Notes under the pieces: model-generated
Database searches by the model: none
What the model saw: the letters and a program-made list of their open reading frames with translations, nothing else
What the model was told of the DNA's origin: nothing
Made by a program: the position numbers and the translations under genes
Source of the DNA: Pedobacter suwonensis
GTDB taxonomy: Bacteria; Bacteroidota; Bacteroidia; Sphingobacteriales; Sphingobacteriaceae
Assembly (NCBI RefSeq): GCF_900111825.1
Contig: NZ_FOJM01000005.1
Location: 124,001 to 188,000 of the forward strand
Length of the DNA stretch: 64,000 nucleotides
Reading direction: 5' to 3'
In this document: positions 1 through 64,000 of the stretch, one piece after another
Layout of the letters: each line of letters starts with the position of its first letter
How positions within the stretch are numbered: position 1 is the stretch's first letter

Positions 1-1
1 C

Positions 2-586
2 ATTGGAGCGCACGGCGTTGGCCTGGCACAGTTGAACAAAGGCGACACCGTGGTGATACTCGGCGCCGGACCTATTGGTTTGGGGACTATTGCCTTTGCC
101 AAAATAAGTGGAGCTGAGGTTATCGTTATTGATGTAAATGATAACAGGTTATCTTTTTGCAGCGAGCGTTTGGGTATCACACACACCATAAATCCATTAA
201 AAACCGACGTTTTAGAGCAGCTGTCAAAAATTACCGATGGAGAAATGGCGAAAGTGGTAATTGATTGTACCGGAAATTTAAATGCCATTAACAATGCTTT
301 CAAATTTTTGGCACATACCGGTAAATTTATCATGATAGGCCTTCAGAAAGGTACGATTGAGGTGGTACATCCTGAGTTTCATAAGCGCGAAGCTGTACTG
401 ATGAGCAGTAGAAATGCCTTGCCGCATGATTTTGCCTATGTGATTGATTGCATTAGAAAAGGGTTGGTTAAACCGATGGATTTTATCACCCATAATGTTC
501 CATTTACGGAAGTAAAAGAAAAGTTTAATCATTTGCTCCAGGCCAATGAATCGCTGATCAAGGCATTGATCAGTTTTGATGAATAA
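2..586 (+). CDS. zinc-type alcohol dehydrogenase, 3' part
   Basis: The reading frame is open to the left edge of the window, so only the C-terminal ~194 codons are present and the true start lies outside. The visible part is the NAD(P)-binding Rossmann half of a medium-chain dehydrogenase/reductase: the glycine motif GAGPIGLG is followed by a beta-strand ending in an acidic residue (VIVIDVND), the usual sign of NAD preference. The N-terminal catalytic domain with the zinc ligands is missing, so substrate cannot be judged; sugar-alcohol or aldonate dehydrogenases of this family are plausible. A TTG at 32 can be read as a start but is only an internal leucine codon. A short imperfect hairpin with a T-run follows near 630-676. 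Confidence 0.85.
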   Translation: MGAHGVGLAQLNKGDTVVILGAGPIGLGTIAFAKISGAEVIVIDVNDNRLSFCSERLGITHTINPLKTDVLEQLSKITDGEMAKVVIDCTGNLNAINNAFKFLAHTGKFIMIGLQKGTIEVVHPEFHKREAVLMSSRNALPHDFAYVIDCIRKGLVKPMDFITHNVPFTEVKEKFNHLLQANESLIKALISFDE

Positions 587-712
587 TGTCAGGTATTTAA
601 TTTAATTCTAAAAAAGGAATTCCAGTAATTAAAGAGCAGGACTAGTTTTGTATATCAAATCTGATCCTGTTTTTTTATAATATGATATCGTTTTCTTATT
701 ACCGTTTTCTGT

Positions 713-1606
713 TTAACCCTTAATTTCAAGCTTATATCCCTTAGCGCGGACCACAGTAATATTGATGTTTGGATCAGGTGCCAGTTTTTTTCTCAGTTTC
801 GATATAAACATATCCAGGCTACGGCCAACAATAATCCCTTCATCTTCCCATATTTCTTTTTGCAGCCGGCTTCTCTCTATGGTTTCGTTAGGAGACTGGG
901 CGAAGATGAGCAGTAATCTTGTTTCCGTACCAGTTAACGCTATTGTGTCTTCATTTAGGGTGAGTTTACGGTTTTTAGCATCAAACAGAACTGAACTTAA
1001 AGTTATCAGGTCGTTATGTTCATCATCATTGGGTAAAGCCTTTATGGGTTTAACCGATCTAAAGAAGATAAAGCCAACAAACGCTAAAAATGGCAGGCTA
1101 CCGAGCAGATACCCATTCTTTTTGGTGATTATGCCTGTAGGTTTCAGTTGAATGTTGATCATATATTGTGCTTTTGGTTGTTTTCTTCCTATGCAGGCTA
1201 TAATTTCATCTTTTTTGTTGTGGGCTATTGCGTAGCCATAAACAGTGCTTGAATCGTTAATATTCAGCACTTTAACTACGTAGTTGTCTGTCATTGGGTC
1301 ATTTGCTAGCAAACGTTTAGTCGTATTCACCAGGGTGATGGGGTTGAAACTAAATTCATGCTCAAACTGAATTTGATATTCATTTTCCGCAACCTTTTTT
1401 ATCGGAAGCACCCTGGATATACTATCGCCCGATTGTAAAAGTAGTTCATCTCCGATGCGACGAAATAAGACCTCTCTTCTTGAAAGATGAAAATCATCAT
1501 TATCCGAAATACTGAAAGCTGCAAAAATCATGATGAAAGATAAAAGCAATAATGCACCGAAGAGGTACATGCTTTTACCCGTGAAGAGGTTTCGACTAAG
1601 TTGCAT
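713..1606 (-). CDS. membrane-anchored winged-helix transcriptional regulator
   Basis: This is a 297-residue one-component regulator. Residues ~13-33 form a first membrane helix, ~35-165 a predicted periplasmic domain, ~165-183 a second membrane helix, and ~200-297 an OmpR/PhoB-type winged-helix DNA-binding domain (LTGTETRLLLIFA, then the SLDMFISKLRKKL recognition region and the VRAKGYKL wing). There is no receiver domain, so sensing is inferred to occur in the periplasm or membrane, with DNA bound close to the membrane. Unlike ToxR, the DNA-binding domain is C-terminal and follows two membrane spans. It is divergent from the gene at 1711, across a 104-bp region with three TTTACA repeats, and probably controls that gene. 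The ligand is unknown. Confidence 0.8.
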   Translation of the reverse strand: MQLSRNLFTGKSMYLFGALLLLSFIMIFAAFSISDNDDFHLSRREVLFRRIGDELLLQSGDSISRVLPIKKVAENEYQIQFEHEFSFNPITLVNTTKRLLANDPMTDNYVVKVLNINDSSTVYGYAIAHNKKDEIIACIGRKQPKAQYMINIQLKPTGIITKKNGYLLGSLPFLAFVGFIFFRSVKPIKALPNDDEHNDLITLSSVLFDAKNRKLTLNEDTIALTGTETRLLLIFAQSPNETIERSRLQKEIWEDEGIIVGRSLDMFISKLRKKLAPDPNINITVVRAKGYKLEIKG

Positions 1607-1621
1607 AATGTCAATGTTTTA

Positions 1622-1648
1622 TTTACAAAGTTTACATTTTTATTTACA
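1622..1648. promoter_or_regulatory. three direct TTTACA repeats, candidate operator
   Basis: TTTACA occurs at 1622, 1631 and 1643, between the divergent membrane-anchored regulator and the gene at 1711. PhoB/OmpR-type winged-helix proteins commonly bind direct repeats about 10-11 bp apart; here the steps are 9 and 12 bp. The region is AT-rich, so chance is possible. Confidence 0.35.
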
Positions 1649-1710
1649 ATCCTGCTTCTTCAGACGGATAAATATCAAAGTAAGTTTGTTTCATTAATTT
1701 TTAAAAAGAT

Positions 1711-2325
1711 ATGGAAAATAAACAAAAAGCCTTAAACAAATCTGATTTATCAGCAGATAGATCGATGATGATCAAACCTGCAAAAAAGAGGAACAAAATG
1801 ATGTATGTGCTGATTTTGCCGCTGGTGGTGGTAAGCGGATTAGCATTTGCTAACCGTGAAATTAAAAATGAGAGTAAAAGGCTCAGCTCAAAACCCCTTT
1901 CTGCTGCTCAAAGAGACGCCGAGAAGAAAAAATGGGAGGTTAGCCCTGATGGTATTAAATTTAGAAAATGGGAATCGTCACCAACAGGAAAAAATGTACA
2001 TGTCAGTGCTGCTAAGATAAAAAAAGATATAAGTGAATTTACAGATATGGAAGCCGTGGTAACGGCATTAACGCTTCCGCCCGGATCAAGATTGGGGTTC
2101 GGTGTAATGGCCCGCATTAATGGTGCCGATTACATTGTAAATTTTGAGGCAGAAAAGTCTCAACTTGCACCATTGTATAGCTTAAAGATTAACGATAAGA
2201 TCATGGTCAGAAGCCGTAATATGTCATACGCACCTAAGTATTCATATCCAATAGTATCTGCTGAATATGTAGAACGGGATAATAAGGTAATTTTTAAACG
2301 TTTACCCCGCAAAGGTGGTTGCTAA
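1711..2325 (+). CDS. membrane-anchored protein of unknown function
   Basis: A 204-residue protein I do not recognise. About 28 polar, Lys-rich residues precede one hydrophobic segment (~30-48, MYVLILPLVVVSGLAFA), so it is likely a type II anchored protein with an exported C-terminal part. A lysine-rich linker (~50-105) leads to a compact beta-rich region (~108-200, with RLGFGVMARINGADYIVNF) that could be an OB-like or beta-barrel domain; this is inferred from strand pattern only. It ends in Gly-Gly-Cys. The gene is divergent from the membrane-anchored regulator at 713-1606, which suggests the pair act together in envelope sensing. Confidence 0.7.
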   Translation: MENKQKALNKSDLSADRSMMIKPAKKRNKMMYVLILPLVVVSGLAFANREIKNESKRLSSKPLSAAQRDAEKKKWEVSPDGIKFRKWESSPTGKNVHVSAAKIKKDISEFTDMEAVVTALTLPPGSRLGFGVMARINGADYIVNFEAEKSQLAPLYSLKINDKIMVRSRNMSYAPKYSYPIVSAEYVERDNKVIFKRLPRKGGC

Positions 2326-2440
2326 GCAAATTAATAACGTCGTAAATTTAATGAGGCTATTATAGCCTGTTATAAGGTTGATAACAAGTTATGCCTTCAA
2401 GAAGAAAATGGAAAGGAAGTATCTAAACTTTTCCATTTTC

Positions 2441-3064
2441 TTACTCATAAGTTTTATCAATCAAAAACGAAATGGCATTTTGAATTTCCGATCGTCCATC
2501 TGCACTTTTAAGGTCCAATCCACAAAATGTACAATCGTTCGTGGTGGCGTAAATGTCAAGGTAGTAAATTCCTGAAATCAGCAATGCAATAATGGCCCGG
2601 TATCTTTTGGCATTTTTCTCGAAATGAGGATCAGTAATGCCTTCAAATAAGCGCGCTCCGTTTTCTTCGCGATCGTTCGCCAGTTTTTTCAAGGATCTAC
2701 GGTTGTCTAATAATCCCCAAAGCAGAATTTTCTGGATATTTTTATTCTTGAAAACATAATCGAATTGAGAGAGAAGCATGTCTTTAGAAAATTTTTTTCC
2801 TCCATCTTTTATCACAGTTCCACCCGATTCATCTTTTACATTGCTCCAAAAATCCTGTGATCGGATGTATTCATCAATCAGACCGTCCTTCCCACCAAAA
2901 TAATTATAGATTAATTTTTTGTCCAAGCCTGCAGTACGTGCAATATCATTGACCTTTAGGCCTGAAAAACCTTTGGTATGCAGTATTTTTTCTACCGCAT
3001 ATAAAAATTTCTGTTTGCTTTTTTCTTTGTTCCTAAACGGTTTGGCTTCTGTTTCCTCTTCCAT
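2441..3064 (-). CDS. TetR/AcrR family transcriptional regulator
   Basis: A 207-residue protein with a TetR-type helix-turn-helix at residues ~14-58 (LKVNDIARTAGLDKKLIYNYFGGKDGL matches the family pattern of recognition helix followed by YxxFxxK). The C-terminal ~140 residues are the variable ligand-binding and dimerisation region and do not name a ligand; they contain a C-x2-C pair near the end (TFCGLDL). The gene is divergent from the operon starting at 3220, and an 18-bp perfect palindrome lies 50 bp upstream of its start. TetR proteins usually repress themselves and the divergent neighbour, so the membrane genes at 3220-4224 are the likely targets. Confidence 0.88.
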   Translation of the reverse strand: MEEETEAKPFRNKEKSKQKFLYAVEKILHTKGFSGLKVNDIARTAGLDKKLIYNYFGGKDGLIDEYIRSQDFWSNVKDESGGTVIKDGGKKFSKDMLLSQFDYVFKNKNIQKILLWGLLDNRRSLKKLANDREENGARLFEGITDPHFEKNAKRYRAIIALLISGIYYLDIYATTNDCTFCGLDLKSADGRSEIQNAISFLIDKTYE

Positions 3065-3113
3065 ATCATATAAATAACCAACGGGAAAATTACATAATCA
3101 TTTTAAATATTTT

Positions 3114-3131
3114 TATCACCAATTGGTGATA
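3114..3131. promoter_or_regulatory. 18-bp perfect palindrome, candidate TetR operator
   Basis: TATCACCAATTGGTGATA is its own reverse complement. It lies between the divergent tetR gene and the gene at 3220. A Bacteroidota-type -7 box (TATATTTG, 3137-3144) sits 5 bp to its right, so the palindrome covers the place of the -33 element and a bound dimer would block the rightward promoter. Confidence 0.65.
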
Positions 3132-3136
3132 TGTTG

Positions 3137-3144
3137 TATATTTG
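3137..3144 (+). promoter_or_regulatory. -7 promoter box (TAnnTTTG type)
   Basis: TATATTTG fits the Bacteroidota primary sigma factor -7 consensus TAnnTTTG. It lies 75 bp upstream of the start at 3220 and beside the TetR palindrome. No clear TTG -33 element is seen at the expected distance. Confidence 0.5.
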
Positions 3145-3219
3145 TCTAGTCGGGGCGATTGGCAAAAGAATGACGAAGCGCTCTGCAAGACCCAAACTAC
3201 ATTAATCTGAGCAAACGAT

Positions 3220-3477
3220 ATGAAAAAGGAAACTTCCATTTCGGCAATACCTGTAGAAGAATTGTATAAAAAGAAAAAAAGTCTGCAGGGTGCACTGCTT
3301 GGGCTTGGCTTGGTATTGCTCGTTGCTACTGCAGTTATTATCTATCTGGCCTTTTCATCTAACATGCCCAAAGTACTGATGATCGTTCCGTTTTGCAGTT
3401 CGCTAACACTATTGCCAGCTTTTATCAGCTTGTCGCAGATTAATACTGAACTTAAAAACAGAAACGCCAAATCATAG
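3220..3477 (+). CDS. small two-helix membrane protein
   Basis: An 85-residue protein with a charged N-terminus (residues 1-22) and two hydrophobic helices at about 25-46 and 51-73, followed by a polar tail. I do not recognise the family. It is the first gene after the putative TetR-controlled promoter and ends 6 bp before the DUF3667 gene, so the two are very probably co-transcribed. Membrane genes next to a TetR regulator are often transport or stress related, but nothing in the sequence shows a function. Confidence 0.7.
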   Translation: MKKETSISAIPVEELYKKKKSLQGALLGLGLVLLVATAVIIYLAFSSNMPKVLMIVPFCSSLTLLPAFISLSQINTELKNRNAKS

Positions 3478-3483
3478 CCAGCC

Positions 3484-4224
3484 ATGTCAACAGATTGCCT
3501 GAATTGTGGCGCTCCGGTGATGCAGAATTACTGTGCAAACTGTGGGCAAAAGTCTACTACACATCGTTATTCCATTAAACACTTTATTGAACATGATTTT
3601 ATTCATGGGGTTTGGCATGTAGATAAAGGCATTTTATTTACCCTGAAAAGCCTGTTCACCCGGCCGGGGCACAGTGTCCGCGAATACATTCAGGGCAAAA
3701 GGGTTCCTTATTTTAGTTTTATTACGCTCATCCTGCTCATTCTGACGGTATCAGGTCTCATAGCGCCCTATGCACATGGCAATATGTCCGATCTGATGCC
3801 TAAGAGTGGCAAAGCAATGATGAACGATCTCGAGAAATTTATTTCTCATTATCCCAAACTAGTACTCATTATCACAATTCCTGTTTATTCTTGCTTCAGT
3901 TTAATCTGGTTTAGAAAAGCGAAGCTTAACTTCTCAGAACACCTGGTTTTAAACTCGTACCGCGTTATTGTAGAAATGATTATCGGGCTGCTTGTTTCGG
4001 TCCTGACCATATTCTATCACAATACCCAGGTGCTGTTATTTCTATACTTCGGTGTATTAAGTTTTTTAGGTCTTTTCTATAGCATTTGGTTTTATTATCA
4101 GTTTTTTTCGGCCTTTAACTATCGTAAAATCGCTTTGATTTTAAGAAGCATCCTCGTTCCGGTATCGTACAGTTTACTTGCCCTTCTACTTGGCATTGTT
4201 TACGCTGTCATTGCAAAACGTTGA
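3484..4224 (+). CDS. DUF3667 membrane protein with N-terminal zinc ribbon
   Basis: A 246-residue protein. Residues ~5-22 form a zinc ribbon (CLNCGAP, then YCANCGQK: two C-x2-C knuckles). It is followed by the conserved block HDFIHGVWHVDKGILFTLKSLFTRPG of the DUF3667 family, common in Bacteroidota, and then about five membrane helices (~80-100, 125-142, 160-180, 185-208, 220-243). The biochemical role of the family is not established. It is the second gene of the operon beginning at 3220 and shares its probable TetR control. Confidence 0.85.
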   Translation: MSTDCLNCGAPVMQNYCANCGQKSTTHRYSIKHFIEHDFIHGVWHVDKGILFTLKSLFTRPGHSVREYIQGKRVPYFSFITLILLILTVSGLIAPYAHGNMSDLMPKSGKAMMNDLEKFISHYPKLVLIITIPVYSCFSLIWFRKAKLNFSEHLVLNSYRVIVEMIIGLLVSVLTIFYHNTQVLLFLYFGVLSFLGLFYSIWFYYQFFSAFNYRKIALILRSILVPVSYSLLALLLGIVYAVIAKR

Positions 4225-4674
4225 TTTTAACAGGCGAATACCGTTGAATAAGGAGTTTTATATTTCATTTACTAATAAAATAGGTGCTTAATTCGATTTT
4301 TTTGGCCCGGATCTGGCGTTGCGTGGTATAAAAAAAATTGATTAGGTGTGCAAATGTATCGAACCAGGTTTTGCAGGCAGACAAAAATATTGTGGTTATT
4401 GCGGGCCGCGCTGCTGTGATGGAAGATTTTATCAGAAATAATTTAATCAGGATTAATGAGGTTTTGAAGAGATATATTCTTTAAACCAAGTCAAAACCTA
4501 TCTTTTCTTTCCTTGGATACCACTTTTAAAACAGACAGATTATTATGAAACATTACTCTTCGTTCAGAATGAAAGTAAGATCTGTTGGCTGCTGATATTT
4601 AAACAGCGTAGCGGAGTGGCAAAAGCAAGGTAGAAATCTCATTTTTCGGAATACATTTTGCTAAATTAAAAGTG
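4225..4674. other. 450-bp intergenic region with possible gene remnant
   Basis: No intact gene is visible. On the plus strand 4338-4484 is open for 48 codons (TTG to TAA) and reads like real protein (…DKNIVVIAGRAAVMEDFIRN…), but it has no good start and no recognisable partner sequence around it. It may be a decayed fragment or chance. Near 4560-4620 there is a segment resembling the short dispersed repeats seen elsewhere in the window (cttcgttcagaatga). Confidence 0.4.
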
Positions 4675-5142
4675 ATGATTAATGTTAGTCCCGAAACAAA
4701 ACAACAAGCCTTATTATTCCTCGCAAGGGATCAGAAAGTGGCAGCCGTCAAAATAATTAAAGATCAGAGTAAATGCGGTTTAAAAGAAGCTAAAGATTAT
4801 GTAGATGCCTTAGAAGTTGGAGTACAGCAACCAATAACCAATCTCGGCAATCTGGACGCTGAGCTATTGGCTATTTTAAATCAGGGCAATAAACTAAACG
4901 CCATTAAGCATTATAAGGATGCCACAGGTTCGGGGTTGGCAGAAAGTAAAGATTATGTGGAAAAGTTGATCCGCTCTGAGGTTACCGGCAATGTGATGCA
5001 GCGAAGCAGGGATACGGAGATCAAAGATATCATTTCTGACCATGTAGGGGATAACCAAAATCCCATTCAAAAATTTTTGATAAAACTATTGATTATTGTT
5101 ATGGCTTCAGCAGCTTTAACTTATATTCTGTTTAACATGTAG
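4675..5142 (+). CDS. membrane-anchored protein with two L7/L12 C-terminal-like domains
   Basis: The ATG at 4675 is preferred to the adjoining GTG at 4672. The 155-residue protein holds two copies of a ~40-residue motif resembling the C-terminal domain of ribosomal protein bL12: residues ~8-47 (KVAAVKIIKDQSKCGLKEAK) and ~63-100 (KLNAIKHYKDATGSGLAESK), each with the alpha-loop-alpha pattern ending in xGLxEaKdYV. A charged linker leads to one C-terminal membrane helix (~133-152). In bL12 this domain contacts translation factors; here it is fixed to the membrane with the domains predicted to be cytoplasmic, so a docking or ribosome-associated role is possible but unproven. It appears to stand alone. 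Confidence 0.75.
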   Translation: MINVSPETKQQALLFLARDQKVAAVKIIKDQSKCGLKEAKDYVDALEVGVQQPITNLGNLDAELLAILNQGNKLNAIKHYKDATGSGLAESKDYVEKLIRSEVTGNVMQRSRDTEIKDIISDHVGDNQNPIQKFLIKLLIIVMASAALTYILFNM

Positions 5143-5230
5143 TAAAAAGTGATGCAATATTTCTGATAGAATTAAAATGCGTGAATTAAAATCATTAATT
5201 TGATTTCACACACAAATAAATCTTTAGAAT

Positions 5231-5506
5231 ATGAAAATTACATTGGATTCCAAATCCCTTTTATTGGGATTTTTTGGCGCTGGCATTATGTTTACCGCCA
5301 TCAGTTTTAAAAATAGTCAGGATCAAACGGGCGGAAGGTACCGTACGGAAGTAAATGCCACTAACATGGTTGTGATCCTGGATAGCGAGACCGGAAATTA
5401 CATCATTGCACCAGAGATAAAGGATTTCGGTAAAGTACAATGGGTAAAGGGTGAGTTTAATAAGACTTTTGATACTGCGATTGATAATAGAAAGGAACTG
5501 AAATAA
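5231..5506 (+). CDS. small exported or anchored hypothetical protein
   Basis: A 91-residue protein. Residues ~8-26 (SLLLGFFGAGIMFTAISF) form a signal peptide or single membrane anchor; the remainder is a short polar domain (about 65 residues) with alternating strands (NMVVILDSETGNYIIAP). No family is recognised. It lies 88 bp after the L7/L12-like gene on the same strand, so it could share a transcript, although the gap is AT-rich enough to hold its own promoter. Confidence 0.6.
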   Translation: MKITLDSKSLLLGFFGAGIMFTAISFKNSQDQTGGRYRTEVNATNMVVILDSETGNYIIAPEIKDFGKVQWVKGEFNKTFDTAIDNRKELK

Positions 5507-5544
5507 CAAAAGGAGTATTTTTTATACCATTGTGTATCCTGTTT

Positions 5545-5640
5545 TAAATTGTCATCCTGGGCGCAACGAAGGATCTTTCTAGTGTGATTGACTACCTTAT
5601 AGAAGGATTCTTCACTGCGTTCAGAATAACAGCAGGGCGC
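5545..5640. repeat. REP-like inverted repeat element
   Basis: Two arms, about 5550-5580 (tcatcctgggcgcaacgaag) and 5605-5633 (gattcttcactgcgttcaga), are imperfect reverse complements and can fold into one long hairpin. Related sequences occur at about 19100-19200 and 42808-42838. Such palindromic repeats are common between genes of Bacteroidota; no coding function is inferred. Confidence 0.6.
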
Positions 5641-5768
5641 CTTCGTGTAAGGGACGCGTACGAAAAGCATAGCTATTCAAGCGCAGATTCCACTGCTGTT
5701 TCTCAATTTTCAAACCTGAGTGTAACGAATGATTTTTTAAAGTCAGGCTATATCTGTCAGCGATAAAT

Positions 5769-7409
5769 CTACCCCAGCTTCCTGCCGGTATTAATTACAT
5801 TAACGCCATTAAAACGTGTGGTTGCGCTACCATGCGAAACGGCGCTTACCTGCCCTGGCTGACCTTTACCATCCGAAAATGTCCCACCCAGGCGATAATC
5901 GTTTTTGTCGCAGCGCTGTACGCATGAATTCCAGAATTCCTGGGTATTGGCCTGATAAGCCGCGTCTTTTAACATGCCAACAATTTTGCCTTCTTTAATT
6001 TCATAAGCCAGCTGTGCGCTAAACTGAAAATTATAACGCTGCTGGTCTATAGAGTAAGAGTTCCGGCCAAACATATAAATACCTTTTTCTACATTTTTAA
6101 CCATGTCGGCTGCACTTAATGCCGTATTTCCAGGCGCCAATGATACGTTGGGCATCCGCTGAAACTGGATGCTGTCCCAACTGTCGGCATAACAACAACC
6201 TTGCGATTCTTTTAGTCCTAAAATATGCGCCTGATCGCGGATGGTTTGATAATTTACCAAAATTCCATCTTTAATGATGTCCCATTTACCACATTTTACG
6301 CCCTCATCATCATAGCCTACTGCACCTAACGACCCTGGTTCCAGTTTGTCGCCGATGATATTCACTTCTTTACTGCCGAAATTGAATTTTTTTGATTCCC
6401 ACTTATCCAATGTCAGGAAACTGGTTCCGGCATAATTGGCTTCATAACCTAAAACGCGGTCGAGTTCTGTGGGATGGCCGACAGATTCATGTATGGTTAG
6501 AAAGAGGTGTGACGGATCTAAAACCAGGTCGTATTTACCCGGTGCTATAGGTTTCGCTTTTAATTTCTCGTCAACATGTACTGCGGCTTCGCGCACATCG
6601 TCTAGCATATCGTACCGTTTTTTGTACATGGTAACCGGCCCGCCTTTTATCTTTTCTTCATCTTTGGGCTTCAGGTACTCGAAACCCATACCCATTGGTG
6701 CGCTTAAAGCATTTCTGGTTTCGAACTTGCCGCTGGCAGAATCGGTTTTTGTCAGGGTAAAGGTTGGCCATATCCTGTGGATATCCTGATCGATGTAAGA
6801 TCCGTCAGTAGAGGCAAAATATTTTTGTTCATTGACCATGAAGAGATTGGAACTGATATATTTAGCGCCACCTTTCATGGCCTCGCTATTTACATTTAAG
6901 AGGAGATCAACTTTGTCGGCAATGGGCACTTCAAAGGCATTGATTTCAATGGGTGTTTTCCAGTTTACCTCGCCAAAACCCTTTTGCGCGGCTAGTCTTA
7001 CAGGTTCTTCCATTAATCTGGCATTTCCTTTAGCTATGGCCACGGCAGCTTCAGCAGCCTTGGCAATGCTGCTGTCGTCCATGTTGTTTGTTGCGGCAAA
7101 ACCCCAGCTTCCGTTTGCAATCACGCGAACACCTAACCCGTAGGATTCAGAATTGGAAATGTTCTCTACCCGTGTTTCCCTGGTGGCCACAACCTGGTTC
7201 AAATATCTTCCTATACGAACATCAGCATAAGTGGCACCTTTGCTTTTGGCTGCATTGAGCGCAACATCGGCCATTTTTTTCTTTAAAGCAACATCAACAG
7301 GCGTTAAAGATTCTTCAACAGAAATCATTTTGCCGAAGGCCGGGATATTTGGCATCATACCGGCGGTAAGGCCAACACCCGTCATGTATAGGAAATCTCT
7401 TCTTCTCAA
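5769..7409 (-). CDS. tldD: TldD-family metalloprotease, paralogue 1
   Basis: A 546-residue TldD/PmbA-family protein. TldD is the catalytic half of the TldD-TldE zinc protease, known in Escherichia coli for microcin B17 maturation and degradation of unfolded peptides. The active-site motif HESVGHPTELDR (HExxxH plus a downstream acidic ligand) is near residue 309. The N-terminus MRRRDFLYMTGVGLTAG resembles a Tat signal (RR-x-F-L then a hydrophobic stretch), whereas E. coli TldD is cytosolic. The start is TTG; no in-frame ATG lies between the upstream stop and this codon, and using the first internal ATG (7385) would remove the signal. It is similar over its whole length to the TldD at 9271-10905, so it is a duplication. 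Confidence 0.92.
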   Translation of the reverse strand: MRRRDFLYMTGVGLTAGMMPNIPAFGKMISVEESLTPVDVALKKKMADVALNAAKSKGATYADVRIGRYLNQVVATRETRVENISNSESYGLGVRVIANGSWGFAATNNMDDSSIAKAAEAAVAIAKGNARLMEEPVRLAAQKGFGEVNWKTPIEINAFEVPIADKVDLLLNVNSEAMKGGAKYISSNLFMVNEQKYFASTDGSYIDQDIHRIWPTFTLTKTDSASGKFETRNALSAPMGMGFEYLKPKDEEKIKGGPVTMYKKRYDMLDDVREAAVHVDEKLKAKPIAPGKYDLVLDPSHLFLTIHESVGHPTELDRVLGYEANYAGTSFLTLDKWESKKFNFGSKEVNIIGDKLEPGSLGAVGYDDEGVKCGKWDIIKDGILVNYQTIRDQAHILGLKESQGCCYADSWDSIQFQRMPNVSLAPGNTALSAADMVKNVEKGIYMFGRNSYSIDQQRYNFQFSAQLAYEIKEGKIVGMLKDAAYQANTQEFWNSCVQRCDKNDYRLGGTFSDGKGQPGQVSAVSHGSATTRFNGVNVINTGRKLG

Positions 7410-7435
7410 TTTTTGGATTATTTATTAATAAAAAA

Positions 7436-7946
7436 AGGGGTGTCATCTCGACTGCAGCTGCCAATTTTTCATCGGTTGTGGAATGGAGAAATCTATTAAG
7501 TTGTTCAACTATTAGATCTCTCCGTTCCGTTGCACTTCAGTCGAGATGACGATTTAACTTATGCCCTTCGACTCCGCTCAGGGTGACCTTCTGAGGGAAT
7601 GGTGGTTGTTAAATAGGTATTATTCTTAAAAAATATCGTCATTTCGACTGTAGCTGCTGATTTTTCATCGGTAGCGAAACGAAGAAATCTATTTAAAGAG
7701 ATTTACTGTTATAGATCTCTCCGTTCCGTTGCACTTCAGTCGAGATGATTTAACTTATGCCCTTCGACTCCGCTCAGGGTGACCTTCTGAGGGAATGGTG
7801 GTTGTTAAATAGGTATTATTCTTAAAAAATATCGTCATTTCGACTGTAGCTGCCAATTTTTCATCGGTAGCGAAACGGAGAAATCTATTTAAAGAGATTT
7901 TCTGTTATAGATCTCTCCATTCCGTTGCACTTCAGTCGAGGACGAC
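7436..7946. repeat. 196-bp repeat units with internal palindromes
   Basis: This gap between the TldE and TldD genes holds about 2.5 tandem copies of a unit with a 196-bp period (compare taacttatgc at 7555 and 7751). Each unit contains an element of about 115 bp whose ends are inverted repeats (TCATCTCGACTG and CAGTCGAGATGA), plus a second short palindromic block (ttcgactccgctcagggtgac). No gene is present. Recent local duplication is likely, because the copies differ at only a few positions. Confidence 0.85.
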
Positions 7947-7951
7947 ACTAC

Positions 7952-9268
7952 TTAAACCGCGTCTGATAATGAAGTGAATGTAAAATCCCTGATTTTCATC
8001 GGTGGGATCAATCCGCTTCCTGTTCTCACCGGCTTGCCCAAAGCTTCTACATTGTTCAGCATAATAACAGGACTTTCGTTGAACCTGAAATTCTTGATCG
8101 GGAATTTGATCTCGCCATTTTCAATGTAAAAAGTACCATCACGGGTTAATCCGGTCAATAATAAGGTTTGCGGGTCTACTGATCGGATATACCAGAAGCG
8201 TGTTACCAATATCCCTTTTTCCGTGCTCTTGATTAAATCTTCCAATGATTGATTGCCGCCTTCAATGATCATGCTGCGGCTAAAAGGAAGTGGTTTGACA
8301 TTTTTTTGCGCGGCCCAGTATCTCGAATAAGACAGGTTTTTCACCACTCCTTTTTCTACCCATTGCGTTCTGGTTACCGGCAAACCTTCTCCGGTAAATG
8401 TAGCAGATGGAATTTCAGCATTCATCGGGTCAGAATAGATATTCACATTTTCGGAGAATAATTGTTCGCCTAAACGTGTACCGCCGCCTTTTTTGCTCAT
8501 AAAACTCCGGCCTTCATCAGCACTGCGGGCATCAAAGCCCCTAAACATATTGCCAATAATATCGCTGGCAGCAAGCGGCTCTAAAATTACAGTATACTTG
8601 CCTGGCTCAATGGCTTTTGCCCCTGCCGAGCCATTGGCTTTGCTTGCCGCAATTTTACTGAGTGCAAGGGTATCCATTTTATCCAGATCATTAAAATCCT
8701 GCTCTACATAACCAGAACCTGTTCCCTGTTTGTTTCTTACTGTAACAGAAAAGGAAACATTTGTCCCTTTATTATAAGCAAACAAACCTTTCGAGTTCAT
8801 AATGGCATTGAAACGGGTAGCATTTTCAAGGAAACCAGCAGCATCCAGGTTCGCAGCTTTAGATACGCTCAAACTTTTACCTACCATTTCAGCCCGGGTA
8901 TCTGGGGTAATAGCAGCTGTTTTATCATTATAGGTATTCGATTCTGCAAAGGTTTGTGGACCTAGGGGTGGCATAAATTCGGGATTCTCTGGCGCCAGCA
9001 TGGCCAGCTCTTCTGCTCTCTTTATTACTTTTTGCAAAGAGGCATCATCGAATTCATTGATAGTGGCAGAACCGGTTTTCTTTCCAAAAGTGGAACTTAC
9101 GCCTAAGCTCATGGTACTGATCTGGCCTGCGGTAGAAACGGCATTACGGGCATAACGGATGTTACCTCCATCAGCGCCGGTTAAACTTACCTCACAAAAA
9201 TCGGCTTTCGAATAACCGATGACTTTTTTTAATATCGCTTGGGCTTCTTCTTTACTTAATATGGCCAT
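7952..9268 (-). CDS. tldE: TldE/PmbA-type partner protein
   Basis: A 438-residue TldD/PmbA-family protein that lacks the HExxxH motif, as expected for TldE, the non-catalytic partner that forms a heterodimer with TldD. The N-terminal domain (~1-215) and the C-terminal beta-rich domain (~220-438, with ending NNVEALGKPVRTGSGLIPPMKIRDFTF) are both complete. There is no signal peptide, in contrast to the two TldD proteins beside it. It starts 2 bp after the stop of the upstream TldD (9271-10905), so the two are translated from one message. The ATG at 9268 is well placed. Confidence 0.9.
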   Translation of the reverse strand: MAILSKEEAQAILKKVIGYSKADFCEVSLTGADGGNIRYARNAVSTAGQISTMSLGVSSTFGKKTGSATINEFDDASLQKVIKRAEELAMLAPENPEFMPPLGPQTFAESNTYNDKTAAITPDTRAEMVGKSLSVSKAANLDAAGFLENATRFNAIMNSKGLFAYNKGTNVSFSVTVRNKQGTGSGYVEQDFNDLDKMDTLALSKIAASKANGSAGAKAIEPGKYTVILEPLAASDIIGNMFRGFDARSADEGRSFMSKKGGGTRLGEQLFSENVNIYSDPMNAEIPSATFTGEGLPVTRTQWVEKGVVKNLSYSRYWAAQKNVKPLPFSRSMIIEGGNQSLEDLIKSTEKGILVTRFWYIRSVDPQTLLLTGLTRDGTFYIENGEIKFPIKNFRFNESPVIMLNNVEALGKPVRTGSGLIPPMKIRDFTFTSLSDAV

Positions 9269-9270
9269 AA

Positions 9271-10905
9271 TTATATTTTTCTTGCTGTATTGATAACATT
9301 AACTCCATTAAACCTGGTGGTGGCGCTGCCATGCGAAACAGCACTGCTTTGAGAAGGCTGGCCTTTTCCATCGTTAAACGAGCCACCCAAACGGTAATCA
9401 CTTTCATCGCAAATGGCATTACAAGAGTTCCAGAATTCTTGTGTATTGGCCTGATAGGCCACATCATTAAGCATACCTACAATTTTGCCTTGCTTAATTT
9501 CATAGAAAATCTGTCCGCCAAACTGAAAATTATAACGTTGCTGATCAATAGAGAAACTTCCATCGCCGATGATGTAAATGCCTTTTTCAACATTTTTGAT
9601 CATCTCATCCACACTTAGTTTTTCTTTGCCCGGCTGTAGTGAAACATTTGGCATACGCTGAAACTGAACATCATCCCAGCCTTGTGAGTAACAGCAGCCG
9701 TTCGATTCGGTTAAACCAATAATATGTGCCTGATCGCGGATGGCCTGGTAACTGACCAAAATGCCGTCTTTGATCAGATCCCATTTTTTGCATTTTACAC
9801 CTTCATCATCATAGCCTACAGCACCTAACGATCCAACCTGCGTTTTATCGGCCACAATGTTCACTTTATCGCTGCCAAATTTGAATTTTTTCGATTCCCA
9901 TTTATCCAATGTCAGGAAACTCGTTCCGGCATAATTGGCTTCATAACCTAAAACGCGGTCTAATTCTGTCGGATGTCCAACCGATTCATGAATGGTTAAC
10001 CATAGGTGCGAAGGATCTAAAACCAGGTCGTATTTGCCCGGTTCAACGGATTTTGCTTTTACTTTTTCTGTAGCTACACGGGCTGCTTCCTTTACGTCTT
10101 CGAGCATATCGTAACGGCCTTTATAGCGCGTAACAATACCGGTAACTTTATCTTCAGGTCGCGCGTGCATGTATTCGTAACCCTTGCCAGAAGGAGCACT
10201 TAATGCGTTACGGGTTTTAAATTTACCCGATTCACGGTCGACTTTGGTGACGTTAAAAGTGGGATAAATGCGGTGCACGTCCTGATCGATGTAAGAGCCA
10301 TCGGTAGAAGCGAAGTATTTTTGCTCATTAACCGCGAAAATGACGGAATTTACAAAATTGGCGCCGTTTTGCATGGCCACATCATTAACATTTAAAAGCA
10401 GGTCTACCTTTTCTTTTACCGGCACTTCAAAGGCATTAATTTCAATGGGTGTTTTCCAGCTTACCTCTCCATAACCTTTTTGGGGCGCCAGTTGAACCGG
10501 TTCACCCTGTATTTTGGCATTGGCTTTTGCAACCGCAACTGCTTGTTCAGCTGCTTTGGCAATGGCATCTTTAGTTACATTGTTTGTAGCGGCAAAACCC
10601 CAGCAACCATTAACCAATACACGGATGCCCACGCCATACGATTCAGTATTGGCTACACCCTGAACCCGTTTTTCACGCGTGGCTACAAATTGGTTAAGAT
10701 AACGCCCGATGCGGATATCAGCATAACTTGCACCTTTTGATTTTGCTGCATTTAGTGCAACATCTGCCAGTTCTTTTTTAATTTTTACATCTACTCCGTC
10801 TAAGGCCCGTAAAGGGTCTATCGGAGTTCCGAAAGCAGAAAGGTCGGGCAGAAGCAGGGCACCCATACCCATTCCGGATAAATAGAGGAAGTCTTTTCTT
10901 TTCAA
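9271..10905 (-). CDS. tldD: TldD-family metalloprotease, paralogue 2
   Basis: A 544-residue TldD protein with the intact zinc motif HESVGHPTELDR near residue 308. It is very similar to the paralogue at 5769-7409 and directly precedes tldE with a 2-bp gap, so this copy is the natural TldE partner. The N-terminus MKRKDFLYLSGMGMG aligns with the Tat-like peptide of the other copy, but the twin arginine is KRK instead of RRR. The start codon is again TTG; in the same frame a TGA lies 15 codons or fewer upstream with no ATG between. The operon follows the MoxR-BatA cluster on the same strand after a 175-bp gap. Confidence 0.92.
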   Translation of the reverse strand: MKRKDFLYLSGMGMGALLLPDLSAFGTPIDPLRALDGVDVKIKKELADVALNAAKSKGASYADIRIGRYLNQFVATREKRVQGVANTESYGVGIRVLVNGCWGFAATNNVTKDAIAKAAEQAVAVAKANAKIQGEPVQLAPQKGYGEVSWKTPIEINAFEVPVKEKVDLLLNVNDVAMQNGANFVNSVIFAVNEQKYFASTDGSYIDQDVHRIYPTFNVTKVDRESGKFKTRNALSAPSGKGYEYMHARPEDKVTGIVTRYKGRYDMLEDVKEAARVATEKVKAKSVEPGKYDLVLDPSHLWLTIHESVGHPTELDRVLGYEANYAGTSFLTLDKWESKKFKFGSDKVNIVADKTQVGSLGAVGYDDEGVKCKKWDLIKDGILVSYQAIRDQAHIIGLTESNGCCYSQGWDDVQFQRMPNVSLQPGKEKLSVDEMIKNVEKGIYIIGDGSFSIDQQRYNFQFGGQIFYEIKQGKIVGMLNDVAYQANTQEFWNSCNAICDESDYRLGGSFNDGKGQPSQSSAVSHGSATTRFNGVNVINTARKI

Positions 10906-11080
10906 TTGGTCGAGTTTAGTTAGTTTACGATTTCAATATAGCCAATTGTGTGGCTAAAAATGGAAATTTGATTATAACATTTTAGTTTCAAAAGCAGAAT
11001 GGGGGGAGATTTTATAGGGAAAGTGTTCTTAACCACAGATAGGGCAGATCCTTCACTCCGTTTGGCGGCTGAACAAATTA

Positions 11081-12865
11081 TTAACCAGCCAAAATCCTGG
11101 CTTCGTACCATAAAAAGACAGCAGCCAGTAAAAAACCGATAAAAAACCACCAAATCGAAACCTTTTCTTCTAAAACGACATCTGCTACTTTGCTTTTAGT
11201 TTCTGTCGTGTTCAGGTTTTTTATAAACTGATGTGTTTCATCCAGCTTTTGCTGGTTTTTGAGTACTTGCCAATCGGTTTTTTTATAAATGTATATGGGC
11301 TCAACATTTTGATTTACTTCCAGATAAGTCCAGCCCGGTTTTTGAGGCCAGTAAAAAGCATCCCACTGGAAAGGAAGCACCATGTTTTGCCGTGGACTTA
11401 GCAAAATACTATCGATTTTTAGTATTGGTACCTGGCCGGATGCTGCCAGATCTGCGATAATCTTCATCTTTTGATTAATTGCGGGGAATTGAGGAAAAAT
11501 GTCGACGGTTAGCACATTATTTCTTTTTCTTGCCGCACTGGCTAAAAGTGCTGACCAATAGGCGGCATAATCATTTTTTTTTCCTGAAAGTAACCAGTGG
11601 AAGGTAGACGAAAGTGTAGAGGCCAGTACTTTGCCATAACCGTCGATATTACTGTTGACCAGTGTTTTTCCACTGGCATCTACAATAAGAGGCTTATCTG
11701 TATATTCAGGCTTTAAAAATAATCCTTGTTCAATTGGTAAGGCAGTAAGTTTAGAATTATCTTCAGTAAGTTTTAAATTGAGCAGTTTCCCTTTCAGAGC
11801 GGGTGATTCAAATCTGCTAAACCTGCTGCCAAGTGTTGTTGAAGATTTTAAATTAGCCACCCTGATCAATAAACCCAGTCCGTTTTTAACCGCAAGCGCT
11901 ATTGATGATCTTTCATCAGGACTGATAGCAGCTAATTCTTCTTCATCAATAATCAGGATGTCGAATTTTTTTAAGGATGAGCTATTGATCCTTGTCAGGT
12001 TTAAACTATCAAGATTGAGAAAATCGAAGGCATATTTGTTTTTACTGATCTGACTTCTGAAAGCTACAGGATACTGATTTTGATAGAGCCAGTTTTTTAG
12101 AAATTTATACTCAAAATCTGGAAAAGAGGCCATGATCAATACTTTCATTGGTGTTTCATCACCAACTTGCATCGGAACCGGTTCTTTTGCCAGTGTATCG
12201 GTTTTCTGCAAACTAACCAGTTCATAAACAGCTTTTCCAGTGTGTTTTGGCGTAGTTTTAAAGGAAAAGGGTTGGCTCGATTTTGCACCGATTTCGATTG
12301 AATCTACGGTTTTGCCTAAGCCTTTGAACAAAAGTTTAACCGGCTCCATTCCTGAGTTCTGGTAAGTACCCTGAACCTGCCATACTTCGGTTGTTTTTAA
12401 TTTGCCAGGCCAGTTGGCAGCGATGATTCCGGTGGGATTTGCAGCAGGATGGAAGCTGACCCGGTACCCTTTTAGTTGTGCTAATTCGGCTTTGTTTAAC
12501 CCATAGCCATAAAGTTTCAGTTTCCGGATATTTGGATTTGATTTTAGGAAATAAGGAAGATCTGGAATGGTTATAACATTTGTGTTTTTCGGGTTCGCGG
12601 AGGAAAGTGCGTATTTCTTCCCCTTTAGGTTGGTAGTCGAATCCGGATGAGTGCCTTGGGTGATTAAAATAACTTCGTCTGTATTTTGTGGCCTGCTCGT
12701 TTTGTACCTGATGGGTACAATTAAAAGCACAAAACAGCTTACCGCAATAATGTTAGCCAAAATCCGCCAGATCAATCTTGCTTTATTAAACCTATGTGTC
12801 TCTTTATAAAGTAAAAAAGCCAGTAAACACAGCCCAGTCAGTATAGCGATATATTTAAATTCCAT
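11081..12865 (-). CDS. membrane protein of MoxR/BatA cluster, amidotransferase-like domain
   Basis: A 594-residue protein with two N-terminal membrane helices (~4-20 and ~30-50) and one near the C-terminus (~572-590), so most of it is held in the periplasm. Residues ~240-350 (MKVLIMASFPDFEYKFLKNWL, then FDILIIDEEELAAI) resemble the class I glutamine-amidotransferase-like fold often found in proteins encoded beside BatA and DUF58, without an obvious catalytic cysteine. Exact function is unknown. It is the last gene of the minus-strand moxR cluster, starting 5 bp after the stop of the gene at 12871-15000. Confidence 0.75.
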   Translation of the reverse strand: MEFKYIAILTGLCLLAFLLYKETHRFNKARLIWRILANIIAVSCFVLLIVPIRYKTSRPQNTDEVILITQGTHPDSTTNLKGKKYALSSANPKNTNVITIPDLPYFLKSNPNIRKLKLYGYGLNKAELAQLKGYRVSFHPAANPTGIIAANWPGKLKTTEVWQVQGTYQNSGMEPVKLLFKGLGKTVDSIEIGAKSSQPFSFKTTPKHTGKAVYELVSLQKTDTLAKEPVPMQVGDETPMKVLIMASFPDFEYKFLKNWLYQNQYPVAFRSQISKNKYAFDFLNLDSLNLTRINSSSLKKFDILIIDEEELAAISPDERSSIALAVKNGLGLLIRVANLKSSTTLGSRFSRFESPALKGKLLNLKLTEDNSKLTALPIEQGLFLKPEYTDKPLIVDASGKTLVNSNIDGYGKVLASTLSSTFHWLLSGKKNDYAAYWSALLASAARKRNNVLTVDIFPQFPAINQKMKIIADLAASGQVPILKIDSILLSPRQNMVLPFQWDAFYWPQKPGWTYLEVNQNVEPIYIYKKTDWQVLKNQQKLDETHQFIKNLNTTETKSKVADVVLEEKVSIWWFFIGFLLAAVFLWYEARILAG

Positions 12866-12870
12866 AGCTA

Positions 12871-15000
12871 TCAGTCTGTTTTATTGAGGTTTTTAAAATA
12901 GCTCTGATACAGAGCCGAGGCTGCACCGGCATTTTGCATCTGTGGTTTTGCACCTTCGGGACCGATCATTTTTTGTATGGCTCGTTGCACCAGGTCTATA
13001 TCATTAATTATCAGTTTATTACCTGTGCTTAACTTCCTTAAACTGCTAAGTGCAGTTAAATAAGTAGCAGGATGATCTGCTGCCGCGCCAATCAGGTATT
13101 TTCCCGTTTGGTTAAGTAAGAACTGATCTTGTTCAGTAAATTTCCTGCCTATTTTTCTGCTTTCCAACCTTGCAAGTGCTATTTTGAGTGTGGCAATTCT
13201 CTTTTCCTTTTGCTCAAAGGTCATTTTTTGCACGGGCTGGGTAATTTTATCCAGTTCACCACTTAAACGTTTTTCGGGTTTCAACGCTGCCGTTTTTACG
13301 GTTGTTTTGGCCACATAAGCGCGTGATTTCTGTTGGAGATCTTTCAGTAACCTGAGCGCTTTATATTCATAAGGCAAAGCTTCTTGTGGCTTATAAGTTC
13401 TCAAGCGCAGTTCAGCATTCCACATTTCAGTTAAAACAGCTTTTAGTTGTGCTTTTATTTCAGGTTCAAAAAAGGTAGCGTCTTCTGCAATATCATGTTT
13501 ATGGGCGTATTTGTCCATAATGCTAGTTACATCACCAAATTTTTCACCCTCAGCCTTGTGTTCCGTATGGCCATCGTGATCGTCATGGTCGCCACCAATT
13601 TCAGTTTCGTTTTCTTCGCCCAAAAACTGCCCGTAACGCAGGCGCAAAAGCTTTTGGTCAATACCTATTTCATTACTTTTGTTTTTAAAAGTTTGTACAG
13701 GTATCGATGATTGTTCTTTCAATAATTTTTCGGTATCAATAATGATCTGCCTTTCGCTTCTGAAATATTCAGGAACCAGGTTGACACCATTTGTCATTCC
13801 AGCTAAACTCATTAATTCAGTAGTGTCTACAATGGAAACGAAATACACATCCGAACGGCTCGATTGGCCATGGTTGTCCATTGCTTTGATAAAAAAGTAA
13901 AGTTCATCGCCTGGTTTCATGCCCAGGTTTTTCAAATCAATCAATTTTGCCAGTGCGATAGTCTTCCTACTACCAAAATTGGTGTCAAATGATAGTTTTT
14001 TCTCGGTAAAACTCACACCCTCGCCTTTGCCGCTGGCCATGGTAGCCGATATAAAAGCATCGTTAATGCCATAATCATCAGTAAGCAATACTTTTAGATT
14101 GATTTTTTGTGGCTGACCAATGTCGATTGTGGTGTGCTGTTTTGGTTGGATAATTTTGATCGTAACCGCTAGGTCTGGAATCGCTTCAATCTGATAGAGA
14201 TCTGATTTTTTACCATCAAGATCCAGCTGATAAAAACCAGATTTGCTGATGGTTTTGCTGACAGTCCATCGTGTATGTGCCTTGTTCAAAGCCTTTAATG
14301 GAATAATTTCAGTATTGTTAAAAATAAGGCTCAACTTTTTGATGCCAATATTCGTTTCTATTTTCCAATCTATCTGGGCACCGGTCTCGGCAGTAATGGT
14401 AAACTGTTTTTGATTCCTTTCTGCTTTTCCGGTGTAAGGTGGCGGAATAACGATGGCGCTGAAATCGGAGATTTCTGCGGGTATATTTTCTTTGATCGGC
14501 TGAATTTGATTCGCCTTTTCGCGGTCTTTTAAAGAATCATTATCGCGTAATGGGATCTGAGTAATTGCAAAACTGATCAGTAAGCCTGCTAAAAGGATGA
14601 GCAAGCCAGCATATAATTTCTTTAAAGGTTCTTTTGGCTGCGCTAATTTAGGAATGATGTTTTCGATTTTGCTGCGTTGTAATTGTTGCAGTAGGGATAA
14701 TTCAGCCTCGTTTTGCAGCAGCAGATCAGCGCTTTCTTCCAGCTCGGGATATCGGTTATTCAGAAAACGCGTAATATCCTGATCGGTGGTTCTCCAAATC
14801 GGTTTGATGTACAGTAAAATACCGAGTACAACAGGAAAAATAATCGCAAAAAGCCATGGAGAATAATGCAGCGGGTAAACGCAAATAAACGACAAAACCA
14901 AAGCAGTGGCCAGGGCAATAGAAACCATGCCAATCAGATAAAAGCTAATCCATTTTATCCTTAAATTAGTGATCCAATTCCTATCTTCAGTGTTTAACAT
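12871..15000 (-). CDS. large membrane protein, DUF4175-like
   Basis: The start is taken at the ATG 15000 (MLNTEDRNWITNL), overlapping the upstream gene by 14 bp; a longer frame to 15042 adds residues deeper inside that gene and is less likely. The ~709-residue protein has two N-terminal membrane helices (~20-45 and ~50-70), a third at ~130-150, a long exported region with beta-sandwich character (~170-400), and a helical, charged C-terminal half with a His/Asp-rich patch (GGDHDDHDGHTEHK) that could bind metal. The N-terminal layout resembles the DUF4175 family found in MoxR/VWA clusters. The role is probably envelope associated, but unproven. Confidence 0.75.
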   Translation of the reverse strand: MLNTEDRNWITNLRIKWISFYLIGMVSIALATALVLSFICVYPLHYSPWLFAIIFPVVLGILLYIKPIWRTTDQDITRFLNNRYPELEESADLLLQNEAELSLLQQLQRSKIENIIPKLAQPKEPLKKLYAGLLILLAGLLISFAITQIPLRDNDSLKDREKANQIQPIKENIPAEISDFSAIVIPPPYTGKAERNQKQFTITAETGAQIDWKIETNIGIKKLSLIFNNTEIIPLKALNKAHTRWTVSKTISKSGFYQLDLDGKKSDLYQIEAIPDLAVTIKIIQPKQHTTIDIGQPQKINLKVLLTDDYGINDAFISATMASGKGEGVSFTEKKLSFDTNFGSRKTIALAKLIDLKNLGMKPGDELYFFIKAMDNHGQSSRSDVYFVSIVDTTELMSLAGMTNGVNLVPEYFRSERQIIIDTEKLLKEQSSIPVQTFKNKSNEIGIDQKLLRLRYGQFLGEENETEIGGDHDDHDGHTEHKAEGEKFGDVTSIMDKYAHKHDIAEDATFFEPEIKAQLKAVLTEMWNAELRLRTYKPQEALPYEYKALRLLKDLQQKSRAYVAKTTVKTAALKPEKRLSGELDKITQPVQKMTFEQKEKRIATLKIALARLESRKIGRKFTEQDQFLLNQTGKYLIGAAADHPATYLTALSSLRKLSTGNKLIINDIDLVQRAIQKMIGPEGAKPQMQNAGAASALYQSYFKNLNKTD

Positions 15001-16357
15001 CGGCTGTTTTTTTTCTGAATGATAAAATCCGTTCGGTAACAAAGATCAATAAGGCAACTGCCCAGAATAAAGGTTGAAGCAACACATTCTGAGTATTTTC
15101 TGAAGTGGATTGGATGTCGCCGGGTTGAAAGTCAACGGTTCGCCTGGCAGATAGACGTCGCTGATCGGCAGCGTTGTTTTCAAAGCCAAATTGCGCGGTG
15201 TTTTCTGTGCTGATTACCATTGGCATTAACGCTTTTACAAATAAACCATCCCAAACCAAACCATTCCACTGCGGATTAAACCGACTGTAAAAGTGGAAAG
15301 TATGTGAATTTTTGGTTTTTTCTTCTGTTAAAATAGCATTTCCAAAACTATCCGTCCATATTTTTTCAGCGCTACCCGGCGAAGCCATTCTTTTACTCAA
15401 TTTAATATGGCGGCCATCAAGTTTGATAAAGGAAGGCTCTTCAATTATTTTCCCGTTTTCATATTGAAATAAGGTTCCATTTGTTGTAATGGAAGATTTG
15501 AAATTTGCAGCTACTGCATCACCTGATAGCCAAAAACCAATGTCAGCTTTTTCTGCGGGCGGATTGATGACGATTTTCCGGTTGGTAAAACTGCCAATTG
15601 CCTTTAAGGCTGCAATAACATATTTTCCATCTGGAGTTCCGGAAGCCTGATGTATGGCAATTTTTAAAGGTACTTCGTCTCCTGAATGTAAATCCTGGTA
15701 GGTGGTATTGGATGGATTCGATTTTGCTTCATATTTCTTCCAGGCATATCCGGCAATCCAGCTGCTTAGGGTATCGGTTTGATTTAAGGGGATCCAGTTC
15801 AATTGGTAATGAAGGATTGGTAATTCATCTCCAAAACGGGTCAGGCGCCGATCGGCGAAGAGATAAACGCTCGCACCTGCAGGGATAAACTGATTGGCAG
15901 CATGAAGTAAATCACTATAGTCAATATTATCGAACTTTTCAGATTGATGTTCAGCAGTGTCTTTTAACGTTAATGCTTTAAAACCTACATTAAAATCGTG
16001 GATTTCATAACCCTTGTTGAGCAGTGAATCGATTGTATTTTTATTTGATTTGAAAACCTCTTTAAAAGTAGCGCTATCAATCAAAATCCAGCCGGTTTCC
16101 TTTTCAGTCGGGATTATTTTTTTCAAATACGGCTTTGCAAGCGAAAAAGCCAATATTCCCAAGAGCAAACAGCGAAGTAAGAATAATAACCAATCGTTGA
16201 TTTTAAAGCTTTTAGCGCTCGCCTTCGAACTTTCACCAAGCAGTGCTATGCTACCAATTTTAAGCGTTTTGCCTTGTTTAACATTCCACAGGTGTATAAT
16301 GAGCGGAACAATTAGTCCGGCCAGTGCCAATAAACCTATGGGAGATAGAAAATGCAA
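14987..16357 (-). CDS. BatA N-terminal domain membrane protein
   Basis: A 456-residue protein. The N-terminus (MHFLSPIGLLALAGLIVPLIIHLWNVKQGKTLKIGS) and a second helix (~56-78, WLLFLLRCLLLGILAFSLAKPYL) match the double-transmembrane BatA/aerotolerance-type domain; a third helix is near the C-terminus (~425-445). Between them is a periplasmic region with VWA/Rossmann-like strands but no clear MIDAS motif. The start is TTG at 16357, 3 bp after the stop of the DUF58 gene; no ATG is available in that gap. The position between DUF58 and the DUF4175-like protein is the usual gene order of MoxR-linked clusters. Confidence 0.85.
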   Translation of the reverse strand: MHFLSPIGLLALAGLIVPLIIHLWNVKQGKTLKIGSIALLGESSKASAKSFKINDWLLFLLRCLLLGILAFSLAKPYLKKIIPTEKETGWILIDSATFKEVFKSNKNTIDSLLNKGYEIHDFNVGFKALTLKDTAEHQSEKFDNIDYSDLLHAANQFIPAGASVYLFADRRLTRFGDELPILHYQLNWIPLNQTDTLSSWIAGYAWKKYEAKSNPSNTTYQDLHSGDEVPLKIAIHQASGTPDGKYVIAALKAIGSFTNRKIVINPPAEKADIGFWLSGDAVAANFKSSITTNGTLFQYENGKIIEEPSFIKLDGRHIKLSKRMASPGSAEKIWTDSFGNAILTEEKTKNSHTFHFYSRFNPQWNGLVWDGLFVKALMPMVISTENTAQFGFENNAADQRRLSARRTVDFQPGDIQSTSENTQNVLLQPLFWAVALLIFVTERILSFRKKTADVKH

Positions 16358-16360
16358 TGT

Positions 16361-17248
16361 TTAAATTCTTAGTTTACTTCTTTGTTTTAAAAAATCTCTT
16401 AAAGCCTCATCTAAAGGTTCGTGGGTAGAAATGGTGCGGTAAAAAATTCTTCTGTCGAGCATTTTAGCTCTGGTTTCGGCTAAATAAGTTGCAAGTTTGC
16501 TCTTATAGCGCTGTCTTGCTTTTTCCTGGTCAATCTGAATCGTTTCGCCCGTTTCCAGGTCTTCAAAAGTGCTATAGCCTTTAAAATCAAGCTCAAGTTC
16601 ATTCCTGGCTAACACATGAAAAACTACAATTTCGTGCCGAAGTGTACTTAAGGTGTCCAGCAATTTAATAATCTCATCATTAGTTTGATAAAGATCGGTC
16701 ACAAAAATGAGCAATTCGCGTTTTTGAGTACTGGCAAATAATTCGGTGTAATGAATGGGTTTGGTAAAGTGGCCTTCAGCTTTAATCTGCTCCAGCTGAT
16801 AAAACAACCTGGACAAATGTTGGTAATCCTGCTTCGCTGCCATAGCATAAATGCCCGCACTTTTTAATACGTATAAGCCAACGGCGTCGCCTTGTAAACT
16901 GGCTAGGTAGGCTAAAGAAGCCGTGAGATAACGGGCATAGTCTATTTTACTAAAATCGCCATCACTATGGCTCATCGAGGCGCTTGCATCTATTAATATA
17001 CGCAGGGCAATATTGGTTTCCACTTCCGATTCGCGAATATAATAGCGATCTGACCGGGCAAACACTTTCCAGTCGAGCGAGCGCAAATCATCGCCGGGCT
17101 GATAACTTCTATATTGGCTAAACTCCAACCCTGCACCTTTTACGGTGCTTTTGTTAATGCCATTCATAAAACCATCAATCGTCATTTTTGCCGATAAGGA
17201 GAGGTCTTTAATGGCCATCAATATTTTAGGATCGAGCAGTTTACTCAT
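16361..17248 (-). CDS. DUF58 / VWA-like protein
   Basis: A 295-residue soluble DUF58 protein. The family signature is clear at ~38-72 (GLEFSQYRSYQPGDDLRSLDWKVFARSDRYYIRE), followed by a von Willebrand A-like domain with the metal-binding motif DASASMSHS (DxSxS) at ~88-96. DUF58 proteins usually act with a MoxR AAA+ ATPase as an adaptor-like pair. Its ATG overlaps the moxR stop by one base (TAATG), indicating translational coupling. No membrane segment is present. Confidence 0.92.
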   Translation of the reverse strand: MSKLLDPKILMAIKDLSLSAKMTIDGFMNGINKSTVKGAGLEFSQYRSYQPGDDLRSLDWKVFARSDRYYIRESEVETNIALRILIDASASMSHSDGDFSKIDYARYLTASLAYLASLQGDAVGLYVLKSAGIYAMAAKQDYQHLSRLFYQLEQIKAEGHFTKPIHYTELFASTQKRELLIFVTDLYQTNDEIIKLLDTLSTLRHEIVVFHVLARNELELDFKGYSTFEDLETGETIQIDQEKARQRYKSKLATYLAETRAKMLDRRIFYRTISTHEPLDEALRDFLKQRSKLRI

Positions 17249-18282
17249 TAAATATTGGCTTTTGGTTTCGAAATGGCCTTGATCAGTTCGTCAGTTACGT
17301 TGTCTGATGAAACATTTTCAGCTTCTGCTTTAAAGTTCATTAATACCCTATGACGCAGTACGGGATAAGCCATCGTTTGTAAATCTTCCAAAATCACTGC
17401 ATACCGGCCTTTAAATAATGCTCTTGCCTTAGCAGTTAAAATTAAGGCTTGCCCGGCACGCGGACCTGCTCCCCAGCGTACCCATTCCTTCACGAAATTT
17501 ACCGTCGTGGTTTCTGGGCGGGTAGCACGGATCATTTCGCTGACATAGGTAATCAGGTCATCGCTAATGCTTACATCACGGGTAATGGCCTGAAGTTCTT
17601 TGATTTCTTCTGCACCGATAACCGGATTGATTGTGGCCTTTTTGCTACCTGTGGTGCTGCTTAAAATCTGTGTTTCTTCTGCTGCGGTAGGGTAGCCAAT
17701 CTTGATGTATAACAGGAAACGGTCTAACTGTGCTTCAGGTAGTGGATAAGTACCGGCCTGTTCAATAGGGTTTTGGGTAGCGAGGATAAAAAATGGGCGA
17801 TCTAAAGGGTAAGTTTGTCCGCCAAAGGTTACTTCAAATTCCTGCATGGCCTCTAATAAAGCCGATTGGGTTTTTGGCGGAGTCCTGTTTACCTCATCAG
17901 CCAGAATAATATTGGCAAATAATGGCCCTTTATTAAATTTGAAGAACCGTTTTCCGGTGACATGGTCTTCTTCCAGTATCTCGGTGCCCACAATATCAGT
18001 CGGCATTAAATCGGGCGTAAACTGTATTCTTCTAAACGAAAGAGCCAGCGCTTCCGATAGGGTTCTTACCATCAAAGTTTTCGCCAAACCCGGTACACCT
18101 TCAAGTAAACAGTGGCCGCCTGCCATCAAGGCAATCAGGATTTCTTCAATAATTACATCCTGACCAACAATTACTTTCTGTATTTCGCTTTTTAACAGGG
18201 AGATCTTATCGATCAATATTTTTAGGTTGTTTTCTGAACGCTCCAAAATGGTTGATTTTTTTAATACAATGATATTGTGCAT
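17248..18282 (-). CDS. moxR: MoxR-family AAA+ ATPase
   Basis: The ATG at 18282 is preferred to the adjoining TTG at 18285. The 344-residue protein has the MoxR AAA+ core: Walker A EGVPGLAKT (~61-69), Walker B ILADEVNR (~126-133), sensor ATQNPIEQAGTYPLPEAQLDRF and the C-terminal lid domain. MoxR ATPases are chaperone-like machines that act on VWA-domain partners, in cofactor insertion or envelope stress. It heads a minus-strand cluster moxR, DUF58, BatA-type, DUF4175-like and amidotransferase-like, with one-base or few-base junctions, and the tldD/tldE operon follows. The promoter must lie in the 111-bp gap shared with the divergent DUF4159 gene. Confidence 0.94.
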   Translation of the reverse strand: MHNIIVLKKSTILERSENNLKILIDKISLLKSEIQKVIVGQDVIIEEILIALMAGGHCLLEGVPGLAKTLMVRTLSEALALSFRRIQFTPDLMPTDIVGTEILEEDHVTGKRFFKFNKGPLFANIILADEVNRTPPKTQSALLEAMQEFEVTFGGQTYPLDRPFFILATQNPIEQAGTYPLPEAQLDRFLLYIKIGYPTAAEETQILSSTTGSKKATINPVIGAEEIKELQAITRDVSISDDLITYVSEMIRATRPETTTVNFVKEWVRWGAGPRAGQALILTAKARALFKGRYAVILEDLQTMAYPVLRHRVLMNFKAEAENVSSDNVTDELIKAISKPKANI

Positions 18283-18396
18283 CAATATAGCTCATATTGA
18301 CAGATAGTTTTAAACTTGTGAAAAGAATATCAAAAAATTTACAAGATAATTTGGGCAGAAAGCACAAATAATGAAAAATGAAGGTAATTTTAGGCT

Positions 18397-19026
18397 GTGC
18401 GAAGAGCTAAATTTACATTTGCGAGGTTAAAATATAATTCAGGCGACTGGGATACGGATCAGCGCATGCCATCTAATCTATTAAATTCGCTGTTGGAGTA
18501 TACCACCATTCCATTAGATGAGGAAGAGAAAATTGTTGAATTGAGCAGTCGCGATGTGTTTAAATATCCCTTTTGTTATTTAAGCGGACATAAGCTGGTT
18601 CAGTTTACACAGCAGGAAGCCCTAAATTTTAAAACCTATGTACACAACGGGGGCTTCGTTTTTGTTGACGATTGCAACCACGATATTGATGGCTTGTTTG
18701 CCCGCTCATTTGAAACGCAGATGGGTAACCTTTTTGGACCTCAGGCTTTAAAGAAAATCCCCAATAACCATGGTATTTACAATGCTTTCTTCAAGTTTGA
18801 AAAGGGACCGCCAACAACATCTTTTGAGCTGAATGGCTGGGGTGATGATCTGGTACATGATTACCTGAAGGCCATTACCATTAACAACAGGATAGGCGTA
18901 TTGTATAGTAATAAAGATTATGGTTGCGAGTGGGATTATGATTTCAGGAACAAACGTTTTTTAGCTGAAGACAATACGAAGTTCGGGGTAAATATTATTC
19001 TGTACGCTATGGGGATTAACAGTTAG
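18397..19026 (+). CDS. DUF4159 domain protein
   Basis: A 209-residue soluble protein of the DUF4159 family (KFTFARLKYNSGDWDTDQRMPSNLLNSLLEYTT at the N-terminus; FVFVDDCNHD at ~85-94). The fold is thought to be amidotransferase-like without catalytic residues; function is not established. The start is GTG at 18397, chosen because the conserved family N-terminus begins there and upstream ATGs at 18371 and 18378 are in other frames. It is divergent from moxR, and DUF4159 genes are commonly found with MoxR/BatA clusters, so a shared process is likely. Confidence 0.85.
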   Translation: MRRAKFTFARLKYNSGDWDTDQRMPSNLLNSLLEYTTIPLDEEEKIVELSSRDVFKYPFCYLSGHKLVQFTQQEALNFKTYVHNGGFVFVDDCNHDIDGLFARSFETQMGNLFGPQALKKIPNNHGIYNAFFKFEKGPPTTSFELNGWGDDLVHDYLKAITINNRIGVLYSNKDYGCEWDYDFRNKRFLAEDNTKFGVNIILYAMGINS

Positions 19027-19478
19027 TGCTTGACAGTTTCCAAAGTTTAAATAGCCGGTAATATCCATGCGGATTTTCATAAAGAACACATAACTGTTGT
19101 CATTCTGAACGCAGTTAAGAACCCGGAGGCTCTGCGAAGCAAATCTTTTAAAAGATAATAATTCAATAAAAGTTCCTTAGTTGCACTCAGGATGATATTT
19201 CAAAAACAGTGTTGGATTCCAGGTTCGCTGTTTTTGTATTAACATCTGACAGGTTTAGTTCATTCAGTAATTAAAGCTTGGAAGCAGCAGATGCTAACAT
19301 CTGCCGCCACGAACACCTTTTCTGTGCTGCCAGATGTTACCATCTGGCAGGTGATATGTCTTTACATGTTTCCAAAACACCCCGTCCTGCGGACACCCCT
19401 CTGGGAGAGGGGAATGGATATGCGGATACCATATGCTCCCACGCTTAACAAATGGCAAATAATCTAAAGGCAAATAAA
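19027..19478. repeat. 450-bp gene-free region with dispersed hairpin repeats
   Basis: There is no gene. It contains a REP-like element (~19097-19195, gtcattctgaacgcag) and two perfect small hairpins of one family: GCAGATG-CTAA-CATCTGC (19287-19304) and GCCAGATG-TTAC-CATCTGGC (19329-19348). A third relative, GTCAGATGGCAACGTCTGAC, is at 27241-27260. A block ccgtcctgcggacacccctctgggagaggg follows near 19382-19413. These lie at the convergent ends of the DUF4159 and Lrp genes. Confidence 0.65.
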
Positions 19479-19946
19479 CTATAACGCATATGCGGTTTCA
19501 GCTTTTGATTGATTCAGTACTAAAAAACTCTGTATGTTACCTACATAAGCCAGAGAACCGATATTCTCCCTCAGGAAATGGTTATAAGAAACCATATCGG
19601 GCATAGCTACTTTAAGCATAAAATCAAAATGCCCGGTAAGATGATAACATTCCATCACCTCGGGATATTTATCCATCTCCATCTTGAATGCTTTCACAAT
19701 ATCTTCCGAATGCATGGTAAGTTGAATATGCGGAAAAGCGATAAAATGTGACCTCAATTTATCAATGTCTACCAGGGCAACTGTTGATTTAATATAACCA
19801 TTTGTTCGCAGTTTTTTAATTCGTTCTACAATATGGGTCATGCTTTTCCTGAGCTTTCCGGAAACTTCTTTATAGGTTAATAGTCCATCACGTTGTAAAA
19901 GGTTAAGGATTTCGATATCTGTCTGGTCAACTTTTGGAGGTTGCAT
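19479..19946 (-). CDS. Lrp/AsnC-family transcriptional regulator
   Basis: The start is taken at ATG 19946 (MQPPKVDQTDIEILNLLQ), giving 155 residues, the usual family length; a longer version from TTG at 19991 would add a Lys-rich tail. The N-terminal helix-turn-helix is at ~8-55 (DIEILNLLQRDGLLTYKEVSGKLRKSMTHIVERIKKL) and the RAM ligand-binding domain at ~70-150 (VMECYHLTGHFDFMLKVAMPDM). Such proteins sense amino acids and form octamers on DNA. It is divergent from serC across 321 bp and could respond to an amino acid linked with serine metabolism, which is inference from position only. Confidence 0.9.
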   Translation of the reverse strand: MQPPKVDQTDIEILNLLQRDGLLTYKEVSGKLRKSMTHIVERIKKLRTNGYIKSTVALVDIDKLRSHFIAFPHIQLTMHSEDIVKAFKMEMDKYPEVMECYHLTGHFDFMLKVAMPDMVSYNHFLRENIGSLAYVGNIQSFLVLNQSKAETAYAL

Positions 19947-20267
19947 GTTAATGCTTAGTGTATATTTTTTTTGTTTTGTTTGCTTTTGCAAAGCTTAAAA
20001 ATAGTTAAATTAAGTTGTATTTAATTGATTTTTAATATTTATTTAAAAAATTACTTAGTGTATTTTTTACAATAATATTAAGGATTTCGGAGGGTCAGTA
20101 AAAATTATATTCTGTTCGTTTATTCAATGAACAGGTGAAACCAAATTTTAGCATGTAGAGGGTTAGGTAAAAAATAATTTTTACCAAAAAAACAGCTTAT
20201 TGCCGTATAATGTGCTTAACTACTGATCTTTACAGTGTAATTGATCCTAACCGAATATTCTTCTTTT
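19947..20267. other. AT-rich divergent promoter region between Lrp gene and serC
   Basis: 321 bp, strongly AT-rich, with no ORF of note. It must carry the promoters for the Lrp/AsnC gene (leftward) and serC (rightward). I could not fix a convincing -33/-7 pair or an operator by eye. Confidence 0.5.
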
Positions 20268-21365
20268 ATGCACAAAAAACACAACTTTGGTGCCGGCCCA
20301 TGTATATTGCCGCCATCTGTAATGGAACAAGCTGCCAGGGCAGTAATCAATTGGAGAGGGATGGGTTTATCTATCCTGGAAGTTTCCCATCGGTCGCCGG
20401 AATTTGAAGATGTAGTACTTAAAACCCAGCTTTTGGTTCGCGAGTTATTGGCTGTTCCCGATCACTATTCGATACTGTTTTTACAGGGCGGGGCCAGTAC
20501 GCAATTTGCTATGGTTGCGATGAATTTTTTGGATACAGGAAAAAAAGCGGCTTATTTGGATACGGGGTATTTTGCACAAAAAGCCATTAAAGAAGCGCGT
20601 TTGTTTGGTGAAGTAGATGTGTTCGCTTCTTCTGGAGATAAAGATTATACCTATATCCCGGTTGATTTTAATTACGATAAGCAAGTGGCATACCTGCACT
20701 GCACGTCAAATAATACCATTGAGGGAACTGAAATGTTTGATTTCCCAAAAGGAGGTGCACCGCTCATATGCGATATGTCATCCGATATTTTTTCAAGAGA
20801 AATCAACATCACCGATTTTGATCTCATTTATGCAGGTGCCCAAAAAAATATGGGTCCTGCTGGTATGACATTGGTTATCGCAAAAAATGAGTTTATCAAC
20901 CAGGCAAAAAAAGAAATTCCTTCCATGATGGATTACCAGATCTTCCGAGATAACATGAGCATGTACAATACCCCGCCGGTTTTTTCGATATATGTAGCCA
21001 TGCTTAATTTATTGTGGCTTAAAGATCAGGGTGGTGTAAGTGGAATTGAACAAAAAAATATAGCAAAGGCAAAATTGTTGTATGCTGAAATAGACCGAAA
21101 CCCACTGTTTCATGGAACCGCCGATGTTGAACATCGATCGCGGATGAACGTTACTTTTTTGGCGGTTAATAAAGAAGTGGAAGCCGGTTTCTTAAAATTT
21201 GCTGCAGACCAGGGAATTGTGGGCATAAAAGGTTATAGAACCGTTGGCGGATTTAGGGCTTCGCTTTACAATGCACTTCCGCTATCAAGTGTTGAAATAT
21301 TGGTGGACGCCATGGCCACTTTTGAAAAAGAATACAGCGGCAAGATAGCGCTTGAACTCGAATAA
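20268..21365 (+). CDS. serC: phosphoserine aminotransferase
   Basis: The start is ATG 20268 (MHKKHNFGAGPCILP); upstream in-frame codons lack the family pattern. The ~365-residue class V PLP aminotransferase makes phosphoserine from 3-phosphohydroxypyruvate and glutamate (serine biosynthesis; also pyridoxal phosphate synthesis). Landmarks are NFGAGPCILP at the N-terminus, LFLQGGAS near residue 73, and the PLP-lysine segment IYAGAQKNMGPAG near ~193-203. The stop lies 10 bp before the ATG of the DUF1015 gene, so they form an operon. In many Bacteroidota serA sits beside serC, but it is absent here. Confidence 0.96.
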   Translation: MHKKHNFGAGPCILPPSVMEQAARAVINWRGMGLSILEVSHRSPEFEDVVLKTQLLVRELLAVPDHYSILFLQGGASTQFAMVAMNFLDTGKKAAYLDTGYFAQKAIKEARLFGEVDVFASSGDKDYTYIPVDFNYDKQVAYLHCTSNNTIEGTEMFDFPKGGAPLICDMSSDIFSREINITDFDLIYAGAQKNMGPAGMTLVIAKNEFINQAKKEIPSMMDYQIFRDNMSMYNTPPVFSIYVAMLNLLWLKDQGGVSGIEQKNIAKAKLLYAEIDRNPLFHGTADVEHRSRMNVTFLAVNKEVEAGFLKFAADQGIVGIKGYRTVGGFRASLYNALPLSSVEILVDAMATFEKEYSGKIALELE

Positions 21366-21375
21366 TCTATTAAAG

Positions 21376-22494
21376 ATGATAAAAATCGCTCCATTAAAAG
21401 CACTACAGCCTGGTAAAGATCTGTTTGAGCTATTGATTACCGATCAGGCAAACGATAAATTGCATAAAAATGAACAGCCGTCATTTGAAGACCTGCTCAA
21501 TCTTTTCGGATGTGCTTTAAACGATCTGCCTGCAATTTATATTTATGAGTTCCGTGGTGAAAACGGTGTGATGAGGGGAATTTGGGCGGCAATTGATCTT
21601 AGTCTGACACCAGAAAACACCATTAAAAGGCATGAAGAAACCTTATCATCAAAAGTAGCGTCGATTATGGTCGATCGGAAAGGTAAGCCCATTCAGAAAT
21701 CTCCGATTTTATTGGTACATAAAAAAGATAAAACCTTAGATGCGCTGATCGATTTTGTGGTGCGTACAAGAAAACCTCTGGAAAATGAATGGTCGCAAAT
21801 GGGCCATTTCCTTTATCAGGTATCGGAAGACCAGCTGATTGAACAATTTGTTGAGGAATTTAAAAATGTTAACTCGCTTTATCTGGCCGATGGGCATCAC
21901 CGTTTGGAAGCTGCCTTTGCTTTGCAGCAAAGCAGGCCTCAGCAGATCAGTTCGCTATTGGTTTCTGCTGACATGATTTCCATTAGTGCCTTTCACAGAA
22001 TGATTACAGGTACAGATACTTCTTGCTCCTCGTTTATGGAAAAACTGAAAACACATTATTATATCTCCAAAATTCCAAATAATAGACCTTACAAGCCCGA
22101 TCGGAAAAATAGGATAGGTCTCTTTTTTAAAGGACAGTGGTATCAATTGGATCTAAATGGCGTCTCTGCTTTGTCTGCAATGCCCGATACGGTGATTTTA
22201 CAGGATTACATTCTTGCTCCTGTGCTGGGTATTCATAAGCCCAAGGAAGACGAGAGGCTGATTTGTTTCCCGGATTGCAAATGGGCGCAATTTCTTGCTG
22301 AACTGGAGGGCGATGAAAACGCAATTGGTTTTTCACTTTTTCCGATGACCGCCGATGCATTTATAACGGTGGCAGAAAAGGGCGAATTTTTACCGCCCAA
22401 ATCTACCTGGATAGCACCAAAGGTTCCGCAGGGCTTGATGGCCTGTAGTTCAGCAGCTATAGAGGCAAAAGGCGAACAGTTAAAGATAAATTAA
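21376..22494 (+). CDS. DUF1015 protein linked to serC
   Basis: The start is ATG 21376 (MIKIAPLKALQPG), not the TTG at 21352 inside serC. The 372-residue protein belongs to DUF1015, whose hallmark YLADGHHRLEAA is at about residues 170-181. The DGHHR motif resembles the nucleotide-binding motif of ParB/sulfiredoxin-fold serine kinases (SerK, SbnI), and the conserved neighbourhood with serC fits a role in phosphoserine metabolism; both points are inference. No membrane segment or signal is seen. Confidence 0.85.
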   Translation: MIKIAPLKALQPGKDLFELLITDQANDKLHKNEQPSFEDLLNLFGCALNDLPAIYIYEFRGENGVMRGIWAAIDLSLTPENTIKRHEETLSSKVASIMVDRKGKPIQKSPILLVHKKDKTLDALIDFVVRTRKPLENEWSQMGHFLYQVSEDQLIEQFVEEFKNVNSLYLADGHHRLEAAFALQQSRPQQISSLLVSADMISISAFHRMITGTDTSCSSFMEKLKTHYYISKIPNNRPYKPDRKNRIGLFFKGQWYQLDLNGVSALSAMPDTVILQDYILAPVLGIHKPKEDERLICFPDCKWAQFLAELEGDENAIGFSLFPMTADAFITVAEKGEFLPPKSTWIAPKVPQGLMACSSAAIEAKGEQLKIN

Positions 22495-22519
22495 TGGTTA
22501 AACTTATACGATAAACAAT

Positions 22520-22666
22520 ATGTCAGATCTCGACTTAGAAAATATAGCACAGGTAGGTGCTACTTTTCTGATCATTACATTCTTTTTAGTGGCTTTTTTG
22601 AAAAAGCGTCTTAAAGTTAACAAGAGAAAAAATGATACAGAGCAAGATTACATGCATTGGCTCTGA
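22520..22666 (+). CDS. 48-aa single-helix membrane protein
   Basis: A short frame from ATG 22520 to TGA 22664-22666 starts 25 bp after the DUF1015 stop. The peptide begins MSDLDLENIAQVGATF, has one hydrophobic helix (~13-27), and then a Lys/Arg-rich cytoplasmic stretch and a tail ending MHWL. The positive-inside arrangement after the helix and the operon-like position suggest a real small protein, although there is no homologue evidence. Confidence 0.5.
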   Translation: MSDLDLENIAQVGATFLIITFFLVAFLKKRLKVNKRKNDTEQDYMHWL

Positions 22667-22832
22667 CCTATTTTAGCACTTCAATCGCGGCGAGTATTTT
22701 TGTTTTTTACATCAGTTTAGCTTGATAGAGAATCGGTTTTAGGATTAAAAGTATGTTTATGCGCTCATCATTGCAGTTTTGTTATCGTTAAATTTTATAC
22801 TTTTGGTTGATTACAATTAACCTGATATATTT

Positions 22833-23624
22833 ATGAAAATGCTTTTTAGGGCTTGCATACTTTCCATTTTAATTTTTTCTTCTATCAAGGCAAGTGCACA
22901 AACAGTTACTCTAGATTATTTTTTCAATCGTGAAACCCGTAAAGATAAGGACGATAAAGAGGTTCGGTTTCACTATCTGTGGGGTGAGCGGGCAATGAGT
23001 GGTTTTTCTATTTTAGGCAGTATATTTAAAAAGGAAGGATTTAAGTTGGATTCGCTTGAAACTGCACCAACTGCAGCCAGGTTAAAAGGAAGCGAAGTAT
23101 ACTTAATTGTAGATCCCGACCGGCCTAAGGAAAATCCGGAACCAAATTATATTCGGGCTTCAGATATTGCCGAAATTGCTGTTTGGGTAAAACAAGGAGG
23201 TGTATTGGTCATGTTTGCCAATGATAGTGCCAACGTAGAATTGCCGCATTTTAATAAATTGGCAGAGGTGTTTGGCATGCATTTTACCAATGATATGCAA
23301 AATCATGTTATTGATGACAATCATTTTGAGGATGGCGCTATTGTTATCAAAAATAATCCGGTGTTTAAAACGGCGCAAAAAATATTTATGAAAGATATTT
23401 GCGCTATTGAAACCAAAGGCGCTGCTAAGCCGGTATTAAAAAATAAAGCCGGTGCAACGGTTATTGCCCATGCTAAATATGGTAAGGGTAATGTGGTGGC
23501 CATTGCCGATCCGTGGTTGTACGACGAATACGTTAATGGCCGTTTGCCAAAAGAGATGGGTTTTGAAAATGATAAGGCTGCTGTAGATCTGGTAAGATGG
23601 TTAAAAATGCTTTCGCGGAAATAG
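22833..23624 (+). CDS. secreted amidotransferase-like (ThuA/DUF4350-type fold) protein
   Basis: A 263-residue protein with a signal peptide (MKMLFRACILSILIFSSIKASA, cut near 22). The mature part has an alternating alpha/beta fold typical of class I amidotransferase-like domains: VYLIVDPDRP (~90), IAVWVKQGGVLVMFANDS (~115), and GKGNVVAIADPWLYDEYVNG (~225). This kind of domain also occurs at the C-terminus of unsaturated rhamnogalacturonyl hydrolases and as DUF4350-like proteins. A catalytic cysteine is not seen, so a binding role is possible. A TAnnTTTG-like box (TACTTTTG, 22798-22805) lies 28 bp before the start. The stop abuts the convergent DUF1543 stop with no gap. Confidence 0.75.
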   Translation: MKMLFRACILSILIFSSIKASAQTVTLDYFFNRETRKDKDDKEVRFHYLWGERAMSGFSILGSIFKKEGFKLDSLETAPTAARLKGSEVYLIVDPDRPKENPEPNYIRASDIAEIAVWVKQGGVLVMFANDSANVELPHFNKLAEVFGMHFTNDMQNHVIDDNHFEDGAIVIKNNPVFKTAQKIFMKDICAIETKGAAKPVLKNKAGATVIAHAKYGKGNVVAIADPWLYDEYVNGRLPKEMGFENDKAAVDLVRWLKMLSRK

Positions 23625-24188
23625 TTACAGCTTATCCAGTTTAAAATAGCCTAAATGAATTTCATCTTCAGGTAAATGTCCTGATGATGGTTTGATCTCT
23701 ATATGGTATTTTTGTTTCGATTCATCGCTTAAAATGTCTTCAATTTTATAAATATCGTCTACATCAATGCCATATTTTTCGTCGATATGCGAATTGGCGC
23801 CTTTTATAGAATTGGTTTTAAAAAATACCGTTTTCTTTGCTTCCTGTATGGCTTTGGCCCTTTCATCATGTACCGATAGTACAATATGATGCTGCTCATA
23901 TAACTGATTAGTTAGATAGCCGCCAAGGTTAATAAAGAACAATTTGTGGAGCGAGGGTAAGGTATGCACGTCACGTAACCCGATGCTGATTTCATAATCA
24001 TCCACCTTATTAACTTCCCTCCAGCCATCAATATGCAGGCTGGTGCCCGTCCCCGGCCAAAAAGCCTTAATCTCGGGCACCAGATCTTTTAGCGAATGGG
24101 CAATGCCGAAGAAATAGTCGTGCTGTTCGACATTTCGTTTCGGGGCTTTTGAGCCCAGTAAAATCATATATAGTTTTAATTCGTTCAT
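23625..24188 (-). CDS. DUF1543 domain protein
   Basis: A 187-residue cytoplasmic protein of the DUF1543 family. The first copy of the motif is LYMILLGSKAPKRNVEQHDYFFGIA (~6-30); a weaker second copy is LFFINLGGYLTNQLYEQHHIVLSVHDE (~83-109), so the protein is an internal duplication. Function is unknown. It is convergent with the gene at 22833, and the two stop codons touch. Confidence 0.85.
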   Translation of the reverse strand: MNELKLYMILLGSKAPKRNVEQHDYFFGIAHSLKDLVPEIKAFWPGTGTSLHIDGWREVNKVDDYEISIGLRDVHTLPSLHKLFFINLGGYLTNQLYEQHHIVLSVHDERAKAIQEAKKTVFFKTNSIKGANSHIDEKYGIDVDDIYKIEDILSDESKQKYHIEIKPSSGHLPEDEIHLGYFKLDKL

Positions 24189-24568
24189 TGGCGTATTAAT
24201 TCATTAATGCCTTCCGGCAATCTATCATTCAAAATTCAATCTGTTAATAAAACTCACCTTTTTTAACAGAGTTAAGCTAAATAGGTTCTTAAATTTTAGG
24301 ATTTTCTTCATTTCTAACCACAGCGCGCATCGAGCAGGCACGCAGGACAAGATTTGAAGAGAGACTTTAACTGTATTTTCTTCATCTTTACCGTAGCCCT
24401 GAATGTTGAGGAGAGAGATCTATCATAGCAGGTTAAAAATTTTCCATTGCTGTCTAAAGGACGTCCTAATTTCAGAACCTAAATCTCCGGACCTCTGAAC
24501 CCTGACTTGTTAACTTATTAACAAACAATCCAAACAATTTTCTTTTTTTTAGATTGTATCTGTTACAA
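24189..24568. other. 380-bp gene-free region
   Basis: I see no gene here. The region separates the divergent DUF1543 and FAD/NAD(P) genes and must hold both promoters. A block at ~24310-24360 resembles the tail of dispersed repeats (ccacagcgcgcatcgagcag), and nothing else is supported. Confidence 0.4.
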
Positions 24569-26272
24569 ATGGATACGAAAACTGCAAAAAAGAAAATTGC
24601 CATCATTGGTGGCGGCCCGAGCGGCTTGTTCATGTATAAAAGATTAATTGAATCTGAAGTTCCCAATTTCGAAATAGAAATATTCGAACGCAAAGGCTAC
24701 TTGGGGGCGGGTATGCCTTATAGTGCTGAAGGGGCAAATGTAGAACACATTACCAACGTATCCGACAATGAAATTCCGATTATATTCAACTCTATTGAAG
24801 ATTGGGTAAAAATTGCACCAAAAGAGATTTTAAAAAAGTTTGATATCGATGAGGACAAATTTAACGAATACAAGGTATTGCCAAGATTGTTTTTTGGAGA
24901 ATATCTTTCTGCCCAGTTTAACTTATTAAAAGAAGTTGCAGAAAATAAAGGTATTAAAACTGATGTACACTTAAATTGTGTGGTTGATGATATTGTTGAT
25001 GTTTCTGAAGATCAGCAGGTTGTGGTGAGCATTAAAGGACAAAATAAAATTCGTTTCGATCTTGTAATTATTTGTACTGGTCATAATTGGCCTCAAAAAT
25101 ATGAAGGAAAAATTCGTGGTTATTTCGATTCGCCATATCCACCAAAAAAGATTGCATTAGAAGTGAACCACACCGTAGGTATTATGGGTTCATCATTAAC
25201 TGCCATTGATGCCTTAAGAACCCTGGCGCGGCAAAACGGAAAGTTTACAACTAATGAAGATGGTACCTATTCTTACCAGTTAGCCAGCGAAGGTTTTAAA
25301 ATCGTAATGCACTCACGCAGTGGGTTATTGCCAGCGGTGAGGTTCCATCTGGAAGATTCCCATTTGGGCAAAGAAGAGACGCTGAGTAAGGCCGAAATTC
25401 AGGAAAGCATTAAAGAAAATGGAGGTTTTTTGCCATTGGATTATGTATTTGAAAAGAATTTTAAACAAATGTTCGTTGAAAAAGATCCTGTTTTTTATAA
25501 AAAGATCAAAGACATGAACCTTGAGGAGTTTGTAGGTGCCATGATGGATTATCGTGAAAAAATGGAACCATTCGATCTGTTTAAGAAAGAATATGAAGAA
25601 GCAGAAAAATCCATTGAGAAAAGGAAATCCATCTACTGGAAAGAAGCACTCGCCATTTTAAGCTTCGCCATGAATTACCCTGCAAAATACCTTTCGGCAG
25701 AAGATATGGAACGCCTGCAAAAAGTTTTGATGCCACTCATTTCTATTGTAATTGCATTTGTTCCCCAAAGTTCGTGCAGAGAGCTTTTGGCCCTTCATGA
25801 TGCGGGCGTATTAAGCATTGTTGCCGTTGGCGATCAGGCAGAGGTAGAGCCTTTAACAACTGGCGGAGCAGATTATCATTACAAGGTTGATGGTAAAAAG
25901 GTAACCGTCCATTTCGATACCTTTATCGACTGTATTGGCCAGCCACATCTTTCTTTTGACGATTTTCCTTTTAAAAGCTTAATCAGCAATAAGACTATTA
26001 GTCCGGCGACACTAAAATTCAAAACTGCCGAAATAGGGGAAGAAGAAATGAAACACAATGATTTAGTAACCAAAAAGGGCGATGATTATCTTTTGACTGT
26101 TCCCGGTATTACCATCAATGATCATTTTCAGGTGGTTGATGAGGCTGGTGAGGCGAATGAAAGAATTTATATCATGGCCGTTCCATACATCGGTGGTTAT
26201 AATCCGGATTATTCAGGAATCGATTTTTGTGAAGCCGCTTCTGAAGCGGTATTGGATCGTATCTTAAGCTAG
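24569..26272 (+). CDS. FAD/NAD(P)-binding protein
   Basis: The start is ATG 24569 (MDTKTAKKKIAIIGGGPSG), not the upstream TTG at 24554. The 567-residue protein has the dinucleotide-binding motif GGGPSGLF at ~14-21, a second Rossmann motif GIMGSSLTAIDALR near 205, and the layout of the FAD-NAD(P)-binding family (PF13454-like) whose members act on small amines or are uncharacterised. The C-terminal block IYIMAVPYIGGYNPDYSGIDFC is typical. Soluble, no signal. No neighbouring gene suggests a substrate. Confidence 0.85.
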   Translation: MDTKTAKKKIAIIGGGPSGLFMYKRLIESEVPNFEIEIFERKGYLGAGMPYSAEGANVEHITNVSDNEIPIIFNSIEDWVKIAPKEILKKFDIDEDKFNEYKVLPRLFFGEYLSAQFNLLKEVAENKGIKTDVHLNCVVDDIVDVSEDQQVVVSIKGQNKIRFDLVIICTGHNWPQKYEGKIRGYFDSPYPPKKIALEVNHTVGIMGSSLTAIDALRTLARQNGKFTTNEDGTYSYQLASEGFKIVMHSRSGLLPAVRFHLEDSHLGKEETLSKAEIQESIKENGGFLPLDYVFEKNFKQMFVEKDPVFYKKIKDMNLEEFVGAMMDYREKMEPFDLFKKEYEEAEKSIEKRKSIYWKEALAILSFAMNYPAKYLSAEDMERLQKVLMPLISIVIAFVPQSSCRELLALHDAGVLSIVAVGDQAEVEPLTTGGADYHYKVDGKKVTVHFDTFIDCIGQPHLSFDDFPFKSLISNKTISPATLKFKTAEIGEEEMKHNDLVTKKGDDYLLTVPGITINDHFQVVDEAGEANERIYIMAVPYIGGYNPDYSGIDFCEAASEAVLDRILS

Positions 26273-26355
26273 AGTTTTATTTTTAGGTGGAAGTAACTTG
26301 TTATTTACGCGGTAAAATTTACAAAGAAATCTGAAGTAGACCGTTCACAATATCT

Positions 26356-26982
26356 TTATTTAACATATTCCTTCATAAACTTTTGGGGATTGTAAAACCG
26401 TTCGTTCAGTTGTAGCTTATTAAAGGTTAACCAGCTGGCACAGCCATAATCATCAAATTTTTTCCTGATTTCTAAATGGAGGTGGTGATAATCGCCTCCA
26501 TACTTTTTACTTTCCTGCGGTGTAAATAACCTGGCCAGTTTGGTATTCTGATCCACCTGCTGACCATTGCTTACATAAATCTCTTTCAGGTGTTTATAAG
26601 AAGTGAACATCGTTTGGCCATTAGGCAGTTTATGTTTGACCACTACGGTACGTTGGTTTTCCCCTAAATGTACAGAACAAACTACTCCGTTGGCCATGGC
26701 ATAAACACCAACAAGTTTACTTTTTGGTTGAGCAGGATTGATATCAATAGCCGTGTGAATATGGCCTTTAACATAACTGTCGCGGTGATCGCCAAAAATG
26801 CTGATGATTTTAATGTTGATTGTCTTTTTACGGTTAGCTACATCAAAGGGTAAAAACCATTGATCTGCAGTTTTTGCAGGAGCGACATTGGTGTAATAAG
26901 GCTTCCAGCGGTCGCGGTCTTTCTCAATGGTTGGCGTTTCAAATAATAGCATTGATAAAAAAATAAATAATAATGTTTTCAT
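26356..26982 (-). CDS. M23-family metallopeptidase
   Basis: A 208-residue exported protein with a short hydrophobic N-terminus (MKTLLFIFLSMLLFETP). The M23 (LytM-type) peptidoglycan endopeptidase domain spans ~62-190. The zinc ligands are visible as HTAID (His76, Asp80) and HLHLE (~169-173). These enzymes cut peptide cross-links in the cell wall. The HTAID form replaces the usual HxGxD, so the spacing of the first ligand pair is kept while the glycine is Ala. No operon partner. Confidence 0.88.
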   Translation of the reverse strand: MKTLLFIFLSMLLFETPTIEKDRDRWKPYYTNVAPAKTADQWFLPFDVANRKKTINIKIISIFGDHRDSYVKGHIHTAIDINPAQPKSKLVGVYAMANGVVCSVHLGENQRTVVVKHKLPNGQTMFTSYKHLKEIYVSNGQQVDQNTKLARLFTPQESKKYGGDYHHLHLEIRKKFDDYGCASWLTFNKLQLNERFYNPQKFMKEYVK

Positions 26983-27450
26983 GCCATGAGGTAATTTAAA
27001 GCAAGATAACGATTTTAATAGATAAACTATCTTTGTAGTTAAAATAATATTATGGTTATTTCAACTAAAGCGCAGTAAAACGAAGAAATCGGTCTGAACA
27101 GATTTAACTTCAAGGGCTTTTGGGTTTTTAATTGTTTTGCAATCCACTCAAACTGGGCGATCCATATTATTTTTATGGCCGATATTAATCTGGAAAAGAG
27201 AAGGTTTATTTGATTTCATCAATCGCTCGATTTACCCAAAGTCAGATGGCAACGTCTGACTGCACCTTCAAATGAATTCCTTGGTTGGTGTCTCACCGAC
27301 CGATCAAGATGTTTATTCCGAGTGGTCTGTGGGGACACAGACCACGGCGTTTGCGTTCGTTATTCCCAACTTGATTGGGAATCGTAATACTTTAGCTGGA
27401 CTTGTTACTTGCATAAGATTCCCGCCTGCGCGGGAATGACGATTGCGTAG
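26983..27450. repeat. gene-free region with dispersed hairpins
   Basis: About 470 bp with no gene. Perfect small palindromes are GTCAGATGGCAACGTCTGAC-like (27241-27260, one mismatch) and TGGTCTGTG-GGGA-CACAGACCA (27323-27344). The second stem, GGTCTGTGGGGACACAGACC, recurs inside each unit of the tandem array at 44.8-46.2 kb. A third hairpin-rich block (ttcccgcctgcgcgggaa) is at ~27418-27436. Confidence 0.65.
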
Positions 27451-27483
27451 ACAACAAATCCCCCATCCCGGGGCATTTGTTGT
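27451..27483 (-). terminator. hairpin directly after the metallophosphoesterase stop
   Basis: Nine paired bases (ACAACAAAT / ATTTGTTGT) plus CCCC/GGGG enclose a small loop and begin at the base after the stop codon on the minus strand. The tail is T-rich but has no long U-run, so it may be a terminator or an mRNA 3' stabiliser. Confidence 0.55.
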
Positions 27484-28704
27484 TTATTTTTTCTTCAACT
27501 CTATCACCGTAATCTCTGGCCAGATCCCGATCCGGCCTGAAAAACCCAGAAAACCAAAACCCCTGTTTACGTTTAAAAACCTGCCATTTTCGGTCTTAAT
27601 GCCTGCCCAGTGTTTGTAACGGTATTTCACCGGACTCCATTTGATCCCGAAAGCTTCTATGCCAAACTGCATGCCATGGGTGTGCCCGGCAAGGGATAAG
27701 TTAATTTTAGACGGATAATTTTTTACCTGTGCATCCCAGTGCGAAGGATCGTGCGAGAGCAAAATCTTGAAATCGGTAACACTGGTATTCTGTAAGGCCT
27801 TATTCAGATCACCACGTTCTCCAAAACCAATTCCCCAGTTTTCTATTCCAGCTAATATAATTTTTTCGCCGTTCTTATGCAGTTCTACATGTTCATCCAG
27901 TAAAAGTTTAAAGCCAAGTTCATTGTGGTACGCTTTTAATCGGTTCAGGTTCTGTATTTTATCTGCTTCTGTAGGCCACTTGATATAATCGCCATAATCG
28001 TGATTTCCTAAAACAGAAAACTGTCCGAATGGTGCTTTAATCTGCGAAAAATGGCCTATGTAAGGTACAATTTCTGATGCGGCATTATTGACCAGATCGC
28101 CGGTGAAAACAAACAGATCACTTTTTTGCGCATTAATCATATCAATCCCTTTTTGAACGGCTTTTGGATTGGTAAAACTTCCCGCATGTACATCAGAAAT
28201 TTGCGTTAACGTAAAGCCATCAAAACTTACAGGCAGATCATCAAAGTATAAAGTATTTTTAATTACGCGGTAAGCATATTTTCCCTTGGTAATGCCATAA
28301 GCAAACAGGGCAATGGTTAAACAGAACATTATAAAAGCAAAATCTACCCAGTAGTTGTTTCTGGCAGCGATATGAAATCCACCTGATTCAAAACTAATAG
28401 CAACTGCCATCAATAATCGGAAAACATCGCCGAGCAGCAGAAAAAAAGCGAATACAATTTCTGCTGCAAAAACAATCAGGAAAGTGTGGCTGACGATCTG
28501 GAAAAATTTATTGATGCCCTGAATCCGCATTTGCTGAATGGCAAAAAATAAGGCAAAAGTTAAACCGGTAATAAATACCCAGAAAATGGGGCTTAATAAG
28601 CTGGATTGACTGATTGCACCCAGGCCAGATAAAACATAAGCGTTAAAGGCAAAAAATATAATTGCAACGATGATGAGCGGCAATAGATTGAGTTTTCTTT
28701 TCAT
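27484..28704 (-). CDS. membrane-bound metallophosphoesterase
   Basis: A 406-residue protein with four N-terminal membrane helices (~7-27, 34-54, 68-98, 112-132) and a cytoplasmic-type calcineurin-like phosphoesterase domain (~150-400). Metal-binding motifs are ISDVHAG, FTGDLVNN, LGNHDYG, LLSHDPSHWD and LAGHTHG, in the family order. Related YaeI-type proteins hydrolyse phosphodiesters or UDP-diacyl-glucosamine-like lipids; the precise substrate is not shown. A 215-bp gap separates it from the divergent Rrf2 gene. Confidence 0.9.
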   Translation of the reverse strand: MKRKLNLLPLIIVAIIFFAFNAYVLSGLGAISQSSLLSPIFWVFITGLTFALFFAIQQMRIQGINKFFQIVSHTFLIVFAAEIVFAFFLLLGDVFRLLMAVAISFESGGFHIAARNNYWVDFAFIMFCLTIALFAYGITKGKYAYRVIKNTLYFDDLPVSFDGFTLTQISDVHAGSFTNPKAVQKGIDMINAQKSDLFVFTGDLVNNAASEIVPYIGHFSQIKAPFGQFSVLGNHDYGDYIKWPTEADKIQNLNRLKAYHNELGFKLLLDEHVELHKNGEKIILAGIENWGIGFGERGDLNKALQNTSVTDFKILLSHDPSHWDAQVKNYPSKINLSLAGHTHGMQFGIEAFGIKWSPVKYRYKHWAGIKTENGRFLNVNRGFGFLGFSGRIGIWPEITVIELKKK

Positions 28705-28904
28705 GATTAGATCTGCAATTCAGAATAGTGCGCAAAAGTAGATTTTAAACGCTGATAATTGACTTTCTGTTAAATGATGAAGTTATTTTTACGCCCGTTT
28801 GATTAAAGCAATGATCATTATTCTGCGTTATATTTATCAATATGATAGCAGGAGGAATTAAAATCAACTTCCTGTTGCATATTTTATAATTTACTTTCTT
28901 TTAT

Positions 28905-28912
28905 TAGCTTTG
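28905..28912 (+). promoter_or_regulatory. -7 promoter box before the Rrf2 gene
   Basis: TAGCTTTG matches TAnnTTTG and lies only 8 bp before the ATG at 28920, so the message would have a very short or absent 5' leader if this box is used. No clear TTG -33 element is seen at the normal distance. Confidence 0.5.
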
Positions 28913-28919
28913 TACAAAT

Positions 28920-29366
28920 ATGCTATCCAAAAAGACAAAATATGCCATAAAAGCGCTTGTGGCGTTGGGCAAAAATTTAGATAAACCACCCATGCAGATT
29001 TCGAAAATTGCAGAGGAGGAGCATATCCCTAAAAAGTTTTTGGAGCAGATTCTGCTCGATTTGCGTAACGCAGGCTTTCTATATAGTAAAAAAGGTGCCG
29101 GAGGCGGTTATAGCCTCAACAAAAAACCTGAAGAAATCTTTTTGGTACATGTAATGCGTGTAACCGATGGACCGATCGCCATGGTTCCCTGTGCGAGTTT
29201 AAACTTTTACCACAAATGTGATGAGTGTGTAGATGAGAAAACTTGTGGAATCAGGAGTGCTTTTATTGATGTTAGAGATGCTACGCTCAAGGTTTTAACC
29301 GAAACCAGCATTGCCGACGTAATTGGCCGCGAGGATAACCTAAAAATCGGTATCGTTAATTTATAG
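28920..29366 (+). CDS. Rrf2-family transcriptional regulator
   Basis: A 148-residue Rrf2 protein. The winged helix-turn-helix is at ~1-70 (YAIKALVALGKN, then ISKIAEEEHIPKKFLEQILLDLRNAGFLYSKKGAGGGYSL). The C-terminal part holds four cysteines, Cys near 98 then C-x2-C-x4-C (HKCDECVDEKTCGI), so it could bind an Fe-S cluster or sense cysteine, as IscR or CymR relatives do; neither is proven. It lies upstream of the sulfate-assimilation operon on the same strand and is the leading candidate for its regulator. A perfect 15-bp-stem hairpin follows its stop. Confidence 0.9.
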   Translation: MLSKKTKYAIKALVALGKNLDKPPMQISKIAEEEHIPKKFLEQILLDLRNAGFLYSKKGAGGGYSLNKKPEEIFLVHVMRVTDGPIAMVPCASLNFYHKCDECVDEKTCGIRSAFIDVRDATLKVLTETSIADVIGREDNLKIGIVNL

Positions 29367-29411
29367 TTTTTAGAACTTTCTCCTAATGGTCTGTTACCCT
29401 GAACCGCGTAA

Positions 29412-29444
29412 AAACCTATCAGGTTTTTTAAACCTGATAGGTTT
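29412..29444. terminator. perfect 15-bp-stem hairpin after the Rrf2 gene
   Basis: AAACCTATCAGGTTT, a TTT loop, and its exact complement. It lies 46 bp after the Rrf2 stop and isolates that gene from the sulfite reductase promoter. The stem is symmetric, so it could act in both directions. The U-run is short, so termination strength is uncertain. Confidence 0.6.
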
Positions 29445-29576
29445 AAGCATACTAAATCAATTGGCAGTTAGCAATTTGTAGTTTTCAGTTACCCTAATTT
29501 AAGAATTTAATTTACAGATTTCTCCATTTCGCTGCGCTCCAGTCGAAATGACGTTCTTCTATGTAAATTTTTTTAT

Positions 29577-29614
29577 AATAAATTACTACTATTCCTATAT
29601 ACTTTATATATTTG
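29577..29614 (+). promoter_or_regulatory. sulfite reductase promoter, 38-bp conserved box (site A)
   Basis: The 38 bp here match 38625-38662 (site B, before the second cobA) at 35 of 38 positions and end in the -7 box TATATTTG (29607-29614). The upstream half (aattactact, then attcctata) sits where a regulator or -33 contacts would lie, so it may be both promoter and operator. The Rrf2 protein encoded just upstream is the natural candidate to bind. Confidence 0.7.
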
Positions 29615-29633
29615 GCATATAAATTTCAGTTTT

Positions 29634-29687
29634 ATGCCTGAAAAGTTAACTGCTGTACAGATGATGTGCTGTTGCAAAACGCAATAA
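29634..29687 (+). CDS. 17-aa Cys-Cys-Cys leader peptide, putative
   Basis: An ATG-to-TAA frame of 17 codons (MPEKLTAVQMMCCCKTQ) starts about 20 bp after the -7 box of site A and ends 37 bp before a terminator-like hairpin. Three consecutive Cys codons (TGC TGT TGC, 29667-29675) in the leader of a sulfur-assimilation operon fit ribosome-mediated attenuation that reads charged tRNA-Cys. Poly-Cys leader ORFs regulating sulfur genes are known in mycobacteria; I know of none for this family, and I cannot confirm translation here. Confidence 0.55.
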   Translation: MPEKLTAVQMMCCCKTQ

Positions 29688-29723
29688 TTGGAACCTACAG
29701 ATCACTTTTAGTATAAAACATGG

Positions 29724-29753
29724 AATGCTTCCCGGTGAAAGGGAGGCATTTTT
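29724..29753 (+). terminator. terminator-like hairpin in the sulfite reductase leader
   Basis: The stem is AATGCTTCCC (29724-29733) against GGGAGGCATT (29741-29750), ten pairs with one G-U, followed by five T. It lies between the Cys leader ORF and the sulfite reductase start (29774). An intrinsic terminator here makes sense as an attenuator. A competing short hairpin (GGAA-TGC-TTCC, 29722-29732) overlaps the left arm. I found no convincing antiterminator by eye. Confidence 0.6.
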
Positions 29754-29773
29754 AGAATTAGCTAACAACACAT

Positions 29774-31864
29774 ATGCAAAGTTTCAGAACAGAACTCGAA
29801 AATCCGATTGTCGAGCAGGACATTATCGATTTGGAGAATAAGATTAAAGCTTTCAGGGATGGAACCATTCACGACGAAAAGTTTAGAAGCCTGCGTTTGG
29901 CCCGTGGTGTTTACGGACAAAGGCAACCGGGTGTGCAGATGGTGCGTATTAAGTTGCCGTTTGGCAAGGTAACTTTTAAACAGTTATTGCGTATTGCCGA
30001 TATTGCCGATGAGTACGGAAGTGGTAACCTGCACTTAACTACCCGTCAGGATATCCAGATCCACTATGTAAGTTTAGACCGCACACCAGAACTTTGGGCA
30101 AAGCTCGAACAGGATGATATTACCCTTCGCGAAGCCTGCGGAAATACGGTGCGCAATGTAACCGCTTCTCCAAATGCTGGAATAGATGCAGAAGAGCCTT
30201 TTGATGTTTCACCTTATGCTCAGGCAGTATTTGCCTACTTTTTACGTAATCCCATCTGTCAGGAAATGGGCCGTAAGATTAAAATTTCTTTTTCATCCAG
30301 TGATAGGGACACCGCATTCAGCTACATTCACGATTTAGGTTTTATTCCTAAAATAAATGAAAAAGGCGAACGTGGCTTCAAGGTTTTATTTGCCGGTGGT
30401 TTAGGAGCACAACCTTTTCTGGCCAATGCCGTTCACGAATTTTTACCTGAAGATCAGTTAATCCCTTTTACTGAGTCTGTTCTTCGCGTTTTTGACCGTT
30501 ATGGCGAGCGTAACAATCGCAATAAAGCACGCTTAAAATATCTTGTTCAAAAACTGGGTCTGGAAGAGGTTTTGCGTTTGGTTGCTGAAGAACGCACCGC
30601 CAACAAAGTAAAAACCTTTAAAATTGATGTTAACGCTGTTCAACAACCACTCTTGCCTTTAGAACAAGAATACCCTTCGGTAGAGATACTGAATGAAGCC
30701 CATTATAAACACTGGTTAGCTACCAATGTAATTGAACAAAAGCAAGCAGGGTTTTATGGTGTTTATGTAAAAGTTCAGGTAGGAGATATCAAAACAGATA
30801 AAGCAAGGGCGTTTGTTGATGCCATCAGGTTATATGTGGCTGATGAAATCAGGATTACCCAAAACCAGGGCTTATTGTTGAAATTTGTACGGAAGGAAGC
30901 TTTGCCTTCTCTATACACCGCTTTAAATAAAATTGGTTTTACGACAGCCGGTTTTGATAGTTTGGCCGATATTACGACTTGTCCAGGTACTGATACCTGT
31001 AACCTGGGTATTTCCAACTCGATGACACTTGCTGAAGTTTTGGAAGAGGTTATTTATACCGATTTCCCCGAGTTTATTTACGAAAAAAACATCAAGATCA
31101 AAATCAGCGGCTGTATGAACTCTTGCGGTCAGCATGGTTTAGCTGAAATCGGTTTCCACGGAAGCTCGGTAAAAGCCGAAGGAAAAGTGGTTCCTGCCGT
31201 TCAGGTGATGCTTGGTGGAGGTACTGTAGGTAACGGCGTAGGCCGCGTGGCAGAACGGGTAATTAAAGTGCCCTCAAAAAGGGCAACAAGTGTTTTACAC
31301 TATATTTTAAATGATTTTAAGGCCAATAACCTGGCTGATGAAAACTTCCATCAATATTATGATCGTAAAGGTAAAGACCATTTTTATCAGTTGTTGAAGC
31401 CATTGGCCGATTTAACCAACCTTAAAACAGAGGAGTTTGTAGACTGGGGGCATGTGGAAGAATTTGTAACAGCCATTGGTGTAGGCGAGTGTGCTGGTGT
31501 AGTAATTGATCTCGTAGCTACCTTATTATTAGAGGCTGATGAAAAATTTGAATGGGCAAAGCAAAACTTAGATAAAGGTGCTTATGCAGATTCTATTTAC
31601 CATACCTACAGCACTTTTGTAAGTGCTGCAAAATCGCTGTTGTTGGATAAAGGAGTAAATAGTAGCACACAGGTTGGGGTAATTCGCGAATTTGATAGCC
31701 ACTATGTAGAAACCGGCGAATTTAATTTGCCTACCAATTTCTCAGACCTGGTTTTACAGATCAATAAAAATGAACCAACTGCCGAGTTTGCAAAGAAATA
31801 TTTTGAAGAAGCCAATCAGTTTCTAAATCAAATTAAAGAGAAAAGAGCGGTATTGGTGAAATGA
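29774..31864 (+). CDS. sulfite reductase (siroheme/4Fe-4S) with C-terminal HEPN-like domain
   Basis: A 696-residue protein with two nitrite/sulfite reductase ferredoxin-like half domains (~50-115 and ~325-390) and two siroheme/4Fe-4S domains. The cluster cysteines are Cys403 and Cys409 (TTCPGTDTCN) and Cys447 and Cys451 (GCMNSCGQHG). It reduces sulfite to sulfide with ferredoxin-type electrons. The last ~130 residues (~565-696) are extra and helical (ADSIYHTYSTFVSAAKSLLL), resembling HEPN domains; a fused HEPN-like tail is an oddity for the enzyme. A nitrite reductase is the main alternative, but the neighbours (cobA, siroheme synthase, cysH, cysDN) favour sulfite. First gene of the operon. 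Confidence 0.9.
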   Translation: MQSFRTELENPIVEQDIIDLENKIKAFRDGTIHDEKFRSLRLARGVYGQRQPGVQMVRIKLPFGKVTFKQLLRIADIADEYGSGNLHLTTRQDIQIHYVSLDRTPELWAKLEQDDITLREACGNTVRNVTASPNAGIDAEEPFDVSPYAQAVFAYFLRNPICQEMGRKIKISFSSSDRDTAFSYIHDLGFIPKINEKGERGFKVLFAGGLGAQPFLANAVHEFLPEDQLIPFTESVLRVFDRYGERNNRNKARLKYLVQKLGLEEVLRLVAEERTANKVKTFKIDVNAVQQPLLPLEQEYPSVEILNEAHYKHWLATNVIEQKQAGFYGVYVKVQVGDIKTDKARAFVDAIRLYVADEIRITQNQGLLLKFVRKEALPSLYTALNKIGFTTAGFDSLADITTCPGTDTCNLGISNSMTLAEVLEEVIYTDFPEFIYEKNIKIKISGCMNSCGQHGLAEIGFHGSSVKAEGKVVPAVQVMLGGGTVGNGVGRVAERVIKVPSKRATSVLHYILNDFKANNLADENFHQYYDRKGKDHFYQLLKPLADLTNLKTEEFVDWGHVEEFVTAIGVGECAGVVIDLVATLLLEADEKFEWAKQNLDKGAYADSIYHTYSTFVSAAKSLLLDKGVNSSTQVGVIREFDSHYVETGEFNLPTNFSDLVLQINKNEPTAEFAKKYFEEANQFLNQIKEKRAVLVK

Positions 31865-31954
31865 GATTTGAGATGATAGATGTGAGAACTGTGAACGCTA
31901 AGCGTCAAACAACTCTTTATCCAGTTTTTCAAAATAGAATAATTAAAAAGATAC

Positions 31955-32725
31955 ATGGTTAATCAAAATATAGAATCAAAAATTACCCTTTTGGGGGCAG
32001 GTCCAGGCGACCCGGATTTATTAACCTTAAAAGGCGTAAAAGCATTGCAAACTGCTGATGTGGTATTGTATGATGCTTTAACCAACGAGGCATTATTAGA
32101 GCATGCTCCGGCAGCCGCCATTAAGGTATATGTAGGGAAACGTTCTGGAGAGCATTCCTACCCGCAGGATACCATCAACAAATTAATGATCGATTATGCT
32201 CTAAACTACGGTCATGTAGTGCGTTTAAAAGGTGGTGATCCATTTGTTTTTGGCAGGGGATATGAGGAATTGGACTATGCTGCATCGTATAGCATTCCGG
32301 TTAGTGTTATTCCGGGTATTTCAAGTTCGATCGGCGTACCTGGCCTACAACAGATCCCGGTTACGCACCGCGGTATGAGCGAAAGTTTTTGGGTAATCAC
32401 CGGAACGACGACTTCCGGAGAAGTATCTGCTGATATTTACCAGGCAGCACAATCAAAAGCTACGGTACTGGTACTGATGGGACTCAAAAAACTAGCTAAA
32501 ATTGTAGAGATCTTTAAAGCTGCAGGCAAGCAAAATTTACCAGCTGCAGTAGTGCAGAATGGATCTGCAGAAGATGAAAAATTGGTTATCGGCGTGGTTG
32601 AAACCATAGAAAGGTTGGTGCTACAAGAAAATATTAAAGCACCTGCATTATTAATTTTTGGAGAAGTTGTATCATTACATCCGTCATTTAAAAAATTAAT
32701 TAAACAATATGCAAGTATTGCCTAA
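31955..32725 (+). CDS. cobA: uroporphyrinogen-III C-methyltransferase (SUMT)
   Basis: A 256-residue SUMT: two SAM-dependent methylations of uroporphyrinogen III give precorrin-2, first step towards siroheme. All motifs are present: LLGAGPGDPDLLTLKG (~13-28), VRLKGGDPFVFGRGYEE (~89-105), VIPGISSSIGVP and QIPVTHRG. It overlaps the next gene by 17 bp. The 90-bp gap before it has a low-complexity gagatttgagatg spacer. The siroheme made here would serve the sulfite reductase upstream. Confidence 0.95.
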   Translation: MVNQNIESKITLLGAGPGDPDLLTLKGVKALQTADVVLYDALTNEALLEHAPAAAIKVYVGKRSGEHSYPQDTINKLMIDYALNYGHVVRLKGGDPFVFGRGYEELDYAASYSIPVSVIPGISSSIGVPGLQQIPVTHRGMSESFWVITGTTTSGEVSADIYQAAQSKATVLVLMGLKKLAKIVEIFKAAGKQNLPAAVVQNGSAEDEKLVIGVVETIERLVLQENIKAPALLIFGEVVSLHPSFKKLIKQYASIA

Positions 32726-34220
32726 CCAATCTGATAGTGCAGCGTCTTTTTCTGAAGAAGAAAAAGGTAACCAGCTTTTTCCTGTTTTTGTAAAGCTGAA
32801 CAAGCTGCGTACATTATTAATTGGTGCGGGCAATATCGGGTTGGAGAAGTTAACGGCAATTGTAAATAATAGCCACAGCGCTACCATTACCATCGTAGCA
32901 GAGCAGGTATCGCCAGAGGTTTATGCACTTGTTGCAAATTATCCGCTGATAAAAGTTAAACAAAAAACTTTTGATGTAAATGATTTAAATGATATTGATA
33001 TCGTTTTTGCTGCGACCAATAATTATATTTTAAATGACGAAATCAGAAAGGTAACGCATGAGCGTGGTTTGCTGATCAATGTGGCCGATAAGCCAGAATT
33101 ATGCGATTTTTACCTGGGGTCAATCGTTCAAAAAGGTGATTTGAAGATTGCCATTTCTACAAATGGAAAATCGCCAACCATTGCTAAACGTTTAAAACAA
33201 ATTTTAAATGAAGGTTTACCTGCAGAGCTGGATGAAACGCTGCAGAATATGAGTGCTTTGCGCCAAACGTTAAATGGCGATTTTTCTGCAAAGGTTAAAA
33301 AACTGAATAAGGTTACCCAAAGTTTAATTAATCCGAAAAAAAGCTTTGCCGAGCAGAATATCAAATGGTTAATCTGGGTAGCATCGGTTTTACTCATTGT
33401 CGCTATCGGATTTTCTCTGTGGAATACCGAGCCGGAATTCCAGCAATTTTTAATCAATATCGATCCGTTGTTTTATTGGTTTTTAGGTGCCGGATTTGTA
33501 TTCGCATTAATAGATGGTGCCATTGGGATGTCGTATGGTGTGACCACCGCATCATTCTCGCTTGCGATGGGTTTGCCTCCCGCATCCGCAAGTATGGCCA
33601 TCCATATTTCTGAGGTAATGAGTAACGGAATTGCAGGATGGATGCATTACCGGATGGGGAATGTAAACTGGAAATTATTTAAAATTTTAATCCTTCCTGC
33701 TATCATCGGAGCCGTTTTAGGCGCTTACATCCTATCTTCATTAGAACACTACAGCAGTTATGTTAAACCGGTTGTTGCAGTTTATACACTTTTTCTGGGG
33801 GCTGTTATTCTAATGAAAGCGTTTAACATCAAAAGGAAAAAAGCGGATCAGAAAATCAAAAAAATTGGTTTATTAGGTTTTGTAGGAGGTTTTATAGATG
33901 CAGCCTTTGGTGGCGGATGGGGATCGATTGTATTATCCAGTTTAATTGCAGGCGGCAGGCATCCCTTGTTTTCTTTGGGCACTGTGAAAATCAGCCGCTT
34001 TTTTATCGCCACGTTGAGTTCGCTTACCTTCTTTACCATGTTAGGTGGCAAACACTGGGAGGCCGTTGTAGGTTTAATTATCGGTAGCGCAATCGCATCG
34101 CCAATAGCCGCAAAAGTATCCAACAAAATTTCGGCAAAAACCATTATGGTTGCCGTGGGGATTATTGTGATGATCGTAAGCTTAAGGAGTGTAATCATGT
34201 TTATTTTAAAATTAATATAG
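32709..34220 (+). CDS. fusion of siroheme synthase (Met8/CysG-N) and TauE/SafE permease
   Basis: A 503-residue protein in two parts. Residues ~22-205 are a precorrin-2 dehydrogenase/sirohydrochlorin ferrochelatase: the Rossmann motif LIGAGNIGLEK (~37-47), DIVFAATNN and STNGKSPTIAKRLK follow the Met8/CysG-N pattern. A membrane helix (~215-235) links to a TauE/SafE-type (TSUP) permease of about seven further helices (~248-500, with the repeated GFVGGFIDAAFGGGWG and GIGMSYGVTT-like motifs). SafE-type proteins export sulfite or organosulfonates. The join puts siroheme completion and sulfur-anion transport on one chain. The 17-bp overlap with cobA supports coupling. Confidence 0.9.
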   Translation: MQVLPNQSDSAASFSEEEKGNQLFPVFVKLNKLRTLLIGAGNIGLEKLTAIVNNSHSATITIVAEQVSPEVYALVANYPLIKVKQKTFDVNDLNDIDIVFAATNNYILNDEIRKVTHERGLLINVADKPELCDFYLGSIVQKGDLKIAISTNGKSPTIAKRLKQILNEGLPAELDETLQNMSALRQTLNGDFSAKVKKLNKVTQSLINPKKSFAEQNIKWLIWVASVLLIVAIGFSLWNTEPEFQQFLINIDPLFYWFLGAGFVFALIDGAIGMSYGVTTASFSLAMGLPPASASMAIHISEVMSNGIAGWMHYRMGNVNWKLFKILILPAIIGAVLGAYILSSLEHYSSYVKPVVAVYTLFLGAVILMKAFNIKRKKADQKIKKIGLLGFVGGFIDAAFGGGWGSIVLSSLIAGGRHPLFSLGTVKISRFFIATLSSLTFFTMLGGKHWEAVVGLIIGSAIASPIAAKVSNKISAKTIMVAVGIIVMIVSLRSVIMFILKLI

Positions 34221-34222
34221 TG

Positions 34223-34924
34223 ATGGGGAACTTAGAGGAGATAAAAGCAACACTGGAAGGCTTAAGTACAGTAGATAAACTGAAATTTTTGGCAACTGAA
34301 TACGCCGGGCGTATTATATTTTCAACCAGTTTTGGCTGGGAAGACCAGGCAATTACCCATTTAATTTTTGCCAATAATATTCCGATCAAGGTTTTTACTT
34401 TAGAAACCGGACGTTTGTTTCCGGAAACCTATTATGTTTGGAACCGTACCTTAGAAATTTATAATAAACCCATTCATGCCTATTATCCGCAGAACGGACT
34501 CTTAGAGGATATGGTCAACACAAAAGGCCCTAACAGTTTTTACGAATCGGTAGAGAATAGAAAAGAGTGCTGTTACATCCGTAAAATCGAACCCTTAAAA
34601 AGAGCATTGAAAGGTAATGATATCTGGATAACAGGGATCAGGGCCGATCAAAGTGCCAACCGCGAGGATATGCATGATTTGGAATGGGACGAAGGAAACC
34701 AATTGATCAAATTTCACCCTATTTTTGATTGGACTTTGGATGACGTAAAAACCTACATTAAAGAAAACAATATTGTGTACAATACTTTGCATGATAAGGG
34801 TTTTCCTAGTATAGGATGCGCACCCTGTACACGAGCAGTACAGCCCGGCGAAGATTTCAGGGCCGGTAGATGGTGGTGGGAAGACCAGAGCAAAAAAGAA
34901 TGCGGTTTACATGCCGCAGGCTGA
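34223..34924 (+). CDS. cysH: phosphoadenylyl/adenylyl-sulfate reductase, APS type
   Basis: The ATG at 34223 is chosen over the adjoining GTG (34220), both just after the previous stop. The 233-residue enzyme has the CC...C-x2-C cluster ligands (ECCYIRK ~116 and GCAPC ~199-202) that mark the 4Fe-4S APS-reductase form, and the catalytic cysteine in the C-terminal KKECGLH. It reduces APS to sulfite, which explains the absence of an APS kinase (cysC) gene in the cluster. It lies between the siroheme/permease fusion and cysD. Confidence 0.94.
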   Translation: MGNLEEIKATLEGLSTVDKLKFLATEYAGRIIFSTSFGWEDQAITHLIFANNIPIKVFTLETGRLFPETYYVWNRTLEIYNKPIHAYYPQNGLLEDMVNTKGPNSFYESVENRKECCYIRKIEPLKRALKGNDIWITGIRADQSANREDMHDLEWDEGNQLIKFHPIFDWTLDDVKTYIKENNIVYNTLHDKGFPSIGCAPCTRAVQPGEDFRAGRWWWEDQSKKECGLHAAG

Positions 34925-35057
34925 TGGAAGAAGTAAAATGGTAGATATGGAATGGAATTTAAGCCTTCCAACTTTTCGAACCTTCCGACAATTAACAACA
35001 ACAAATATAACTTTGAGTGTTTGGAACATTCAATATTTAAACATTCCAACAATTGAA

Positions 35058-35963
35058 ATGAGTACATATAATTTTGATTATTTAGATGAGCTGGAGGCCG
35101 AAGCCATTCACATCTTACGTGAAGTTGCAGGTCAGTTTGAAAAACCAGCCCTTTTGTTTTCAGGGGGGAAAGATTCGATTACTTTGGTTCGTTTGGCAGA
35201 AAAAGCTTTCCGTCCGGGTAAATTTCCTTTTCCGCTGGTACACATAGACACCGGTCATAATTTCGAAGAAACCATCACCTACCGTGATCAAATGATAGAA
35301 AGGATTGGTGAGAAACTTATTATTGGCTCTGTTCAGGAATCTATCGACCAGGGTAAAGTAGTAGAACAGACCGGTAAAAATGCCAGTAGAAATGCATTGC
35401 AAACCGTAACCTTGCTCGATACCATTGCCAAATACCAGTTCGATGCCTGTATTGGCGGTGCCCGTAGAGATGAAGAAAAAGCCAGGGCAAAGGAGCGTAT
35501 TTTCTCTGTCCGCGATGAGTTCGGACAGTGGGATCCGAAACGCCAGCGTCCCGAACTCTGGAACATTTACAACGGTAAAATCCATAAAGGCGAAAACATT
35601 CGTGTATTTCCGATCAGTAACTGGACAGAATTAGACGTCTGGAATTACATCCGCAGGGAGAAAATAGAACTTCCGAGCATTTATTTTTCGCACGAACGAG
35701 AGGTAATTACCAGGAATGGCCAGCTGATGGCCGCTTCGCCTTTTTTAAATATGGATGAGGAAGATGTGGTACAACGTAAACAGGTGCGTTTCCGTACGGT
35801 TGGCGATATGTCTTGCACCGCCGCAGTAGAATCAGACGCATTTTTGATCGACGATATTATTTCAGAAATCAGTGCCTCAAAAATTTCAGAGCGTGGTGCA
35901 CGTTTAGACGACAAGGTTTCTGAAGCCGCAATGGAAGACAGAAAAAAGGGAGGGTATTTTTAA
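35058..35963 (+). CDS. cysD: sulfate adenylyltransferase subunit 2
   Basis: The start is ATG 35058 (MSTYNFDYLDELEAEAIHILREVA); the frame is open further left to 34911 but runs through low-complexity spacer, which is not family-like. The 301-residue PP-loop protein carries SGGKDS at ~35-40 and forms APS from sulfate and ATP together with CysN. The 133-bp spacer before it includes the purine-rich then pyrimidine-rich sequence typical of this operon. Other family landmarks are GGARRDEEKARAKER and RFRTVGDM. Confidence 0.95.
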   Translation: MSTYNFDYLDELEAEAIHILREVAGQFEKPALLFSGGKDSITLVRLAEKAFRPGKFPFPLVHIDTGHNFEETITYRDQMIERIGEKLIIGSVQESIDQGKVVEQTGKNASRNALQTVTLLDTIAKYQFDACIGGARRDEEKARAKERIFSVRDEFGQWDPKRQRPELWNIYNGKIHKGENIRVFPISNWTELDVWNYIRREKIELPSIYFSHEREVITRNGQLMAASPFLNMDEEDVVQRKQVRFRTVGDMSCTAAVESDAFLIDDIISEISASKISERGARLDDKVSEAAMEDRKKGGYF

Positions 35964-36105
35964 AGGAGACGTGAGATTTTAGATGTGAGATTTGAGAATC
36001 TTGCATCTGTCTAATCTCATATTTATTATTTTTAAGGGTAGCGTGAGATCTGACAATCTTGCATCCGTCTCATATCTATTATCTCATATCTCAAATCTCA
36101 AAAAA
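35964..36105. repeat. low-complexity spacer between cysD and cysN
   Basis: 142 bp made of two related halves (gtgagat...aatcttgcatc...), each with a purine-rich arm (gagattttagatgtgagat) followed by a pyrimidine-rich arm (catctgtctaatctcat) that is its imperfect complement. It could fold into hairpins in the message. See the finding on intercistronic spacers. Confidence 0.6.
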
Positions 36106-37356
36106 ATGAACATATTAAAATTTTTCACAGCAGGCAGCGTAGATGATGGTAAAAGTACCTTAATTGGCCGTTTGTTATACGATACAGATTCTATTTTGGC
36201 TGATCAGTTAGAAGCTTTGCAGCGCTCCAACCGCAAAAATGACGATGGGACAATAGACTTAGCCATTTTAACTGATGGTTTAAGGGCAGAACGTGAGCAG
36301 GGTATTACCATTGATGTAGCCTATAAATATTTTCAGACAGAAAAGCGTAAATTTATCATTGCAGATACCCCGGGCCACATTCAGTATACCAGAAATATGG
36401 TTACCGGAGCTTCTACTGCTAACTTAGCCATCATCTTAATTGATGCCCGTAACGGTGTGGTAGAGCAGACTATCCGTCATTCGTATATCGTTTCTTTACT
36501 GGGCATTAAACATGTGGTGGTCTGCATCAACAAGATGGATATGGTGGATTATAGTGAAACCGTGTATAGTGCCATTGTTGAAAAATACAAAGTTTTGGCG
36601 CAGCGATTAAAGTTGGTTGATGTAACCTATATCCCCGTGAGCGCATTAAAAGGCGATAATGTAGTACAAACATCAGAAAATATGCAATGGTATGAAGGTG
36701 AAAGTTTGTTGCATTTTCTGGAAAAGGTAGATACCGACCACTTAGATCAATCTCAACTGGCGCGGATGCCAGTACAATGGGTAGTTCGTCCGCAAACAGC
36801 AGAGCTGCATGATTACCGGGGTTATGCTGGGCGTGTGTTAAGCGGAACTTTCAAATTAAATGATAAAGTTACGGTCCTTCCTTCAGGAGCAAGTTCTGTT
36901 GTAGAGAAGATTGAGTTTTTTGATGAAGAACTTGATGCTGCACACGCTGGTCAATCGGTTATCATTCACTTAAAAGACGATGTCGACATTAGTCGTGGTG
37001 ATACCATTGTAAATGCATCGGCTTTGCCACAGGAAACAAAACTGATTGAAGCAGATCTTTGCTGGATGGATACGCGTGCCCTTGATACTTCCATCATGTA
37101 TAATATTCAACATAATAGCAAGGTTACCAAATGTAAAATCAGCGAAATTCTACATAAAGTAGATATCAATACTTTAGAAAAGCATGCTGCAGAAGAATTT
37201 AAACTGAATGATATTGGCCGTGTAATTGTGAAAACCGCTGATGCGCTGGCTTTTGATTTATATGATGATAACCGGGCAAATGGTTCTGCTATTTTAGTTG
37301 ATACCCGGACCAATTTAACCGTTGGCGCACTCATGTTTAGGGCGGCAGTGGAGTAG
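36106..37356 (+). CDS. cysN: sulfate adenylyltransferase subunit 1 (GTPase)
   Basis: The start is ATG 36106 (MNILKFFTAGSVDDGKST); the frame to 35992 reads through a spacer of gagatatgaga-type repeats. The 416-residue EF-Tu-like GTPase has G1 GSVDDGKST (~10-18), DTPGH (87-91) and NKMD (~143-146), followed by the two beta-barrel domains. GTP hydrolysis drives APS synthesis by CysD. There is no fused APS kinase domain, in line with an APS-reductase route. It is the last gene of the sulfate operon. Confidence 0.95.
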   Translation: MNILKFFTAGSVDDGKSTLIGRLLYDTDSILADQLEALQRSNRKNDDGTIDLAILTDGLRAEREQGITIDVAYKYFQTEKRKFIIADTPGHIQYTRNMVTGASTANLAIILIDARNGVVEQTIRHSYIVSLLGIKHVVVCINKMDMVDYSETVYSAIVEKYKVLAQRLKLVDVTYIPVSALKGDNVVQTSENMQWYEGESLLHFLEKVDTDHLDQSQLARMPVQWVVRPQTAELHDYRGYAGRVLSGTFKLNDKVTVLPSGASSVVEKIEFFDEELDAAHAGQSVIIHLKDDVDISRGDTIVNASALPQETKLIEADLCWMDTRALDTSIMYNIQHNSKVTKCKISEILHKVDINTLEKHAAEEFKLNDIGRVIVKTADALAFDLYDDNRANGSAILVDTRTNLTVGALMFRAAVE

Positions 37357-37764
37357 GCGGTAAGATGGAAGATGTTGGATGGAAGATTTGAAATAGCCAA
37401 TAAGCAATTTTCAATGATCAATAATGGATAGTGTTGTAGGGTACGGCTAAAATCTTGATATTCTTAACGCATTAATGATGGAAGAATGGACGATGTGAAA
37501 TGTAAGATGGAAAATAAAAATTAATAAATCGCTAAATCAGTTACTGATCCTAAAATCTCGTAATCCAGAAAACCTTAGCGTGGAGAACCACAACCAAATA
37601 TAATAGTGAAAGCTTTAGATTATTCTAATGCGAAAGCAATTTCAGCGGGGCACCAAATGGTGCCCCGTTTTTCTTTACAGGTTTTTTGTATATTTAACTT
37701 ATGGAAACGATTCAGATTTTTCATCTCGTTATTACAATATAAACGGAAACCCAAATTCCAAAAC
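37357..37764. other. 408-bp gap after cysN with an intrinsic terminator
   Basis: It starts with a purine-rich spacer (gtaagatggaagatgttgg..., 37357-37400). No gene is supported until the lipoprotein at 37765. A strong terminator lies at 37646-37676, as its own entry; it probably ends the sulfur operon or an unseen small RNA in 37440-37640. Confidence 0.55.
37646..37676 (+). terminator. intrinsic terminator, 9-bp perfect stem
   Basis: CGGGGCACC, an AAAT loop, GGTGCCCCG, then TTTTTCTTT. This is a textbook rho-independent terminator on the plus strand. It lies about 290 bp after the cysN stop. Confidence 0.85.
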
Positions 37765-38229
37765 ATGAAAAAAAATCTCTTGTATTTCGCTTTAGCGGCT
37801 ATGCCCTTCGTTTTTGCCTGTAACCAATCTCAGAAAAAGACTGATACTGCAAAAAAAGATTCGGTAGTCAATCAAACCTGTTATGCCGCTTTCTTCGAAA
37901 AAGACAGTGCTGCTATGATTGTAAAAACAATGGCATCTGGCAAAATAACCGGTTCACTTTTGGTAAAATATGCTGACAAGCCTGAAAATAACGGCAAAAT
38001 AAGTGGAAAATTTAACGGCGATACTTTACTGGTTGATTATCGGTTTAATACAGGTAAAGATACCACAAAGGCATTTACCAACCCACTGGCTTTTTTAAAG
38101 AAAGATGGTAAACTCATTATGGGAGTTGCACAGATTGAAACCACGCTGGGAAGATCCTATTTTGTAAAAGGAAAGCCCATTAATTACGAAGCCGGGAAAT
38201 TTACTTTTTCAGAGGTGGATTGTAAATAA
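37765..38229 (+). CDS. putative lipoprotein
   Basis: The start is ATG 37765 (MKKNLLYFALAAMPFVFACNQ), where a lipoprotein signal peptide begins and a lipobox (FVFA|C) is at ~15-19; an in-frame upstream extension to 37606 overlaps the terminator and is rejected. The mature ~135 residues are polar and beta-rich (ITGSLLVKYADKPENNGKISGKFNGDTLLVDYRF), a form common in uncharacterised Bacteroidota lipoproteins. No function is known. Confidence 0.75.
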   Translation: MKKNLLYFALAAMPFVFACNQSQKKTDTAKKDSVVNQTCYAAFFEKDSAAMIVKTMASGKITGSLLVKYADKPENNGKISGKFNGDTLLVDYRFNTGKDTTKAFTNPLAFLKKDGKLIMGVAQIETTLGRSYFVKGKPINYEAGKFTFSEVDCK

Positions 38230-38624
38230 ACGCTTGATCTTACATCCTGAGGGATAATTAGTTTGTCATTGCTCCAAAGACGCTGGTCTTAGCGTCTCGC
38301 TAAGACCTTGTTCAATTTTTTTGCCACGGAGGCGTAAAAGCACGAAGATATTTTCTAACGCTATCCGTCACCCTGAATTTATTTCAGGGTCTATCATATC
38401 TCCCGTTTTTCTGTCGCTCCGGTTCAGATACACAAATGAAGTTTGCCCTAATGTATCGATTATAGTTTATTTTTGCCACTGATGCAGAGAAAGCACGGAG
38501 ATTTTTTTCGCTTGTTAGGCTCCATTTGCGGTACTATCATTTCGGGCGATAGTTATAAGATCGAGTGGTAGCTATACAGATATCCTTCAATTTGTTCTGA
38601 ACGACAGTTATAAAATTATTTTAA
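38230..38624. other. gene-free region before the second cobA
   Basis: About 395 bp with no ORF. It holds a perfect hairpin, GGTCTTAGC-GTCTC-GCTAAGACC (38285-38307), and fragments of dispersed repeats (caccctgaatttatttcagggt, ~38370-38392). The conserved promoter box (38625-38662) starts at its right end. Confidence 0.5.
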
Positions 38625-38662
38625 AATAAATTACTACAATTTCTATAGACTTTATATATTTG
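38625..38662 (+). promoter_or_regulatory. 38-bp conserved promoter box (site B)
   Basis: 35 of 38 bases agree with site A (29577-29614), including the -7 box TATATTTG at 38655-38662. Downstream, the sequences again agree (cataaa..tttcagt..atg), so that the leader-peptide ATG at site A corresponds to the cobA2 ATG at 38702. A duplication of the promoter region is the simplest explanation. Confidence 0.7.
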
Positions 38663-38701
38663 TATTGTTAACGAATGGATAATGGACATAAACTTTCAGT
38701 T

Positions 38702-39496
38702 ATGATTTTGAATAAAGTAGAAAAAGCGAACATTGAACCAAAAATTACATTAATAGGTGCTGGTCCTGGTGACCCGGATTTATTTAGTTTAAAAGGGGTT
38801 AAGGCATTAAAAACAGCTGATGTTGTTTTGTATGATGCAAATGTAAACGAAGCTTTATTGTGTCATGCACCAGATGGTATCCCTAAAGTTTATGTAGGCA
38901 AACGTTCTGATGATGAATCATTTTCTCAGGACGCAGTAAACAGGCTCATCATTGACTATGCTTTAAATTATGGTCATGTTGTACGTTTAAAAAGCGGCGA
39001 CCCGTTTTTCTTTGCAAAAGGGTATGAAGAAATAGATGCAGCAGAATCTTATAGTATCCCTACTGAAATCATTCCTGGGATTTCGAGTGCCACAGGTGTG
39101 CCAAGTTTGCAAAAAATCCCTATGATTTATAAGGACATGAGCGAAAGTTTTTGGGCAGTAACTGGAACCAATTCTAAAGGTGAAATTTCGGAGGATTTGT
39201 ACATAGCTGCAAAAACGAAAGCTACGATAGTTGTTTTAAACGGCATTGAAAAAGTAAAAGAGATTGCAGCCATTTTTCAGGCAGAAAGTAAAAATCTGTT
39301 GCCAGTTGCCGTTATCCAAAATGGTTCCACACCTGACGAAAAGATTGTGGTAGGTATAGTTGAAACCATTGCTGAGATTGTGGAAGATAAAAGAATAACG
39401 GCCCCGGCTCTATTGGTTTTTGGCGATGTGGTTTCATTACACCCTCAATTTCAACCCATCCGCGATTTCTACGAAATTATCGCTGAAGAGTACTAG
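38702..39496 (+). CDS. diverged SUMT-like methyltransferase, second copy
   Basis: The start is ATG 38702 (MILNKVEKANIEPK), which aligns with the leader ATG of site A; ATG 38675 is an alternative only ~13 bp after the -7 box. The 264-residue protein is clearly homologous to the cobA product, and its GAGPGDPD motif is kept. Key conserved positions have changed: GGDPFVFGRG has become SGDPFFFAKG, and THRG has become IYKD. So the SAM pocket is probably kept, but uroporphyrinogen methylation is doubtful. It carries the same promoter as the sulfur operon and may be a diverged or decaying copy, or a new activity. Confidence 0.85.
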   Translation: MILNKVEKANIEPKITLIGAGPGDPDLFSLKGVKALKTADVVLYDANVNEALLCHAPDGIPKVYVGKRSDDESFSQDAVNRLIIDYALNYGHVVRLKSGDPFFFAKGYEEIDAAESYSIPTEIIPGISSATGVPSLQKIPMIYKDMSESFWAVTGTNSKGEISEDLYIAAKTKATIVVLNGIEKVKEIAAIFQAESKNLLPVAVIQNGSTPDEKIVVGIVETIAEIVEDKRITAPALLVFGDVVSLHPQFQPIRDFYEIIAEEY

Positions 39497-39530
39497 ATAT
39501 TTTTAAGAAATATATTTGTTTTGTTGTTAA

Positions 39531-39560
39531 AAACCGCTTATGGATTTAAGCGGTTTTTTT
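39531..39560 (+). terminator. intrinsic terminator after second cobA
   Basis: AAACCGCTTA, a TGGATT loop, TAAGCGGTTT and then TTTT. It is a 10-bp perfect stem with a T-run, 34 bp after the stop at 39496. Confidence 0.85.
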
Positions 39561-40111
39561 ATGTTTGCATTTTCATATTATATGATGTGGCTTCACGCTC
39601 AAATTATTTCAGGATCTCTGGCGTAAATAGCTGTTTTGAAAAATCTCCGCGTTTATCTGCGAAATCAGCGGGAAGTTATCAGCCACTTGTTCCCGCAGAA
39701 TTAAAAAGATCACCGCTGAAAAGTCTAAATTAAAACCATGCGAACAGAGTGTAAGATTTCATCGTTCCGCATTGCTCCAATTTAGAACTCAACAGAAAAT
39801 TGTTCCCAATACCACATTTCCAGCGTTTGACGGGAAACCAACTTTGTTTATAAGCCTGATTGTAGCGGTAAGCCCGGAACGCAGTGAGGACTTATAGCGG
39901 AAAGCAGGGCTGCAGGCCGCCACAGAAAACAGAACATTCACTTTCAAAAAAACACAGAAGTAAATTTATATGAATTAGATCTCTCCGTTACGCTTTGCTC
40001 CAGTCGAGATGACGATATTTGATAGAATAATCAACTAAAAATATAATTTTCATTATTTGCAAAACTCAAAACAATTAGTAACTTACTTCAGTTATCTACT
40101 GCAAATATTTG
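39561..40111. other. 550-bp region without a gene
   Basis: I see no gene. It contains dispersed repeat fragments: gcgtttatctgcgaaatcagc (~39650), a block with cccggaacgcagtgaggactt (~39870-39895), and a half-copy of the 7.4-kb palindrome (agatctctccgttacgctttg..., ~39978-40015). It ends in an AT-rich stretch that must carry the glgA promoter. Confidence 0.5.
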
Positions 40112-41524
40112 ATGGAAATTATACATATAAGTGCCGAGTGTTACCCAGTTGCAAAGGTTGGTGGTTTAGCCGATGTAGTAGGGGCCTTACCAAAATACCA
40201 GAATAAACTAGGCCATATTGCCAAAGTGGTTGTGCCTGCTTACGATACCAAATTTATCCGCGAAAGTGAATTTGAGGTCACTTATGATGCCTGGGCAAAT
40301 TACGGGAATAACCACTTTCAGTACCGTATTCTAAAAGAAAAAACCAATAAACTGGGTTTCGACTTATATATTGTCCATATACAGGGCTTAACAGACCGCC
40401 CAAATGTATATGGTTACGGCGACGATACGGAAAGATTTATGGCTTTTCAGATTGCTACCCTCGATTGGATGGTGCAATGGGAGCATCGCCCGGACGTAAT
40501 ACATTGTCATGATCACCATACAGGATTGATTCCTTTTATGGTTTCAAATTGCATAAAATATAAGCCTATAAGCATTGTGCCTACGGTGCTAACCATTCAT
40601 AACGCCCAATATCAGGGCCAGTTTGGATGGGATAAATTGTACTATTTACCCGCATTCGATTTATGGAAAGGTGGTTTACTGGGCTGGGATGATGCCATAA
40701 ATCCCCTTGCTTCTGCTATTAAATGTGCCTGGAAGGTAACTACGGTTTCGCCAACTTACCTGGAAGAAATGATGGGCAATGCGCGCGGACTGGAAAGTTT
40801 GTTACGACAGGAACGTTGGAAATCAGTTGGGATATTAAATGGAATTGATAACGAAGTATGGAATCCTGAAACAGACCCCATGCTGAATAAGGGTTATACT
40901 ATAAAAACTGTAGAAGCTGGGAAATTGGCAAACAAAAAAGCACTTTGCGATGTTTTTCAATTAGATTCATCTAAGCCCCTGTTTACTTTTATAGGAAGAT
41001 TGGTTGACGAAAAAGGTGCCGATATTTTACCGGACATTTTTTATACCGCTTTGCAACAGCATGGCGACAACATCAATATTTTGGTTTTAGGCTCGGGAGA
41101 TAGTTGGGTGGAAGGAAGGTTAAACCAGTTGAAGGATTTCTTCGGAGGCAGATACAATGCTTATATCGGTTATAATGAACAGGTTTCGCATCAAATATAT
41201 GCAGGTGCGGATTTTCTGATCATGCCATCAAGAGTGGAGCCTTGTGGACTGAACCAGCTTTATGCCTTACGCTACGGAACGGTTCCGATTGTGCGTAGGG
41301 TTGGAGGGCTGAGAGATACTGTGATCGATATTGGCGACAATGGTTTCGGGATCTGCCATGACCAAACGAGTATTTGGGATGTTACACATTCTATTAACCG
41401 TGCAGTTGGATTTTACAATGATAAAAAAGCCTTTAAAGCTGTAAGAAAAACCATGATGAAAATTGATCATTCATGGGATAGGGCAGCCTTGAATTATATA
41501 GAATTATACCAAAATTTAAAATAA
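40112..41524 (+). CDS. glgA: glycogen synthase
   Basis: The ATG at 40112 is preferred to the adjoining TTG (40109). The 470-residue GT5 enzyme transfers glucose from ADP-glucose to growing alpha-1,4-glucan. The ADP-glucose loop KVGGLADV is at ~15-22, and the C-terminal signature is PSRVEPCGLNQLYALRYGTVP (~371-391). It is followed 8 bp later by glgC, making a glycogen synthesis operon. Confidence 0.95.
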   Translation: MEIIHISAECYPVAKVGGLADVVGALPKYQNKLGHIAKVVVPAYDTKFIRESEFEVTYDAWANYGNNHFQYRILKEKTNKLGFDLYIVHIQGLTDRPNVYGYGDDTERFMAFQIATLDWMVQWEHRPDVIHCHDHHTGLIPFMVSNCIKYKPISIVPTVLTIHNAQYQGQFGWDKLYYLPAFDLWKGGLLGWDDAINPLASAIKCAWKVTTVSPTYLEEMMGNARGLESLLRQERWKSVGILNGIDNEVWNPETDPMLNKGYTIKTVEAGKLANKKALCDVFQLDSSKPLFTFIGRLVDEKGADILPDIFYTALQQHGDNINILVLGSGDSWVEGRLNQLKDFFGGRYNAYIGYNEQVSHQIYAGADFLIMPSRVEPCGLNQLYALRYGTVPIVRRVGGLRDTVIDIGDNGFGICHDQTSIWDVTHSINRAVGFYNDKKAFKAVRKTMMKIDHSWDRAALNYIELYQNLK

Positions 41525-41532
41525 GCTTAAGC

Positions 41533-42801
41533 ATGACTGACAAAGTTTTAGGCGTTATCCTTGGCGGTGGCCAGGGCTCTAGATTATCGCCACTAACACA
41601 AACACGTTCTAAACCGGCAGTTCCGATAGCTGGTAAATACCGTTTGGTAGACATTCCAATCTCGAACTGCCTCAATTCGGGTATCCACCGTATGTTTGTG
41701 TTAACCCAGTTTAATTCGGCATCCCTAAACAAACACATTAAAAATACCTATCACTTTAGTCACTTCAGTACGGCTTTTGTTGATATCTTAGCTGCCGAGC
41801 AAACGGTGCAAAACTCTGGCTGGTTCCAGGGTACTGCAGATGCTGTCCGTCAGTGTATGCATCACATCGTTTCTCATGAATTTGATTATATTTTAATCCT
41901 TTCGGGTGATCAACTTTACCAGATGGATTTTAAAGATATGATTGAGAAACATATCGAAGCTGCTGCAGAAATTACCATCGCTACCATTCCGGTAACGGCA
42001 AAAGATGCAACTGATTTTGGTATTTTAAAGGCTGATGAGGAAAACATGATTACTTCTTTCATCGAGAAACCTAAAACCGGATTAGAGGATTGGGTTTCTG
42101 ATACGGGGGAAGAAATGCAATCGGAAGGGCGCAACTTTCTGGCATCGATGGGGATCTACGTTTTTAACCGCGATTACCTGATCAATATCTTAAACGAAAA
42201 CGAAGAGGAAAAGGATTTTGGTAAAGAAATTTTGCCTAGAGCTATTAGGGAAAGCAGGGTTTTAAGCTTCCAATATGAGGGTTATTGGACCGATATCGGT
42301 AACATTTCATCTTTCTTTGAAGCCAATTTAGGACTGACAGATGAAATACCGAAGTTTAATATGTTCGATAGCAACCATGCTATTTTTACCAGGGCAAGGA
42401 TGTTGCCACCTTCGAAAATTTCGGGTACCACTTTAGATAAAACCATTATTGCTGAAGGCTGTATTATTCAGGCCAGCAAGGTAGAACATGCTGTTTTAGG
42501 GATCAGGTCGAGAATAGGAAAGGATACGGTGATTACCAATGCCTATATTATGGGTAGCGATAGGTACCAGACTTTAGAAGAGATACAGGAAGAAAACAGT
42601 AAGGGAAATTCTTTGATTGGAATAGGCGATCGTTGCTTCATCAATAACGCCATCATTGATAAAAATTGTCGTATTGGTAACGATGTTAAAATTAATGGCG
42701 GCGATCATTTGGAAGATGGCGATTTTGAGCTTTATGCTGTAAAAGATGGTATAGTGGTTATTAAAAAAGGTGCTGTTGTACCAAGTGGTACAGTAATTTA
42801 A
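41533..42801 (+). CDS. glgC: glucose-1-phosphate adenylyltransferase
   Basis: A 422-residue enzyme that makes ADP-glucose from glucose-1-phosphate and ATP, the step before GlgA. The N-terminal nucleotidyl transferase motif GVILGGGQGSRLSPLT (~6-21) and SKPAVPIAGKYRLVDIPISN are standard; the C-terminal ~110 residues are the left-handed beta-helix. It begins 8 bp after glgA. The last segment VIKKGAVVPSGTVI is typical for the family. Confidence 0.95.
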   Translation: MTDKVLGVILGGGQGSRLSPLTQTRSKPAVPIAGKYRLVDIPISNCLNSGIHRMFVLTQFNSASLNKHIKNTYHFSHFSTAFVDILAAEQTVQNSGWFQGTADAVRQCMHHIVSHEFDYILILSGDQLYQMDFKDMIEKHIEAAAEITIATIPVTAKDATDFGILKADEENMITSFIEKPKTGLEDWVSDTGEEMQSEGRNFLASMGIYVFNRDYLINILNENEEEKDFGKEILPRAIRESRVLSFQYEGYWTDIGNISSFFEANLGLTDEIPKFNMFDSNHAIFTRARMLPPSKISGTTLDKTIIAEGCIIQASKVEHAVLGIRSRIGKDTVITNAYIMGSDRYQTLEEIQEENSKGNSLIGIGDRCFINNAIIDKNCRIGNDVKINGGDHLEDGDFELYAVKDGIVVIKKGAVVPSGTVI

Positions 42802-42805
42802 GATA

Positions 42806-42875
42806 TATTGTCATTCTGAGCGAAGCGAAGAATCTTTCAAGACCTTACAGATTTCAAAAATCTGTGAGGTCTTTT
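42806..42875. terminator. REP-like repeat and intrinsic terminator after glgC
   Basis: A short REP-like half (tcattctgagcgaagcgaag, 42811-42830) precedes a long hairpin, AGACCTTACAGATTT against AAATCTGTGAGGTCT (42840-42871), followed by TTTT. It separates glgC from the GH15 gene. Confidence 0.75.
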
Positions 42876-42975
42876 CCGTTTATTCCAGCGAAAACCCTGG
42901 ATATATCAGGTCTTTTTATCTTTCTACCCAACATTTTCCCGGTAAGCTTGTTAGTAAATAAACAAAAAATAGTTT

Positions 42976-44763
42976 ATGACCGATCATCAACACCTTTATC
43001 AAACAGGAATTATAGGGAATTGCGCTTTTATCGCTCACGTAAATAAAAATACTGATATATCCTGGCTTTGCTGGCCACGTTTTGATAGCCCTTTTGTATT
43101 TGGCAGTTTATTGGATGAAAAAAAAGGAGGTGAATTTTCGATTTTGCCACAGGGCGAATTTACTTCTCATCAATATTACATCGAGAATACCAATGTTCTA
43201 AGAACGGAGATTAGCGCTGAAGACGGAAAATACCGGATTACCGATTTTGCACCCCGTTTTCATTTATACGATCGCTATTTTAAACCACTGATGTTTATCA
43301 GAAAAATTGAGCCTTTGGAAGGTAACCCGCGCATTACCATTAAGTGTGAGCCGGTTTGCGATTATGGAAAAGGTAAAATGAGATCAAGCAGGGGAAGCAA
43401 TCACATCGACTATTTGGGCTGTGATGAAAATATACGCTTAAGTACCAATGTATCACTTACCTATATTTTCGACGAGAAAGCATTTGTGCTGAACGAGCCA
43501 AAGTATTTGGTGATGACTTATGGACAAAATTTAGAAGCACCGATCGTTAGTACAGCCGAGAATTTTTTAAGGGAAACCATTTCTTATTGGCGTTTATGGA
43601 TCAAACATTCATCAATAGCAGGTTTTTACCAGCCATTTGTAATCCGTTCGGCCCTCGTTTTGAAAATCCACCAATACGAAGACACAGGTGCCATTATAGC
43701 CGCAAGTACCACCAGTTTGCCCGAATCACCAGGTAGCACAAGAAACTGGGATTATCGCTATTGCTGGCTTCGCGATTCGCACTATGTGCTCACATCCTTA
43801 AACCATATCGGACATTTTGAAGAAATGGAACGGTATTTTAATTACCTGTCCGATATTTCGCGTGCTGAAGATGTGCGTTACCAGCCTTTATACGGTATTG
43901 CGGGCGAAAGACAAATTACCGAACGCACTCTTGATCATCTGGATGGTTATAGAGGAGAACAGCCCATTAGGATCGGAAATCAGGCATACGAACACATTCA
44001 GAATGATATTTATGGGCAGGTTTTGATTTCTATGCTGCCACTTTATACCGACCACCGTTTTGTTTTTTCGGAACGGGGTGATTCAGTAAAGTGGATTGAA
44101 AGTGTACTTTCTAAAATTGAACGTACCATTGATGAAAAGGATGCCGGAATATGGGAATTCAGAAACATTGCCAATGTACATTGTTATAGTAACCTTTTCC
44201 AATGGGCAGGTGCACAGGCTGCTTTAAAAATGGCTAAAACCATTGGTAATGAAGATTTCGAAAGACGTGCAAATCTGCTGATTGAGAAAGCTTCAGCACA
44301 TATTGAAGCCTGCTACGATCCGGAAAGAAAAGTGTATACCAATGCTGTAGGAAGTCCGCATTTGGATGCCAGCACACTACAGCTGATTATGATGAATTAT
44401 CTTGATCCCGCTTCTGACCGGGCAAAGGACCATTTAATTGCTTTAGAAAAGGAACTCAAAACTGAAGATGGACTTTTTTACCGATACCTGCATGCTGATG
44501 ATTTCGGTAAACCCAAAACCACATTTTTAATCTGCGCATTTTGGTATGTAGAGGCTTTGGCCTGTGTGGGACGTACTGACGAAGCGATAAAGGAGTTTGA
44601 AAATATCGTTAAATACTGTAACCACCTGCTATTGTTTAGCGAAGATGTTGACGCCAAAACAGGTAGTCAATGGGGTAACTTCCCGCAGGCTTATAGTCAT
44701 GTAGGTTTGATGAACGCCGCTTACCGCATTGCCATTAAGCTGGATAGGCCGATATTTTTGTAA
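42976..44763 (+). CDS. GH15-family glycoside hydrolase
   Basis: A 595-residue GH15 protein with an N-terminal beta-sandwich domain (~1-225, ending before the linker) and a C-terminal (alpha/alpha)6 barrel. The signature NWDYRYCWLRDSHYVL is at ~257-272, and later motifs include GSQWGNFPQAYSHVGLMNAA (~561-580), with the usual acidic catalytic residues in this family. It could be a glucoamylase or a trehalase; both occur in this GH15 branch. The neighbours, glgA-glgC on the same strand and the trehalose synthesis gene downstream, are compatible with either. No signal peptide, so probably cytoplasmic. Confidence 0.88.
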   Translation: MTDHQHLYQTGIIGNCAFIAHVNKNTDISWLCWPRFDSPFVFGSLLDEKKGGEFSILPQGEFTSHQYYIENTNVLRTEISAEDGKYRITDFAPRFHLYDRYFKPLMFIRKIEPLEGNPRITIKCEPVCDYGKGKMRSSRGSNHIDYLGCDENIRLSTNVSLTYIFDEKAFVLNEPKYLVMTYGQNLEAPIVSTAENFLRETISYWRLWIKHSSIAGFYQPFVIRSALVLKIHQYEDTGAIIAASTTSLPESPGSTRNWDYRYCWLRDSHYVLTSLNHIGHFEEMERYFNYLSDISRAEDVRYQPLYGIAGERQITERTLDHLDGYRGEQPIRIGNQAYEHIQNDIYGQVLISMLPLYTDHRFVFSERGDSVKWIESVLSKIERTIDEKDAGIWEFRNIANVHCYSNLFQWAGAQAALKMAKTIGNEDFERRANLLIEKASAHIEACYDPERKVYTNAVGSPHLDASTLQLIMMNYLDPASDRAKDHLIALEKELKTEDGLFYRYLHADDFGKPKTTFLICAFWYVEALACVGRTDEAIKEFENIVKYCNHLLLFSEDVDAKTGSQWGNFPQAYSHVGLMNAAYRIAIKLDRPIFL

Positions 44764-44831
44764 GATTATAGATTAAACTTTGACAACTATGATATGTAAA
44801 ATACATATTTGACGTTGTCAAAGCTATTTTC

Positions 44832-46230
44832 AAAAAGGTCTGTGGTGACACAGACCCTGGCTTAGGGCGGGAGAGATTTTTCCTGTAAAAAAGACCCTGA
44901 AACAAGTTCAGGTTGACGTTGCAGAGAGATTTAATGGATAGGATAAAATTCAATAGAAAGCATCGCCATCTCTACTGAAATGCAGAGGAATGGAAAGATC
45001 TATTTGAAAATATATCTCTAATAGATTTCTCGACTGCGTTTCACTCCGCTCGAAAAGACGATATCTTTCATAAGAAATAGGTCTGTTAGGACAAACACCT
45101 TCGTATTAGATTAATAGATTTGGGCGAAAATCTGCGAAAATCATATTGAAATCTGCGGGATTCTTTAAAATTATAGTTGAAAAAAGGTCTGTGGGGACAC
45201 AGACCCTGGCTTCGGGGCGGGAGCGATCTTTCCTGTAAAAAAGACCCTGAAACAAGTTCAGGTTGACGTTGCAGAGATTTAATGGATAGGATAAATTCAA
45301 TGGAAAGCATCGTCATCTCTACTGAAATGCAGAGGAATGGAGAGATCTATCTGAAAATATCTCTCTAATAGATTTCTCGACTGCGTTTCACCCCGCTCGA
45401 AAAGACGATATCTTTCTTAGGAAATAGGTCTGTTAGGACACACACCTTCGTATTGGACTAATAGATTTGGGCGAAAAATCTGCGAAATCATATTGAATCT
45501 GCGGGATTCTTTAAAATTATAGTTGAAAAAAGGCCTTTGGGGACACAGACCCTGACTTATGGACGGTAGAGATCTTTCTTGTAAAAAACACCGTGAAACG
45601 AGTTCAGGGTGACGTTGCAGAGAGATTTAATGGATAGGATAAAATTCAATAGAAAGCATCGTCCTCTCTACTGAAACGCAGAGGAATGGAGAGATCTATC
45701 TGAAAATATTTCTCTAGTAGATTTCTCGACTGCGTTTCACTCCGCTCGAAAAGACGATATCTTTCATAAGAAATAGGTCTGTAAGGACAAACACCTTCGT
45801 ATTGGATTAATAGATTTGGGCGAAAATCTGCGAAAGTCATATTGAAATCTGCGGGATTCTTTAAAATTATAGTTGAAAAAAGGCCTTTGGGGACACAGAC
45901 CCTGACTTATGTACGGTAGAGATCTTTCTTGTAAAAAACACCGTGAAACGAGTTCAGGGTGACGTTGCAGAGAGATTTAATGGATAGGATAAAATTCAAT
46001 AGAAAGCATCGTCCTCTCTACTGAAACGCAGAGGAATGGAGAGATCTATCTGAAAATATTTCTCTAGTAGATTTCTCGACTGCGTTTCACTCCGCTCGAA
46101 AAGACGATATCTTTCATAAGAAATAGGTCTGTTAGGACAAACACCTTCGTATTGGATTAATAGATTTGGGCGAAAATCTGCGAAAATCATATTGAATCTG
46201 CGGGGATTCTTTAAAATTTAATTGAAAAAA
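44832..46230. repeat. tandem array of four ~350-bp repeats
   Basis: Four consecutive copies start at about 44832, 45181, 45527 and 45877 (steps 349, 346, 350). Each contains the stem GGTCTGTGGGGACACAGACC or a variant, a REP-like pair (agatctatctgaa... / gatttctcgactgcg), and a closing section (tctgcgggattctttaaaatt). Copies 3 and 4 are nearly identical, so they are recent duplicates. The short minus-strand ORFs in the array lie at the same place in successive copies and are not genes. The array lies between GH15 and otsAB. Confidence 0.88.
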
Positions 46231-46442
46231 GGAGGCTGTCTCAGAAATGATTTTGGAGATTTTTGGCAGAATAATATTTTGAAAGGGCGTCATTCCCGTG
46301 AAAACGGGAATCTTAATGCGATAGAACGGCAACTAAATAAGTCCTTAACAGAGCATTAAGATGCCCAGTCAAGCTGAGCATGACGACATACCCAAATTTA
46401 ATTCTACTGCTATTATTTAATCTGTTATTTTGAGACAGGCTC
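46231..46442. mobile_element. MITE-like element with terminal inverted repeats
   Basis: About 210 bp between two imperfect inverted ends: GGAGGCTGTCTCAGAAA (from 46231) and TTTTGAGACAGGCTCT (to 46442). These ends look like the GAGGCTGTCTCA ends of some insertion sequences. There is no transposase gene, so it is a non-autonomous or decayed element. A small hairpin (cattcccgtgaaaacgggaat) lies inside. Confidence 0.5.
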
Positions 46443-46475
46443 TTGGCATTATGGTATTAATTAACTATACATTTA

Positions 46476-48665
46476 TTAACCCCGTTCAATAAACTCCTCT
46501 TTTACTAAACTCCAAAGTAACTTTCTTACCTCTTTAAAATCATTTAAGTAATACTTTGCTTCTGAAATATTATTGCCAACTTTTATGGTAAAAGCATTAT
46601 CTGGCAGTACTTTGAAAATGTCTTCATCGGTATGGTCGTCGCCTAATGCCAGAATGAAATCAGGGTTTTTATCATATAACCAGTTTAAAGCAGCTTTTCC
46701 TTTATTAACTTCTATATTTTTAAACTCGATTACTTTGTTCCCTGGCATCAACTGTAATCCTTTATCAGCAGCCAGAATTTTCATGTGGCTTACGATTTCA
46801 TTGGCCCGTAAATCACCTAATCCATCTTCTGCTTTTCGATAGTGCCATACCATTGAATAGCTTTTTTCCTCAATGAATGATCCTGGAGTACGGTCGGTAT
46901 AGGTTTCTAATAAAGTCTTTATTTCCTGTTTCCATTGGTCGGTAAGCAGGGGCAGACTATTCCACTTATCTCCATACGACTTTTGCCATGCGCCATGTTC
47001 AGCAATCAGATCTACCTTTAAATGCCCAAACCACTGCTCCAGCGTTTCATGTCGCCTTCCGCTTATAATGATCACTTTATTGGCATGATCAAGGGTCAGG
47101 TTTTCGATTAGATCATAAAGTTCGTCGTCAGGAGAGGCATCATCAATGTTCCCGGTAAAATCTACCAGTGTGCCATCATAATCTAAAAATAGAACCCTAT
47201 CGGTTGTTATTGCATATTTAGCAGCAATTACTTCATTAATCGAATTTACTGCGTGTTTAGTTAATAATGATTTTTGAGAATCTTTCACTTCGTTTAATCT
47301 TAAAATAAAATTGTTAACCCAATGTTTAACGTTAAATTTTTCCACTATAGCCCGCATGGCTTTCATGCGTTGCTGTTGTTCTTCCAAAGGCATTTTTAAT
47401 GCAGTTACGATGGCTTCCATAATGTCGCCTATATTATTTGGATTAACAATTACAGCATCAGTTAATTCTTTGGAAGCACCTGCCATTTCGCTTAAAATCA
47501 ATACACCATCTTCGTGGTTCCGGCTAGCTACATATTCTTTACTTACCAGATTCATCCCATCGCGCATCGGCGTTACCAGGCAAATGTCGGCAGTTGAATA
47601 AAGTGCAGAGAGTACTTCAATGGGGAAAGAGCGATAAAAATAATTTACTGGAATCCAGTTTATGGAGCGGTACCTCGCATTTAAATTTCCAACAAACTGG
47701 TCAATCTGGTCTCTTAACTCGCTATATTGTGGTACGGTATCCCTTGAAGGGACTACAATCATGAAAAGTTCTATTTTACCAATATATTCGGGATGTTCCT
47801 GAAGTAGTAATTCCATGGCTTTCAACCTTTCGAGTATACCTTTACTGTAGTCTAACCGGTCGATAGAAAGGATTACTTTCATCTCTTCTTTACCAGTCCT
47901 GAAATAATCAATTTCTTTTTTTACTTTTTCAGTGACAGGTAGATCAGAAAATTTATCGAAATCAATTCCCATTGGAAAAGCTTCTATCACAATTTGTCTT
48001 TCGTGACTATTAAGTACGTTTGATGATGAGTTTACGGGTAGCAAACGTGTGGCGGTGCTGATAAAATGGCGTACATCATCGTAAGTATGGAAACCAATTA
48101 GATCGGCACCAATCAGGCCATTTAATAGTTCTTCCCGCCAGGGGATGAGCCTGAAAATTTCGTATGACGGAAAGGGAATATGCTGAAAAAAACCGATGGT
48201 AGCATTCGGGAGTTTCTCTCTTAAAATACCTGGCAACAGCAGCAATTGATAGTCTTGAATCCAGATTTTATCCTTTCGATCCAGTACATGCATGGCACTT
48301 TTGGCAAATTTCTCATTTACCGATCGGTAGCAATCCCAATAACTTTGTTCATAATTTGCGTAGGTAACCAGGTAATGAAATACAGGCCATAACACTTCAT
48401 TTGAAAAGCCTTCGTAATATAAATTAATTTCGTTTTGGGTAAGAAAAACCGGATAGAGGTTTAGTTCGGCAAGTTTTTGCGTAACTTCTTCCTGACGTTC
48501 TTCCGGAACCTCAATTCCGGGCCATCCGATCCAAATGGAGTTGCCTGATTTATATACATCGCCAAGGCCGGTGGCAAGGCCGCCCTCGCTGGGAATAAAC
48601 GTGTATTCGTTGTTCTCTTCAATGATTTTAACGGGTAGTCTGTTCGATATTATAACTGTCTTCAT
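46476..48665 (-). CDS. bifunctional trehalose-6-phosphate synthase/phosphatase
   Basis: A 729-residue fusion. Residues ~1-460 are a GT20 trehalose-6-phosphate synthase (VIISNRLPV at the N-terminus; GGLATGLGDVY; SKGILERLKAM; DGMNLVSKEYVASR). From ~490, an HAD-type trehalose-phosphatase follows, with the aspartate motif LFLDYDGTLVDF and the later LALGDDHTDEDIF. One polypeptide can therefore make trehalose from UDP- or ADP-glucose and glucose-6-phosphate. The gene is convergent with GH15 across the repeat array. Its neighbourhood with glycogen genes suggests carbon storage or osmotic stress. Confidence 0.94.
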   Translation of the reverse strand: MKTVIISNRLPVKIIEENNEYTFIPSEGGLATGLGDVYKSGNSIWIGWPGIEVPEERQEEVTQKLAELNLYPVFLTQNEINLYYEGFSNEVLWPVFHYLVTYANYEQSYWDCYRSVNEKFAKSAMHVLDRKDKIWIQDYQLLLLPGILREKLPNATIGFFQHIPFPSYEIFRLIPWREELLNGLIGADLIGFHTYDDVRHFISTATRLLPVNSSSNVLNSHERQIVIEAFPMGIDFDKFSDLPVTEKVKKEIDYFRTGKEEMKVILSIDRLDYSKGILERLKAMELLLQEHPEYIGKIELFMIVVPSRDTVPQYSELRDQIDQFVGNLNARYRSINWIPVNYFYRSFPIEVLSALYSTADICLVTPMRDGMNLVSKEYVASRNHEDGVLILSEMAGASKELTDAVIVNPNNIGDIMEAIVTALKMPLEEQQQRMKAMRAIVEKFNVKHWVNNFILRLNEVKDSQKSLLTKHAVNSINEVIAAKYAITTDRVLFLDYDGTLVDFTGNIDDASPDDELYDLIENLTLDHANKVIIISGRRHETLEQWFGHLKVDLIAEHGAWQKSYGDKWNSLPLLTDQWKQEIKTLLETYTDRTPGSFIEEKSYSMVWHYRKAEDGLGDLRANEIVSHMKILAADKGLQLMPGNKVIEFKNIEVNKGKAALNWLYDKNPDFILALGDDHTDEDIFKVLPDNAFTIKVGNNISEAKYYLNDFKEVRKLLWSLVKEEFIERG

Positions 48666-48749
48666 GCTTTTATTCGATGTATCTATATCTTAAAAGCATT
48701 ATCATTCTTATTTTGTTTGAATTTTTAGGTCAAAAAAACATTCAGATGA

Positions 48750-50105
48750 TTAAACGTAGTTAAATACCAATGAAAAAGTTGTACCACTTTCGGGAGTAGA
48801 AATAACTTCGATACTGCCTCTGTGCATTTTCATGATGTTACGGCTGATGGTTAATCCTATACCCGATCCATTTTTTCTGGTGGTATAAAATGGAACGAAT
48901 ATTTTTTCAAGATCATCAGCCGCTATACCTTTTCCATTATCACTAACATCGATATATAGCTTGGTGTTTTCTAAACGGTAATTTACATTGATATGAGGCA
49001 TATCCTTATTTTCGACCGCATAAATACTGTTGGTAATCAGGTTAATTAATACCTGTTCTATCAATTTCAGATCCAGCTGAATGGTGATTTTTGATGAAGT
49101 CTGTTCTACATCCAGCACCACATTTTTAACTTTAGCAAATGGCTGCATCAGTACCTTAATGTGCTTTAATATTTCTCCAATGGTATGCGGCTCAAGGTTT
49201 GGTGTAGGCAGTTCGGCAATTAAACGGTAATCTTTTACGAAATCCAGTAAACCGGATGAGCGCCTTTGGATCGTATGAAGTGCTGTTTTAAGGTCTTCCA
49301 TTTCATCTTCAGTTAAGTCCTTTTTATCGGTTACCATTTTGTTGATAGTATCTGATAAGGAGCTGATAGGCGTGATGGAATTTAAAATTTCATGCGAAAT
49401 AACACCGACTAACCTGTTCCAGGCTTCAGTTTCTTTTTGCTCAATTTCATCTTTAATGTTCTGAAAACTAATGATGATGTAGTTCTTCCCGTAAAGGTTT
49501 AAAGGAATCACTTCAGTAGATAACTGGGTTAGTTTATCCTGAATCTTAAGTTCCAGAAACCTTTTTCCACCTGTTGAAATCTGCTCTATTTCTGCTCCGA
49601 ACGCTGGCAAATGCTCTTTTAACCGATGCCAGTATTTATAGGCGGGCACACCTAAAAGGTTAGAAGCAGCCTGATTGAAAAATGCAATCTCGTTATCTTT
49701 TTCTGCTGTTGTATTGCTCACCACGATTACCCCAACCGGAACCTGCTCTAAAATGGTTTTGATCAGCTGAAACATGGCTTCCTGTTCCAGTTTAATCTGT
49801 TTGTGAACCTGTAAAATATCAGTAAACGATTCGTATAGCTCCGGGAAACTGCCTCTGGTTGTTTTGTTTCTGAAGTTTAAGGTATGATCTCTCGTTTTTA
49901 CGGCCAAAATGAAACGGTTAATATCGGACCGGATCTGATTGATATAGTAATAAAGGGAAATAATGGTACCCAATAAAATCAGTGCAACGCCTGTAATGGT
50001 AAACCAGAGTTCGGTGTTTTTAATGAGGTAAAATAAAAGATAACCCAGCAGATTGATGGTCAGCAGGCGGAATATTAAACGGAAGGTAAAGCGTTGATAG
50101 AACAT
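48750..50105 (-). CDS. sensor histidine kinase, NtrY/AtoS-like
   Basis: A 451-residue kinase with two adjacent N-terminal membrane helices (~8-28 and ~33-55) and almost no periplasmic loop, so it is likely to sense the membrane or cytoplasm. A PAS-like region spans ~115-225, the phospho-acceptor box VISHEILNSITPI is near residue 239, and the ATPase motifs follow: EQVLINLITNSIYAV, DNGKGI and GSGIGLTISR. It is encoded 91 bp after the response regulator on the minus strand, divergent from the efflux operon. Expected partner: the NtrC-type regulator. Confidence 0.92.
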   Translation of the reverse strand: MFYQRFTFRLIFRLLTINLLGYLLFYLIKNTELWFTITGVALILLGTIISLYYYINQIRSDINRFILAVKTRDHTLNFRNKTTRGSFPELYESFTDILQVHKQIKLEQEAMFQLIKTILEQVPVGVIVVSNTTAEKDNEIAFFNQAASNLLGVPAYKYWHRLKEHLPAFGAEIEQISTGGKRFLELKIQDKLTQLSTEVIPLNLYGKNYIIISFQNIKDEIEQKETEAWNRLVGVISHEILNSITPISSLSDTINKMVTDKKDLTEDEMEDLKTALHTIQRRSSGLLDFVKDYRLIAELPTPNLEPHTIGEILKHIKVLMQPFAKVKNVVLDVEQTSSKITIQLDLKLIEQVLINLITNSIYAVENKDMPHINVNYRLENTKLYIDVSDNGKGIAADDLEKIFVPFYTTRKNGSGIGLTISRNIMKMHRGSIEVISTPESGTTFSLVFNYV

Positions 50106-50196
50106 TGTTAAGGTTTAGGGTTTAAGGTTTATGGGTATAGGGTTGAAGAAACGGTATTATAACCTTACGCCTTAAACCCTATACCTCAAACCTCTC
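50106..50196. repeat. purine/pyrimidine hairpin spacer between regulator and kinase
   Basis: The first half is purine-rich on the plus strand (aaggtttagggtttaaggtt) and the second pyrimidine-rich (ccttaaaccctatacctcaa), imperfect complements that could fold as one hairpin. Confidence 0.6.
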
Positions 50197-51567
50197 TTAG
50201 ATTCCAAATTTTTCAATTCTTCTGTAAAGTGCTGCGCGGGTTAAGCCTAATTCTGCTGCTGCTTTTGATATGTTTCCTTTGTGTTTATCAATGGCCTTCT
50301 GCACCATCATTTTCTCCATATCTTCCAGAGCCATTTCATCTGGTAGTGTGTTGTTCTGTGCGTAACGTTGCGGACTTAGCTGCAGATCATCTTCGGTAAT
50401 ATCAGCTCCATCGCTCATAATAACGGCTCTTTCCAACACGTGCTGTAATTCGCGTACATTGCCTGGCCATTGGTACTTTAATAGTGCTTCCTGCGCCTTA
50501 TTGCTTATTTTTTGCAAATTTTTATGGTATTTGGCACTAAAGACCTGCAAAAAGTGATTGGCCAAAAGTAAAATATCTTCGCCACGTTTACGTAATGCCG
50601 GTAATAAAAGTTCTACTGTATTAATGCGAAACAATAAATCCTGCCTGAATGTATTTTTTGCGACCATTTCGTTCAATGGCATATTGGTTGCCGTAATGAG
50701 GCGTACATTTACTTTACGCTCTTTGCTTTCGCCCAAACGGGTAACCGTTCGGTTTTGCAAAACACTTAATAATTTGGCCTGAAGTGGTAGTGTTAAATTT
50801 CCAATCTCATCTAAAAAAATCGTCCCCCCATCAGCTAGTTCAAAGCGGCCCGGTTTATCTTCTTTGGCATCGGTAAAAGCACCTTTAGCATAACCAAATA
50901 ATTCACTTTCAAATAGATTTTCGTTTAGGGCACCTAAATCCACATGCATAAATACCTGGTTTTTCCGGTGTGAATTTCCGTGGATCTCATAGGCGAATAC
51001 CTGTTTTCCGGTTCCGTTTTCACCCAGGATCAGCACATTTGCATCAGTAGGGGCAACTTTTAATAGCGTGTGCTGTAATTGCCTTATTTCAGTAGCTTGA
51101 CCAACAATATTCTCAAATCCTCTTGCAAGATCTTTTTGAAGCGATGTGTGTATCTTTTCAAGCTTTTTAACCTTTTTGGTCGATTCTCGAAGTTTTGATG
51201 CCGATGAAATGGTGGCAAACAGCTTTTCATTTTCCCAAGGCTTAAGGATGAAATCGGTAGCACCTTTTTTTATTGCTTTTACTGCAAGTTCAACATTACC
51301 AAAGGCAGTCATTAGTATCACCACATAATCTTTATCAATTGATAAAATATGTTCTAACCAATAAAGGCCTTCTCGGCCATCACTGGCGCCTTTTTGATAG
51401 TTCATATCCAGCAAAATGATATCAATTTCATTTTTGCTCAATAAAACGTTAATTTCTTTGGGCGATTTACATGTAATTACCTGCTTTACCTGTTGCTTTA
51501 AAAACAAACGGGCACTTAGCAGGATATCGTCATCATCGTCAATAATTAAAACAGTGGCGTCTAACAT
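50197..51567 (-). CDS. sigma-54-dependent response regulator, NtrC family
   Basis: A 456-residue protein: receiver domain (~1-120, LIIDDDDDIL and phospho-acceptor Asp in IILLDMNY near 53), AAA+ domain (~150-380, Walker A GENGTGKQ and the sigma-54 contact loop GAFTDA), and a Fis-type helix-turn-helix (~420-456, ISKAAAELGLTRAALYRRIEK). It therefore activates RpoN promoters after phosphorylation by the kinase encoded next to it. The divergent efflux genes have a matching candidate promoter and two dyads at 51660-51696. Confidence 0.94.
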   Translation of the reverse strand: MLDATVLIIDDDDDILLSARLFLKQQVKQVITCKSPKEINVLLSKNEIDIILLDMNYQKGASDGREGLYWLEHILSIDKDYVVILMTAFGNVELAVKAIKKGATDFILKPWENEKLFATISSASKLRESTKKVKKLEKIHTSLQKDLARGFENIVGQATEIRQLQHTLLKVAPTDANVLILGENGTGKQVFAYEIHGNSHRKNQVFMHVDLGALNENLFESELFGYAKGAFTDAKEDKPGRFELADGGTIFLDEIGNLTLPLQAKLLSVLQNRTVTRLGESKERKVNVRLITATNMPLNEMVAKNTFRQDLLFRINTVELLLPALRKRGEDILLLANHFLQVFSAKYHKNLQKISNKAQEALLKYQWPGNVRELQHVLERAVIMSDGADITEDDLQLSPQRYAQNNTLPDEMALEDMEKMMVQKAIDKHKGNISKAAAELGLTRAALYRRIEKFGI

Positions 51568-51659
51568 AACCTTGCCTCTTCCAAGTTAGTATTTCTTATT
51601 TTTTGCTAATGTTATCCCATCAATAAGGTGCTGAAAGGATGGGGCAAATTTAATAAAAC

Positions 51660-51696
51660 TGTCCGCTCCCGCACATTAACTGTCCGATAACGAACA
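51660..51696. promoter_or_regulatory. two 16-bp dyads, candidate activator (UAS) sites
   Basis: Site 1 is TGTCCGCTCCCGCACA (51660-51675) and site 2 is TGTCCGATAACGAACA (51681-51696). Both follow TGTCCG-N4-CGnACA and each dyad has one mismatch. Their centres are 21 bp apart, two helical turns, and about 72-93 bp from the -24 element. This is the geometry expected for paired NtrC-type dimers. Confidence 0.7.
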
Positions 51697-51758
51697 TATC
51701 AAAAATAAAATAATTAATTAGTGTTTGGTAATCAGCGTTTTAAGTATGATTTGATGTT

Positions 51759-51774
51759 TTGGCACAAGCTTGGT
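51759..51774 (+). promoter_or_regulatory. candidate sigma-54 (-24/-12) promoter of efflux operon
   Basis: TTGGCACAAGCTTGGT: the -24 part TTGGCAC is perfect; at -12 the G is present but the expected C is T. The distance between the GG and the -12 G is the standard one. It lies 30 bp before the ATG at 51804 and downstream of two activator-type dyads. Confidence 0.6.
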
Positions 51775-51803
51775 TACTAGCAGACCAAACAGTAAACCAA
51801 ACA

Positions 51804-53048
51804 ATGGACAAGAAAATAGAGAAGAAGAGATTTAGCACTAAAACCCTGTTAATAATGGGTGGCACAATTGCTTTTGTAGCAATTGTAATTTATGGCTATA
51901 CTTTGTCACTCAAAAAAGTTTATAGTGCCGATGCAGATAAGTTGACCATCAGTAGAGTAGAATATGGTGATTTTGAAGATGTAGTGCTGTTAAATGCCAG
52001 TGTAGTTCCCTTAACCTCGGTAATTGTAAGTTCATCAGAAGGAGGGACAGTTGCGGAAATTTTTACTGAAAATGGCGCATCTGTAGTGAAAGGTACACCA
52101 CTGTTACGGATTGCAAATTCGAATGCCATGTTGGGGTATACTTCGCAACAGACAGCTGCTACCGAACAAATTAATCAACTACGTAAATCGAGGTTGGATT
52201 TAGAACAAAATCAAAGAATCCTGAATCAGGATGTATTGGATGTGGAGAATAATTTACGTACTGCAACCCGCCAGTATCGATTGGATAGTGCACTTTTTGC
52301 CAAAAAGGTAATTACACTCCAGGAATTTAATAAATCTAACCAGGATTACGAATATTACCAGGGTAAATTGAAAATCGTTCGCCAGGCGATTAAACAGGAA
52401 AATCAGAGCCGTAAAATGCAACTGGCCCAGATTGACCAATCGATGGGGCAAATGAATGAAAGTTTGGAGATGATCCGCAAGAACATTGAAAATATGACCA
52501 TTAAAGCGCCGGTTTCCGGTAAACTTTCGTCTTACGATCCGGTAATTGGTAAATCTTATAATGCCAACGAAATGATCGGAAAGATTGATGTGTTACAAGG
52601 TTACAAACTGCAGGCAGGGGTTGATGAGTATTACATTAACCGTGTAAAAGAAGGACAAACCGCCAACTGTGAATTTAATGGTAAAACTTATAATTTAACC
52701 GTAAGCAAAGTCATTCCTGAGGTTACAGCGGGTCAGTTCCAGGTAGAAATGGTTTTTAAAGGTCCGGCACCTGAAGGTTTGCGACGTGGATTATCTTTAC
52801 AAACAAAGTTAACTTTGTCTGATAATAGTAAATCATTGCTCCTTGCCCAGGGACAGTTTTTCCAGAGCACAGGTGGCTCGTGGGTTTTTTTAGTAAAGAA
52901 TGGAAAAGCAACTAAGAAAAACGTTAAAATCGGGCGAAAAAACTATCTGTATTATGAAATATTGGATGGTTTGCAGAAAGGCGACGAAGTAATTACTTCA
53001 TCTTACGATCAGTTTAATCAATACGACCAGGTGGAGATTAGTAAGTAG
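51804..53048 (+). CDS. membrane fusion protein of efflux system (HlyD/MacA-like)
   Basis: The start is ATG 51804 (MDKKIEKKRFSTK); the frame is open back to 51759, but that part coincides with the -24/-12 promoter. The 414-residue protein has one N-terminal membrane helix (~16-36), a split lipoyl/barrel domain, a coiled-coil hairpin (~110-215, QQTAATEQINQLRKSRLDLEQNQ...), and the beta-barrel (IKAPVSGKLSSYDPVIGKSY ~230-250). Such adaptors bridge the inner-membrane ABC transporter and an outer-membrane channel. It heads the operon with the ATPase and permeases below. Confidence 0.92.
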   Translation: MDKKIEKKRFSTKTLLIMGGTIAFVAIVIYGYTLSLKKVYSADADKLTISRVEYGDFEDVVLLNASVVPLTSVIVSSSEGGTVAEIFTENGASVVKGTPLLRIANSNAMLGYTSQQTAATEQINQLRKSRLDLEQNQRILNQDVLDVENNLRTATRQYRLDSALFAKKVITLQEFNKSNQDYEYYQGKLKIVRQAIKQENQSRKMQLAQIDQSMGQMNESLEMIRKNIENMTIKAPVSGKLSSYDPVIGKSYNANEMIGKIDVLQGYKLQAGVDEYYINRVKEGQTANCEFNGKTYNLTVSKVIPEVTAGQFQVEMVFKGPAPEGLRRGLSLQTKLTLSDNSKSLLLAQGQFFQSTGGSWVFLVKNGKATKKNVKIGRKNYLYYEILDGLQKGDEVITSSYDQFNQYDQVEISK

Positions 53049-53187
53049 GGCGTTTGGCGTTTGGCGTTTGGCGTTTGGCGTTTGGCGTTTGGCGTTTGGC
53101 GTTTGGAGTTGGAGTTTGGAGTTTGGAGTTTGGAGTTTGGAGTTTGGAGTTTGGAGTTTGGAGTTTGGAGTTTGGAGTTTGGAGTTT
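53049..53187 (+). repeat. heptamer minisatellite, 8 + 11 copies
   Basis: Eight copies of GGCGTTT (53049-53104), one GGAGTT (53105-53110, one base short) and eleven copies of GGAGTTT (53111-53187). It lies immediately after the adaptor stop codon and before the ATPase gene. Some frames cross it on both strands but these are artefacts of the 7-bp period. Slippage would change the spacer length. Confidence 0.95.
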
Positions 53188-53295
53188 TTTAAGAAAATGG
53201 GTTTAAAGTTAAACAAAAAATATAATCAGGTCTTGATACTTGCTACTAAATACTTGCTGCTCAATACCTGATACTAAATACTTGATACTAGAATT
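53188..53295. repeat. second low-complexity part of the adaptor-ATPase spacer
   Basis: After the heptamers comes an AT-rich stretch with repeats of ttgatact and actaaatacttg (53232-53290), ending 1 bp or so before the ATPase ATG at 53296. No gene or promoter box is clear here. Confidence 0.5.
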
Positions 53296-53994
53296 ATGAT
53301 TAAAATAGAAAATCTGGAAAAAGTTTACAAAACAGAAGAAGTAGAAACGACAGCACTCAATGGCATCAATCTCCATGTAGCAGCAGGAGAGTTTGTTTCC
53401 ATTATGGGGCCATCAGGCTGTGGGAAATCTACCTTGTTAAATGTAATGGGTTTATTGGATAAGCCCGAAAGTGGAAGCTACAAATTTATTGATACAGAGC
53501 TTTTAACCCTCAACGACAGGGAGCGCTCAAATTTCCGAAAGAGAAACATGGGTTTCGTTTTCCAGAATTTCAATTTGATCGATGAATTGACCGTTTTTGA
53601 GAACATTGAATTGCCCTTAATTTATAACAAGGTTCCTGCCGGAGAGCGTAAGAAACTGGTAAACGAAATCATCGAGCGAATGAATATTGTAAACCGTAGC
53701 GGGCATTTTCCACAACAATTATCGGGCGGACAACAGCAAAGGGTAGCGGTAGCAAGGGCCTTGGTTACCAAGCCGAAATTGGTTTTGGCCGATGAGCCTA
53801 CCGGAAACCTGGATAGCTCACATGGTAACGAAGTAATGGAGTTGCTGTGCGAACTGAACGAAACCGGAACCACCATCGTAATGGTAACCCACTCCAGCCA
53901 CGATGCCAGTTTCTCTAACCGGATCATTAACCTGAAAGATGGTCATGTGATTTCGGAAAAAATAAATAAGAGTAGAAACGAAGAACTGATATAG
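53296..53994 (+). CDS. ABC transporter ATP-binding protein, MacB/LolD type
   Basis: A 232-residue ATPase with Walker A GPSGCGKST (~39-47), signature LSGGQQQRVAVARALV (~141-156), Walker B VLADEPTGNLDS, and the H-loop in VMVTHSSHD. This is the MacB/LolD subclass, which pairs with FtsX-type permeases and drives periplasmic work such as export of compounds or lipoproteins. It is the only ATPase in the operon, so it may serve all four permeases that follow. Confidence 0.94.
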   Translation: MIKIENLEKVYKTEEVETTALNGINLHVAAGEFVSIMGPSGCGKSTLLNVMGLLDKPESGSYKFIDTELLTLNDRERSNFRKRNMGFVFQNFNLIDELTVFENIELPLIYNKVPAGERKKLVNEIIERMNIVNRSGHFPQQLSGGQQQRVAVARALVTKPKLVLADEPTGNLDSSHGNEVMELLCELNETGTTIVMVTHSSHDASFSNRIINLKDGHVISEKINKSRNEELI

Positions 53995-54228
53995 AGGTTT
54001 GAGGTAAAAGGTTTAAACCGTAGGGCTTAGGGCAACTTAAACCTTCAGTCCTAAACCTTACACCTAAAAAAAAGATTTTAGTTTAGTTAATGATAGCCGC
54101 CCAATAATCTTCCCGGATGGGAAGATCTGGGATTGGCAAATAAGGTAAAAGGTTCATAGGTAGAAGGCGTATGGTTTATGCGCTGAAACCTTCCAACCTT
54201 TAGCCTTCCAACTTTCAACCTTAGCAAT
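53995..54228. repeat. 234-bp hairpin-rich spacer before the first permease
   Basis: The left half carries a purine-rich arm (aggtttgaggtaaaaggttt) followed by its imperfect pyrimidine complement (aaccttcagtcctaaacc). A second similar unit follows (aaggtaaaaggttcatagg / ccttccaacctttagcctt). No gene is seen. Confidence 0.6.
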
Positions 54229-56598
54229 ATGTTCAAATTAAACCTGAAAATAGCCTTACGGAACCTTTGGAAAAACAAGGGTTTCTCTCTGATCAATATC
54301 GGTGGCTTAGCCATTGGCTTGGCCAGTTGCATGGTTTTGTTACTTTATGTGGCTTACGAGTGGAGTTACGATAAGCAATTCTCCAATCATGATAAAACTT
54401 ATGTAGTTTATCAAAACATGAAGGCAAGCGGTAAAACTTTTAGCTGGGCCTGGACACCCAATGTGATGGCTAAAGAAGTGCAGGAAAAAATCCCTGGTGT
54501 TAAATATGCCGCTCACACTACTTATCCGAGAAAACAGCTCGTTACTGTTGGCGACAATAAAATAAATAGTAGTGCCATCTTTGCTGACCAAAATTTCATT
54601 AAAATACTGGACTACAAATTTCTAGAGGGAAGCCCCGTTCAGGTTTTGAAAGATGTAAACACCATTATCCTCACCAAATCTTTTGCAAAAAAGTTATTTG
54701 GAAATGAAGATCCTATTAATAAAATGGTAAAGCTTGAAAATCAGGATGTATTAAAGGTAGAAGCCGTAATAGAAGATGTGCCTGCCAACAGTAGCCTGGC
54801 TTTTGAGTGCATTATGCCTTGGGCACTGTTCGAAAAACGGGAAAGCTGGATAAAGGTGGGCAATTGGGGCAATAATATGTGCCTAACGCTTGTCCAGTTA
54901 AAGGATAACAACTTTTTCAGCGCTGCAAATAATTTGATGCATGATATCTATAAACGCAACCAGAAAGATAACATATCTGAAGCATTATTACATCCATTAA
55001 ACAAATGGCATCTGTACGATGATTTTGTAAACGGCAAATCGGTAGGTGGTAAAATAGATCAGCTTAGGATATTTTTATTGCTGGCATTTTGCATTTTGTT
55101 GATCGCCTGTGTAAACTTCATGAACTTATCTACGGCACGCTCAGAGCGCAGGGCAAAAGAGGTTGGCGTTCGTAAAGCAATAGGGTCAACGCGCAAAGCG
55201 CTGATCAATCAGTTTTTTTTAGAATCCTTACTCCTCACTTTTATCGCAACCGTCTTAGCTTTTATCTTAATTGAGGTTAGTTTGCCATATTTTAATAGCT
55301 TGTTAGATATTAAACTAACAATAGACTACCATAATGGCCTGTTTTGGTTAACCTTATTGGGGTTAATGATTTTGACAGGATTGGTTGCCGGCAGTTATCC
55401 GGCGCTTTATCTAAGTTCTTTCGAGCCTATAAAAGTTTTAAAAGGGTTCACCCTTAAAACAGATTCATCCGCTGCGGTAAGGAAAGTATTAGTGGTGGGC
55501 CAATTCGTTTTTGCTGCAGCTTTAATTGTTTGCACAGCGGTCATTTATCAGCAGCTCAATTATGTTAAGAACAAACCCATTGGTTACGACAAATCCAATT
55601 TGATTCAAATTGCTGTAGTAGGAAAAATAACTGATCCTGTTAAATTGGACTTGCTTAAAACCCAACTGTTAGCATCGGGCGCTGTAAGCAATGTCACCTC
55701 TTTCAGTACAGATTTTACTGAAGGAGGAGACAATACTACGGCTGTATACTGGGAAGGTAAAAACCCTAATGAGGCCATTTCTTTCAATCATAGGGCAATA
55801 GGATATGATTTTGTTGAAACGATTGGCACTAAAATGATCAGCGGCAGGGAGTTCTCTGTGAAATTTCCTGATGATACCAATAGCGTATTGTTAAATGAAG
55901 CAGCCGTGAAAATGATGGGATTGAAAAATCCGGTCGGCAAGGTAATCATTTTCTGGGGTAAAAAACTAACTACTGTTGGTGTTGTAAAAGATTTTGTGGT
56001 AGAAAGTGCTTATCAAAGAGTGGCCCCGATGATTTTTAGGGCAAATACAAATGGCGACGCGAGGGTACTTATAGCAAGATTAAGTCCAAATCAGAACATC
56101 AGCTCTTCTCTGGCCAAGATTGATGATCTGGTACAACAAATGGAGCCAAATTATCCTGTAAACCGAAAATTTGTGAACGAATCTTTTGAAGAGAAATTTA
56201 AAAATGAAAAATTATTGGGTTCACTTTCAAACTGGTTTGGTGGTTTTGCCATTTTCATTTCTTGTTTAGGCTTATTGGGTCTGGCGCTTTTTATGGCCGA
56301 ACAACGCAAAAAGGAAATCAGTATCCGGAAGGTTTTAGGTGCGAGTACCGGCAATATCCTGGTGTTGCTGAATAAAGACTTTATAAAGCTGGTAGCCGTT
56401 GCCAATATGATTGCCTTTCCTTTAGCTTATATTATCATCAATAAATGGCTATCTGCTTTTGATTATCGTGTGGCTATTTCGTTTCTACCCTTTCTGCTCG
56501 CCATCGTCATCTCTGTTTTAATTGCAGTGTTAACGGTCAGTTTGCAATCGGTAAAAGTGGCAAAGGCCAATCCTATTGATGCACTTAAATATGAATAA
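54229..56598 (+). CDS. FtsX/MacB-type ABC permease 1
   Basis: A 789-residue permease with two repeated modules of a periplasmic MacB core domain and an FtsX permease domain. One membrane helix at ~21-42 (GLAIGLASCMVLLLYVA) is followed by a periplasmic part; a set of helices lies at ~283-445, then a second periplasmic domain, and three helices at ~675-785. The N-terminus MFKLNLKIALRNLWKNKGFS is common to all four permeases here. The block LGLALFMAEQRKKEISIRKVLGAS marks the last domain. It ends in VDALKYE-like ADALKYE form (IDALKYE). Partner ATPase is the gene at 53296. Confidence 0.93.
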   Translation: MFKLNLKIALRNLWKNKGFSLINIGGLAIGLASCMVLLLYVAYEWSYDKQFSNHDKTYVVYQNMKASGKTFSWAWTPNVMAKEVQEKIPGVKYAAHTTYPRKQLVTVGDNKINSSAIFADQNFIKILDYKFLEGSPVQVLKDVNTIILTKSFAKKLFGNEDPINKMVKLENQDVLKVEAVIEDVPANSSLAFECIMPWALFEKRESWIKVGNWGNNMCLTLVQLKDNNFFSAANNLMHDIYKRNQKDNISEALLHPLNKWHLYDDFVNGKSVGGKIDQLRIFLLLAFCILLIACVNFMNLSTARSERRAKEVGVRKAIGSTRKALINQFFLESLLLTFIATVLAFILIEVSLPYFNSLLDIKLTIDYHNGLFWLTLLGLMILTGLVAGSYPALYLSSFEPIKVLKGFTLKTDSSAAVRKVLVVGQFVFAAALIVCTAVIYQQLNYVKNKPIGYDKSNLIQIAVVGKITDPVKLDLLKTQLLASGAVSNVTSFSTDFTEGGDNTTAVYWEGKNPNEAISFNHRAIGYDFVETIGTKMISGREFSVKFPDDTNSVLLNEAAVKMMGLKNPVGKVIIFWGKKLTTVGVVKDFVVESAYQRVAPMIFRANTNGDARVLIARLSPNQNISSSLAKIDDLVQQMEPNYPVNRKFVNESFEEKFKNEKLLGSLSNWFGGFAIFISCLGLLGLALFMAEQRKKEISIRKVLGASTGNILVLLNKDFIKLVAVANMIAFPLAYIIINKWLSAFDYRVAISFLPFLLAIVISVLIAVLTVSLQSVKVAKANPIDALKYE

Positions 56599-56686
56599 TG
56601 GAGAGAAGGCGAAAGGTTTTAAGGTAGAAGGCTAAAGTGTCCAAAACCTTACAACCTGCAACCTTTCAACTTTTAAACTTAAAAAG
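56599..56686. repeat. 88-bp purine/pyrimidine spacer between permeases 1 and 2
   Basis: Purine-rich half (gagagaaggcgaaaggtttt) followed by a pyrimidine-rich half (ccttacaacctgcaaccttt), imperfect complements. The length is the same as in the next gap. Confidence 0.65.
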
Positions 56687-59047
56687 ATGTTTAGACTCAA
56701 TCTAAAAATAGCCTTACGCAACCTTTGGCGCAACAAAGGCTTCACGCTGATCAATCTGGGCGGGTTGGCCATTGGTTTGGCCAGCTGCATGATTTTATTA
56801 TTGTATGTAGCCTACGAATATGGTTATGATAAGCAGTTTACCGATTATGATAAAACTTATGTGCTTTACAATAACCAAAAAACCGCTTCTGAAACCTTTA
56901 GCTTTATGGCCTTCCCAGGTCAGTTGAGAGATGAAATCAAAGAAAAAGTTCCTGGTGTGGCCAAGGTAAGCCGTTTATCTTATGCTGAACCGATGCTTTT
57001 ATCCTACAATCAAAACAACTTTAAAATGAACGCCGTTTTCGGCGATCCGGATCTTCTTAAGATGTTCGATTATAGGGTGTTGAAAGGTAATCCAAATACT
57101 TTTTTGAACAGTGTAGATGGGGTAATTCTGACAGAGACACTGGCTAAAAACCTTTTTGGTAATGAAGATCCGCTTAACAAGGTAGTTAAACTGGATAACA
57201 AGGAGAGTTTGAAAGTAGAAGGCGTTATTGCTGATCGCCCTAAAAATTCGACATTGGGACAAGATTATATCATGTCCTGGAGATTGTACGAAAAATTAAA
57301 TCCATGGACTAAAGACAGTGGCTGGGGAAACAATTATTGTATGTTGTTTGTGAAACTTCAGGATAATTCCTTTTTTGCTCGTGCCAATAACCAGATGAAA
57401 GGCATGATCAAGGCCCACGATAAAGCAATTAATGGCGAACCTTTTATGCATCCTTTATCTAAATGGCATTTATACGATAAATTTGAAAATGGGAAAAATG
57501 TAGGCGGAAAGATTGATCAGTTGAAGATTTTTTTCCTTTTGGCTTTCTGCATCCTGCTAATTGCCTGCGTTAATTTCATGAACCTTTCTACCGCCAAATC
57601 AGAAAAGCGGGCACGCGAAGTTGGAGTGCGTAAAGCTATCGGCTCTTCGAGAAATAACCTGGTAGGCCAGTTTATGTTCGAATCAGTTTTATTAACCACC
57701 TTGAGTATGCTTGTAGCTTTTGTTTTAATTGAGGTAAGCCTGCCATATTTTAACAATTTATTGGGCATTACCCTGGGGATAGATTATAAAGATTATAAAT
57801 TTTGGTCGGTATTTTTAGTTTTAACCTTGTTAACTGCAGTAATTGCCGGCAGTTACCCTGCTTTTTACCTTTCTTCTTTCGATCCGGTTAAAGTTTTAAA
57901 AGGATTCAAAATTTCTGGGGGATCTTCATTGTCCATCCGTAAATTCCTGGTTATTTTTCAGTTTGTATTTGCAGCATGTTTAATCGTTTGTACTGCAGTA
58001 ATTTATCAGCAGTTAAATTACATTAAAAATAAACCTATTGGTTACAATAAGGCAAACCTAATACAGATTTCTACAGAAGGCGAGTTCTCTAAAAAAGAAA
58101 AACGCGAAATCCTAAAAGATGAATTGCTTAAATCGGGAGCCATAACTGCCTTTACAGAGTACAGTTTGTCGTTAACCAGCGGAGGTAACAATACTTATGG
58201 AATCAACTGGCCGGGTAAAAACCAAAAAGATAAAATCCTGGTCAACTTTAGGTTTACCAACCTCGACCTTACCAAAACTACTGGTATGGAAATTTTAAAG
58301 GGAAGAGACTTTTCTAAAGATTTTGTAGATACCGCTAATGTATTGGTTAATGAGGCATTGGTTAAGGTGATGGGAATGAAAGATCCTGTCGGTAAAATGA
58401 TTGAATGGGGGCAGCCAGTAAGGATCATTGGAGTGGTTAAAGATTATGTAATGGAATCTCCGTATCAGAAAGCAATTCCTTTACTTATTGCGCAAAATCC
58501 TGATAATGTTACTACCATTATTATGAGATTAAACGATAAAAACAACATCACCTCATCTGTTAACCAGATTAGCGAAACAGCGAAGAGACTAAATCCTGCT
58601 TATCCGGCCACGATAAGGTTTGTTGATGACAACTTTGAATTAAAATTCAAAAATGAAAAACTGTTGGGAACACTTTCTAACTGGTTTGGAGGTTTTGCTA
58701 TTTTTATTTCTTGCCTGGGTTTATTGGGGCTGGCTTTATTTATGGCCGAGCAGCGCAAAAAGGAAATCAGTATCCGGAAGGTTTTAGGCGCCAGTACGGC
58801 AAATATCCTCACTTTATTGAATAAAGACTTTGTCAAACTGGTTGCCATCGCCAACCTGATTGCATTTCCGTTAGCTTATATCGTTATCAATAAATGGCTT
58901 TCAGCTTATGAATATCGTGTTTCAATTTCCCCTTTGCCGTTTATCATCGCCATCGGATTATCGGTATTGATAGCCATTTTAACGGTTAGCGTACAATCGT
59001 TAAAAGTGGCCAAGGCAAATCCTGTTGATGCTTTGAAATATGAATAA
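56687..59047 (+). CDS. FtsX/MacB-type ABC permease 2
   Basis: A 786-residue paralogue of the first permease with the same domain order, helices and signature blocks (GGFAIFISCLGLLGLALFMAEQRKKEISIRKVLGAS near the C-terminus). The two are most similar in the membrane parts and differ more in the periplasmic domains, so they could bind different partners. It has the same NLKIALRNLW start and VDALKYE end. In the operon it follows permease 1 after an 88-bp spacer. Confidence 0.93.
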   Translation: MFRLNLKIALRNLWRNKGFTLINLGGLAIGLASCMILLLYVAYEYGYDKQFTDYDKTYVLYNNQKTASETFSFMAFPGQLRDEIKEKVPGVAKVSRLSYAEPMLLSYNQNNFKMNAVFGDPDLLKMFDYRVLKGNPNTFLNSVDGVILTETLAKNLFGNEDPLNKVVKLDNKESLKVEGVIADRPKNSTLGQDYIMSWRLYEKLNPWTKDSGWGNNYCMLFVKLQDNSFFARANNQMKGMIKAHDKAINGEPFMHPLSKWHLYDKFENGKNVGGKIDQLKIFFLLAFCILLIACVNFMNLSTAKSEKRAREVGVRKAIGSSRNNLVGQFMFESVLLTTLSMLVAFVLIEVSLPYFNNLLGITLGIDYKDYKFWSVFLVLTLLTAVIAGSYPAFYLSSFDPVKVLKGFKISGGSSLSIRKFLVIFQFVFAACLIVCTAVIYQQLNYIKNKPIGYNKANLIQISTEGEFSKKEKREILKDELLKSGAITAFTEYSLSLTSGGNNTYGINWPGKNQKDKILVNFRFTNLDLTKTTGMEILKGRDFSKDFVDTANVLVNEALVKVMGMKDPVGKMIEWGQPVRIIGVVKDYVMESPYQKAIPLLIAQNPDNVTTIIMRLNDKNNITSSVNQISETAKRLNPAYPATIRFVDDNFELKFKNEKLLGTLSNWFGGFAIFISCLGLLGLALFMAEQRKKEISIRKVLGASTANILTLLNKDFVKLVAIANLIAFPLAYIVINKWLSAYEYRVSISPLPFIIAIGLSVLIAILTVSVQSLKVAKANPVDALKYE

Positions 59048-59135
59048 AGTTCGGAAGTAAGAGGGCAAGAAGGTAGAAGGCTAAAGCGTCCTAAACCTTC
59101 CAATCTTTAAACTTTCAATCTTCAACCTAAAAAAT
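59048..59135. repeat. 88-bp purine/pyrimidine spacer between permeases 2 and 3
   Basis: Purine-rich half (gttcggaagtaagagggcaa) followed by a pyrimidine-rich half (ccttccaatctttaaacttt). Same length as the previous gap, with related but different sequence. Confidence 0.65.
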
Positions 59136-61523
59136 ATGTTCAAATTAAATCTAAAGATCGCGTTGCGGAACCTATGGAGAAATAAAGGGATTGCGGCCAT
59201 TAATATTGGCGGGTTGGCCATTGCTTTAGCTGCATTTATTTTGGTAACGCTCTATTTTACCTATGAAACCAGTTTCGATAAGGAAAATCCGAATTACGAG
59301 AATATTTATGTTGTTGGAATAACATACCCGGAATTTAAAACCAATTATGTTGCGGCCCCTTTTGCTGAAGCAATCAGGCAAAATTTTCCAGAAGTTGTGT
59401 CGGCAGGTGTGATAAAAGATAGTGCTTTTGAACTGACAATTAAAAAAGGAAAAAATACGCTGTTTACTAAAAAAATTCTACAGGTAAGTTATGATGCCGC
59501 CAAAATTCTAAATATCCAGCCCGCTAATGGTCTCATAAAACCAGCAGGAGAGACGGAACGACTTACTTATCTGAGCACTGAAAGCATGAAAACGCTTTTT
59601 CCGAATAAACAGGACGATGAACCAGAAATGGTTGGTTTTGGAGCAAGCACTTCTGGAATAAGCGGAGTGATTAATGGATCTATAAAAAATAACCTGCATT
59701 CCAACTTCACTTTTGATGGTGTTAGTATTGGTAATGAACTTGGCAAGAATGATCATTATAACATGAATGATTACACCATCTATTTACAGGTAAAACCTGC
59801 AACAGATGTTGAAAATCTTGAACAAAAAATTACCGGTTTATACCGTACTGAATTATTGAAGGACAAAAGCGAGGAAAAGTCAATAAAAGAAATAAAGGGT
59901 ATCTCTACTTTTTTAGACCCATTGGCTAACCAGCATTTAAAGCCAAAAGCGGGTAACGATGCTCCCTATAAAATATTAATAGCAATTTCTGTCCTGGGTG
60001 TTTTGATTTTGGTGATTGCGTGTATCAACTTCACTAATTTGAGTATAGCACAAGCAGGTAAACGCGCTAAAGAGGTCGGTATAAAAAAAGTTATGGGTGC
60101 TTATCGTTTCCAGTTAACCAAACAGTTCCTGGTAGAGATCTTGATGCAATGTTTAGTCGCCATTATTTTAGCCTTAATTATCGCAGAATTAGCTTTACCT
60201 AGATTCAACAGCCTGTTTCAGGTTCACTTATCTATCTGGGATACTGCGAATGGTTTATTCTGGAAAATACCTCTTATTTTAGTATTAATTACCTTTTGCG
60301 CAGGCATTTATCCGGCAATTGTTTTGTCAGGTTTTAAGCCATCGCTCGTACTTAAAGGCAATTTCTCTACCAGTAAACAAAGTTATTGGCTACGTAATGC
60401 TTTGCTGGTTTTCCAATTTAGTATGGCGGTTATTTTCATTATTGGCTTATTCATTATCAATTCGCAATTAAAATACATGCGGAGCGAAGATTTAGGCTTT
60501 AATGTCAATCAGGTTGTTTATGTGAAAAATTTAACAATGTTTAATAATCCGGCCAAATTTGGCTCAATTGATTTCGAACCTGTCAGGCAAAAAATGTTAA
60601 AAGTTCCAGGTATCAAATCAGCAACTGTGGCTACTTTTATTCCTGGTGGCCAAAATGGAATAAATAGCTATGCTGCAAATGGTATAAAAGCAAATATTGA
60701 TTTTGTTAATGTAGAGTTTGACTATTTTGAAACTTTAGATATTAAATTAAAAGAAGGTCGTTTTTTCTCAAACAAATTTAAAACTGATACGATAAATTCG
60801 GCAATTGTAAATGAAAGTGCAGTTGCCAAATATGGTATTAAAAATCCAATCGGAAAAATTATTAGGGGATGTGATATTGATTATAAAATAGTTGGTGTAA
60901 TCAAAGATTTTAAAACGCAGGGTTTCGAAAACGCAATTCAACCTACAATTTATACCATTAAAGATCCTTGCGGCAGTTTTAAAACCGAAATCTTGCTTAA
61001 GATTGAGCAAAATAAAATGGCCGATGTATTGGCTACCTTAAAAGCGCAGTGGCCCGAAATTAATAAACTTGATGGGGAAGATTTTCGCTATGTCTTTCTC
61101 GACGAACTTTACGGCAAGCTGTTCAAAAAGCAGGAACAATTGGAGTCGGTATTTTTCACTGCTGCAGTACTCACTATTTTTATTGCATTACTGGGTTTAT
61201 ATGCATTTGCCAAATACATTACCAATGGGCGCTTAAAAGAAATTGCCGTGCGTAAAATTTTGGGTGCAACTGATGTGCAGTTACTTAAACTGATCAATAG
61301 TTCATTTTTTTACCTGGTGGTTGTTGCGAACATCGTTTCCTGGCCAATTGCCTATGTGGTTACCAATATGTGGCTCAAGACCTTTGCTTACCGGATCGAT
61401 TTTCCTGTTTTGCCATTTGTAACTACCACATTGATAACAATTTTATTAACCATTATAACTGTAAGTATACAGGCCAAAAAAGCAGTAAATGCCAATCCTG
61501 TTGATGCTTTGAAATATGAATAA
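59136..61523 (+). CDS. FtsX/MacB-type ABC permease 3, divergent
   Basis: A 795-residue paralogue with the same architecture, but clearly more diverged than permeases 1 and 2: the N-terminal helix reads GLAIALAAFILVTLYFTYE, and the FtsX block near the end is KEIAVRKILGATDVQLLKL. The periplasmic parts have little visible similarity to the other copies. It shares the VDALKYE end. It is in the same operon by spacing, and may have a different cargo. Confidence 0.92.
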   Translation: MFKLNLKIALRNLWRNKGIAAINIGGLAIALAAFILVTLYFTYETSFDKENPNYENIYVVGITYPEFKTNYVAAPFAEAIRQNFPEVVSAGVIKDSAFELTIKKGKNTLFTKKILQVSYDAAKILNIQPANGLIKPAGETERLTYLSTESMKTLFPNKQDDEPEMVGFGASTSGISGVINGSIKNNLHSNFTFDGVSIGNELGKNDHYNMNDYTIYLQVKPATDVENLEQKITGLYRTELLKDKSEEKSIKEIKGISTFLDPLANQHLKPKAGNDAPYKILIAISVLGVLILVIACINFTNLSIAQAGKRAKEVGIKKVMGAYRFQLTKQFLVEILMQCLVAIILALIIAELALPRFNSLFQVHLSIWDTANGLFWKIPLILVLITFCAGIYPAIVLSGFKPSLVLKGNFSTSKQSYWLRNALLVFQFSMAVIFIIGLFIINSQLKYMRSEDLGFNVNQVVYVKNLTMFNNPAKFGSIDFEPVRQKMLKVPGIKSATVATFIPGGQNGINSYAANGIKANIDFVNVEFDYFETLDIKLKEGRFFSNKFKTDTINSAIVNESAVAKYGIKNPIGKIIRGCDIDYKIVGVIKDFKTQGFENAIQPTIYTIKDPCGSFKTEILLKIEQNKMADVLATLKAQWPEINKLDGEDFRYVFLDELYGKLFKKQEQLESVFFTAAVLTIFIALLGLYAFAKYITNGRLKEIAVRKILGATDVQLLKLINSSFFYLVVVANIVSWPIAYVVTNMWLKTFAYRIDFPVLPFVTTTLITILLTIITVSIQAKKAVNANPVDALKYE

Positions 61524-61614
61524 TACAAGGTGGAAAGGTAGAAGGTAATGAGGTGGAAGGTTTAAACGCCCAATCCCTCAACCCTCAACCTTTTTGCCCT
61601 CAACCTCAAAATAT
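61524..61614. repeat. 91-bp purine/pyrimidine spacer between permeases 3 and 4
   Basis: Starts tacaaggtggaaaggtagaa (purine-rich) and ends with pyrimidine-rich caatccctcaaccctcaacc. The first bases tacaagg recur at 63994-64000 after permease 4, which implies the same type of spacer continues beyond the window. Confidence 0.65.
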
Positions 61615-63993
61615 ATGTTCAAATTAAACTTAAAAATCGCCTTACGCAACCTCTGGAAGAATAAAACTTCTTCCTTTATCAACGTAGTTGGTTTAGCTAT
61701 TGGCCTTGCTGCCTGTTTAATGTTGCTCCTGTATGTTACCTACGAATGGAACTTTGATAAGCAGGCTAAAAACTGGCGGAATGTATATGTTGCCATGACT
61801 AATGTTCCAGGGGATGGTAATAAAATTGCCGCAACTTTTAATGGTACTACCACTGCTCTCGGTCCATTATTAAAAGCGCATTTACCAGAGGTGAAATATG
61901 TTGCCCGCATGGATTACGGCAAAAAAAGTTTAATTGCTAACGGACAAAACAGCTATAAAAAGGATTCAAAATTTGCTGAACCTGACCTGCTTAAAATGTA
62001 TGATTATCAGTTTATTTCAGGTGATCCGAAAACCGCGTTAAAGAATCCTCTTTCTGCGATCTTAACGGAAAGTACAGCAAAAACTTTGTTTGGAACCACC
62101 GATGCTTTAAACAAAGTTGTCCGTTATCAGGATAGGGAAAATTTAACCATTACAGGTGTAATCAAAGATTTGCCAGAAAACAGTTCTAATCGTTTTGATT
62201 TCTTAATGCCCTGGTCGTTCTATGAAATTCTTGATCGCGATGTTAAAGATTTAAACTGGAATAATTACAGTTTCGTAACGATGGTATTGTTAGATCAGAA
62301 TGCAGATATTGATTTGGTAAATCGTAAAGTTGATGGTTTGGTGAAAGCAAATGCGCCACAAAATGCACAATCGCAACCACATTTTCTGTATCAAGCAAGC
62401 AAACTGCACTTGTTCGGGAAGTTTGAAAATGGCAAACCTATAGGTGGCAATATTGAGCAAATTTACCTTTTTGTTGGTTTAGCATTTGGAATTTTATTGA
62501 TCGCATGTATCAATTTTATGAACATGGCTACGGCAAAATCGGAGAAGAGAGCAAAGGAAGTCGGTATTAAGAAAACCATTGGAGCAAACCGCTCGTCACT
62601 AATTCTTCAGTTTTTAACCGAATCGATGGTTCTTACATTCATTGCGGTTATACTCGCCATTGCTTTACTTGAACTTTCGCTTCCGGCATTTAATCGATTA
62701 CTAAACTTCAATATTGGCATTTCTTATTTTAGAGTGACGAGTTGGCTTGGGATATTGGGAATTGTATCAGCCACGGGGCTAATAGCAGGTAGTTATCCGG
62801 CTTTTTATCTCTCATCCTTTAATCCAATCCAAACCTTAAAAAGAAAAATAAATGCCAAAGGATTTCCAAATATCAGTTTAAGGCAGGTTTTGGTGATCGG
62901 TCAATTCTGTTTCGCTATTATACTCATTATTGCAACGTTAGTTATCTATCGCCAGATTCAATACATTAAAAATAAGCCCGTGGGCTTTGATGTTAATGCC
63001 CTGGTCGAAATGCCCCAGGAGGGAGAATTGAAAACCAAATTCGATTTATTTAAAACTCAATTGCTAAAAGCAGGAGCTGTTACGTCGATGTATCAATCAT
63101 CTGTTAGTCTTTCTCATCATGGCCGAAATTTTATGGATATAAAATGGGATGGAATGACTAAGCCTGCAAATACAGTCATGTTCAACCAAGTGGCTACATC
63201 ATACGACTTTATTAAGACCAATGGCATTAAATTACTGGCGGGAAGAGATTTCTCAGAGCGTTTTGCCTCAGATACCAGCGCAATTATGGTTAGTGCATCG
63301 GCTGTGAAAGTATTTGGCTACAAAAATCCGATTGGTAAAAAAGTAACACTTTTCGGTACAAACGCACACATTATTGGCGTGTTTGATGATTACGTATGGG
63401 ATTCTCCATACAAATCGAACAATCCACAAGTTGTTTTCATCAATTTAAAGCAAACCGGTACCATCACCATGCGTCTCAATAATGCAAATAGTTTGCAGCA
63501 TAATATCGAAACCATTAATAGAATTACAAAAGCATTTAACCCGGCTTACCCAACTGAGATCTCATTTGTAAATTCACTATATCAGGAAAAATATAAGTCA
63601 GAACAAATATTGGGAATATTATCTAACCTCTTTGGCGGATTGGCCATTTTTGTTTCCTGCCTGGGTTTGTTTGGCCTTGTTGCCTATAGTTCCGAACAAC
63701 GTACCAAGGAATTTGGTGTAAGGAAGGTTTTAGGCGCATCTGTAGCCAATTTAATGCAGTTACTATCCCTGTCTTTCCTAAAAATGATCGCTGTAGCCAT
63801 CGTAATTGCCATACCAATCGGTTATTTGTCAATGGTAAAATGGTTAAATAATTTTGAATATCATACAGAATTTAGCTGGTGGATTATGCCGCTAGCTGCT
63901 ATTGGAACTTTAACTATAGCATTATTTACGGTGAGCTTTCAGGCTTATAAAACGGCCAAAGCTAACCCTGTTGATGCACTTAAATACGAATAA
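61615..63993 (+). CDS. FtsX/MacB-type ABC permease 4
   Basis: The start is ATG 61615 (MFKLNLKIALRNLWKNKTSS), not the TTG at 61594. The 792-residue protein is the fourth paralogue; the C-terminal FtsX block is FGLVAYSSEQRTKEFGVRKVLGAS, different from copies 1 and 2. Domain order and helices match the others. It ends in VDALKYE seven bases before the window edge. The sequence after it begins like the previous spacer, so further permease genes may follow. Confidence 0.93.
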   Translation: MFKLNLKIALRNLWKNKTSSFINVVGLAIGLAACLMLLLYVTYEWNFDKQAKNWRNVYVAMTNVPGDGNKIAATFNGTTTALGPLLKAHLPEVKYVARMDYGKKSLIANGQNSYKKDSKFAEPDLLKMYDYQFISGDPKTALKNPLSAILTESTAKTLFGTTDALNKVVRYQDRENLTITGVIKDLPENSSNRFDFLMPWSFYEILDRDVKDLNWNNYSFVTMVLLDQNADIDLVNRKVDGLVKANAPQNAQSQPHFLYQASKLHLFGKFENGKPIGGNIEQIYLFVGLAFGILLIACINFMNMATAKSEKRAKEVGIKKTIGANRSSLILQFLTESMVLTFIAVILAIALLELSLPAFNRLLNFNIGISYFRVTSWLGILGIVSATGLIAGSYPAFYLSSFNPIQTLKRKINAKGFPNISLRQVLVIGQFCFAIILIIATLVIYRQIQYIKNKPVGFDVNALVEMPQEGELKTKFDLFKTQLLKAGAVTSMYQSSVSLSHHGRNFMDIKWDGMTKPANTVMFNQVATSYDFIKTNGIKLLAGRDFSERFASDTSAIMVSASAVKVFGYKNPIGKKVTLFGTNAHIIGVFDDYVWDSPYKSNNPQVVFINLKQTGTITMRLNNANSLQHNIETINRITKAFNPAYPTEISFVNSLYQEKYKSEQILGILSNLFGGLAIFVSCLGLFGLVAYSSEQRTKEFGVRKVLGASVANLMQLLSLSFLKMIAVAIVIAIPIGYLSMVKWLNNFEYHTEFSWWIMPLAAIGTLTIALFTVSFQAYKTAKANPVDALKYE

Positions 63994-64000
63994 TACAAGG

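Follow-up and report, generated by a model that had tools for sequence, protein, structure and literature searches.

The leader analysed here belongs to Pedobacter suwonensis and lies in a stretch of 64,000 nucleotides, hereafter the window (contig NZ_FOJM01000005.1, positions 124,001 to 188,000 of the forward strand), whose own coordinates we use throughout (table 1). It is followed by an operon that starts with a ferredoxin-type sulfite reductase gene. Directly upstream lies a gene for an Rrf2-family transcriptional regulator, whose nearest NCBIfam equivalog is CymR (NF047409), with a score of 87 bits that is below the cut-off of 195. The genes downstream of the leader form a sulfate-assimilation operon with siroheme synthesis, a pathway that fits the amino acid proposed to be sensed. 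The sulfite reductase shares up to 97% identity with its counterparts in named Pedobacter species. It also has a weak C-terminal match to a HEPN domain (PF05168, 24.5 bits, residues 583-650). A second uroporphyrinogen-III C-methyltransferase gene is found near the operon (38675-39496), besides the one at 31955-32725.

Table 1. Features of the sulfite reductase leader and of the surrounding genes, in coordinates of the window.
Feature	Position	Strand	Evidence or remark
Rrf2-family transcriptional regulator	28920-29366	+	Pfam PF02082, 5.5e-36
Conserved promoter/operator stretch, ACTACTATTCCTATATACTTTATATATTTG	29585-29614	+	Nearly invariant in almost all Sphingobacteriaceae loci, with or without leader ORF
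-7 box, TATATTTG	29607-29614	+	Seen in sequence; Bacteroidota consensus TAnnTTTG
Ancestral position of the leader start codon	29619-29621	+	ATG in most relatives, ATA in window
Leader ORF, MPEKLTAVQMMCCCKTQ (ATG...TAA)	29634-29687	+	Start apparently relocated
Three consecutive Cys codons, TGC TGT TGC	29667-29675	+	Proposed stall site; run kept in relatives
Position of the antiterminator 5' strand	29688-29695	+	AGGAGC in close relatives, UGGAAC in window
Intrinsic terminator, AATGCTTCCC-GGTGAAA-GGGAGGCATT	29724-29753	+	Hairpin of ten pairs, with T run
Terminator 5' arm	29724-29733	+	
Terminator loop	29734-29740	+	
Terminator 3' arm	29741-29750	+	
Terminator T run	29749-29753	+	
Ferredoxin-type sulfite reductase	29774-31864	+	ATG at 29774; PF01077 9.2e-48, PF03460 2.9e-37
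Uroporphyrinogen-III C-methyltransferase (siroheme)	31955-32725	+	NF004790, TIGR01469 above cut-off
Siroheme synthase N-terminal domain fused to TauE sulfite exporter (single protein)	32709-34220	+	TIGR01470, PF01925
Adenylylsulfate/PAPS reductase (CysH)	34220-34924	+	TIGR02055, NF002537 above cut-off
Sulfate adenylyltransferase CysD	35058-35963	+	TIGR02039 above cut-off
Sulfate adenylyltransferase CysN	35992-37356	+	TIGR02034 above cut-off

A preliminary description of the locus had noted the box, the 17-codon ORF, its Cys-Cys-Cys run, the hairpin and the sulfite reductase ATG, and all of these held at the positions of table 1. The consensus of the Bacteroidota box and its centring at -7 follow PMC7366714. 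With a folding energy of -17.3 kcal/mol (z = -4.4), the hairpin is more stable than any of 200 shuffles, and the leader as a whole has a folding z of -3.7. When the leader was shuffled 20,000 times with its dinucleotides preserved, a Cys-Cys-Cys run in an ATG frame arose 48 times, and three short Cys-Cys-Cys ORFs are present in the window when both strands are counted (128 kb). Judged alone, the ORF is thus only mildly improbable, and we therefore built the case on the comparison with relatives. A search of the same genome for TTTG...Cys3 sites returned 212 matches, apparently mostly repeats within coding sequences. The Rfam 15 covariance models had no match in this leader or in those of ten relatives. 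A scan for sigma-70 promoters revealed no excess; this promoter type is the wrong one for Bacteroidota. The conserved stretch that ends with the box is inferred to be, probably, an Rrf2-type operator for the product of the adjacent regulator gene.

We fetched 110 sulfite reductase loci of Sphingobacteriaceae, which gave 98 distinct leaders. Of these, 60 had both a terminator and a short ORF containing a Cys pair, and 22 had neither; 15 had only the terminator and a single one only the ORF (Fisher exact test, p = 4e-11, uncorrected for phylogeny and inflated by kinship). When any Cys in the ORF was counted, the numbers were 70 with both, 18 with neither, five with only the ORF and five with only the terminator. 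Around 70 non-redundant loci of Pedobacter and Mucilaginibacter have a Cys ORF followed by an intrinsic terminator approximately 40-60 nt further on. The element is absent from many Sphingobacteriaceae, where leaders are mostly short (roughly 35 to 110 nt). The preliminary description proposed that relatives lacking the Cys codons or the hairpin would refute its reading of the leader as a cysteine attenuator. Some such relatives exist, but usually both parts are missing together; elsewhere Cys codons, ORF and terminator are kept together. This is what one functional unit that is now and then lost would show, and none of the refuting outcomes named in that description was observed.

The position of the element is as regular as its composition. 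We scanned both strands of 1.27 Mb of Sphingobacteriaceae loci for modules defined as three Cys within six codons of a short ORF, followed by a terminator. This gave 29 matches, of which 26 precede the sulfite reductase gene at one position, with 38-59 nt from the last Cys codon to the hairpin; the spacing is 112-128 nt in the other three. On either side of the Cys run the leader peptides differ (MNFNFIPNKLIAMQIMCCCKTQ, MKTNFTHKTTLMYCCMRSDRPWL, MNEQLAHTTGTMCICCCYNNSKTRLL), which would be expected if the codons alone matter. The start codon lies exactly 4 nt past the -7 box in 52 of the 71 loci with a leader ORF (19 nt in the window). Given the centring of the box, this gap would place the AUG at the 5' end of the transcript or a few bases from it. 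Leaderless translation of the ORF is thus the likely state in most Pedobacter, although this is inferred and no start site has been mapped. One Pedobacter subgroup (L031, L033, L035, L037, L052, L054, L062, L103, L108 and L109) keeps the ORF and the terminator, but the ORF has just one Cys codon or two, close to its end (for example MHCMYR, MRCMYR, HCMCG). Either a single codon suffices there or sensing has weakened, and we regard both as no more than possibilities.

Attenuation by the leader requires a structure that excludes the terminator, one that the preliminary description had sought in vain. We found it just after the Cys codons. By eye, the segment that follows them is complementary to the 5' arm of the terminator in each lineage, even though both differ between lineages. 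Shuffling the duplex at single loci gave a weak average (z about -1) because shuffled purine-rich segments pair too. Since a composition-independent test was wanted, we instead paired every post-Cys segment with its own terminator 5' half and with all the others. In 49 modules from outside Sphingobacteriaceae, the cognate energy averaged -15.8 kcal/mol against -11.2 for cross pairs (z = -10.8, p < 1e-4). The z was -4.2 in 38 diverse representative leaders of Sphingobacteriaceae, and -12.8 in all 87 modules together (-13.6 against -9.9 kcal/mol). The signal is confined to the first 35 nt past the last Cys codon (z = -12.0), and the control segment, taken more than 35 nt after it, showed no pairing signal (z = +1.2). 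We consider this test, with its control segment, the strongest single result of the analysis. The covariation is visible in Mucilaginibacter, where GGYUG occurs with CAGCC and GGCUA with UAGCC (10 G-C, 5 A-U and 5 other). The pairing takes place 0-35 nt past the last Cys codon and mostly at the stop codon or close to it, so that by geometry alone this segment would be free while the ribosome occupies the Cys codons and covered once it has reached the stop. In several relatives, folding with a ribosome positioned at the Cys codons forms the antiterminator before the 3' arm has been made. The finished RNA usually favours the terminator, from which we infer that the order of synthesis must matter, as in known attenuators. 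Sequence comparison thus shows that the family has an antiterminator that excludes the terminator and coevolves with its 5' arm.

The copy in the window departs from this pattern. In most relatives the leader ORF begins 15 nt upstream of the window's ATG, at the codon that is ATA in the window, and at 29634, where the window has ATG, relatives have an in-frame ATA (TTTTATACC). Its leader start codon thus seems, as far as can be inferred from sequence alone, to have been moved rather than lost, which suggests selection to keep translation, albeit from one case only. The antiterminator is reduced to GGAA (29690-29693) against UUCC (29729-29732), i.e. four clean pairs, and the terminator arm reads GCUUCCC where neighbours have GCUUCUC. 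Apart from this pairing, folding gave another, weak structure at -6.3 kcal/mol and none that is clearly an antiterminator. The T run counts five instead of six or more, but the hairpin is as strong as in relatives. In the row of the window copy, the cognate pairing residual comes 4th out of 87, though through a different segment. The change of ATG to ATA, the shifted start and the weak antiterminator make the present function of this copy less certain. It probably still responds to cysteine, without RNA or expression data to confirm it. The leader of P. terrae has decayed: its start position also reads ATA, no new ATG has arisen and the Cys run is gone. The common ATA might have made P. terrae the sister of the window's species, but the sulfite reductase tree does not support this. 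The ATA (29619-29621; L006, L085) is shared although that tree does not make the two sisters, which points to parallel change or to exchange of the leader region.

The element is not restricted to Sphingobacteriaceae. We surveyed 395 Bacteroidota genomes, 59 of them with a clear sulfite reductase; families are referred to by code (f10, f13, etc.). It was found in single genomes of f10, f13 and f19 and in most loci of f27. These four families have more pronounced forms of it, and in f27 the Cys run reaches nine consecutive codons (L221, MENSQSAYYMMCCCCCCCCCSSTSKWNHCEEKRMI; L230). Among the sulfite reductase loci examined, it was not seen in the Flavobacteriaceae-like f26, in f15, in f30 or in a second genus of Sphingobacteriaceae. 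Strict detection outside Sphingobacteriaceae gave 49 modules in 30 loci. In 19 of these 30, from three families, the sulfite reductase gene is preceded by two complete modules in tandem, each a poly-Cys ORF with its terminator (L205, L206, L207, L210, L211, L216, L218-L222, L224, L226, L228, L230-L232, L243 and L244). The locus L220, for example, has MYSLQHTTALKNTHTCVCCCCCNMNP with a terminator, then MNIQSTTFCCCCCCCMIYRIPCEVD with a terminator, then the gene. Modules were also detected, separately, in the f27 leaders L200 and L202. No leader module was present at 40 further poly-TGY sites in seven f27 genomes. One module, with the poly-Cys leader MIKNLNLHNVCCCCCLSETLSRERRM and a terminator (L263:1470-1637), precedes a gene for an ATP-grasp protein resembling RimK and glutathione synthetase; it is possible that this gene is a second member of the regulon, a hint of a thiol-related ligase.

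Taken together, these data make it very likely that the sulfate-assimilation operon is controlled by ribosome-mediated transcription attenuation in this leader, with cysteinyl-tRNA as the signal sensed, as the preliminary description had proposed; support for its reading is comparative, without RNA data, and extends well beyond the window's genome. In the proposed mechanism, RNA polymerase would start just past the -7 box and a ribosome would translate the ORF with the Cys run. When cysteine is plentiful, the ribosome would run to the stop codon and cover the adjoining downstream segment, and the terminator would form. When Cys-tRNA is scarce, it would stall on the Cys codons and leave free the segment 0-35 nt downstream, which would pair with the emerging 5' arm of the terminator and let the polymerase continue into the operon. 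The Rrf2 regulator would probably add control of initiation. Comparison shows that the Cys ORF and the terminator are conserved at a constant spacing, that the antiterminator coevolves and that the pathway matches. Stalling, termination, the response to cysteine and the transcription start sites are inferred, in the absence of transcript, term-seq or ribosome-profiling data. Full confidence is further precluded by the degeneracy of the window copy (ancestral start lost, weak antiterminator), the decay in P. terrae, the subgroup with few Cys codons and the many Sphingobacteriaceae without the element. A bolder reading, towards which we lean only slightly, is that of a widespread cysteine attenuator of Bacteroidota, doubled in several families as a multiplicative Cys-tRNA gate, with a leaderless ORF in Pedobacter that parallels mycobacteria independently.

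The alternative that survives best concerns the window copy alone, which could be a non-functional remnant of a true attenuator family, with a constitutive partial terminator or none left. This is possible. It is favoured by the change to ATA at 29619, by the weakened antiterminator and by the further decay in P. terrae. On the other hand, the Cys run is intact, the frame is open with a new in-frame ATG, the terminator has kept its strength and the cognate residual is near the top of its row, even if through another segment. Control might instead be translational, if stalling in the leader or reinitiation altered how accessible the start of sulfite reductase is, with the hairpin as a translational block. 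Mycobacterial poly-Cys leaders have been reported as translational attenuators (PMC13236596, PMC9031893), and the Pedobacter ORF is likewise near-leaderless. We nevertheless regard this as very unlikely, given that across lineages the stems are rich in GC and run into T tracts, that the hairpins are located upstream of the sulfite reductase start and not over it, and that the coevolving partner is the terminator 5' arm. A functional Cys-rich peptide (binding metals or thiols), with a hairpin that merely ends the transcript, is all but excluded: up to nine Cys in a row would be unusual for a normal protein, but between lineages there is no evident peptide similarity outside the run, the RNA after it coevolves with the terminator and almost all the ORFs found stand before one and the same operon. 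Chance, with an accidental Cys-Cys-Cys ORF beside a hairpin that simply terminates the upstream Rrf2 gene, accords with the modest statistics of the window but can be practically discarded, as position, spacing and pairing are kept across several families and the operon promoter is upstream of the terminator.

The preferred reading, transcription attenuation, places the element beside the trp, his and leu attenuators, with which it shares a leader ORF rich in codons of the end product, an intrinsic terminator, an exclusive antiterminator and control of the matching pathway. It differs from them in sensing cysteine, in its occurrence in Bacteroidota, in being near-leaderless in Pedobacter and in the tandem modules of many relatives. 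The poly-Cys leaderless ORFs of mycobacteria (Canestrari 2020, cited in PMC13236596 and PMC9031893; leaders in PMC4633059 and PMC1262725) also have runs of Cys codons before sulfur and cysteine genes, and Pedobacter is apparently leaderless too. However, the cys leaders of mycobacteria have no conserved terminator hairpins (PMC1262725) and their control is described as translational attenuation (PMC13236596, PMC9031893), unlike the Bacteroidota element with its conserved terminator and coevolving antiterminator. We presume convergence. In Rhodobacterales, the uORFC-8-2 motif upstream of cysS has been predicted to attenuate transcription, also with Cys codons and an intrinsic terminator (PMC8632094). 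It belongs to another phylum, however, precedes a cysteinyl-tRNA synthetase gene, has two Cys codons and is not known to occur in tandem. Leader-peptide attenuators have been suggested before amino-acid operons in Flavobacterium psychrophilum, also a member of Bacteroidota (PMC9723704). The main text of that study names no cysteine attenuator, and all the Flavobacteriaceae-like (f26) sulfite reductase loci we examined lack the element. The preliminary description knew of no such attenuator in Bacteroidota, and we found no earlier report of one, nor of tandem amino-acid attenuators, in the open-access literature searched (supplements excluded).

If this interpretation is correct, leader-peptide attenuation in Bacteroidota would extend to the sensing of cysteine. 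The results suggest that poly-Cys leaders arose more than once, for transcriptional control in Bacteroidota and for translational control in mycobacteria. The loci would also provide a natural series of single and double attenuators in which to ask why cells stack two of them, and the mechanism would explain how sulfate assimilation is tuned in a large group of environmental bacteria.
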